Part shown: positions 1 through 35,553 of the stretch, piece by piece | Layout: each line of letters begins with the position of its first letter | How positions within the stretch are numbered: the first letter of the stretch is position 1 | Source: Candidatus Nitrosopelagicus sp. | GTDB taxonomy: Archaea > Thermoproteota > Nitrososphaeria > Nitrososphaerales > Nitrosopumilaceae | DNA length: 35,553 nucleotides | Direction of reading: 5' to 3' | Assembly: GCA_028345575.1 (NCBI GenBank) | Contig: JAOMDR010000014.1 | Coordinates: forward strand, 1-35,553 | Made by a program: the position numbers and the translations under genes | The notes under the pieces: model-generated | Seen by the model: the letters and a program-made list of their open reading frames with translations, nothing else | The model's database searches: none | Told to the model about the DNA's origin: nothing

Positions 1-767
1 ATCAAAAGTATTTTGAGACAAATAATACTACTGCAGAGATGATAAAATATGCAAATAATGCATTTTTAGCAACTAAGATTAGTTTCATTAACTCACTTGC
101 AAACATTTGCCAAAAAATTCCAGGAACCGATGTAGATGACATTGCAAAAGTGATGGGAATGGATCCTAGAATTAGTGGGTTATTTTTGAAAGCAGGACCT
201 GGATATGGAGGTTCATGTTTTCCAAAAGATGTTCAAGCTCTGATAAGTTTTTCAAAAAGTATCGGATATAATCCAGAATTATTAGAAGCAGTCCAAGATA
301 ATAATTACAAACAGGTTAGAACAATTAGCGATATTTTAGAGAGACAATTAGGAAATTTGAAGGATATGAAAATTGGGTTACTTGGATTATCATTTAAAGA
401 GAATACAGATGATATTAGAGAATCAGTATCCATACGATTGATCGAACATTTGTTAAAGAAAAAATCTAAAATCATTGTACATGATCCTAAAGCCATTAAT
501 AATACCAAAGAAATATTTTTAAAAAGAATTATGTATTGTGAAAAACTTGAAGATGTTTTCAAATTATCAGATTGTGCAGTATTAATGACACCATGGGAAG
601 ATTATAAGAAAATTTCTTCAAAATTAATAAAAAAATTACAATCAAAACTATTCATAGATACACGAAGATTATTGAAACTTAATGATAAAGAAATAATTTT
701 TATTTCTTTAGGGATAGGCGAGAATAAATCATATGATAACTTTTTAAAGTCTTCAAAAAAATTGTAG
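1..767 (+). CDS. ugd: UDP-glucose/UDP-sugar 6-dehydrogenase, C-terminal part (5' truncated by window)
   Basis: NAD-dependent oxidation of a UDP-hexose, probably UDP-glucose, to the uronate in the cytoplasm. The reading frame is open from the first base, so the N-terminal Rossmann domain lies upstream of the window; codons run in phase from base 3. What remains starts in the family's central helix (EMIKYANNAFLATKISF) and carries the catalytic-cysteine motif GYGGSCFPKD (around bases 204-233), followed by the C-terminal UDP-binding domain (GLLGLSFKENTDDIRES, then VLMTPWEDY). It ends 2 nt before the cupin gene and is part of a tightly packed operon. With galU and the UXS-like SDR it would supply UDP-glucuronate and then UDP-pentose. 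Exact substrate (Glc versus a HexNAc) is not proven, but GGSCFPKD favours the UDP-Glc type. Confidence 0.93.
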   Translation, partial: QKYFETNNTTAEMIKYANNAFLATKISFINSLANICQKIPGTDVDDIAKVMGMDPRISGLFLKAGPGYGGSCFPKDVQALISFSKSIGYNPELLEAVQDNNYKQVRTISDILERQLGNLKDMKIGLLGLSFKENTDDIRESVSIRLIEHLLKKKSKIIVHDPKAINNTKEIFLKRIMYCEKLEDVFKLSDCAVLMTPWEDYKKISSKLIKKLQSKLFIDTRRLLKLNDKEIIFISLGIGENKSYDNFLKSSKKL

Positions 768-769
768 AT

Positions 770-1195
770 ATGTCTTCTAATAATGATCAAGTTTTACCTA
801 ATGAAGTAAAAATAAAATTAGAAAAACCATTTGAAGATGAACGAGGTGGGATTCAACCTTTAGTAGATTTCACTATGAAAAGCTGTGTTCTTATTTCATC
901 TAAAAAAGGCACTATAAGAGCAAACCATTATCATAAAACCGATTGGCACTTTTGTTATGTCTTAGAAGGTGAAATTGATTATTATCATAGAAAAGTTGGT
1001 GATAAAGAAGCTCCAAAGTTAGAAAAAATAAAAAAAGATGAGTTATTCTTTACTCCTCCAATGGTTGAACATGCAATGGTTTTCCATAAAGATACTTCAT
1101 TCTTAACATTGGGGGGAAATTCACGAGTACAAGCTGAATATGAAGCTGATCTAGTGAGGATAGAATTAGTTTCTCCCGAGAATGTTTTCAAATGA
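770..1195 (+). CDS. cupin-fold sugar epimerase/isomerase-like protein
   Basis: A 141-residue single-domain cupin. The two conserved cupin motifs are visible: a His cluster (H53, H55, H60 in NHYHKTDWHF) followed by GEIDYY, and a second segment with H101 (PPMVEHAM). These would line a metal or sugar site. Proteins of this type in polysaccharide clusters are usually annotated as RmlC-like or WxcM/FdtA-like NDP-sugar epimerases or isomerases; this one is shorter than classical RmlC. The start ATG lies 2 nt after the dehydrogenase stop, and its last 4 nt (ATGA) overlap the methyltransferase start, so translation is probably coupled. A 3,5-epimerase role next to a sugar C-methyltransferase would be typical, but the reaction is inferred from context only. 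Confidence 0.75.
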   Translation: MSSNNDQVLPNEVKIKLEKPFEDERGGIQPLVDFTMKSCVLISSKKGTIRANHYHKTDWHFCYVLEGEIDYYHRKVGDKEAPKLEKIKKDELFFTPPMVEHAMVFHKDTSFLTLGGNSRVQAEYEADLVRIELVSPENVFK

Positions 1196-2436
1196 GTGAG
1201 CAATGTAGTAGACGAAAAAATTGTCGTTTATGTAATAGTGAAAAATTATGTCAGTGTTTTAAACTGGAATCAACACCACCTGCAAATTCATTTATAAAAA
1301 AAGAGGATATTTTGAAAGAACAAGAACGATTTCCTTTAGAGATTTATTTTTGTGAAAATTGTTTTCATGTGCAAATATTAGATATTGTAGATCCAAAAAT
1401 TTTATTTGAGAATTATGTTTATGTTTCTGGTACGTCACCAATTTTTGTAAAACATTTTGAAGATTATGCAGATTATATTTTAAAAAATTTCCCACAAACA
1501 GAAAATTCATTGATTATAGACATAGGCTCAAATGATGGCACATTATTGCAATTCTTTAAACAAAAAGGTCATAAAGTAGTTGGGATAGATCCTGCAAAAG
1601 AAATATGCAGTAAGGCAAATGATCAGGGAATTGAAACATTGAATGGATTTTTTAATTTTGAATACTCTAAGAAAATTAAAGAGAATTATGGTAAAGCAGG
1701 TATAATCACAGCCAATAATGTATTTGCACATGTAGATGATCTAACAGATTTTGTATCTGGAATTAAACAACTATTATCTAATGATGGTATTTTTGTGTTT
1801 GAAGTATCATATCTTGCAGATGTAATAGACAACTTACTCTTTGATACAATATATCACGAGCATTTATCATATCACTCTGTGATTTCATTAGTTTCCTTTT
1901 TTAATAAAAATGGAATGGAACTGATAGAAGCAAATAGAGTAGAAACTCATGGAGGTTCTTTAAGATGTATTGTAAAACTAAAAGATGGGAAATATGATAT
2001 TAAAGAATCAGTATCAAATTGTATTAATTTAGAGAAAAAACTTGGTTTGAATGAACTAGATACATACAGAAAATTTTTCAATCGTCTTGAAATGAAAAAA
2101 AATGAATTACAAAAATTATTTGAGAAATTGAAAAGAGACAAAAAAACAATTATTGGTTTTGGAGCACCTGCAAAAGCTACAACATTCATGTATCAATTCT
2201 GCATTAATGAAAAAATTATTGATTGTATAATAGATGATAGTCCACTGAAACAGGGATTGTTTTCTCCAGGTATGCATATTCCAGTTTATTCATCTGAAAA
2301 AATTTATGAAAAGAAACCAGATTATATTATTATATTAGCTTGGAATTTTTCTCAATCAATAATGAAAAAACATGATAAGTTTAAAAATAATGGTGGTCAT
2401 TTTATTATTCCATTACCAAAATTGGAAGTATATTAG
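1192..2436 (+). CDS. NDP-sugar C-methyltransferase (NovU/TylC3/EvaC type)
   Basis: A 414-residue protein with the complete three-part architecture of sugar C-methyltransferases. It has an N-terminal zinc-binding domain (C11/C14 in CRLC and C54/C57 in CENC, with the PPANSF segment between), a SAM-binding Rossmann domain with motif I at about 108-117 (IIDIGSNDGT) and the family signature YHEHLSYHS, then a C-terminal domain with GFGAPAKATTFM and DDSPLKQG. These enzymes transfer a methyl group from SAM to a carbon next to a keto group of an NDP-keto-sugar, giving a branched sugar. It overlaps the cupin gene by 4 nt and abuts the next SDR gene with no spacer. This suggests the operon makes a C-methylated sugar; the exact sugar is unknown. 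Confidence 0.88.
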   Translation: MSEQCSRRKNCRLCNSEKLCQCFKLESTPPANSFIKKEDILKEQERFPLEIYFCENCFHVQILDIVDPKILFENYVYVSGTSPIFVKHFEDYADYILKNFPQTENSLIIDIGSNDGTLLQFFKQKGHKVVGIDPAKEICSKANDQGIETLNGFFNFEYSKKIKENYGKAGIITANNVFAHVDDLTDFVSGIKQLLSNDGIFVFEVSYLADVIDNLLFDTIYHEHLSYHSVISLVSFFNKNGMELIEANRVETHGGSLRCIVKLKDGKYDIKESVSNCINLEKKLGLNELDTYRKFFNRLEMKKNELQKLFEKLKRDKKTIIGFGAPAKATTFMYQFCINEKIIDCIIDDSPLKQGLFSPGMHIPVYSSEKIYEKKPDYIIILAWNFSQSIMKKHDKFKNNGGHFIIPLPKLEVY

Positions 2437-3495
2437 ATGAAAAGATTTTTGCTAGAATCAGATGTTAACGAGATAGTTGAACGAATAGAGACTAAAGATA
2501 AATTAGAAGGAAAAACAATTTTGATGACTGGTGCTAGAGGGTTTTTAGGAAGATATTTTATCGATGTGATTAAGAAAATTAATTCAAATTATTTTAAAAA
2601 TCCTATAAAATTTATCGGCATAGATAATTTAATCACATCAGGAGTATTAGGTTCTAGTGTTTATGAGGATGATAACATTACATTCATTGAACATGATGTA
2701 ATTAAGGCTCTCGAAATAAATGATAAACCAGACTATGTTATTCATGCTGCCGGTATAGCTAGTCCACATTACTACAGAACATATCCACTAGAAACACTTG
2801 ATGTTGCAATAAATGGAACTAGACATATGTTAGATTTGGCAAAGAAGAATAACTCAAAATTCATTTTCTTTTCATCAAGTGAAATTTATGGTGATCCAGA
2901 TAAAGAAAACATTCCAACTTCAGAGAAATATAGAGGAAATGTATCTACACTAGGTCCAAGATCTTGTTATGACGAAGGGAAAAGGGTTGGCGAGACATTA
3001 TGTCACATCTATCAAACAAATTTTGGTGTTGATACTAATATTATTCGTCCTTTCAATTTTTATGGTCCAGGAATGCAAGAAAAAGATTTTAGAGTATTGC
3101 CTAATTTTGGTAGTAGAATTAAAGCAGGATTACCATTGAAGATTTATGGTCATGGAAATCAGACAAGAACCTTTTGTTATATTACGGATGCAATAGTTGG
3201 TTTGTTTAAAGTAATAATTGATGGACATGGTGGAGAATCCTACAATATCGGTAACCCAGTTCCAGAAATTTCAATGATTGAACTTGTAAAAAAAATAAAG
3301 AAAATTTTAGGAGAACAAATACAATATCAAATAATAGATTATCCAGATACATATCCATCAGATGAACCTAATAGAAGATGCCCCAACATACAGAAGGCAA
3401 TAGAAGAAATAGATTATAATCCACGTGTTAATATTGATGAAGGTCTAAAAAGATTTTTTCAGTGGACAGATGAAAATTATGAAGGATTGCAATGA
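2437..3495 (+). CDS. NAD-dependent sugar epimerase/dehydratase, UDP-glucuronate decarboxylase-like
   Basis: Extended short-chain dehydrogenase of 352 residues. The NAD-binding motif GARGFLG sits at 32-38 after a roughly 25-residue N-terminal extension. The catalytic YxxxK is Y178-x3-K182 inside RSCYDEGKR, with SSSEIYGD upstream. The combination of HAAGIASPHYY, GPRSCYDEGKR and RPFNFYGPGM resembles UDP-glucuronate decarboxylase (UDP-xylose synthase) more than GalE or RmlB. Upstream Ugd would supply UDP-glucuronate. It starts directly after the methyltransferase stop and its ATGA overlaps the GT2 gene. Alternative functions in the same superfamily (4,6-dehydratase, 4-keto reductase, apiose-synthase-like) cannot be excluded, particularly with a C-methyltransferase as neighbour. 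Confidence 0.82.
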   Translation: MKRFLLESDVNEIVERIETKDKLEGKTILMTGARGFLGRYFIDVIKKINSNYFKNPIKFIGIDNLITSGVLGSSVYEDDNITFIEHDVIKALEINDKPDYVIHAAGIASPHYYRTYPLETLDVAINGTRHMLDLAKKNNSKFIFFSSSEIYGDPDKENIPTSEKYRGNVSTLGPRSCYDEGKRVGETLCHIYQTNFGVDTNIIRPFNFYGPGMQEKDFRVLPNFGSRIKAGLPLKIYGHGNQTRTFCYITDAIVGLFKVIIDGHGGESYNIGNPVPEISMIELVKKIKKILGEQIQYQIIDYPDTYPSDEPNRRCPNIQKAIEEIDYNPRVNIDEGLKRFFQWTDENYEGLQ

Positions 3496-4211
3496 ACAAA
3501 GAAGAGATCACAGTTAGTGTTATCGTACCAGTCTATAATGAAGAAAAAACACTGCATACCGTACTAGAAAAAATTAATCAACAAAATATTTTTGGGTTCA
3601 AAATAGAAACAATTGTGATAAATGATGGTTCAACAGATAATTCATTGAAAATTCTTGAAGAAGATTCTAAATTATTTCATAAATTGATTAATTTAGAAAG
3701 AAATAGTGGCAAAGGTGCAGCAGTAAGAGAAGGATTGAAATTTGCCACAGGAGATTATATTTTATTTCAAGATGCAGATATGGAATACGATCCTTCTGAA
3801 TATGGAAAACTTTTGGAGCCAATAATTAAAGAGAATGCAGATATTGTAATAGGTAGCAGATTAATGACCTCATCATTAACAAGACGTGGAGGTTATTCAA
3901 GAAATAGGATAGGAAATAATTTTATCACATTTTTATTTAATTTATTAAATCATACAACCTTTACTGATATTTACAGTGGATACCTTATTTTTAAAAGAAG
4001 AAATATCACACCTGATAAATTAAGAACAGATGGATGGGAACAACAAGCAGAGATATTATCAAAAATAGTAAAAAATTCTAGTAAAATATGTGATGTACCA
4101 ATTGCATATTATGGACGAACTTATGAAGAAGGTAAAAAAATAAAACCAAAAGATGTGTTTAAGATAATTTCAACCATCATAGGAGAAAAGATTTCACCAT
4201 CTAAGAATTAG
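3492..4211 (+). CDS. family 2 glycosyltransferase (DPM1/polyprenyl-phosphate sugar transferase-like)
   Basis: A 239-residue GT-A protein. It has the N-terminal SVIVPVYNEEKTL motif, NDGSTDNS for nucleotide binding, SGKGAAVREGL, and a DAD metal site near residue 98 (FQDADMEYDP). There is no C-terminal membrane domain. Size and motifs match soluble dolichyl-phosphate mannose/glucose synthase-like enzymes, which charge a lipid carrier on the cytoplasmic membrane face. It is the last gene of the plus-strand operon and overlaps the previous gene by 4 nt (ATGA). The donor may be the UDP- or NDP-sugar made by the upstream genes; this is inference from operon order. Confidence 0.88.
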   Translation: MNKEEITVSVIVPVYNEEKTLHTVLEKINQQNIFGFKIETIVINDGSTDNSLKILEEDSKLFHKLINLERNSGKGAAVREGLKFATGDYILFQDADMEYDPSEYGKLLEPIIKENADIVIGSRLMTSSLTRRGGYSRNRIGNNFITFLFNLLNHTTFTDIYSGYLIFKRRNITPDKLRTDGWEQQAEILSKIVKNSSKICDVPIAYYGRTYEEGKKIKPKDVFKIISTIIGEKISPSKN

Positions 4212-4260
4212 AATTAATTTTGATTAAGATTAAAATAAATAGTAAAATAGAGTGGAATAG

Positions 4261-4270
4261 TATTTTTAAG
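4261..4270 (+). promoter_or_regulatory. TATA-like box upstream of galU
   Basis: TATTTTTAAG is centred about 25 nt before the galU ATG at 4290. A purine-rich GAGAGG at 4281-4286 lies close to the ATG and might act as a Shine-Dalgarno, but spacing is short. A separate promoter for galU is plausible since 78 nt separate it from the GT2 gene. Confidence 0.35.
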
Positions 4271-4289
4271 AGAATCAACTAGAGAGGTT

Positions 4290-5123
4290 ATGATAAATAA
4301 AATTGTCATTCCTGCAGGAGGATTAGGTACTAGATTATTACCAATTACAAAAGTGATACCAAAAGAGATGATGCCACTATTTTTACACGGTAAAAATGGA
4401 GAGATAATTGTAAAACCATTAATTCAGATAATATATGAAAAATTTTTCAAGTTTGGATTGCGTGAATATTGTGTAATTGTGGGAAAGCAAAAAAGAACTA
4501 TCGAGGATCATTTTACACCAAATCAGGAATTTTTGAGAAATTTTCATAAAAATACAAAATTCAAAACTGATTTAGAGAAATTTTATTCGATGTTAAATGA
4601 ATCAAAGATATTTTGGGTAAATCAACCAAATCCTAGAGGTTTTGGTGATGCAGTAAAACACGCAGGATCATTTGTGGGAAATGATGATTTCTTAGTCACA
4701 GCTGGAGATACACTCTTACCAACAGGAGATAAAATTATTAAAAAATTATTGAATTCAAAACTACAAGGAGAAAATGATGCAATAATATTACTGAAGAAAG
4801 TATCGAACCCAAAAAGATTTGGTGTCGCAGTAGTTAAGGAGGAAAAACATAAAATGAAAGTAATCAATGTTGAGGAAAAACCAAAAAAGCCAAAATCAAA
4901 TTTATCAATAGTAGCATTATACAGATTTAGACCATCAATTATCAAAGCATTAAATGAAATAAAATCTAACAAGACAGAATTACAATTAACTAGTGGAATT
5001 CAGAAATTAATTGATTGGGGCGGAAATGTTTCATGTATGATATTAGATGAAAAAGATCAGGTCATAGATATTGGAACAGGAGATTCATACCTTAATACTA
5101 TTCTAAAATTTAAAGCAATTTGA
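4290..5123 (+). CDS. galU: UTP-glucose-1-phosphate uridylyltransferase
   Basis: Makes UDP-glucose from UTP and glucose-1-phosphate. The 277-residue length is normal for GalU. Visible are the N-terminal nucleotide-binding signature GGLGTRLLPITKVIPKEM, the segment NPRGFGDAV, TAGDTL as the metal-binding aspartate region, and VEEKP followed by the sugar-site segment. A RmlA-type or other nucleotidyltransferase is less likely because of the KVIPKEMMPL segment. It has its own promoter-like region (TATTTTTAAG at 4261-4270) and a purine-rich GAGAGG just before the ATG. It would feed UDP-glucose to the Ugd/UXS-like pair upstream. It ends base-to-base against the stop of the convergent membrane gene. 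Confidence 0.93.
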   Translation: MINKIVIPAGGLGTRLLPITKVIPKEMMPLFLHGKNGEIIVKPLIQIIYEKFFKFGLREYCVIVGKQKRTIEDHFTPNQEFLRNFHKNTKFKTDLEKFYSMLNESKIFWVNQPNPRGFGDAVKHAGSFVGNDDFLVTAGDTLLPTGDKIIKKLLNSKLQGENDAIILLKKVSNPKRFGVAVVKEEKHKMKVINVEEKPKKPKSNLSIVALYRFRPSIIKALNEIKSNKTELQLTSGIQKLIDWGGNVSCMILDEKDQVIDIGTGDSYLNTILKFKAI

Positions 5124-6071
5124 TTAATCATTATTAGATGTGTTAAGTGAAAAACCTCCTATTAATTTCATGAAAATAAATCCAATTATAACACCATACC
5201 ACCTAGTAAAAATTCTAATAAATATTACCAAAGTCAAGGCTAAAGAAAGTTCAATATTTTGATATGAAAAGAAACCAGCTAAACTTCCTTCTACCACACC
5301 AATACCCATAGGCAAAAATGAGACAACTCCAATAATTATAGAAGTTGTGTATGTAGCAGCAAGTTGTAAAAATTCTAGACTATCAACATTAAAAGAAAGC
5401 AGTACAAGATATGCGATTACAGATTCTATTAACCAAAAAATTACAGATAGAAAAGAAGAAATAATAAAGATTTTTTTATCTATTGATTTTTTTAGAATTA
5501 AATAAGAATCAGAAAGTGATGGAACATATTTTTTTAGAAATTTTTTTTGTGAAACAAAATTCATGAATTTTTTAAAAGATTTTTCAGATGAAAGTAAAAT
5601 ATACATAATTACAAATAAGCTACCAGTTAATGCTACAGCATATATGCTAAAATCAAAATAAAATAATCCTAAAACAGATACAACTAAGATACCAATAATA
5701 TTATAAAATTGCTCAGATACAATTATGGGAATAGTATTTTTTTTGGGGATTTCAAATTTTGAGTGTAGCATGTGTGCTTTTATCAATTCTCCTATTTTTC
5801 CAGGTGTAGCTGACATGGCAAAACCTGTCATGTATATTTTGAAATTTTCTTTTTTTGGTATGTCTATATTAGAATTTTTTAAAAGTAAATGCCATCGCAT
5901 GAAAAGTATAAACCAACTTAGAGGAGCTAAAGAAAGAATATATGGTAAAAATTCTGTCTTCATATCTAAAATTTTATCCAGTATAATATTTAGATCAGAA
6001 ACAATAAGAAAAGTGATATAGATCACTATAGCACCTACTAAAATAAAATAGAATCTGTTATCAAATTTCAT
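5124..6071 (-). CDS. lysylphosphatidylglycerol synthase TM-region/UPF0104 family membrane protein (flippase-like)
   Basis: A 315-residue polytopic membrane protein with about 7-8 hydrophobic segments, starting with one at residues 7-25. It contains a typical UPF0104/AglD_N-type stretch (GFAMSATPGKIGELIKA, residues about 88-104) and a C-terminal SFLPMGIGVVEG. Archaeal members of this family occur in N-glycosylation and polyisoprenoid-linked sugar loci and are suspected to move or process lipid-linked glycans. No catalytic aminoacyl-transferase domain is attached, so lysyl-PG synthesis is unlikely. Its stop codon touches the galU stop. Its own promoter-like ATAATAAATTGA lies about 26 nt before the ATG. 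Role in glycan lipid translocation is inference from location. Confidence 0.8.
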   Translation of the reverse strand: MKFDNRFYFILVGAIVIYITFLIVSDLNIILDKILDMKTEFLPYILSLAPLSWFILFMRWHLLLKNSNIDIPKKENFKIYMTGFAMSATPGKIGELIKAHMLHSKFEIPKKNTIPIIVSEQFYNIIGILVVSVLGLFYFDFSIYAVALTGSLFVIMYILLSSEKSFKKFMNFVSQKKFLKKYVPSLSDSYLILKKSIDKKIFIISSFLSVIFWLIESVIAYLVLLSFNVDSLEFLQLAATYTTSIIIGVVSFLPMGIGVVEGSLAGFFSYQNIELSLALTLVIFIRIFTRWYGVIIGFIFMKLIGGFSLNTSNND

Positions 6072-6117
6072 TTTTAAATTTCACTTCTCATCAATTTATT
6101 ATATCAATTTGAAAAAT

Positions 6118-6909
6118 TTATCGAGTTTTTCTTTTTTGTTCATGTTTCAATTTTCCTTTTTTGAGGGTTTTTGTGTTGAATTGTTTATTGATACTTTTAA
6201 TCATGTTTAGTGTTTCATTTTCAATTAGTTCTAAATTTGGCAATACACAATGACCTCCAATGATACCAGGAAACATTTTTGGTCGATTACCTAGATAGTT
6301 GTGGATTTCATCAGAAAATGTCCACATTTCATCATAATCAACATTATGCTTCATAGTAATCATCTTACTCATTTGTGCATAATTGATTAACCAACCATAA
6401 TACGAGGTATCACACACTATTTTAGCTAATTCCAAAGTTAACGGTTCGGACATTTGTTTTGTTTTAATTCCAGATTGTTTCATTGATTTTGAAAAAGATT
6501 TTGCAACAGATTTATTATTTTTCACATTTTTTTCCATAGCAAAAAACTTAGTATAACGTTTCAAGTCATATGACATTCTTTTATGGACACCACGTGTAGC
6601 ACTGTAAATAATAGGCACATCTGATTTTGATTGAATTTTTTGTGTTGTGTATGGTTTGATTGTACTATGTATGACTATAAATTCTGGAGAAAATAATTTT
6701 TCAAGAGATCTCACATTAGATACAAAATTACTAGTATAAGGAATGCAAACATGTAAAAACCTAGTAGGCAGATCTGAATGTTTTTCAAATAATGAATTCA
6801 TTAATTTTTTGTTTTTATCATATCCAACACAAATTGTATTTTTAGATATTAATTTGAGAATTGGTTGACCAATTTCCCCTAGACCAGCAACAACATTTTT
6901 TGTCTCCAT
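6118..6909 (-). CDS. shortened UDP-sugar dehydrogenase-like NAD-binding protein
   Basis: Distant relative of UDP-sugar 6-dehydrogenases. The N-terminal Rossmann motif (VVAGLGEIG), a strand-turn reading IHSTIKP, a helix with LELAKIVCDT whose lysine aligns with the family's catalytic-pocket Lys, and GIIGGHCVLPN that aligns with the catalytic-cysteine motif GGSC/GGHC are visible. The C-terminal UDP-binding domain is missing; after the Cys motif only about 40 mostly basic residues follow. The glutamate region of true dehydrogenases (PE.L.EG) is replaced by YSATRGVH. I chose the ATG at 6909; a TTG four codons upstream (6921) is possible. It is third in a minus-strand set after the deacetylase and formyltransferase. 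Substrate unknown; a dehydrogenase acting on a non-UDP substrate or a regulatory paralogue are both possible. Confidence 0.65.
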   Translation of the reverse strand: METKNVVAGLGEIGQPILKLISKNTICVGYDKNKKLMNSLFEKHSDLPTRFLHVCIPYTSNFVSNVRSLEKLFSPEFIVIHSTIKPYTTQKIQSKSDVPIIYSATRGVHKRMSYDLKRYTKFFAMEKNVKNNKSVAKSFSKSMKQSGIKTKQMSEPLTLELAKIVCDTSYYGWLINYAQMSKMITMKHNVDYDEMWTFSDEIHNYLGNRPKMFPGIIGGHCVLPNLELIENETLNMIKSINKQFNTKTLKKGKLKHEQKRKTR

Positions 6910-6944
6910 TAAATATATCAAAATTTTTTAGGTTAATACTGTTA

Positions 6945-7859
6945 CTAGATTAAGATATCACCAGTATTTACTTCACCGTCATAATCAGTTATCAGAATTA
7001 GACCAACTTTACACTTTACAACAAAGTCTCCAGTTGAAAATTTTTCTACAACTTGACCGATTTTTGCATCTAAGAAATCAATTTTAGTGTCAAAGGGTTG
7101 AGCTTTCCAGAACATGATTTTTTGTTTATGAATAAAAGAGAATGCACCAGGATATGGTTTAGTAACTGCTTTAATCAGATTATGTATTTCAAATGTAGTT
7201 TTATTCCAGGAAATTTTACCATCTTCAGGAGTTCTTTTTGGATAAAAACTAGGTTCACCTTTTTGAGGTATTCTAGAAAAATCATTTAGAAAGATTTTTG
7301 GAATTAAATTCGATAGTGATTGTTTCATAACTAAGGATATTTTATAGTAAATTGTTTGACACGTATCCCATTCATTAATATCAAAAGTTTGATGATAAAG
7401 GATATCACCATCATCAACTCCAGGAGTTAAAAGGAATAACTGCAAAATAAAGTGTTTTTTTCCTTCAATAATAGACCAATTTACCGGAGAACGTCCTCTT
7501 CCTTTTGGTAATAATTCGGAACTTCCATGTGAACCAATTCCACCTATTCTCAAAGTTTCTAAAACATTTTCAGGTATAAGACGTTGCCATCCACATACAA
7601 GTAACAAATCGAATTTTTCATTTTGAAAAAATGATAGATCTGATTCATCTTTCAAAGAATATAATTTTGGATAAAAGATCGGTATATTGTATTTGATAGA
7701 AAGTGTTTCAAATGATTTGTAACCAGATACTTTTGATTTTTCTGCTTGTTCAGAATTTAGAGAAATAATGTGAGAAATTTGTATGCCTTGTGATATAAGA
7801 TGATTTGTTACATCATATCCAAATTCTGTACAACCACATACTACAATTTTTTTATTCAT
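6945..7859 (-). CDS. formyltransferase-family protein (sugar N-formyltransferase-like)
   Basis: A 304-residue protein with the Fmt/ArnA-type formyltransferase fold: FDLLLVCGWQRLIP, then SHGSSELLPKGRGRSPVNW, then GVDDGDIL, followed by the C-terminal OB-like domain. The catalytic His (H111) and Asp (D149 in VDDGDIL) of the N-x-H...D triad are present, but the Asn position is Gly (G109). Archaea do not formylate initiator Met-tRNA, and the neighbours are glycan genes, so a role on an amino sugar using a formyl-folate donor is more likely than Met-tRNA formylation. Gap to the upstream deacetylase gene is 13 nt, so they are probably co-transcribed. Activity is uncertain because of the missing Asn. 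Confidence 0.75.
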   Translation of the reverse strand: MNKKIVVCGCTEFGYDVTNHLISQGIQISHIISLNSEQAEKSKVSGYKSFETLSIKYNIPIFYPKLYSLKDESDLSFFQNEKFDLLLVCGWQRLIPENVLETLRIGGIGSHGSSELLPKGRGRSPVNWSIIEGKKHFILQLFLLTPGVDDGDILYHQTFDINEWDTCQTIYYKISLVMKQSLSNLIPKIFLNDFSRIPQKGEPSFYPKRTPEDGKISWNKTTFEIHNLIKAVTKPYPGAFSFIHKQKIMFWKAQPFDTKIDFLDAKIGQVVEKFSTGDFVVKCKVGLILITDYDGEVNTGDILI

Positions 7860-7872
7860 TTAAATCAAAAGT

Positions 7873-8580
7873 TTAGGTAAACAATCTATGAATGTGAAAT
7901 CCCTCAGCATATTCTAAACCAATTTCATTTCCACGTATTCTAGCTAGAGAAAAAAGATTTTCTCCTCCACGTTGACCTTCTCTCATTTGTGTAGAATACA
8001 TATTTAGAATTTCAGCCTTTTTGCTAAGTTCATTCTTTGACAGATTAAGATAGAAATTTGGTTGGAATCTACCGAATTCAGAATATGCAGACCAGAAATA
8101 ATATTCAGGGGATTCATAAGAAATTACAAGTTGTGGCATATGTGTGGCTTTTTGTGGATGTGGTCTTAACGCTGCAATTGCAACTTTGTAAGCAAATGTA
8201 TGATCTTGATGAGTTGAGAAAATAGTAGGTATTGCAACTATAGTAGGTTTAATTTTTGAAATAGATATTTTACTTTTTGATTCAATATATTCAATTAATT
8301 CTTGTTGTGGTTTTGTATCTATATGTTGGATTTCATCATTGGTAAATGCCACATCATAATCATCAATTTCTAATATTTTTGAAACTTTAGATAATTCTTC
8401 TTGCCAATCTTCTGTATTAATTTGATTTCCTTCGATTTTTTTGTAGCCCCCTAGAGATAGAATCTGAACAAAGACCTCACCACCATTATCTTTAATTTTT
8501 TTAATCAGTCCATAACAACCCAATACTTCATCATCAGCATGGGGTGAAATCACCAATAATCTCTCTTTTTCTAATTTCAT
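7873..8580 (-). CDS. PIG-L/LmbE family N-deacetylase
   Basis: Zinc-dependent deacetylase of 235 residues acting on N-acetylated amino sugars or sugar conjugates in the cytoplasm. The first zinc motif is H14-A-D-D17 (SPHADDEVLGC), and the second is THQDHT near residue 124. The length is usual for the family, and the C-terminal half has the VISYESPEYYF segment. It begins a minus-strand set with the formyltransferase (13 nt downstream) and the dehydrogenase-like gene. Its ATG is preceded by an A/T box (about 8600-8612) at leaderless distance. In this context it may remove an N-acetyl group before N-formylation; a role on a GlcNAc-lipid or low-molecular-weight thiol precursor is the alternative. 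Confidence 0.87.
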   Translation of the reverse strand: MKLEKERLLVISPHADDEVLGCYGLIKKIKDNGGEVFVQILSLGGYKKIEGNQINTEDWQEELSKVSKILEIDDYDVAFTNDEIQHIDTKPQQELIEYIESKSKISISKIKPTIVAIPTIFSTHQDHTFAYKVAIAALRPHPQKATHMPQLVISYESPEYYFWSAYSEFGRFQPNFYLNLSKNELSKKAEILNMYSTQMREGQRGGENLFSLARIRGNEIGLEYAEGFHIHRLFT

Positions 8581-8673
8581 GATGTTAAATCAACTATATC
8601 TAAAATAATAAAAGCATATGGTATCATTCAATAGTATCTTAATGCTTAAAATGTCTAAAAAATTTCTTAAATC

Positions 8674-9876
8674 ATGGCATTGAAGGTGCTTGCAATTGGA
8701 GATTTATCAAACAATATTGTTATGTTTAAAAAATTTGTCCAGTCCGATATACATTTAATCAATTTTCCATGGGATGGTCCAAGTAAAATAATGGATGTGA
8801 AAAAAGATGTTGAATTTTTTAAGGGTTCAAAAGTAAAGGAGAATTTACAAAGAATTAATGAAATAAAACATGATTTTGATATTTGTATTGCTATGTCATC
8901 GACAGGATTACTCATGTCATATCTAGCAGATTTAAATTATATTGCATATTATTGTGGCCACGATATTAGATCCCCGCCATTTGTAAAGAATATGCATGAT
9001 CCATTATCTACAGATAAACCAATTTATGATTTTAATTCTTGGGAAAGAAGTTATTATAAAAAAGCGTATGATAATGCCATTGCAGCAGTTGTAACTGATG
9101 ACGAATTATTAGAACATTTAAAGAAATATAGAAAAGACCATGTAAGAATTTCAGGATATATTGTGGATACAACATTATTCAATCCAAATGTGGAACCTAT
9201 TCATAAAACAAAAGAAAAATTTACATTTCTTAGTCCCGCTAGAATGGGATTACAAAAAGGTACAGATAAAATTTGGGAAGCTCTTAATCTTTGTCAATCT
9301 GATTTCGAGGTTATTCAAATAAAATGGTATGATAATCGTAACCCTAATGAAGAAAAAATTGCAAAAAAATGGATAGAAAATCCTCCAAAACAAGTTAAAT
9401 TTGTCCCGATAATGCCTAGAGATGAATTAGGTAGGAACATGGTTTCGGTGGATGCAATTTTAGGACAAGTTAGTGGAATTCAAGCTGATGTGGAACGTTC
9501 TGGTGCATTATGTAAAAAACCAGTTGTACATTATGCAGATCCGAATCGAATGTACATGGTAAATGGTGAGACAATCACATCACCATTCTTACCACATACA
9601 AACGATCCTAAGGCCATAGCAGAAATAATTGATAAAGTGGTTACAGATAAAATATTCAGAGAAAAATTAGCTAAAGATGAATATGAATTTGTTATGAATC
9701 TTTCAGAACCAAACATGATTGCAAAACAATGGGATAAATTATTTGATGAAATGTATGATAGATATCAAGGTGCAGTTAAAGGTACATCATCATTTAGATT
9801 GAAATTACGAGTAATTGGTTATTTAATTGCAAACAGATTACATTTTAAAAAGATTAGAAGACTGATTGATAATTAA
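8674..9876 (+). CDS. GT4-like (GT-B fold) glycosyltransferase
   Basis: A 400-residue protein that I read as GT-B: an N-terminal domain ending near the segment CGHDIRSPPFV, an inter-domain region, then the donor-binding half beginning at FTFLSPARMGLQKGTDK, with a conserved-looking SGALCKKPVVHYADP near the end. The usual E-x7-E motif of GT4 is not obvious, so it may be a divergent family. The C-terminus is basic (KLRVIGYLIANRLHFKKIRR) and could contact the membrane. TATA-like CTTAAAAT at 8645-8652 sits 26 nt before the ATG. It converges with the next membrane protein gene and overlaps it by the 4 nt TTAA. Donor and acceptor unknown. Confidence 0.75.
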   Translation: MALKVLAIGDLSNNIVMFKKFVQSDIHLINFPWDGPSKIMDVKKDVEFFKGSKVKENLQRINEIKHDFDICIAMSSTGLLMSYLADLNYIAYYCGHDIRSPPFVKNMHDPLSTDKPIYDFNSWERSYYKKAYDNAIAAVVTDDELLEHLKKYRKDHVRISGYIVDTTLFNPNVEPIHKTKEKFTFLSPARMGLQKGTDKIWEALNLCQSDFEVIQIKWYDNRNPNEEKIAKKWIENPPKQVKFVPIMPRDELGRNMVSVDAILGQVSGIQADVERSGALCKKPVVHYADPNRMYMVNGETITSPFLPHTNDPKAIAEIIDKVVTDKIFREKLAKDEYEFVMNLSEPNMIAKQWDKLFDEMYDRYQGAVKGTSSFRLKLRVIGYLIANRLHFKKIRRLIDN

Positions 9877-10376
9877 TTTTCTTTTTCTGAGAAATCTGAA
9901 TTTAGTTTTTTTCTTGGTTGACCAATCATTTCTCCTTTAAGTAATTTTTGTATTTTATCCTTCAAGTCATTTAATTGTTCTACATCATCATCATTGAGTT
10001 TTTCATCTTTAGACCATTTAATCATCATTTCACTTAATACAAGGTAAAGTGGAAAAACTACTTCTGTATTGAAACCAGGTAAGATTCTATAGTTATATGG
10101 ATGATTTTCAGTTACTATATCAGCTTCAGATGAATAAGCCAAACTTTTTTTGAAATGTAAATATCCAATTCCAATTAATACAGGTACACCAATTGAAGAT
10201 ACAATTACAATATAATGAAGAAATGTAGGAAATAGTGAATTTAAGAAAGGATAGTTATCAATTGCCAAAAAGTACGTAACAGTAAGAGTGTTAATAGCTG
10301 CAAAAATGAATGCAAAATAAGTTCCCCAACCATTTCTAAAATAAAACCAAAGCCTAAAGAAAAAATTCTGTTTCAT
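9873..10376 (-). CDS. hypothetical two-helix membrane protein
   Basis: Not recognised. A 167-residue protein with two hydrophobic segments at about 16-39 and 49-72, a short conserved-looking loop (HPYNYRILPGFNTEV), an aromatic amphipathic stretch, and a charged C-terminal region (residues about 115-150) that could form a coiled coil, followed by a polar tail. Both termini are probably cytoplasmic. It overlaps the convergent glycosyltransferase gene by 4 nt. A TATA-like box (TCATATATATC region, 10393-10402) stands about 26 nt before its ATG, and an 11-bp inverted repeat lies directly upstream of that box, so it may be specifically regulated. Location suggests a link to glycan export, but nothing in the protein shows this. 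Confidence 0.7.
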   Translation of the reverse strand: MKQNFFFRLWFYFRNGWGTYFAFIFAAINTLTVTYFLAIDNYPFLNSLFPTFLHYIVIVSSIGVPVLIGIGYLHFKKSLAYSSEADIVTENHPYNYRILPGFNTEVVFPLYLVLSEMMIKWSKDEKLNDDDVEQLNDLKDKIQKLLKGEMIGQPRKKLNSDFSEKEN

Positions 10377-10392
10377 GGTGTAATTTTCTAAG

Positions 10393-10402
10393 TCATATAT
10401 AT
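10393..10402 (-). promoter_or_regulatory. TATA-like box of the two-helix membrane protein gene
   Basis: The alternating A/T run (TCATATATAT on the plus strand) is centred about 24-26 nt before the minus-strand ATG ending at 10376, consistent with a leaderless transcript. The inverted repeat at 10406-10434 begins just upstream of it. Confidence 0.45.
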
Positions 10403-10405
10403 CAA

Positions 10406-10434
10406 TAATTCTATCAAAACAAGTGATAGAATTA
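10406..10434. repeat. 11-bp perfect inverted repeat, candidate operator
   Basis: TAATTCTATCA (10406-10416) and TGATAGAATTA (10424-10434) are perfect reverse complements separated by 7 nt. It lies between two divergent genes and directly upstream of the TATA-like box of the minus-strand membrane protein gene, where an archaeal repressor or activator could block or help TBP/TFB. Being between divergent starts it is not needed as a terminator. Confidence 0.55.
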
Positions 10435-10481
10435 GGTTATCATAAGTAAGATAGATAAACAAATTTTTTGAGATAATTATA

Positions 10482-11540
10482 TTGAAATTACTAATAGGTG
10501 GATCACCATCAAAGATTTTCCACCTTAAAGAATTTGCAAAAAATCTTGAAAAGAATAAAGTCGAATCCAAAGTTGTCATAGATACAACAGTATATTCAGG
10601 ATTTCCAAGTAGAGAGATATCAAAATGGTTTGAGACAAAGAAGAAATTTAATAATTTAGTTTCCCAGTTTAAGCCAGATGCAATATTTGTTGATAGACAA
10701 ACAAAATTTGGATTAGCTTCTACCAAGTTAGACATTCCAGTATTTGTTCATCTTAGGGGAGATTTTTGGGCGGAAGCAGAAATGGCAAAAAAAACATTAT
10801 ACAAATCTCCAATGATGCGAGGAGTGATCTGGTACAAAGAAAGGATTGCAACTAATTGCTTTAAAAGATCTACCGCAATTTTGCCTATTTGCGAATATTT
10901 AGAAAAGAGAGTTGAGAAATTTTTTCCAAACAAAAAAACAAATGTTCTCTATCAAGGAATTGATCCTTCTAATTGGTATCAAGAAAGTGGAATGGAATTA
11001 AAACATCCTTGTGTTGGATTAGTACAAAGTGCAAACATTTGGGAAAAAACAAAGCAGTTAATGCTTTTACCGAAAATATTAGAAGCATTTCCAAACATAA
11101 TGTTCTACTGGGTAGGAGATGGACCATACAGAAAAACTGTCTTGCCATTTTTAGAAAAATATGAAAATTTTAAATGGTTAGGAAAACTTGAATATCCAAG
11201 AAAAATTAGACAGTTCTTATCAGAGATAGATATCTATGCATTGCTTACAGGAATTGATATGTCACCATTATCACTGCAAGAAGCACAATTGATGGGAAAG
11301 CCAGTAATCGCAACTAATGTTGGCGGAATACCAGAATTAATGAAGAATGAAGTTACAGGGTTCTTGGTTGAAAAGGATGAATCTTCACAGTTAATTGAAA
11401 AAATTTCACTGTTACTAAATGATCCAATTAAACGAAAGGAAATTGGTAACAATGGAAGAAAATTTGTTAATGATAATTTTACATGGGATATTATTTCAAA
11501 AAAATTCATAGATATAATGAACGAATATAACAATAAATGA
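10482..11540 (+). CDS. GT4 family glycosyltransferase
   Basis: Retaining GT-B glycosyltransferase of 352 residues starting at a TTG codon (MKLLIGGSPSK). The donor-binding half begins about residue 165 and holds VQSANIWEKTKQ, YWVGDGPYRK, and the GT4 signature around LSLQEAQLMGKPVIATNVGG with IPELM and TGFLVE. In the E-x7-E motif the first Glu is Asp (D in GIDMSPLSLQEA), a conservative change. It ends with TWDIISKKF, a common GT4 C-terminal helix. No membrane segments; it probably acts on the cytoplasmic face. It converges with the asparagine-synthetase-like gene 5 nt away. Sugar specificity cannot be read from the sequence. Confidence 0.86.
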   Translation: MKLLIGGSPSKIFHLKEFAKNLEKNKVESKVVIDTTVYSGFPSREISKWFETKKKFNNLVSQFKPDAIFVDRQTKFGLASTKLDIPVFVHLRGDFWAEAEMAKKTLYKSPMMRGVIWYKERIATNCFKRSTAILPICEYLEKRVEKFFPNKKTNVLYQGIDPSNWYQESGMELKHPCVGLVQSANIWEKTKQLMLLPKILEAFPNIMFYWVGDGPYRKTVLPFLEKYENFKWLGKLEYPRKIRQFLSEIDIYALLTGIDMSPLSLQEAQLMGKPVIATNVGGIPELMKNEVTGFLVEKDESSQLIEKISLLLNDPIKRKEIGNNGRKFVNDNFTWDIISKKFIDIMNEYNNK

Positions 11541-11545
11541 AAAAA

Positions 11546-12754
11546 TTAGAAAATTAATTTTTCATTAGCATTCATATCTTTTGTAATAAAAAGTCTATAC
11601 CATATTTCAAATGCCAGTATTCCGAAGAATTTATTAATAATTCTAGGTTCAAGTTCAGGTTTATCAATATACTTCTTAATCCAATCTTTGTTTATCCAAC
11701 CATCTTTAGTAATTCTTGCATCATCTAAGAAATGATGACAAATTGATTTAGCAGAAGATTTCCACAAATTTTGAGTATTAACAGAAAATCCTTGTTTCTT
11801 TCTTATAGTAAGTTCTAGCATATTGTTATCTGTTAAAATTTTTCTTAATGGTTTTTTACCAATATTAGTTTCTTTATCATATTTTAAATTAGATGGAATT
11901 GTTCCAGCAAAATCAATTAGATCACTTGACAGTAATGGTGCAAAATAATCAATTCCAAAATGTTGATGAAATATTTTGTAGATAGGAGACATGTTGAAAA
12001 GTAATTTTCCGTTATAGTCAGCTAGAAATACCTGATCTATTGGTGAGAGTGAATTATCAAAATATGGTTTTAGAATAGAATGAATGTAATCCCAAGAAAA
12101 ATTAATTTTGTTCCCAAATAGATCCTCTTGATCTAAAACCCAATCACGTTCATGGCAAGACAGGTAACAATTTATTTTTTCAGATATAGTGGATTTATTT
12201 GAGATTATTGATAAGAATTTTTGATAACGGAATGTGTATCCTCCAAATAATTCATCCCCACCATCACCAGAAATTAAAATATTTCCAAGTGAATTTGCCT
12301 TTTTTGCTACTTCAAACCAATGTAAATCCCAAAATGGTTCTTTAATTATTGAAATAGCTTGAGGTAAATTTTCAAAGAAATTATCAATATGTAGAATATT
12401 ATGATTCACATCTAATTTATCTGCAATTTTTTTTGCTTGGGAAGATTCATCTACACTATCAGAAAATGAAATAGAGATTGATTCAACAGATAATTCAGGA
12501 TAATATTTTCGTAATAAGGTCAGGATTAATGTAGAATCAATACCAGCGCTTAACGAAATAACAGGTTTATTTTTTAATTTGTTTTCAGCATTTTTGAAAC
12601 CAGATTGAATTAGATTTTCAATTGATGATAAATTATTATCAAACATATTTTGATTAAAATTTTTCCAGGATAATTTTGGTAGATCTGATTTAAAAGATTG
12701 TGAATATCTTAATGTCAATGCAGTTTTAATTGTATCAGGATTAACTAGAGTCAT
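11546..12754 (-). CDS. asparagine-synthetase-like amidotransferase lacking the glutaminase domain
   Basis: A 402-residue protein made only of the synthetase half of AsnB-like enzymes. The PP-loop ATP site is S69-A-G-I-D-S74 (ISLSAGIDSTL; the usual second Gly is Ala), and ISGDGGDELFGGY lies at 161-173. The N-terminal class II glutaminase domain with catalytic Cys1 is absent, and upstream sequence to the next gene is noncoding, so this is not a split gene. Such proteins in polysaccharide loci (WbpS-like) are thought to amidate uronic acids or amino acids on glycans. Here the product could be a uronamide made from the Ugd-derived uronate, with ammonia as nitrogen source; that is inference. Confidence 0.82.
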   Translation of the reverse strand: MTLVNPDTIKTALTLRYSQSFKSDLPKLSWKNFNQNMFDNNLSSIENLIQSGFKNAENKLKNKPVISLSAGIDSTLILTLLRKYYPELSVESISISFSDSVDESSQAKKIADKLDVNHNILHIDNFFENLPQAISIIKEPFWDLHWFEVAKKANSLGNILISGDGGDELFGGYTFRYQKFLSIISNKSTISEKINCYLSCHERDWVLDQEDLFGNKINFSWDYIHSILKPYFDNSLSPIDQVFLADYNGKLLFNMSPIYKIFHQHFGIDYFAPLLSSDLIDFAGTIPSNLKYDKETNIGKKPLRKILTDNNMLELTIRKKQGFSVNTQNLWKSSAKSICHHFLDDARITKDGWINKDWIKKYIDKPELEPRIINKFFGILAFEIWYRLFITKDMNANEKLIF

Positions 12755-12800
12755 TTTAATTTTTTGTGTTATTCATTATTTAATTTTGTTTTTCATTTTA

Positions 12801-12814
12801 CTTAATACTTAAAC
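12801..12814 (+). promoter_or_regulatory. TATA-like region of the GalE-like gene
   Basis: CTTAATACTTAAAC contains two overlapping A/T boxes. The second (ACTTAAAC, centre about 12811) is 26 nt before the ATG at 12837, and the first fits the ATG at 12828, so it does not fully decide the start. Family N-terminal similarity favours 12837. Confidence 0.4.
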
Positions 12815-12836
12815 ATATGCCAAAATTATGATGTTT

Positions 12837-13760
12837 ATGAGATATGTTGTGACTGGAGGCGCAGGATTCATTGGTAGTAATATTGTAAGATTATTAGTTA
12901 AAAATGGTCATAATGTTGTAATAATTGATAATTTACACAGTGGAAAAAAAGAGAATATTATAGATGTAGAAAATAAGATTGAATTTTTTCAAGATGATAT
13001 TTTAGATTTTGAAAAAGTAGAAAAAATTTGTGAAGATGTAGACGGTATTTTTCATCAAGCAGCACTAACAGTAGTTCAGGAATCTTATGAGCAGAGAGAA
13101 AAATATAATCAAGTGAATGTCAAAGGTACAGAAAATATTTTTAAAATAGGAAAAAATTATGGAGTAAAAATAGTATTTGCAAGTTCTTCTAGTGTGTATG
13201 GAGATGTAAAGAAAATTCCTATTACAGAAAATTTTGAGCGAGTTCCTATAAACCCATATGGACAAACAAAATTAGATGATGAGTTTTTAGCAGAAGACTA
13301 TACAGAGAAAGGATCTAAAATTATTGGTTTGAGATATTTCAATGTATTTGGAATTGGACAAAATTTAGCATATGCTGGAGTCTTAACAAAATTTCTTCAT
13401 AACATATCAAAAGAATTACCACCACAAATTTTTGGTACAGGAGAACAATGCAGAGATTTTATTCATGTAGAAGATGTTGCTCAAGCAAATCTTGATGCAA
13501 TGAATAGTCAAGTAAATAAAGGATTTTTTAATATTGGAACAGGAGATAAGATTACTATATCTAAATTAGCAAAAAAAATATTAGAATTTTCAAAGTTAGA
13601 TTTGAAAGAAGAATATCTAGATGCCATAGATGGAGATATCAATGAGAGTCAAGCTAACATTCAGTCTGCAACAGAATTATTAAATTGGAATCCAAAAAAT
13701 GATCTTTTAAAATGGCTAGAATATACAATTTCTCAAAACAGTTGGAAAGAAATTGAATAG
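12837..13760 (+). CDS. NAD-dependent nucleotide-sugar epimerase (GalE-like SDR)
   Basis: Extended SDR with N-terminal GGAGFIGSN NAD-binding motif, DNLHSGKKEN, HQAALTVVQ, SSSSVYGD and the catalytic Y-x3-K in NPYGQTKLDDE; later RYFNVFG, and CRDFIHVEDVA for the nucleotide-sugar site. This is the UDP-glucose/UDP-GlcNAc 4-epimerase subgroup. I start at the ATG at 12837 (MRYVVTGG), which matches the family N-terminus; ATGs at 12828 and 12831 are in frame, and TATA-like sequences at 12801-12814 fit either start. The stop overlaps the next gene by 8 nt. It would give UDP-galactose or a related epimer for the glycan made here. Confidence 0.87.
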   Translation: MRYVVTGGAGFIGSNIVRLLVKNGHNVVIIDNLHSGKKENIIDVENKIEFFQDDILDFEKVEKICEDVDGIFHQAALTVVQESYEQREKYNQVNVKGTENIFKIGKNYGVKIVFASSSSVYGDVKKIPITENFERVPINPYGQTKLDDEFLAEDYTEKGSKIIGLRYFNVFGIGQNLAYAGVLTKFLHNISKELPPQIFGTGEQCRDFIHVEDVAQANLDAMNSQVNKGFFNIGTGDKITISKLAKKILEFSKLDLKEEYLDAIDGDINESQANIQSATELLNWNPKNDLLKWLEYTISQNSWKEIE

Positions 13761-14943
13761 ATTATTAGTTATTTTAACAGTTTTCTTATTTGTATCAATT
13801 TTAGGAAATTTTATTCTTTTTTCATCATATTTTGAAAAATATTCTATGGAGGAGATTTCACAGAAAATAATTTCTAAAGATGAAATGTCGTATTTGAAAT
13901 TACCAAGTTTTCCAGAGGTATATGATTACAATGATAATTTGCAGTTGAGTTTTGACAAGAATGTTAAAGATAAAAGTGATTTTACCTCATGGAAAAATGA
14001 GATTCAAATGAAATTTTTGGAATTATACGAATTTCCTGAAATTTTAGATTATACTGATTATAAAATTTTTAATATTTCAGAATATGAGAAGGACGAATAT
14101 AATATAAAAAAATACAGTACTAATGCAATAGATGATGATAAAATAATTTTTTATGAATTATATCCTAAAAATGCCAAAAACATAACACCTTGCCAAAAGG
14201 AAATTTGCATTCCAGCAGTATTGATAATACCAGCCAGTGGAAATCAAGGAAGTGCAGATGTAATGAATAGTCCAAGTGAATTATCAAAATATTATTTTCA
14301 AAGTGGCATAGGAGAAAAAATTACTGAAATGGGTTACATAGTTTATGTTATAGAAAACAGAGGATGGGGTGAAAGAAAAATTGATCCAGGTTTTAATTGT
14401 AAAGAACCAGATATTTATTGTTCAGGAAAAATATTAGATAGACATCTGCATAACTTAGGATATAATCTTAAAACTTTACAAACATTAGATGCATTGCAAG
14501 TTTTGCAGATAATGAAAGAAGCAGAGTATGTTGATGATGAAAACATTTCTGTTGTTGGTTTATCTCTTGGAGGAGATATTGCACAATATTTATCAATTTT
14601 AGATAATGATATCAAAAATATTGCAATAGCAAGTGGTTTACAAAGTACATATTTAACATCTGGAACTGCCATCACACCAAAAATTTTACAATATTATGAT
14701 GATTCAGATTTGATTTCATCCATAGCTCCAAAATCATTATATTTGTCATGGGGCTTAAATGAGGATTCAATGTTTGGTTATGAAGCAAATTCACTATATT
14801 CTGCAACAAAAATTAAAAATGCATATTCACTTCATGACAAAGAACAAAATCTAACTATCGTTACACATGATTTAGAAGAAAATGATGGACATGTTTATGA
14901 TGTGAGATCATTATTAGAATTTTTGGAACAAGGAACAGATTAA
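13753..14943 (+). CDS. membrane-anchored alpha/beta hydrolase (acetyl esterase/prolyl peptidase-like)
   Basis: Begins at a TTG inside the end of the epimerase gene (8-nt overlap). Residues 3-25 form one hydrophobic signal anchor, so the 370-residue catalytic part is probably outside the cell. The hydrolase domain shows VLIIPASGNQG (oxyanion region), ENRGWGERK, the nucleophile elbow G-L-S271-L-G (VVGLSLGGD) and a C-terminal HVYD region that would hold the catalytic His. The fold resembles acetyl-xylan-esterase/dienelactone-hydrolase-type enzymes. CKEPDIYC and PCQKEIC contain Cys pairs consistent with extracellular disulphides. Coupled to the epimerase, it may de-esterify or trim surface glycan, but the substrate is unknown. 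Confidence 0.75.
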   Translation: MNRLLVILTVFLFVSILGNFILFSSYFEKYSMEEISQKIISKDEMSYLKLPSFPEVYDYNDNLQLSFDKNVKDKSDFTSWKNEIQMKFLELYEFPEILDYTDYKIFNISEYEKDEYNIKKYSTNAIDDDKIIFYELYPKNAKNITPCQKEICIPAVLIIPASGNQGSADVMNSPSELSKYYFQSGIGEKITEMGYIVYVIENRGWGERKIDPGFNCKEPDIYCSGKILDRHLHNLGYNLKTLQTLDALQVLQIMKEAEYVDDENISVVGLSLGGDIAQYLSILDNDIKNIAIASGLQSTYLTSGTAITPKILQYYDDSDLISSIAPKSLYLSWGLNEDSMFGYEANSLYSATKIKNAYSLHDKEQNLTIVTHDLEENDGHVYDVRSLLEFLEQGTD

Positions 14944-15013
14944 GAAAATATCAGAGAGTAATTATGTATAAATTCTAACTAAACATAATAAACTGGCTTA
15001 GATTACAAATTTT

Positions 15014-16072
15014 ATGAGAATACCATTTTTTGTTCAAGAATTTACAGATGAGATGGAAGAAGCTGCAATCCATGCATTACGAAATGAATCATTTGTAGGT
15101 GGAGAAAGTGTCTCTAAATTTGAAGAAGAATTTGCAAAATATACTGGTACAAGATATGCAGCATCAGTTAGTTCTGGAAATGGTGCATTACAAATTTCAT
15201 TGATGGCATTAGGAATAAGAGAATCGAATGAGGTCATAACTCCAACAAATTCATTCATTGCTTCAGCAAATTGTATCAGAATGACAAATGCAAAACCAAT
15301 TCTTACAGATATTGATACAAATGATGGCAGTATTGATCTGTCAAATAGTAAGAAAAATGTGAATGCAATTATTCCGGTTCATATTTACGGCAATCCATGT
15401 AATTTTGATTCAGTTAGATTATTTGCAGAAGAACAAAAAATTCCAATTATCGAAGATGCATGTCAAGCACATGGTGCAGAATACAAAGGAAAAAAGGTCG
15501 GCAGTTTAGGTGATGTGGGATGTTTCTCATTTTATCCAACAAAAAATATGACGGTTGGAGGAGATGGAGGAATGACTACAACAGATAATGAAGAAATTGT
15601 ATTGAAAATTAAATCAATTAGAGATAATGGAAGAAAAACAAAAAATGAATTTGATAAACTTGGATTTACGATGAGATTGAATACAGTAAATGCTGCTATT
15701 GGTAGAGTTCAGTTGAAACATCTGGATGAGAAAACTGCACGAAGAAGAGAAATTGTTTCCATTTATAGAAAAAATTTGTCACAAGATTGTATTTTACCTG
15801 AAAATAAAGATGGAAAGTCAGTATATCATCAAATCGTACTAAAACATGAAAAAAGAGATGAAATACGTAAGGAATTAGCAGATAATGATATAGGCTCTGC
15901 TATTTATTATGAAACACCAATACACCAACAACCCATATACAAATCTTATAAGAATTCATTACCTAATAGTGAGAAATTTTCAAAACTAATTTTATCACTT
16001 CCATCATATCCACAACTTACAGATGAACAAGCATTGGAAATTTGTGAGTGTGTAAACAAAGTAATTGGTTAA
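15014..16072 (+). CDS. DegT/DnrJ/EryC1/StrS family sugar aminotransferase
   Basis: PLP-dependent transaminase of 352 residues that adds an amino group to an NDP-keto-sugar. Visible: SSGNGALQISLMALG for phosphate binding, EVITPTNSFIASANC, EDACQAHGA with the PLP-contacting Asp, and the Schiff-base lysine K177 in SFYPTKNMTVGGDGG. The Lys is present, so it is an active-type member rather than a DegT dehydratase or sensor. ATG is preceded by a CATAATAAA box at about leaderless distance. With the PglD/NeuD-like acetyltransferase two genes away it forms a likely amine-plus-N-acetyl pair for a 4-amino sugar. It shares the stop tetramer TTAA with the convergent glycosyltransferase gene. Confidence 0.9.
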   Translation: MRIPFFVQEFTDEMEEAAIHALRNESFVGGESVSKFEEEFAKYTGTRYAASVSSGNGALQISLMALGIRESNEVITPTNSFIASANCIRMTNAKPILTDIDTNDGSIDLSNSKKNVNAIIPVHIYGNPCNFDSVRLFAEEQKIPIIEDACQAHGAEYKGKKVGSLGDVGCFSFYPTKNMTVGGDGGMTTTDNEEIVLKIKSIRDNGRKTKNEFDKLGFTMRLNTVNAAIGRVQLKHLDEKTARRREIVSIYRKNLSQDCILPENKDGKSVYHQIVLKHEKRDEIRKELADNDIGSAIYYETPIHQQPIYKSYKNSLPNSEKFSKLILSLPSYPQLTDEQALEICECVNKVIG

Positions 16073-17019
16073 TTCTTTAACAAATTTTCATAAAACTGAA
16101 TATATTTTGGCAGTACAACGTCCCAAGTCATATTATTTTTTACAAAAGTATTTCCATTTGTGGCTAGTTTTTGTGCTTTTTCTTTATCAGATAATAACTC
16201 ATTAATTGCATCAGCTAATTTCCCTGGATTTTCGGAAGGAACTAAAATTCCTGTTTCATTGTTAGTAATTAATTCTGGAATACCCCCAACATCAGTTCCT
16301 ATTACAGGAACATTAAGAAAAAATGCTTCTTTGACAGTGGTTGGTAAACTTTCCATTCTAGATGGGACTACAACTATACTAGACGATTTGATTATACGCA
16401 TTGCATCTTCCCAAGAACGATCAGTGCAATAAACAATATTTCCATCAATTTGAGATTCTGCTGCTTTTAGAATATCAATTCCTTTCTCGTGACTATTACG
16501 TCCAACATATGCTATTTGATTTTTAATTTTTTCAACAGAACCAATTTTTTCAAACATACGGGTATCCAATGGAGAAGGTAAATATTCAAAATTAATTTTT
16601 GACTTATCTTTGTAAAGTTTTTGTGTTGCTTTTGAATCAGTAGTTAATTTATCAGGCCATTGTAAAATTTGTGATTCAGCAGATTTTGCAATTGATGAAA
16701 CTGATTTTGAATGTAGTGAATCTACTTGTTCACTAAACACGCCATGAACTGATAAAACTTTTTTCTTTGCTTTAGCATATTTCATTGCATATGCAGAAGG
16801 AATATTGAATGCATGTACAATATCATATGAATTTCTATCAACTAAACTCTTTATGCTGCTTAATACTGCAAAGCTAGGATTTTTAAAATTTTTTATTGGA
16901 ATATGAGTTGTTTCCATTTTCTTTACGTAATGACCGCTTTGAGATAATTTCTCAGCAAGCATTGCAGCGTGCCCACCTATTCCTCCAGAAAATCTGGGAG
17001 ATATGAATAAGAATTTCAT
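16069..17019 (-). CDS. GT4 family glycosyltransferase
   Basis: A 316-residue retaining GT-B enzyme. N-terminal FISPRFSGGIGGHAAMLAEKL is the glycine-rich acceptor-side loop; the second half has IAYVGRNSHEKGIDIL, then VVPSRMESLPTTVKEAF, in which the full E-x7-E catalytic/donor motif is present, followed by VPVIGTDVGGIPELI and TGILVPSE. Length is slightly short for GT4 but complete. A TTTTTAAG box at 17043-17050 (read on the minus strand) lies about 26 nt before the ATG, so the transcript is probably leaderless. It converges with the aminotransferase gene with 4-nt overlap. Sugar specificity unknown. Confidence 0.88.
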   Translation of the reverse strand: MKFLFISPRFSGGIGGHAAMLAEKLSQSGHYVKKMETTHIPIKNFKNPSFAVLSSIKSLVDRNSYDIVHAFNIPSAYAMKYAKAKKKVLSVHGVFSEQVDSLHSKSVSSIAKSAESQILQWPDKLTTDSKATQKLYKDKSKINFEYLPSPLDTRMFEKIGSVEKIKNQIAYVGRNSHEKGIDILKAAESQIDGNIVYCTDRSWEDAMRIIKSSSIVVVPSRMESLPTTVKEAFFLNVPVIGTDVGGIPELITNNETGILVPSENPGKLADAINELLSDKEKAQKLATNGNTFVKNNMTWDVVLPKYIQFYENLLKN

Positions 17020-17098
17020 TTTGAAATTTCTTAGTAAATGAGTTTTTAAGGTCTTGGATTAATTTGCAATTATTTTCAGTATGTATGATGAATACGGC

Positions 17099-17106
17099 TT
17101 AAATAA
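17099..17106 (+). promoter_or_regulatory. TATA-like box deciding the start of the PglD/NeuD-like gene
   Basis: TTAAATAA is centred 26 nt before the ATG at 17129. The longer frame start at 17081 would lie upstream of this box and could not be translated from this transcript. A minus-strand box TTTTTAAG at 17043-17050 similarly serves the divergent GT4 gene. Confidence 0.5.
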
Positions 17107-17128
17107 CATAATCAAAGAAATATTTCAA

Positions 17129-17791
17129 ATGCAAAAAATTGTAATATTTGGGACTGGGGAACTTGCTCAAAGAATTTTTTATTATCTAAAAGATAATGAT
17201 GATGAAGTTGTAGCATTTTCTGCAAATGAGTCAAATATAGAATATAATGAATTATTAGGATTACCAGTAGTACCATTTGAGAATATTGAAGAAAAATATC
17301 CTCCAGGAGAATTTTTGATGTTCATTGCTTTGGCTTATTCTGAAATGAATAAGAAACGCACAAAATTTTTTGATGAAGCAAAAAGTAAAGGTTATGAATT
17401 ATACAGTTTTGTTCATCCATCAACTAAAATTTGGGATGAATTTGAGATAGGAGAAAATTGTTTCATTCTTGCAGAAAATATTATTCAACCATTTGTAAAA
17501 ATTGGAGATAATGTGTTGATAGGAAGTAATAATCTAATTAGTCACAATACTGTGATCGAAAATAATTGTTTTTTAACTTCCAACATTACGTTAGGTGGCC
17601 ATATTACAATTGGAGCTAATTCGTTTATCGGTCTTAGTGCAACAATTAATCAACGGGTAAAAATTGGAGAAGAATGTATTATCGGTGCAGGAACATTAAT
17701 CACAAAAGATGTTAATGATAAAGAAGTTTATGCAGAAAATTCATCAAAAAAATTACCACAATCAAGTTCTGAAATCGGCGATATGATTTAG
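17129..17791 (+). CDS. PglD/NeuD-like sugar O/N-acyltransferase (left-handed beta helix)
   Basis: An N-terminal Rossmann-like half (IVIFGTGELAQRIFYYL, then LPVVPFENIEE) is followed by hexapeptide repeats (from about VHPSTKIWDEFEIGENCFI to IGEECIIGAGTLITKDV), the standard layout of PglD/NeuD acetyltransferases that use acetyl-CoA. The open frame extends to an ATG at 17081, but I prefer 17129: the Rossmann strand begins directly after it, and a TTAAATAA box at 17099-17106 is centred 26 nt upstream, which would place the transcription start on this ATG. Probable role is N-acetylation of the amino sugar made by the DegT aminotransferase. The next gene starts 7 nt downstream. Confidence 0.85.
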   Translation: MQKIVIFGTGELAQRIFYYLKDNDDEVVAFSANESNIEYNELLGLPVVPFENIEEKYPPGEFLMFIALAYSEMNKKRTKFFDEAKSKGYELYSFVHPSTKIWDEFEIGENCFILAENIIQPFVKIGDNVLIGSNNLISHNTVIENNCFLTSNITLGGHITIGANSFIGLSATINQRVKIGEECIIGAGTLITKDVNDKEVYAENSSKKLPQSSSEIGDMI

Positions 17792-17798
17792 GAATCAA

Positions 17799-18566
17799 AT
17801 GCAATATATTTTCTTGAGTCATGATGTAGATTGGAGAAGACAAGGTCCCAGTATACAACATATACAAGCAAGAAAAGACAGATTTGATCCAAAAATATTT
17901 AGCAAAACTAAACCTGTAGAATTGTATCGTAATATTCCAGAATATATTGAACTAGAGGAAAAATTTGGAATTCGTTCTACATTTTTCTTTAGAACATTAT
18001 ATGAAAATGGAAACGTTGACGATTATGAAGATGATATTCAAACACTGCAAAAAGGTAATTGGGAAATAGGATTACATACAGATCCTAAATCAGTAGAAGA
18101 TATTGAAAAAATTAAACAAGAACAAGAAAAATTAGAATCTTTAACACGAAAACCAATTATTGGAAATAGAGTTCATTTTCTAAATTATAATTCTGAATTA
18201 CCAAAAAAATTAAATGAATTAGGGTTTTTGTATGATGGATCTCTCAGACATTCAAAAGACAAAATTGATGAAAAAGAGATGGGGTATTCAAAAATTGATG
18301 GATTGATAGAATTTCCTGTTACACTAATGGATGCATATTTGTTTACACATATGGGAATTAAAGAAGAAGGAATTATTCCAGAATTTAAAAAAACGATAGA
18401 CATTGGTAGAAATTTTTCAGATGTGAATGTCATCAGCGTTATTTGGCATGATAATGTTTTAAAAATGAAAGGTGGGAGAATGTATGAAAAAATTTTAGAA
18501 TTCCTCACATCACAAGATGATGTAAAAATTTTATCTGGTAAAGATTTAGTTAAAATTTTAGAATAA
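17799..18566 (+). CDS. polysaccharide deacetylase-like (NodB-related) protein
   Basis: A 255-residue protein with a NodB-like fold: HDVDW near the N-terminus replaces the usual TFDDG motif, RSTFFFRTLYENG follows the common 'ATFF' strand, and WEIGLHTDP corresponds to the EIGxHT zinc motif, though the second His of HxxxH is not present. Near the C-terminus SVIWHDN matches the family's last conserved strand. Similar HDVD proteins are common in glycan loci of archaea and bacteria. It may deacetylate a glycan or may have lost that activity because zinc ligands differ. It follows the acyltransferase by 7 nt and converges with the radical SAM gene, 13 nt away. Confidence 0.7.
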   Translation: MQYIFLSHDVDWRRQGPSIQHIQARKDRFDPKIFSKTKPVELYRNIPEYIELEEKFGIRSTFFFRTLYENGNVDDYEDDIQTLQKGNWEIGLHTDPKSVEDIEKIKQEQEKLESLTRKPIIGNRVHFLNYNSELPKKLNELGFLYDGSLRHSKDKIDEKEMGYSKIDGLIEFPVTLMDAYLFTHMGIKEEGIIPEFKKTIDIGRNFSDVNVISVIWHDNVLKMKGGRMYEKILEFLTSQDDVKILSGKDLVKILE

Positions 18567-18579
18567 TTTTAAAAATTAA

Positions 18580-20253
18580 TTATTGAGAGCCCATTGCTTG
18601 TTCTGCTTGATGGAACATCTCACTTTTTGCACAACCTGCTGCAAGTTCGTCACCTGCGCCTCTTCTCATAAGACCTCTGTAAAGACCGTCTTCGAGTTTT
18701 ACACCTTCACGTTGTTCCCATTCCTCAACAGTGATAGAGTATTTCTTTTGGATTCTGTCTCTATACCATTCTGGAATTACATTGAATGCACAGAATGGAA
18801 TAATTCTAAGGTCTGGAGTAACATAGTGAATATCACATCTTTGTAATCTTTCTAAATCTTCATTGTATTTGTCTTGGAAGTGCATCATTCCTAAGAATAG
18901 ACCTTTGACGTGCCATGAACCTACGGCTTCAAATGATCTCTTCATTAAGATATTTCCAAACATTTTAGCCAGATCTAATCCGGCTGGTTGGTTTTCTTTA
19001 TTGATGAATCCTTTTAGTTTTCTTACGACTTCAAGCATTGTAAAGTATTTGTTTGCACCAGAGCGGATTTGTTCTGCTTTGTCTTCAAATAATTCTAACA
19101 TACCTTGAATATCACAGAATCTTGTCATTGGGACAAGTTTCTTTGTGTCTGCATCTTGGAATACATAAGCTCCTGCTCCACATGCAAAGTGAATAGATAA
19201 TTCGTATTTTGGTTTACTTGAGAATGCTTCAATGACGTTTGTTAATGGCATACAACTTGGAACTGGATACCAATCGTCAACAGTTACTTGACCTTCTGTT
19301 TGTTCTTCAATTCTTTGGATACAATCAGGTACTGTGATTCTATATTTTTCACGTTCTGATTTTCCCATTCTTCCAGTTAGTGATACTGGTTGGAAGTTTA
19401 CTGCATGTACAACGTCTAGGTTCTTTTGTGCATATCTGATAATTCCTCCTAGTTCATGATCATTAATTGATTTGATAACGGTTGGAACAAAGACTACAGT
19501 TGTTCCAGTTTTTCTACAAGTATCTAATGCATATGGAATTTCCCAGTGATTCTTTGGGTTTGTTCTTGCAGTTACACCGTCAAAGCTGAGATACAAATTA
19601 TTACAACCTGCCATCCTTACTTCGCGTCCTGCTTCTGGATCCATTGCGTGTCTGATTCCGTTTGTATTCATTTGAATATGTTCAACACCTTCTTCTTTCA
19701 TAATTTTGATTAAATCTGAAATATCTTCTCTTAACATTGGTTCACCACCAGTAATCTGCATAGAGTTTCCTGGAATTGGTCTTTCTGATCTTAATGTTTT
19801 CATCATTCCTCTTACTTGATCATGATTTGGTTCATACATGTAAGCACCTTCTAGTCCTTTCTTAACATAGAAGAAACAATACCAACAAGTAAGATCACAT
19901 CTGTTTGTAACAATCATGTTTGCCAATCCGCTGTGTGATAAGTGGTTTGAACATAATCCACAATTGTTTGGACAAGAACACTTGTCTTCCATAATTACAT
20001 TTGGAGCATGTGCACCTTTTCCATCAACCCAGTATGTACTGAATTTTTTATACATATCATAAGAACCAAAATAAAGTTCTTCAGTTTCACCGTGTGTTGG
20101 ACAAACTTTGGACATGAAGACTTTGCCTTCTCTTTCAAAAACTTCAGCATCTAAAATCATGTTACAATCAGGGCAAATACTTTGGGTAAATCTAATAGTG
20201 GATTTCTTACCTTGAGTCTTTGATGACTGATTAGATATCTGAATTAGAGCCAT
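18580..20253 (-). CDS. tes: radical SAM protein resembling tetraether lipid synthase (Tes / MJ0619 family)
   Basis: A 557-residue radical SAM enzyme. It has an N-terminal rubredoxin-like segment (C27-x2-C30, C51PTH), a Cys cluster C92/C94/C98/C101, the SAM-cluster motif C119-x3-C123-x2-C126 (CDLTCWYC), ITGGEPMLRED for SAM binding, and further Cys near the C-terminus (CDIHYVTPD, FCAFN). This domain order matches the Methanocaldococcus MJ0619/Tes group, which joins two archaeal diether lipids by C-C bond formation to give tetraethers; thaumarchaea make such membranes. Some relatives methylate pterins, so function is probable rather than certain. A TATA-like GTATATAATG at 20275-20284 lies 26 nt before the ATG, and a TrmB-type regulator is divergent. 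Confidence 0.75.
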   Translation of the reverse strand: MALIQISNQSSKTQGKKSTIRFTQSICPDCNMILDAEVFEREGKVFMSKVCPTHGETEELYFGSYDMYKKFSTYWVDGKGAHAPNVIMEDKCSCPNNCGLCSNHLSHSGLANMIVTNRCDLTCWYCFFYVKKGLEGAYMYEPNHDQVRGMMKTLRSERPIPGNSMQITGGEPMLREDISDLIKIMKEEGVEHIQMNTNGIRHAMDPEAGREVRMAGCNNLYLSFDGVTARTNPKNHWEIPYALDTCRKTGTTVVFVPTVIKSINDHELGGIIRYAQKNLDVVHAVNFQPVSLTGRMGKSEREKYRITVPDCIQRIEEQTEGQVTVDDWYPVPSCMPLTNVIEAFSSKPKYELSIHFACGAGAYVFQDADTKKLVPMTRFCDIQGMLELFEDKAEQIRSGANKYFTMLEVVRKLKGFINKENQPAGLDLAKMFGNILMKRSFEAVGSWHVKGLFLGMMHFQDKYNEDLERLQRCDIHYVTPDLRIIPFCAFNVIPEWYRDRIQKKYSITVEEWEQREGVKLEDGLYRGLMRRGAGDELAAGCAKSEMFHQAEQAMGSQ

Positions 20254-20274
20254 TAACTAATCTCTTGAAAATGA

Positions 20275-20284
20275 GTATATAATG
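20275..20284 (-). promoter_or_regulatory. TATA-like box of the Tes-like radical SAM gene
   Basis: The plus-strand run GTATATAATG, read on the minus strand as CATTATATAC, is centred 26 nt before the ATG that ends at 20253. This predicts a leaderless transcript. It is one of the best TATA matches in the window. Confidence 0.6.
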
Positions 20285-20330
20285 CAACTCCTACTAACCA
20301 CCGGATGAATGAGGGAACGATCATAGTCAA

Positions 20331-20338
20331 TTTAAATA
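20331..20338 (+). promoter_or_regulatory. TATA-like box of the TrmB-family regulator gene
   Basis: TTTAAATA is centred 26 nt upstream of the GTG at 20360 and so supports that start over the TTG at 20345. About 46 bp separate it from the divergent TATA box of the radical SAM gene; both could be controlled from this space. Confidence 0.55.
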
Positions 20339-20359
20339 GCGAATTTGGTAATTCTGTTC

Positions 20360-21127
20360 GTGAGCATTTCGGATAAGACAAAGAAGTCACTAGAGAAGGT
20401 TGGATTAACTAGCTACGAAATTCGATCTTATACAACCCTAATCAAAGATGGAGAAAGTAATGCATCAGAAATCAGCCAAAACTCAGGAGTTCCCTATTCA
20501 AAAATTTATGAGATTTTGGGAACGCTGGAAGAAAAAGGATGGATTGGGTCAGATGATTCAAGACCAACAAAATACTTTGCAAAGGCTCCATCAAATGCAT
20601 TAGAAACTTCAAAACAAAATGCAGACGCCATATTTTCAGAGAACAAAAATGTCATTTTATCAGAATTAATTCCTCTCTATGAAAAAACTGGAACAAGTGA
20701 AAAACCAGATATTTGGTTTATTTCTGGTGCTATGAATATTGTTTCAAAAATTATGGAAATGGTTGAGCATTGTAGAGAAGAAGTAATGATTGCAGTTCCT
20801 CAAGCAGGAGAAATGATTGTTAAGCAAGCACTTCCGAAACTTAGGCAATTACACGATAAGGGAATAAAAATTACAATTCTTATTTCAGATGAATTTGATA
20901 AAGAATCTATTAAAGCAATTTCTCGAGTTGCAGATGTTAAAGTAAAAGGAGGATTATTTGGAGGAGGTATTATTTCAGATAAGAGGTATGTCGTTATTTT
21001 GCTAGGTCCTGAGATTAGTAGCTCTACTTCATCCGAAATAGTAGCAATTTGGGCAGATCATGCAGGATTAGCAGGATTTGCAAGAGAATATTTTGATTTC
21101 TTGTTAAAAGATGCTAAAAAACCATAG
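20360..21127 (+). CDS. TrmB-family transcriptional regulator
   Basis: DNA-binding regulator of the archaeal TrmB/TrmBL family. The N-terminal winged helix covers residues about 5-75 (GLTSYEIRSYTTLIKDG, then ASEISQNSGVPYSKIYEIL, then LEEKGWI), followed by a C-terminal phospholipase-D-like sensor domain. I prefer the GTG at 20360 over the in-frame TTG at 20345: TTTAAATA at 20331-20338 is centred 26 nt upstream of 20360, and the N-terminus then reads MSISDKTKKSL. It is divergent from the Tes-like gene, so it may control it or itself. Ligand unknown; many TrmB proteins sense sugars, but the classical sugar-binding residues cannot be assessed here. Confidence 0.85.
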   Translation: MSISDKTKKSLEKVGLTSYEIRSYTTLIKDGESNASEISQNSGVPYSKIYEILGTLEEKGWIGSDDSRPTKYFAKAPSNALETSKQNADAIFSENKNVILSELIPLYEKTGTSEKPDIWFISGAMNIVSKIMEMVEHCREEVMIAVPQAGEMIVKQALPKLRQLHDKGIKITILISDEFDKESIKAISRVADVKVKGGLFGGGIISDKRYVVILLGPEISSSTSSEIVAIWADHAGLAGFAREYFDFLLKDAKKP

Positions 21128-21181
21128 TTTCAATTGTTTAGATTGTTGAAAATTTATTAGATTAAACAAATAAGATAGTTC

Positions 21182-21646
21182 ATGGATGCAATGGATGAAG
21201 AAGTTCTGTTTGTAGGAACTGCAGAAGCTGAACATACAGAGATGTATCTAAAAGCAGTTTGGCATATTAGAGAAAAAGGAGATGATGTCAAAATCAGTAC
21301 CATTGCAAAAAGACTGAATGTTCGTCAACCAAGCGTCGTACAGATGTTAAAAAAATTAGCAGAAAGAGATTTGGTCACATACAACAAAGCAGGAGTTTCA
21401 TTGAAAGAAAGTGGCGAGAAAGTTGCATCATCTATGATTCGTAATAGTCGTTTACTGGAAGTATTAATGGACAGCGCTTTAAAAATTGAAATTGATGAAG
21501 AGATGGTGTGTGGAATAGAACACCACATGAATAAACAATTTACAGATGCATTGTGTATTATGTTAAAATGTCCTAGTAAAAGTCCTCGAGGTCGTGAAAT
21601 TCCAATGGGAGAATGTTGTAAAACGACTAGAGGAAAAGAAGAGTAA
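21182..21646 (+). CDS. DtxR/MntR-family metal-dependent transcriptional regulator
   Basis: A 154-residue protein with an N-terminal winged helix (VKISTIAKRLNVRQPSVVQMLKKL) and the DtxR dimerisation domain containing the metal-binding segment with Glu, Cys and two His (EEMVCGIEHHM). This is a short, MntR-like layout without an SH3 domain. The C-terminal tail has additional Cys (MLKCPS, GECC), which could add metal ligands. It would repress or activate Mn/Fe uptake genes on metal binding. A 54-residue Cys-rich protein follows 32 nt downstream. TATA-like TTTATTAG at about 21153-21160 is at leaderless distance. Confidence 0.87.
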   Translation: MDAMDEEVLFVGTAEAEHTEMYLKAVWHIREKGDDVKISTIAKRLNVRQPSVVQMLKKLAERDLVTYNKAGVSLKESGEKVASSMIRNSRLLEVLMDSALKIEIDEEMVCGIEHHMNKQFTDALCIMLKCPSKSPRGREIPMGECCKTTRGKEE

Positions 21647-21678
21647 AAGAAGATATACTATGAAAATTTGATAAGAGT

Positions 21679-21843
21679 ATGGCTTGTTTTTGTGGATGCG
21701 AAGAATATGTGAAAAACTCTGATGGAAAAATCATGGGTTGTGTAAATTGCAATCATGGTAGACAAAATCACGATAATGAATGGCGTGAATCTGCAAGAGC
21801 AAATACAGAAGGATCACAGAAACGTGATACTGACTTTGGATAA
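21679..21843 (+). CDS. small Cys-rich (zinc-ribbon-like) hypothetical protein, 54 residues
   Basis: Short open frame with good codon use. The protein begins MACFCGCEEYVKNSDG and continues MGCVNCNHGRQNH, giving Cys at 3, 5, 7, 21 and 24 plus two His; this is enough for one zinc or other metal site. The C-terminal half is polar (DNEWRESARANTEG). It starts 32 nt after the DtxR-family gene on the same strand and its stop lies 1 nt from the stop of the convergent yjbQ-like gene, so it fills the gap exactly. Co-location with a metal regulator suggests metal handling, but this is inference. Function not recognised. Confidence 0.65.
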   Translation: MACFCGCEEYVKNSDGKIMGCVNCNHGRQNHDNEWRESARANTEGSQKRDTDFG

Positions 21844-21844
21844 T

Positions 21845-22264
21845 TTATTCACCAATAATTTTTACTAGAACTCTTTTGTTTCGTTTACCATCAAATTCAC
21901 CATAAAAGATAGTTTCCCATGGTCCAAAATCTAATTGACCATTAGTGATAGCAACTACCACTTCTCTTCCCATTACTTGTCTTTTTAGATGTGCATCAGC
22001 ATTATCTTCTCCAGTATCATTATGACGATAATGATCAATTGGTTCATGAGGTGCTAATTCCTCTAACCATTTTTCATAATCATGATGCAAGCCACTTTCG
22101 TTATCATTAATGAAAACACTAGCAGTGATGTGCATTGCATTAACTAAACAAAGTCCTTCTTTGACACCACTTTTGGCAACCAACTTTTCTATATGAGGTG
22201 TAATGTTAACAAATGCTCGTCTTGTTTTTGTCTTGAATGTAAGATAGTCAGTTAATGACTTCAC
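21845..22264 (-). CDS. YjbQ/UPF0047 family protein (secondary thiamine-phosphate synthase-like)
   Basis: A 139-residue single-domain protein starting at GTG. The family signature is clear: [56 protein letters not shown] and [13 protein letters not shown]. The His and Asp residues of these motifs form a putative active site. The bacterial homologue YjbQ has weak thiamine-phosphate synthase activity in genetic tests; the physiological role is not settled. A minus-strand A/T box (AATTTTTATG, 22286-22295) lies 26 nt before the GTG. It converges with the 54-residue Cys-rich gene, 1 nt apart. Confidence 0.88.
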
Positions 22265-22274
22265 AATTTATACA
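22265..22274 (+). promoter_or_regulatory. TATA-like box before the nested hairpin element
   Basis: AATTTATACA is centred about 26 nt before base 22296, placing a predicted start immediately 5' of the outer stem at 22302. It overlaps the start region of the divergent yjbQ-like gene, whose own box is at 22286-22295 on the other strand. Confidence 0.4.
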
Positions 22275-22295
22275 GGAAATTATGGCATAAAAATT

Positions 22296-22366
22296 CTAAG
22301 TTGCAGACTCAGAACTCAAGATCCTAATCATCAAGTCATAGGATAGCGTACATCACAGTCTGCAGT
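22296..22366 (+). ncRNA. possible structured small RNA or 5' leader with nested perfect inverted repeats
   Basis: The stretch contains an outer perfect 8-bp inverted repeat (TGCAGACT at 22302-22309 and AGTCTGCA at 22357-22364, extendable by two G-U pairs) and a nested perfect 6-bp repeat (ATCCTA 22321-22326 and TAGGAT 22339-22344). A TATA-like AATTTATACA at 22265-22274 is centred about 26 nt before 22296, so a transcript would begin just before the outer stem. This would be either a free RNA of about 70 nt or the leader of the 132-residue gene at 22437. It does not fit a tRNA cloverleaf. A DNA operator is the alternative. Folding is by eye; no covariance available. Confidence 0.4.
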
Positions 22367-22436
22367 AAAAATTTCAGATAATCATACTTGAATCTTTCAA
22401 TAAGCTTGATAAGTGAGATACATTTATTGAAAAAAA

Positions 22437-22835
22437 ATGGTCGAGATAGATGCACCTTCATCATTAGAAAGTTTTCGAAGATTCATCATAGCTAGTACAT
22501 GCAGTTCATTTGCACCAAGAAGTTATCTTGAGGACCCAGAAGTTTTTGCTGAGAGAGAAGATAGTTTAGGTTCAATCTATGTGGAAGCAGCAGACAAAGT
22601 AACATTGAAAAAAATCAGAGAGATAACATTTGTCAACGCTAAAGATGTCTTAGGAGTTATTTATTCATCAAAGAGTGGAAACACCAGTCTAAAATGGAGA
22701 CAAACTAGAAAAAATACTGGTAAGGTAACAGGTGAAGCATCATCAAACTCATTAGTTAATTTGGCAGAAGGCGGAGTCATAACTCTCGAATGGGTTGAAA
22801 AGTATGTTAAAAAGAAACAAGAAGAATCAAACTAG
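22437..22835 (+). CDS. hypothetical protein, 132 residues
   Basis: Not recognised. The protein is soluble, without Cys-rich or membrane segments. The N-terminal 25 residues contain SLESFRRFIIASTCSSFAP; a central beta-rich part (SIYVEAADKVTLKKIREITF, then VLGVIYSSKSGNTSLKW) is followed by a basic loop (KWRQTRKNTGK) and a C-terminal helix ending in charged residues. The codon pattern is like its neighbours. It lies 172 nt after the start of the divergent yjbQ-like gene, downstream of the nested inverted repeats at 22302-22364, and 28 nt before pelA on the same strand, so it may be co-transcribed with pelA. Function cannot be assigned. Confidence 0.7.
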   Translation: MVEIDAPSSLESFRRFIIASTCSSFAPRSYLEDPEVFAEREDSLGSIYVEAADKVTLKKIREITFVNAKDVLGVIYSSKSGNTSLKWRQTRKNTGKVTGEASSNSLVNLAEGGVITLEWVEKYVKKKQEESN

Positions 22836-22863
22836 TTATCTTTCAGAGATTTTATAAAAAATT

Positions 22864-23916
22864 ATGATTACAAAGACTCTTGATGAGAATACAATTTCAT
22901 TAATGCCTGAAGATTCTGACGATTTACTAACAATTAGAAGAATATTAAAAACTGATGATAAAATTGTGGGTGAAACAACTAGAGTAATAAAACAAGATAA
23001 AGAATATGCAAGACCAGATAAAGGAGAAAGAGTTCATGTACGACTTGCAATAAATGTAGAAAAAATTTCACTTGATAATGTGTTAGATAGAATTAGAGTT
23101 GGAGGTACAATTTTAGAATCAAATAATGAATCAGTTCCACATGGCACACATCATTCTTTTACAATAAAAATAGATGAAGGATTCAATCTAGTAAAGAAAA
23201 AATGGAGTAGTGTTGAGAAAAAACTTGCAAAAGCAAAAGGAAAGAAAACAAAATTTATTCTAATTGCAATAGATACAGGTGACTGTGGAATTGGAAGATT
23301 AAAAGGAACACATCTACATCTTTTACCAAATCTTTATTCCGGTTCTAGTGGAAAAAGATACAAATCTAATTTTAAAATTGAAACATTTTTTGATGGAGTA
23401 ATTGGTGCAATTAGTTCAGTTGTTGAAAAAGATAATCTAGTAATCATTTTTGGTCCAGGAGAAACAAAAAAGAAATTTTACAATTATGTATCAAAAAAAC
23501 CACTTGCAGACAAATGTCAATTCAAGATAATAGAAGGAATTGATTCAGGAGGAGAAGATGGAATTCACATATTTACAAAATCAGATGCAATGAAAGAAGT
23601 GATGGCAGACACCAAACTTGCCAAGGTATCACAAATAATTGACGAGGTGATGTTTCTTGCAAATAAGCAAAGTAAGAAGTTCTCTATGGGAATTGATGAG
23701 ACAAAAAAAGCAAACGATGCAGGCGCAATAGAATCTTTAGTATTTTCAGAAAAAGCCATTCAAGATTCTGATGAACAAGAGATTGTAGATTTCTTAAATG
23801 ATGTAGAATCTAAAGGTGGAGAAATTTTTAGCGTAGATAGTACTATTGATGCAGGATTGAGAGTTTCAGGTTTAGGTGGAATTATCTCATTGTTGAGATT
23901 TCCACTAGAATACTAG
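22864..23916 (+). CDS. pelA: mRNA surveillance protein Pelota (archaeal)
   Basis: A 350-residue homologue of Pelota/Dom34, which binds stalled ribosomes together with aEF1A and ABCE1 to rescue them and supports no-go decay. The N-terminal Sm-like domain (residues about 1-125) has PEDSDDLLTIRRIL and HGTHHSFTI. The central domain (about 130-260) includes IAIDTGDCGIG and IFGPGETKKKF, and the C-terminal L7Ae-like domain begins near KKANDAGAIESLVFSE. There is no GGQ motif, which separates it from aRF1. It follows the 132-residue gene by 28 nt and shares the tetramer CTAG with the stop of the convergent cutA gene. Confidence 0.94.
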   Translation: MITKTLDENTISLMPEDSDDLLTIRRILKTDDKIVGETTRVIKQDKEYARPDKGERVHVRLAINVEKISLDNVLDRIRVGGTILESNNESVPHGTHHSFTIKIDEGFNLVKKKWSSVEKKLAKAKGKKTKFILIAIDTGDCGIGRLKGTHLHLLPNLYSGSSGKRYKSNFKIETFFDGVIGAISSVVEKDNLVIIFGPGETKKKFYNYVSKKPLADKCQFKIIEGIDSGGEDGIHIFTKSDAMKEVMADTKLAKVSQIIDEVMFLANKQSKKFSMGIDETKKANDAGAIESLVFSEKAIQDSDEQEIVDFLNDVESKGGEIFSVDSTIDAGLRVSGLGGIISLLRFPLEY

Positions 23917-24224
23917 AGAGTAGAATCTATCAACCAATCAAGATATGGCTTATTCATAGAATTTACATTAATTTCAGCGATTTCTGGTACATCATATGGA
24001 TGAAGTTTTTTTATTTCATTTTTTAGATTTTTTTTGTTTTTGATTGTAGTTTTAAAAAATACCAAATATTCTGAGTCATTTTGTATCTTTCCTTTCCATG
24101 AATAAACAGAATCAATTTTTGTAATGTTTACACATGCGGCAAGTTTCTTTTTTACCAATTGATTTGCAACCTTTTTTGTGACAGTCTTGTTAGGGAACGT
24201 AGAGACAATTATGATAGGTTTCAT
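23913..24224 (-). CDS. cutA: CutA1 divalent-ion tolerance protein
   Basis: A 103-residue protein with the whole CutA signature: VSTFPNKTVTKKVANQLV, KKLAACVNI, IDSVYSWKGKI, EYLVFFKTT, and the C-terminal HPYDVPEIAEI. CutA forms a trimer of ferredoxin-like subunits and is associated with copper and other divalent metal tolerance, although its biochemical role is still debated. Length is normal. Its stop overlaps the pelA stop by 4 nt (CTAG), and its start is 39 nt from the divergent protease gene start. Confidence 0.95.
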   Translation of the reverse strand: MKPIIIVSTFPNKTVTKKVANQLVKKKLAACVNITKIDSVYSWKGKIQNDSEYLVFFKTTIKNKKNLKNEIKKLHPYDVPEIAEINVNSMNKPYLDWLIDSTL

Positions 24225-24263
24225 AGGAAACGATAAATTGCCGAGACTAAAAAATTTTCTTAA

Positions 24264-25481
24264 TTGGAACTTGATATTTTAACAGACAATGCAATCATTT
24301 ACGTACTCATAGCATGGGTTGTAATTTTTGCAGTAGCTAAAGGTCTAAAATTAGAAAAATATGGATTTACGATTAAACCATATAGTCTAACTTACAAAAA
24401 TTACAAAGTTCAAGATGCATTAATTCGTGTATTAGGAAGAACGAGGAGAGGAATTCGGGTTTTTGCAGATGTCAGTGTAATTGCAGGATTTTTGATGATG
24501 GGATTTGCATTTTGGTTTTTGTTTTCAAATATTACAAACTACTTTGTTCAACCAACAGAATTTGCAGAATTAACAGTACTAATTCCAGGAGTCACATTAA
24601 CTTCTGGTTCGGCTATCATGTACTTTTTACTTTCAATTCCAATTGTTCTAGTAATTCATGAAGGAGCACATGGAATTGTTGGAGTTATGGAAAAAATTGG
24701 CATTAAAACAGGTGGATTTGCCATATTCATTGCAATGTTTGCAGGTTTTGTAGAACCAGATGAAGAACAATTTAGTAAAGCAAAAAAGATTTCAAGACTA
24801 CGTTTGATTGGTGCAGGTCCAACATCAAATGTGATTTTTGCTTTTGCACTAGGAGCAATATTATTTACAAATCCAATGTTTGCAATGGTCGTACCAGAAC
24901 CATTTTTGAGTTCATTTTATGAAGAAGCAGAAGATGGGGTTTTAGTACTTTCATTAATTGATGGTGGAGGAGCACAACAAGCAGGTATTCAAGAAAATGA
25001 CGTCATCATAGGAATTAACGATGTTAACATAGCGTCGGCAATGGATTTACAGAAAAATCCAGTACAGCCCGGGGATACAGTCAATGTTACAGTAGTAAGA
25101 GATGGAAGTGAAATTGTAATTCCAGTTACAATAATGGCATCACCTGATGATCCTGAGAGAGGATTAATAGGAATAATGAGAAATGATCAACCTCCTCAAC
25201 CAATTTACAACATTATTGATTGGGGTTTGGATACTCCTATGGGATTTCAATTTTCTATGTTCTTACTATGGTTGTGGATGATTTCATTTTTCATTGGAAT
25301 AATCAACATGTTACCATTACCAATCTTGGATGGCGGAAAATTCATTCATACTATAATTGAGGGGAAAATTTCAGAAAAAGCCGTTAATGGAACAATGATA
25401 GCAGTTTATGCATTCACATTCATTACATTTGGTCTCAATATTGGATTATCTTATGCCAAATCAGGTTGGTTTACAATCTAA
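24264..25481 (+). CDS. site-2 protease family intramembrane metalloprotease (M50) with PDZ domain
   Basis: A 405-residue membrane protease that cuts proteins within the membrane. The zinc motif is H132-E-G-A-H136 (VLVIHEGAHGIV) in a transmembrane helix, and the third ligand motif is NMLPLPILDGGKF near residue 355. Between them is a PDZ-like domain (about 215-300: GGGAQQAGIQENDVIIGIN). Hydrophobic segments include residues 10-24 and 70-90, a helix before HEGAH, another after TSNVIFAFALG, and two at the C-terminus. I use the TTG at 24264 as start because no ATG is near the N-terminal helix. Substrate could be an anti-sigma-like or regulatory membrane protein; unknown. Confidence 0.9.
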   Translation: MELDILTDNAIIYVLIAWVVIFAVAKGLKLEKYGFTIKPYSLTYKNYKVQDALIRVLGRTRRGIRVFADVSVIAGFLMMGFAFWFLFSNITNYFVQPTEFAELTVLIPGVTLTSGSAIMYFLLSIPIVLVIHEGAHGIVGVMEKIGIKTGGFAIFIAMFAGFVEPDEEQFSKAKKISRLRLIGAGPTSNVIFAFALGAILFTNPMFAMVVPEPFLSSFYEEAEDGVLVLSLIDGGGAQQAGIQENDVIIGINDVNIASAMDLQKNPVQPGDTVNVTVVRDGSEIVIPVTIMASPDDPERGLIGIMRNDQPPQPIYNIIDWGLDTPMGFQFSMFLLWLWMISFFIGIINMLPLPILDGGKFIHTIIEGKISEKAVNGTMIAVYAFTFITFGLNIGLSYAKSGWFTI

Positions 25482-25518
25482 AGAATCAGATATTAAACTC
25501 AAATAGATTCTCCAAATC

Positions 25519-26433
25519 ATGCAATGCCAGAAATGTGAAAACACTGCCGTATACAATAGAAAGTATAGTGGAGAAAGTCTTTGCTCCGAATGCTTTTCAA
25601 ATTCTATTTTGAGAAAGGCTGCAAAAACCATTTCAAAATATAAAATGATAAAAAATGACGAACTTGTTGTTGTTGGAGTCTCAGGTGGAAAAGATTCTCT
25701 AGTATTACTAAGTATTTTAAAAAAAATGTCAGAGACACATAATTTTCGAATTATTGCAGTAACAATTGATGAAGGAATTCCAGGTTATAGAGACGAAGCC
25801 CTAGAAATAGTCAAAAGTTTCTGCTCAAAATTAGACGTTGAGTTTAAGACATATTCATACAAAGAACTGTACGATGTTACATTATCAGAATCATTAGAAC
25901 TAAGAGATGAAGAGAAAACCACATCTTGTTCAATTTGTGGTATTTTTAGAAGAAGAGCGTTAGATCATGCTGCAGAAGAATTAGGAGCAAATGTAATTGC
26001 TACAGGTCATAATTTAGATGATTCATTGCAGACATTTTTGATAAACACACTATCTGGGGATTCAAATAAAATTGGTTGGATGAGTCCAGGAAGTGATTCA
26101 AAACAAATTAGAAAGATAAAACCACTTGCAGAGATTTATGAATCAGAAATAGTATTTTATGCATTTACCAATAAACTACCATTTCAAACAGAACCGTGTC
26201 CTCACATGAATGAAGGTATTAGAACAGAGATTCGGGAATTTCTAAATTCTCTTGAAGATCAACATAGTGGAATTAAAAATAACATGTATCGCTCGATAAT
26301 CAAAATCTCAGAAGTTATGAAAGATTCAAGTTTCAAAGAAAAACGAGTTTGTACAAATTGTGGAAATCAATGTACAGGGAAGATTTGTGCCGTGTGTAAT
26401 ATGGTTACAGACTTGAAGAAACAACGATCCTAA
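25519..26433 (+). CDS. ncsA: tRNA uridine(34) 2-thiolation protein NcsA/TtuA-like
   Basis: An ATP-pyrophosphatase of 304 residues that thiolates tRNA uridine. It has an N-terminal zinc finger (C3, C6, C22, C25), the PP-loop S55-G-G-K-D-S60, the iron-sulphur-binding triad C137/C140 (TSCSIC) and C227 (EPCPHM), ATGHNLDD, and a second C-terminal zinc finger (CTNCG, then CAVC). The three central Cys are as in TtuA and Ncs6/Ctu1, where they hold a [4Fe-4S] cluster. Archaeal NcsA acts on U34 with SAMP ubiquitin-like sulphur carriers; whether this protein modifies U34 or U54 cannot be decided from sequence by eye. Confidence 0.9.
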   Translation: MQCQKCENTAVYNRKYSGESLCSECFSNSILRKAAKTISKYKMIKNDELVVVGVSGGKDSLVLLSILKKMSETHNFRIIAVTIDEGIPGYRDEALEIVKSFCSKLDVEFKTYSYKELYDVTLSESLELRDEEKTTSCSICGIFRRRALDHAAEELGANVIATGHNLDDSLQTFLINTLSGDSNKIGWMSPGSDSKQIRKIKPLAEIYESEIVFYAFTNKLPFQTEPCPHMNEGIRTEIREFLNSLEDQHSGIKNNMYRSIIKISEVMKDSSFKEKRVCTNCGNQCTGKICAVCNMVTDLKKQRS

Positions 26434-26435
26434 TT

Positions 26436-26445
26436 CAAATATAAC
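26436..26445 (+). promoter_or_regulatory. TATA-like box of the SRP RNA gene
   Basis: The A/T run CAAATATAAC stands in the short gap after ncsA, centred about 25 nt before the predicted 5' end of the SRP RNA at 26463-26465. This is the normal archaeal spacing. There is no mapped transcription start. Confidence 0.5.
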
Positions 26446-26462
26446 ATTCTATTCTATCTAAA

Positions 26463-26780
26463 ACGTAGTAGGGAGGATCAGGGTGCCAGCCGTGCCCTAT
26501 TCTGAAACCGGCTATATGCAGAGATCAGCAACTGCTGGGTAAATCTCTAGGCAGGTAACTCCCGCTTGGTGTGCGGAAATGAATTCACGCCGAGGCGGGT
26601 GGTTGCAGGACAAGGATAATCCGAAGGGATTTTTCCTAAGACCGAACCATCGAAATGGATGAGGTCCGGGAGGGAGCAATCCTAAGGTGGAGCATCCACG
26701 CTTCCTCGTCTACGTGGGGGATCTTGTATGCCTCGAAATGGGACTATCAGCCTAGACTGGAGCCAGCAGAACTACTACAT
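26463..26780 (+). ncRNA. signal recognition particle RNA (7S/SRP RNA)
   Basis: About 318 nt of clearly higher G+C than the flanks. The ends pair as in archaeal SRP RNA helix 1 (GTAGTAG at 26465-26471 with CTACTAC at 26772-26778). Helix 6 is seen as AATCC-GAAG-GGATT (26618-26631), whose GAAG loop fits the GNAR tetraloop bound by SRP19. A CCAT-CGAA-ATGG hairpin follows (helix 7), and helix 8 carries GGTCCGGGAGGGAGCA (around 26663-26678) with a GGGA tetraloop, the SRP54-binding element. The strand is fixed by helix 8. The 5' Alu part has GGGTGCCAGCCGTGCCC. It scaffolds SRP19 and SRP54 for co-translational targeting. Confidence 0.95.
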
Positions 26781-26807
26781 TAAATTGTGAATCAAAGGAG
26801 ATGGAAT

Positions 26808-27140
26808 ATGGAAAATTTTATCGGAGTTGGAACTGGAAGAACTTACGCAGATTTTCAGAGACAAATTCCTGAACCTGTAAAGCCATTATTTGATAAATTA
26901 CGAACATATTGTATGTCACTTGATGAAAAAGTGATAGAAGATATTAGAATGCATAGAGTAGTTTTTTGTAAAACCATGGCTTTCAGATGGTTTGCAGATA
27001 TGGAACCAACTCAATCTTCAATCATAATTAAAATTCAAAAAGAACGAAAAGCAGAATCTACAATTTTAGAGATTACACCAGAAGAAGAATTAACAAAAAT
27101 AGAAGCTACACTAAAAGATGCATTTACAACAATTCGCTAA
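26808..27140 (+). CDS. DUF5655-like hypothetical protein
   Basis: A small soluble protein of 110 residues. It has the pattern of DUF5655-type domains: PLFDKLRTYCMSLDEKVIEDIRMHRVVF, then MAFRWFADMEPTQSSIIIKIQ, and a C-terminal helix TKIEATLKDAF. Function of that domain is not established. The frame is open to a GTG at 26787 right behind the SRP RNA, but the ATG at 26808 is better: it has AAAGGAGA 8-14 nt upstream, a good Shine-Dalgarno sequence, and the shorter N-terminus MENFIGVGTGRTYADF looks natural. It shares the tetramer CTAA with the convergent acylphosphatase stop. Family assignment from memory of motif patterns is moderate. Confidence 0.7.
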   Translation: MENFIGVGTGRTYADFQRQIPEPVKPLFDKLRTYCMSLDEKVIEDIRMHRVVFCKTMAFRWFADMEPTQSSIIIKIQKERKAESTILEITPEEELTKIEATLKDAFTTIR

Positions 27141-27415
27141 TATCTAACTTCAAAGTTTTCAAACTCACCAGTATAATTTTCTTCAAATAATTCAAACTCA
27201 TCAACGCGAGAATTTGCAGGTCCAGTTTTGCACCATTGCGTAAGACTTTCAATATTTTGCTTTTCACCTTCTGCAATAATTTCAACTCGTCCATCATCAA
27301 GATTACGAATCCAACCGTTCACATTATTTTTAATTGCCATGACTCTGGTAGATTGTCTGAAAAATACACCTTGTACTCTGCCAGTAACAAAAATATGAAT
27401 TCTTTTTTGAATCAT
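27137..27415 (-). CDS. acyP: acylphosphatase
   Basis: A 92-residue enzyme that hydrolyses acyl phosphates such as carbamoyl or acetyl phosphate. The substrate-binding loop with catalytic arginine is VTGRVQGVFFR (R20), and the catalytic Asn is N38 in NGWIRNLDDG; GRVEIIAEGE follows. Length and motifs are canonical for the common-type family. It lies 24 nt downstream of rpl2 on the same strand and may be co-transcribed with it. The stop overlaps the convergent DUF5655-like gene by 4 nt. Confidence 0.95.
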   Translation of the reverse strand: MIQKRIHIFVTGRVQGVFFRQSTRVMAIKNNVNGWIRNLDDGRVEIIAEGEKQNIESLTQWCKTGPANSRVDEFELFEENYTGEFENFEVRY

Positions 27416-27439
27416 TCTAAAAGATGGATTGTTAATCTA

Positions 27440-28183
27440 TTATTTGATAGATTGTTTTCTTTCCTTAATTCTTGCTCTACCAGTTTTCTTTGCAGCAATG
27501 CTTCCAACTTTAGCACCTGGAGGTGCATTACGAGATACTGTTGATGATTGTCCAACGTGTTGGTGACGTCCACCACCGTGAGGATGTACATATGCTGCTT
27601 GAGCAACACCTCTGACAATTGGATATTTCTTACCTTTTGATTTAAAACGCATCATTTTAACTCCAGCACGCATTAATGGTCTATCTTCAACTCCACCACC
27701 TGCTAGAGTTCCAATCATTGCTCTGTTTTTTGGATTTAATTTTTTGAATTTACCAGATGCTAATTTCAAAATTACTCCATCATCTGCATGAGAAAATACT
27801 GTTGCATCAGCACCTGCTGATTTCATTAGAGCACCACCGTCTCCAAATTGCTGCTCTACATTACAAACAATTGTGCCATCAGGGATGTTTTGAATACTAA
27901 TTACGTTACCATCAATAATTTCAGAATTTAGACCAAAATTGATTCTTTGACCAACTCTAGTTCCTAAAGGTGCAGGAATGAATGAGATCGAACCATCTTC
28001 AAATCTCACCTTTGATAGAGGCACATCACGTCCAGATTCATGAACTAGATCAATAATCTCGCCTCGACGTTCCTCATCTAGTGAAAAACTTGGATATTTG
28101 GCAGGTTTTAGTTTTTGAGTAGCTGCTGCTCTGAATTGCATGCCTCCACGTCCACGTCTACGAACACCTGGTCTTTTACCCAT
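27440..28183 (-). CDS. rpl2: ribosomal protein uL2 (archaeal L2)
   Basis: A 247-residue 50S subunit protein with archaeal/eukaryal-type features: N-terminal MGKRPGVRRRGRGGMQFRAA, GDGGALMKSAGADATV, and HPHGGGRHQHVGQ near the C-terminus with the conserved His near the peptidyl-transferase centre, ending in a basic tail. It stands outside any ribosomal operon here, divergent from cdc48 and upstream of acylphosphatase. An upstream CTTAAAATC-like box (minus strand, 28210-28218) is a possible TATA element, though slightly far (about 31 nt). Confidence 0.97.
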   Translation of the reverse strand: MGKRPGVRRRGRGGMQFRAAATQKLKPAKYPSFSLDEERRGEIIDLVHESGRDVPLSKVRFEDGSISFIPAPLGTRVGQRINFGLNSEIIDGNVISIQNIPDGTIVCNVEQQFGDGGALMKSAGADATVFSHADDGVILKLASGKFKKLNPKNRAMIGTLAGGGVEDRPLMRAGVKMMRFKSKGKKYPIVRGVAQAAYVHPHGGGRHQHVGQSSTVSRNAPPGAKVGSIAAKKTGRARIKERKQSIK

Positions 28184-28257
28184 AGTAAACGATTGTGACT
28201 AGAATCATGATTTTAAGCTTGTGATCAGTTTTGAGTCGATCAATAGAATAATACGCT

Positions 28258-28269
28258 AAATATATAAAA
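28258..28269 (+). promoter_or_regulatory. TATA-like box of cdc48
   Basis: AAATATATAAAA is the strongest A/T box in the cdc48/rpl2 divergent gap, centred about 27 nt before the cdc48 ATG at 28292. This fits a leaderless or near-leaderless mRNA. Confidence 0.6.
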
Positions 28270-28291
28270 AAAGAATGAAGAGTGTATAGAT

Positions 28292-30526
28292 ATGAGCGAA
28301 AATGGTCTTTCCCTAAAAGTTCTAGAAGCATATACTAGAGATGTTGGAAGAGGAGTAGCAAGAATCGATTATGATTCTATGGACACCCTGAACGCATCAA
28401 CTGGGGATGTTATTGAATTAAAAGGAAAAAGACGTACCGTTGCAAAATGTTTACCTTTGTATCCTTCAGATGAAGGTAAAGGAATTATCAGAATTGATGG
28501 TTTAGGAAGAAATAATTCTGGAATTGCAATTGGAGACACAATTACTGTAAAAAAGATTAAAGCCGTTCCAGCAGAAAAAGTGGTAGTTGCACCATTAGAA
28601 GCAATACCACCAATCGATGAGAGATATTTAGCAGATGCATTAGAAAGTGTACCTTTGATTAAAGGAGATAATGTAATGGTTCCATACTTTGGAGGAAGAC
28701 TAACATTCCAAGTGATAGGAGTTACACCTGCTGCAGACGCAGTTCTAGTTACACAAAAAACAACATTCCATATCGCCGAGAAAGGTGAGACATTAAGAGG
28801 AGTTCCTCAAGTGACATACGAAGACATTGGTGGAATTAGAGGAGAGATAAAGAAAGTTCGTGAAATGATTGAATTACCATTAAGACATCCAGAAATATTT
28901 GAGAAATTAGGAATTGAAGCACCAAAAGGTGTTTTGCTTTATGGTCCTCCAGGAACTGGTAAGACACTTTTAGCAAAAGCAGTTGCAAACGAAAGTAATG
29001 CACATTTCATTAGTATTTCTGGACCAGAAATTATGAGTAAATTTTATGGAGAAAGTGAAGCTCGTCTAAGAGAAATTTTCAAAGAGGCAAGAGAGAAAGC
29101 ACCATCAATTATTTTCGTGGATGAAATTGATTCAATTGCACCAAAGAGAGAGGAAGTAACAGGTGAAGTAGAAAGAAGAGTTGTATCTCAAATGTTATCA
29201 TTAATGGATGGACTAGAAGCTAGAGGAAAAGTAATTGTAATCTCTGCAACCAACAGACCAAACGCAATTGATCCTGCATTGAGAAGACCGGGAAGATTTG
29301 ACAGAGAAATTGAAATTAAAGTTCCAGATAAAAAAGGTAGACAAGAGATTTTGCAAATTCATACACGGAACATGCCTTTGGCTGCAGACGATCAAGAATA
29401 TCCAGTAAACATTGAAAAGATTTCTGCAGTAAGTCACGGCTATGTTGGTGCAGATTTAGAGTATCTATGTAAAGAAGCAGCAATGAAATGCCTCAGAAGA
29501 TTACTTCCAGAATTGAATTTGGAAGAAGAAAAAATCCCACCAGAGACATTAGATAAATTAATTGTAAACGCAGATGATTTCAAAAAGGCTCTAGTAGAAG
29601 TAACACCTTCAGGAATGAGAGAAGTATTCATTGAGAATCCTGATGTATCATGGGAAGAGATAGGCGGTCTTGGAGAAGTTAAAAAAGAATTAATGGAAGC
29701 AGTTGAATGGCCAATGAAATATCCTGGTCTTTATGATAAATTAGGGCATAAGATGCCTAGAGGAATTTTGTTGCACGGACCTAGCGGAACAGGTAAAACA
29801 TTGATGGCAAAAGCTGTTGCAACCGAAAGTGAAGCAAACTTTGTCTCAGTTAGAGGACCAGAATTACTATCAAAATGGGTAGGGGAATCTGAAAGAGGAA
29901 TTAGGGAAATATTCAAACGAGCAAGACAATCAGCTCCATGTGTTATTTTCTTTGATGAAATTGATTCAATTGCACCAATTAGAGGAGCTGGTGGTGAAAC
30001 TGCAGTAACTGAAAGAGTTGTAAGTCAATTATTAACAGAATTGGATGGAATGGAAAACATGCACGGAGTTGTTGTACTTGCTGCAACTAACAGAGCAGAC
30101 ATGATTGATCCAGCATTGCTCAGACCAGGAAGATTTGATAAAATTATTCAGATTCCATTACCAGATAAAGATAGTAGAAAAATGGTAATAGAAATTCATT
30201 CAAAAGACATACCACTTGCAGATCAAAATGGTCCAGATAAAATTGACTTTGAGAAACTTGCCGAATTAACAGATGGATTGAGTAGTGCAGATGTTGCATC
30301 AATAGCAAACACTGCAGTTTCACTAGTAGTTCATGAACATCTAGACAATGCAGCTCCAGACAAGAATCTAAGTGATGAAGAAACAAAGAAAGTTGTGGAG
30401 GCTATTGAAAAGAAAGCAGCAGACGCCAAAGTCACAATGAAACACTTTGAAGAAGCAGTTAGAAAAGTAAGAGAACAGAAAGATCTCAAGATGAACGATA
30501 AACTAGTTGCATCATACTACAGGTAG
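28292..30526 (+). CDS. cdc48: Cdc48/VAT family AAA+ unfoldase
   Basis: A 744-residue tandem AAA+ ATPase that unfolds ubiquitin-like- or otherwise tagged proteins. The N domain (1-180) has a double-psi barrel ([19 protein letters not shown]). The D1 Walker A is GPPGTGKT at 218-225 with [14 protein letters not shown]. The D2 Walker A is GPSGTGKT at 496-503 (Ser in the usual second Pro position) with [12 protein letters not shown]. Second-region-of-homology arginines are in [17 protein letters not shown] and [17 protein letters not shown]. The C-terminus ends YYR, a hydrophobic-Tyr-X pattern that in archaeal Cdc48 can dock to the 20S proteasome. TATA-like AAATATATAAAA (28258-28269) is at leaderless distance. 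Confidence 0.97.
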
Positions 30527-30538
30527 TTTTAATAAAAT
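30527..30538 (+). promoter_or_regulatory. TATA-like box of the gatD-gatE operon
   Basis: TTTTAATAAAAT begins one base after the cdc48 stop and is centred about 27-28 nt before the gatD ATG at 30561. It gives gatDE its own promoter in the 34-nt gap behind cdc48. Confidence 0.5.
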
Positions 30539-30560
30539 ACATACCATCTAATTTTCATAA

Positions 30561-31844
30561 ATGTCAGAACTAAAAGGATACAAAGGTAAAATCCATGATT
30601 TCTTAATCGCGAATAAAGTCGATGTAGGAGATTTAGTGAAAATTACATCGGAATTGACATATTCTGGAATTTTAATGCCTAGGTACGAAAGTGGTGATGA
30701 ATCCCATATTGTTCTAAAATTAAAAAGCGGGTATAATATTGGAATCGAGTTTGAAAAAATTGAGAAATTAGAAAAAACTGGTGAAAGACAATCAAATAAT
30801 GAAAAATCACAAACCGTTGAAAAAAATGAAGAATTACCAAAAATATTACTTTTATCGACAGGAGGAACTATTGCAAGTAAAGTAGATTATAGAACAGGTG
30901 CAGTTACTCCTGCATTATCTGCAGCAGAATTATACGAAGCTGTTCCCGAAATTGCAAAAATTGCAAATGTCGATGCAGAAGTATTGTTTTCAGAATATTC
31001 AGAAAATTTACAACCAGAACATTGGTTAGAGATTGCAAAAAAATTAGATAGTATTGCAGATTCAGATTATGTAGGAATAATTATTGCACACGGTACAGAT
31101 ACAATGCATTATAGTTCTGCATTTTTATCATTTGCACTATCTGGTTTTAAAAAACCAATTACGTTAGTAGGTTCACAAAGATCATCAGACAGACCATCAT
31201 CAGATGCAGCATTAAATTTGATTTTAGCAACAAAATTTTTAGTTAATACAAAATCTAATGGTGTTTTTGTAGTAATGCATCAAAATGAAAGTGATGATGC
31301 AGTAGCATGTCATTTAGGAACACGAGTTAGAAAAAATCATACAAGTAAAAGAAGTGCATTTCAAACAGTCGGTTCTGAACCAGCATTTGTAGTGTATGAA
31401 GATAAAATTTTAGAAAATATGAAAAATTCATTCTTTAGTGAAGATGAGTATAATCCACGAATCAATTTAGATACAAAAGTTGCCCTTATCAAATATCATC
31501 CTGGATTCAATCCAGAAATAATTGAATCATTAATAAAATTAGAATACAGAGGAATAATTTTTGAAGGTACAGGATTAGGACATGTAGGAAGAACAATGTA
31601 TGACTCAATTAAAAAAGCAAAAGAAAATGGGATATTTCTTGGAATGACATCACAATGTATTGATGGACGTGTAAGCATGACAGTGTATGAAAGTGGAAGA
31701 GACTTACTCGATATGGGAATTATTCCGTTAGAAAATATGATTCCAGAAGTAGCTTTGGTCAAAGCAATGTGGGTTTTAGGGAATTCTAATTCAGATGACG
31801 AGATAAAAAATATGATGTTGGAGAATTATTCATCAGAGTTTTGA
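30561..31844 (+). CDS. gatD: Glu-tRNA(Gln) amidotransferase subunit D
   Basis: A 427-residue asparaginase-like subunit that releases ammonia for conversion of Glu-tRNA(Gln) to Gln-tRNA(Gln). An N-terminal beta-barrel domain (about 1-80) precedes the asparaginase domain, which has the first catalytic Thr in LLSTGGTIASK and the second in IIAHGTDTMHYSS; ITLVGSQRSSDRPSSDA holds further active-site residues. GatD/GatE is restricted to archaea. ATG is preceded by TTTTAATAAAAT (30527-30538) at leaderless distance. gatE follows 6 nt downstream, giving an obvious two-gene operon. Confidence 0.97.
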   Translation: MSELKGYKGKIHDFLIANKVDVGDLVKITSELTYSGILMPRYESGDESHIVLKLKSGYNIGIEFEKIEKLEKTGERQSNNEKSQTVEKNEELPKILLLSTGGTIASKVDYRTGAVTPALSAAELYEAVPEIAKIANVDAEVLFSEYSENLQPEHWLEIAKKLDSIADSDYVGIIIAHGTDTMHYSSAFLSFALSGFKKPITLVGSQRSSDRPSSDAALNLILATKFLVNTKSNGVFVVMHQNESDDAVACHLGTRVRKNHTSKRSAFQTVGSEPAFVVYEDKILENMKNSFFSEDEYNPRINLDTKVALIKYHPGFNPEIIESLIKLEYRGIIFEGTGLGHVGRTMYDSIKKAKENGIFLGMTSQCIDGRVSMTVYESGRDLLDMGIIPLENMIPEVALVKAMWVLGNSNSDDEIKNMMLENYSSEF

Positions 31845-31850
31845 GCGTAT

Positions 31851-33749
31851 ATGTCAGAATTAGATATTAAAAATATTGGATTAAAAGTTGGCTTGGAGAT
31901 TCATCAACAATTAGATACAAAAAAGAAACTATTTTGTGACTGTACTCCGATAGAAGAGGAAGAGTTTTCAATAAAATTTTCAAGAAAACTAAGAGCAGCA
32001 AAAAGTGAATTAGGAAAGATAGATCCTGCTGCACTTTTTGAGAGTACTAAATCAAAAACTATAGTTTACTATGCAAACCCGAAAAGTAGTTGTTTAGTAG
32101 AAGAAGATGAAGAACCACCACATGCACTAGATACTGATGCAAAGAATATTGCACTCTTGATAAGTTCTGCATTAGGATCAAAAATTTTTTCAGAAATTCA
32201 CGTAATGAGAAAAACAGTAATTGATGGTTCAAACACAACCGGATTTCAAAGAACAATGCTTGTTGCACAAGGAGGGTATATCGAGGTAGAGGGTAAGAAA
32301 GTAGGAGTTCAATCAATCTGTCTTGAAGAAGATGCGGGAAAATTAATCAAAGATGAAGGAAATCATAGATTTTTTAGTTTAGATAGACTTGGAGTTCCTT
32401 TAGTTGAAATTGCATTAGATCCTGTCGAAGGAGATCCAAAATTTGTAAAAGATATTGCATTAACGTTAGGTAGATTATTACGAGTTACAAAAAAAGTGAT
32501 GCGAGGAATTGGAACAATTAGACAAGATGTGAATATTTCTGTCGAAGGAGGAGGCGTTATTGAAGTAAAAGGTGTTCAGCAATTAGATCAATTAGAAAAA
32601 ATTATTGAATTTGAAGCAAAAAGGCAACATGGATTAAAAATAATTTCAGAGAAAATTAATCAGACGGAATTTACAGGAATTGATAGAAAACAAGATGTCT
32701 TTGATGTTACAGAGGTAATGCAAGAGTGTAATTCAAAGATTATTAAAAAATCAATAGAAAAACAAGAGAAAATTTTTGGAATAAAAATTAAAAAATTGAA
32801 AGGAATATTTGGTTTCGAGCCATATTCAGATGTGAGATTAGGAAAAGAGATTGGACAATTAGTGAGATTTTTTGGTATTGGTGGTGTTTTTCATTCAGAT
32901 GAATTACCAAATTATGGAATTGAAGACATAGATATCAAACGAGTTACTGAAAAATTAGATATTCAAAATGATGATGCATTTTTAATTATTGCTGGTGAAA
33001 AAATTTCAGTAGGATTTGCAATTGATTCTATAATTAATAGAATTGAGCTTGCAAAGAATGGACCACCTGCTGAAACTCGAGCCGCTACTCAAAATGGAGA
33101 TACCATATTTCTAAGACCTAGACCAGGTGCATCTAGAATGTATCCAGAAACTGACATACCTACAGTGAAAGTAACAAATGAAGAACTTGTGCAAGTAAGA
33201 TCCAATATACCAAAACCATGGGAAGAATCAATCAAAGAATTAGAGGAAAAATATGAAATTAATTATCAGCTTGCAGAACAAATTTTTGATTCAGAATATT
33301 TTGAGATTTTTGAAAAAATATGTTCTAAAAAACAAAATTCACCAAATTTTGTCGTATCCGTTCTGTGTTCAACTATAACTAATTTAGAGAGAAGTGGATT
33401 AGATTCTAGCTTATTGAATGATGAACAAATAATGATGACATTTGAATTATTAGGACAAGAAAAAATAAACAAAGAATCAATTCAAATAATTTTTGAACAA
33501 ATAATGTCTAAGAAAGTAAGTACTGTCTTACAAGCATTAGAAAATGCATCTATAACTCAATTGACTGAAAATGAATTAGATATTATCCTAGATAAAATAA
33601 TTCAAGATAATACCGATAAAATAAAACAAGAACAAATGCGTGCATTAAGTGGTATAATGGGAATAGCGATGAAAGAGGTTAGAGGAAAAGCATCTGGCAA
33701 GATTATTAATCAGAAATTAAAGGAAAAAATTCAGAATTTCCTAAATTAA
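31851..33749 (+). CDS. gatE: Glu-tRNA(Gln) amidotransferase subunit E
   Basis: A 632-residue subunit that binds tRNA(Gln) and phosphorylates Glu-tRNA before amidation with ammonia from GatD. The GatB/E catalytic cradle starts KVGLEIHQQLDTKKKLFC, followed by VMRKTVIDGSNTTGFQRT, GVQSICLEEDAGKL and RQDVNISVEGG. An AspRS-type (GAD) insertion lies at about 270-400, and after RPRPGASRMYPETDIP come the helical and YqeY-like tail domains to the end (SGKIINQKLKEKIQ). Length is as expected for GatE rather than GatB. It is co-transcribed with gatD (6-nt gap). Confidence 0.97.
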   Translation: MSELDIKNIGLKVGLEIHQQLDTKKKLFCDCTPIEEEEFSIKFSRKLRAAKSELGKIDPAALFESTKSKTIVYYANPKSSCLVEEDEEPPHALDTDAKNIALLISSALGSKIFSEIHVMRKTVIDGSNTTGFQRTMLVAQGGYIEVEGKKVGVQSICLEEDAGKLIKDEGNHRFFSLDRLGVPLVEIALDPVEGDPKFVKDIALTLGRLLRVTKKVMRGIGTIRQDVNISVEGGGVIEVKGVQQLDQLEKIIEFEAKRQHGLKIISEKINQTEFTGIDRKQDVFDVTEVMQECNSKIIKKSIEKQEKIFGIKIKKLKGIFGFEPYSDVRLGKEIGQLVRFFGIGGVFHSDELPNYGIEDIDIKRVTEKLDIQNDDAFLIIAGEKISVGFAIDSIINRIELAKNGPPAETRAATQNGDTIFLRPRPGASRMYPETDIPTVKVTNEELVQVRSNIPKPWEESIKELEEKYEINYQLAEQIFDSEYFEIFEKICSKKQNSPNFVVSVLCSTITNLERSGLDSSLLNDEQIMMTFELLGQEKINKESIQIIFEQIMSKKVSTVLQALENASITQLTENELDIILDKIIQDNTDKIKQEQMRALSGIMGIAMKEVRGKASGKIINQKLKEKIQNFLN

Positions 33750-33791
33750 TAAAATACCAGTAGATGAATAAAAGAGAATAAGTTAAGGGGA

Positions 33792-34052
33792 TTAACTTTT
33801 TGTCTTTCTACTACCAGTACCTCTACCAGTTGTACGTGTTCTGCCTTTGGTAGATACTTTTTTTGTCGTTGGAGTTGATGATAATTTTCTTTTTCCCGTA
33901 CCGCGACCTGTTGAAACGCTACGATTTCCTGCAGCTTTCTTTTTGGTCTCCTGATATTCTTTGTAAGAATCTCCAGAAAAGGTTGATTTCTTACTAGTGT
34001 CAGTCTTTCTACGAGTTGTGCCTCTACCACCAACACGGGTTACTTTTGCCAT
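33792..34052 (-). CDS. very basic low-complexity protein, 86 residues
   Basis: Not recognised. The protein is almost entirely K, R, T, S and G, without hydrophobic core, Cys or membrane segment; one short acidic/aromatic patch (DSYKEYQE, residues about 28-35) interrupts it. A short repeat TGRGTGxRK occurs twice (around residues 48-56 and 75-83). This composition suggests nucleic-acid binding, for example a chromatin, rRNA or RNA-chaperone-like protein, but no family is recognised. A minus-strand TATA-like CTTTAAAAC (34073-34082 region) is centred 26 nt before the ATG, which supports a real leaderless gene. It lies in the minus strand behind gatE. Confidence 0.65.
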   Translation of the reverse strand: MAKVTRVGGRGTTRRKTDTSKKSTFSGDSYKEYQETKKKAAGNRSVSTGRGTGKRKLSSTPTTKKVSTKGRTRTTGRGTGSRKTKS

Positions 34053-34072
34053 GGAAAATAGGCAAACTACAG

Positions 34073-34082
34073 TGTTTTAAAG
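34073..34082 (-). promoter_or_regulatory. TATA-like box of the basic 86-residue protein gene
   Basis: GTTTTAAAGT on the plus strand (ACTTTAAAAC on the minus strand) is centred 26 nt before the ATG that ends at 34052. It is a main argument that this low-complexity frame is a real gene. Confidence 0.5.
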
Positions 34083-34112
34083 TTGTTCATAATGATAATG
34101 AAATAATTTATG

Positions 34113-34192
34113 TGGAAAGTTGGATTTGAACCCATAAATTCCAATAGATAACGATCTAGACATTTTCACCAGCGATTAGGCTGAGAGTTTCC
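34113..34192 (-). other. tRNA-like sequence, probably degenerate
   Basis: Read on the minus strand, about 80 nt run from GGAAACT to AACTTTCCA. The ends can pair in six of seven positions, a D-arm-like CAGC...GCTG hairpin follows, and GGGTTCAAATCC resembles a T-loop. However, the D-loop lacks GG, the T-stem has mismatches or an enlarged loop, and no proper anticodon arm can be drawn. It is therefore best taken as a tRNA-derived relic or an unrelated structured element rather than a functional tRNA; an intron at an unusual position could also hide a real one. Confidence 0.3.
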
Positions 34193-34268
34193 CAATGAAA
34201 ATTTTGTATTTTCAAGAATAAGTTCCTATTCACAAAATATTGAAATGTAAGAGAAATTCTGTAGGTTT

Positions 34269-34433
34269 ATGTCATTTTGGGAAATTGTTCTGGATAATGA
34301 GAAAGAAATTCTAGGAAGATATAATCAGGAATATTTTACCGAACAAAAAATTGGAGAAATTATTAAAAAACTGTATGAACAAGAAATCAAACAAGGCCAT
34401 AATCTAACAATTAGATCATCAAAGAAAAATTAA
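34269..34433 (+). CDS. small hypothetical protein, 54 residues
   Basis: Not recognised. The protein begins MSFWEIVLDNEKEILGRY and is mostly charged and helical (EQKIGEIIKKLYEQEIKQG), ending in a basic tail. No Cys or membrane segment. An AAAATATTGA box (about 34235-34244) lies near leaderless distance from the ATG. Its stop overlaps the convergent dnaJ stop by the tetramer TTAA, a geometry seen for other real gene pairs in this window, and this supports coding. The bases from 34193 to 34268 before it hold two short hairpins (34196-34214 and 34216-34231) but no other gene. Confidence 0.6.
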   Translation: MSFWEIVLDNEKEILGRYNQEYFTEQKIGEIIKKLYEQEIKQGHNLTIRSSKKN

Positions 34434-35527
34434 TCAGATTTTTTGAATTCATCTAATAGAGATTTTTGTTGTTTTGTTAATTTTTTTGGAATTTCTACTA
34501 CAATATGTACAAAAAGATCACCACGTCGATTAGAATTTTGGCTAGGTAATCCTTGAGATTTTATTTTTAAGATTGAGTTTGGTTGAGTTCCAGATTCAAT
34601 TTTTAATGTTTCTATTTTCTCAAGTGTTTTGACATTAATTTCAGTACCTAAACTTGCATCAATCATAGAAAGTTTTGCATCACAGTATAGATCTATACCA
34701 TCACGTCTAAAGTGTGAATGTGGTTCAACACGTACACGTACAATTAGATCACCATTATCGCCATCTGGAATAGATTCACCTTCACCTTGAATAACATAAT
34801 CACCATTGTCAATTCCGGATGGGAGATTAAATGAAAGATGTTTTGTTCCTTTAATTTTTCCACGTTGACATTTTTTACATGGATCTTTAATAATTTCTCC
34901 TCGTCCTCTACATGTTCCACATGCTTGAGCAGTTTCTAATAGGAATCCACCCATATTTTTTCGGACTCGAACTTGTCCACGACCATTACAATCTTTACAA
35001 GTTGCTTTTGATGTTCCAGGTTTACATCCCGTACCACTACAATCAGGACAATCTACATATTTCTGGAGATCAAGTTCAATTTGTTTCCCATGTAATACAT
35101 CTTCCAAAGTAATATAACATTCATGTAAAAGATCATTTCCACGTGAACGACCAAATCCTCTACCACCTCCACCAAATAGATTTTCAAAAACAGATCCGAA
35201 TCCTCCACCGCCACGTCCTCCCTGACCGCTAAATAGATCATTGAAAATATCATTGAAGTTACCACCTGCACCTCTAAAGATGTCTTCAGTAGAGTATCTT
35301 CCATCTACACCTTCGTGTCCATGTTGATCATATAGATCACGTTTTGATGAATCTGAAAGAACAGCATATGCTTCAGAAATTTCTTTAAAATGTTCTTGCG
35401 CATCAGGAGATTTATTTCTATCAGGATGAAATTTTAAGGCTAATTTCCTATATTGTGATTTAATTTCATCAGGATTAGAAGATTTTGTGACTCCTAATAC
35501 TTCATAATAATCACGTTTAGCACTCAT
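34430..35527 (-). CDS. dnaJ: chaperone DnaJ (type I Hsp40)
   Basis: A 365-residue co-chaperone that delivers substrates to DnaK and stimulates its ATPase. The J domain has the HPD motif at 34-36; the Gly/Phe-rich region spans about 75-125 (GGRGGGGFGSVFENLFGG); the zinc domain has four CxxC units (CPDCSGTG, CKDCNGRG, CGTCRGRG, CKKCQRGK, the last lacking the strict CxGxG pattern); the C-terminal substrate-binding domain follows to residue 365. It is bacterial-type, in line with early transfer of the DnaK system to mesophilic archaea. Its partner genes, probably dnaK/grpE, would lie beyond the window edge, 26 nt after its start. Confidence 0.96.
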   Translation of the reverse strand: MSAKRDYYEVLGVTKSSNPDEIKSQYRKLALKFHPDRNKSPDAQEHFKEISEAYAVLSDSSKRDLYDQHGHEGVDGRYSTEDIFRGAGGNFNDIFNDLFSGQGGRGGGGFGSVFENLFGGGGRGFGRSRGNDLLHECYITLEDVLHGKQIELDLQKYVDCPDCSGTGCKPGTSKATCKDCNGRGQVRVRKNMGGFLLETAQACGTCRGRGEIIKDPCKKCQRGKIKGTKHLSFNLPSGIDNGDYVIQGEGESIPDGDNGDLIVRVRVEPHSHFRRDGIDLYCDAKLSMIDASLGTEINVKTLEKIETLKIESGTQPNSILKIKSQGLPSQNSNRRGDLFVHIVVEIPKKLTKQQKSLLDEFKKSD

Positions 35528-35553
35528 GGATAATCTGCTTAATCAATTATTAA

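Follow-up and report, generated by a model that had tools for sequence, protein, structure and literature searches.

The window, as we call the whole 35,553-nucleotide stretch of DNA that was analyzed, is contig 6 of a 1.1-Mb genome, 86% complete, from Candidatus Nitrosopelagicus sp. On its minus strand lie the two genes of a putative cassette. The first (7873 to 8580; 235 amino acids, ATG start) encodes a PIG-L/LmbE-family de-N-acetylase, here called PIG-L, and the second (6945 to 7859; 304 amino acids, ATG start) encodes an ArnA/Fmt-like formyltransferase, here called FT; the 13-nucleotide spacer between them (7860 to 7872) fits an operon. A third gene on the same strand, dehydrogenase-like and here called mini-UGDH (6118 to 6921; 267 amino acids from a TTG), adjoins the pair and falls outside the cassette. 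An ATG at 6909, four codons into the reading frame, is a likelier start than the TTG, and the gap to FT is 23 nucleotides from the TTG or 35 from the ATG. Around the pair are glycosyltransferase, epimerase, nucleotidyltransferase, flippase-like, asparagine-synthase-like, and aminotransferase genes. The original prediction had placed three minus-strand genes here, the first two 13 nucleotides apart, within a glycan region; the open reading frame coordinates bear out the former, and the glycosyltransferase, epimerase, nucleotidyltransferase, and flippase-like neighbors the latter. We note that the glycan region also contains a polysaccharide-deacetylase-like gene (17799 to 18566) with a weak match (E = 2e-4) to VimE, a UDP-2,3-diacetamido sugar deacetylase.

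PIG-L belongs to its superfamily both by domain content and by metal site. It matches Pfam domain PF02585 with 55.7 bits (E = 9e-15) against a curated cutoff of 28.2, and the residues of its metal motif, H14-x-D16-D17 and H127, are invariant in 11 relatives. The zinc site of PIG-L/LmbE proteins consists of HxDD and a His at a spacing of 97 to 148 residues (PMC4101496). In the window protein, H127 lies 110 residues past D17 and is within that range, and hydrolysis of an N-acetyl sugar is its predicted activity. The same motif, normally spaced, is found in PIG-L itself, MshB, BshB, and diacetylchitobiose deacetylase, and the PDB matches of the window protein are the known LmbE-superfamily members TT1542, BshB, and diacetylchitobiose deacetylase. 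It falls under the equivalog cutoffs, however (46.9 against 182.5 bits for BshB1).

FT is a homolog of the ArnA/Fmt family with an altered active site, and its formyltransferase activity is a prediction from sequence. Both domains of the Formyl_trans family exceed their Pfam cutoffs (PF00551, E = 3e-13; PF02911, E = 1e-16), and the best PDB sequence match is ArnA. The AlphaFold model is confident (pLDDT 93.6) and has the family fold, its best Foldseek match being the ArnA transformylase domain with N5-formyl-tetrahydrofolate and UMP (2bln; E = 4.5e-29, TM 0.81), followed by Fmt, WbkC, QdtF, and FdtF. WbkC, QdtF, FdtF, and ArnA formylate sugar amines, and with WbkC, QdtF, FdtF, and WlaRD our FT has in common the superfamily and the expected sugar-amine reaction. 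In the pathways of those four enzymes the amine is supplied by an aminotransferase, whereas the constant neighbor of FT is a de-N-acetylase. FT is not ArnA proper, the UDP-L-Ara4N formyltransferase: it scores 155.6 bits against an equivalog cutoff of 777, has no fused decarboxylase domain, carries a two-residue insert after HGS, and is partnered by a deacetylase gene rather than by a decarboxylase or aminotransferase gene.

What is unusual in FT is its active site. The catalytic triad of ArnA and Fmt is Asn-His-Asp, and FT keeps the His and the Asp (His111 and Asp149) but has Gly109 at the Asn position, in an ungapped alignment with both enzymes. The position is Gly in FT and in 13 of 14 aligned relatives (14 of 15 family members) and Cys in the remaining one (L074), while His and Asp are invariant. 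Formyl transfer is therefore less than assured, though compatible with what is conserved. The substitution, consistent across the family, could also mean that formyl transfer was lost and that FT acts as a deacylase or transfers a different one-carbon or acyl group, such that the pair would still swap an acyl group but not to formyl. We consider such a loss quite unlikely, as folate-bound ArnA provides both the fold and the top matches, PF02911 is kept, and no other donor site was detected.

Fmt and PurN are homologous families, and FT might accordingly act on initiator tRNA or on a purine precursor. FT scores below the NCBIfam cutoffs for both, however (127.1 against 201.5 bits for the methionyl-tRNA formyltransferase equivalog), and always lies beside a deacetylase gene. 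Moreover, the genome separately encodes its own PurN (228 against 150.1 bits), PurU, and FolD, and thus the formylation of purine precursors is accounted for and the cell should contain folate-bound one-carbon units. Finally, FT occurs in 2 of the 31 genomes of the genus, a distribution at odds with a housekeeping function. A purine or tRNA substrate is hardly credible on these grounds, and the earlier preference for a glycan target is supported by the separate PurN and PurU and by the lack of any other Formyl_trans_N protein in the genome besides these and FT.

The pairing of PIG-L and FT is rare but consistent. Close FT orthologs were found in 2 of 200 genomes of the family (the window genome and G117, 70% identical), and the FT family in 3 of 398 genomes of the phylum. 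Three archaea carry this FT (70 to 74% identity), namely, that of the window, the single-cell genome AG-439-M12 (L058), and AH-541-E13 (L057). Relatives bear the names Nitrosopumilus sp. and uncultured marine group I, in keeping with the archaeal assignment. In all three archaea, PIG-L adjoins FT and comes first, with gaps of 13, 19, and 29 nucleotides, and the PIG-L orthologs of L057 and L058, immediately upstream of FT, are 79% and 78% identical to that of the window. The surroundings of the L057 pair are otherwise different and, as read by eye, include RmlBCD-like and acyl-ligase genes among others. Because the adjacency is conserved, the pairing goes beyond chance, and the sequence comparisons support PIG-L and FT as a two-gene cassette. 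A search of plasmids returned only ArnA-like matches near 30% identity.

PIG-L is also found without FT. Orthologs 70 to 71% identical occur in FT-less genomes (G182 and G152), as do relatives of 45 to 71% identity in other Nitrosopumilaceae, and thus PIG-L also functions independently of FT, which weighs against the acyl exchange proposed below. Most likely, FT arrived later and came to lie next to a PIG-L gene already resident in the archaeal genome. In two FT-less loci (L093:7184-10547 and L094:4895-8262), a PIG-L ortholog of 70 to 71% identity is followed by a UDP-ManNAc-dehydrogenase-like gene and an asparagine-synthase-like gene. WbqC-family genes lie near PIG-L genes in other genomes without FT (L095:8717-9418 and L096:4562-5239); WbqC is a further candidate for modifying the freed amine. 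The genome of the window itself also has another PIG-L gene, which immediately precedes a NeuB gene (L055:690-2196; G000 contig 19).

The third gene fails the test that the pair passes: it does not keep the company of the other two in relatives, an outcome that the original prediction had named as refuting. Its product has no Pfam match above threshold, but the profile of its family aligns with UDP-sugar 6-dehydrogenases (hhalign 97.4%, E = 1e-11), Lys167 and Cys225 are invariant, and the NAD-binding and central domains of UDP-glucose/GDP-mannose dehydrogenases are recognizable. All members end after the catalytic Cys region and so lack the C-terminal NDP-binding domain (PF03720), for which reason we do not file the protein as a UDP-sugar dehydrogenase; that it was described at the outset as a shortened sugar dehydrogenase was nonetheless apt. 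Compared to the aligned UDP-sugar dehydrogenases, the family has Asp rather than Asn four residues past the Lys and Asn rather than, mostly, Asp four residues past the Cys, that is, after CxxP. Structure prediction had been proposed for all three proteins, and while it gave the confident ArnA-like model of FT, that of mini-UGDH is moderate (pLDDT 70, TM 0.47 to UDP-glucose dehydrogenase), and we draw no inference on substrate from it.

The original prediction joined all three genes in one module acting on a single sugar, and we find little in its favor. In the window the genes are adjacent, on one strand, with 23 nucleotides before the third, and in AG-439-M12 all three are close together, mini-UGDH being two genes from FT. 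Mini-UGDH is found, however, in 121 of 200 family genomes (85 of 119 good ones) and in 114 of 398 phylum genomes, whereas FT is found almost nowhere. Its neighbors differ nearly everywhere, including initiation-factor-2B-like/mtnA, SIS, DUF354, ABC transporter, and flippase-like genes, and in AH-541-E13 it is absent from the 16.9-kb pair locus and present elsewhere in the genome. A three-gene module is therefore very improbable, and the proposal that the third protein oxidizes or senses the same sugar found no support. We conclude that the trio is a local arrangement and that mini-UGDH is no part of the cassette. Mini-UGDH (6118 to 6921; L104 to L112) represents a Thermoproteota-wide family; two distant groups often have it next to a DUF354 gene. 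Versions of 600 to 640 amino acids looked like fusions to a partner domain but carry inteins instead: in seven Nitrosopumilaceae genomes, an intein of 378 to 380 amino acids (Intein_splicing plus LAGLIDADG) sits exactly before the invariant Cys, at GGH|C...HN|CVIPN (L041:8099-10024, L042:6178-8106, L043:6506-8425, L044:4957-6831, L045:5791-7707, L046:1-1809, and L051:889-2805).

Relatives of FT outside the three archaea speak to the order of the reactions. With bacterial genomes covered by a narrow pattern scan, the FT clade came to 10 members: the three window-type archaea, another archaeon, a Bacteroidota member, an actinobacterium (Salinibacterium), three marine viral contigs, and an uncultured phage of 634 kb. 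A second scan of viral contigs returned the same three loci. The FTs outside the three archaea are 35 to 55% identical. A predicted deacetylase is encoded directly upstream on the same strand in all 10 (gaps of -11 to +29 nucleotides), and these are not 10 independent events, as common ancestry links the three archaeal pairs and probably also the three viral ones. The upstream protein is PIG-L in three cases, an HDVD-type NodB-like protein in six, and a classical Polysacc_deac_1 protein in one (Pfam E = 3e-12). The non-PIG-L genes, all polysaccharide-deacetylase-like, overlap FT or lie at most 3 nucleotides away, as in the phage (deacetylase, 3126 to 4001; FT, 4001 to 4918). HDVD-type proteins are called deacetylases by weak profile matches (Pfam 5e-4 in two of seven; best PDB profile matches deacetylases, E = 0.003 to 0.08). 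No alignment is obtained between PIG-L and NodB-type proteins, and thus the three deacetylase types represent two unrelated folds. In marine viral contigs L071, L072, L073, and L075, a related FT directly follows a gene that by eye looks like an SGNH hydrolase, a possible further deacetylase partner.

The FT tree indicates that the partner was exchanged. The PIG-L-linked FTs form one clade (support 100/99) nested among NodB-linked FTs, with enclosing clades at 95/97 and 96/93 and the inner fork that joins them to L059, L060, and L101 at 93/94; a second tree had similar topology. It follows that the deacetylase was swapped at the same position for one of an unrelated fold, with the predicted activity kept, and the swap supports a required deacetylation step. 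The idea that the deacetylase and FT act in sequence, part of the original prediction, draws support from this and from the adjacency in three of three archaea, as the gene upstream of FT encodes a deacetylase even where it is of another family.

The amine might instead come from an aminotransferase, as in ArnB-ArnA and WbkB-WbkC. To our knowledge, all characterized sugar formyltransferases follow an aminotransferase; a PseC-like DegT aminotransferase is encoded in the window (15014 to 16072), and relatives' loci L060 and L067 to L069 also have an aminotransferase gene within about 7 kb. FT would then formylate the aminotransferase product, and the adjacency of PIG-L would be incidental. The examined loci of L057, L058/L047, L059, L061, and L101 contain no aminotransferase gene, however, whereas the deacetylase is directly upstream in every member, and incidental adjacency does not predict a swap to an unrelated deacetylase at the same position. 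We regard this source of the amine as rather unlikely.

We favor acyl exchange as the probable function of the pair, N-acetyl being replaced by N-formyl on an amino sugar that would go into a surface glycan. Gene contents, families, and adjacency are observed; from them we infer in what order the reactions proceed, which sugar and carrier are used, and where the formyl group comes from, as follows. PIG-L, as a zinc hydrolase, would release acetate from the N-acetyl group of an amino sugar that is probably attached to a nucleotide or a lipid, and FT would then move formyl, most likely from 10-formyl-tetrahydrofolate, onto the freed amine; the dehydrogenase-like gene would take no part. Viral FT relatives adjoin genes for a UDP-GlcNAc-3-dehydrogenase-like oxidoreductase, a hexapeptide acetyltransferase, and an aminotransferase, and archaeal PIG-L orthologs adjoin UDP-ManNAc-dehydrogenase-like and amidotransferase-like genes. 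Going by these neighbors, the substrate may derive from UDP-HexNAc and could be a uronic acid or uronamide.

Known systems offer parallels. NodB-NodA, the Nod factor N-deacetylase followed by an N-acyltransferase, and the heparan N-deacetylase/N-sulfotransferase each take off an N-acetyl group and put another group on the amine, but their second step is not homologous to that proposed here, for which the enzyme is a folate-type formyltransferase. More distant FTs lie beside PIG-L genes (L007, L008, and L070) or WbmS-like deacetylase genes (L010 and L066). L007 and L008, from other Nitrosopumilaceae, are nonulosonic acid loci that pair PIG-L with a formyltransferase as the window does, beside PseG-like genes and, in L007, a NeuB-like gene (by eye; PIG-L confirmed). 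Their FTs are just 30 to 34% identical and outside the FT clade, however, and the loci differ in gene order and orientation. A nonulosonic acid pathway was rejected as the home of the pair, as the window is without NeuB and both NeuB genes of the genome are on other contigs; the parallel is only that. In the open-access literature, we found no report of an N-formyl sugar in these archaea, no paper describing a deacetylase-formyltransferase pair, and nothing usable on the Bordetella wbmS/T/U or Pseudomonas GalNFmA genes, and formyl sugars go unmentioned in glycoproteomic work on two Nitrososphaerota.

In known N-formyl sugars, the formyl group is put on an amine that an aminotransferase installed. 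The genomic evidence here suggests that an N-acetyl sugar already present has its acyl group exchanged, such that sugar N-formylation would proceed with an amine apparently from a deacetylase. That one deacetylase family gave way to another, unrelated one argues independently for this reaction order. Archaea, bacteria, and large phages may even share a general, so far unrecognized way of making N-formyl amino sugars, in which an Asn-less FT clade is always coupled to an interchangeable de-N-acetylase of PIG-L or NodB type and the amine comes from deacetylation, not transamination; to this broader proposal we give slightly less than even chances. How formyl would be transferred without the catalytic Asn is a biochemical question that the family raises. 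If acyl exchange is correct, formamido sugars would be predicted in phage-encoded glycan modification and on the surface of some marine ammonia-oxidizing archaea, the glycans of which are almost unknown.
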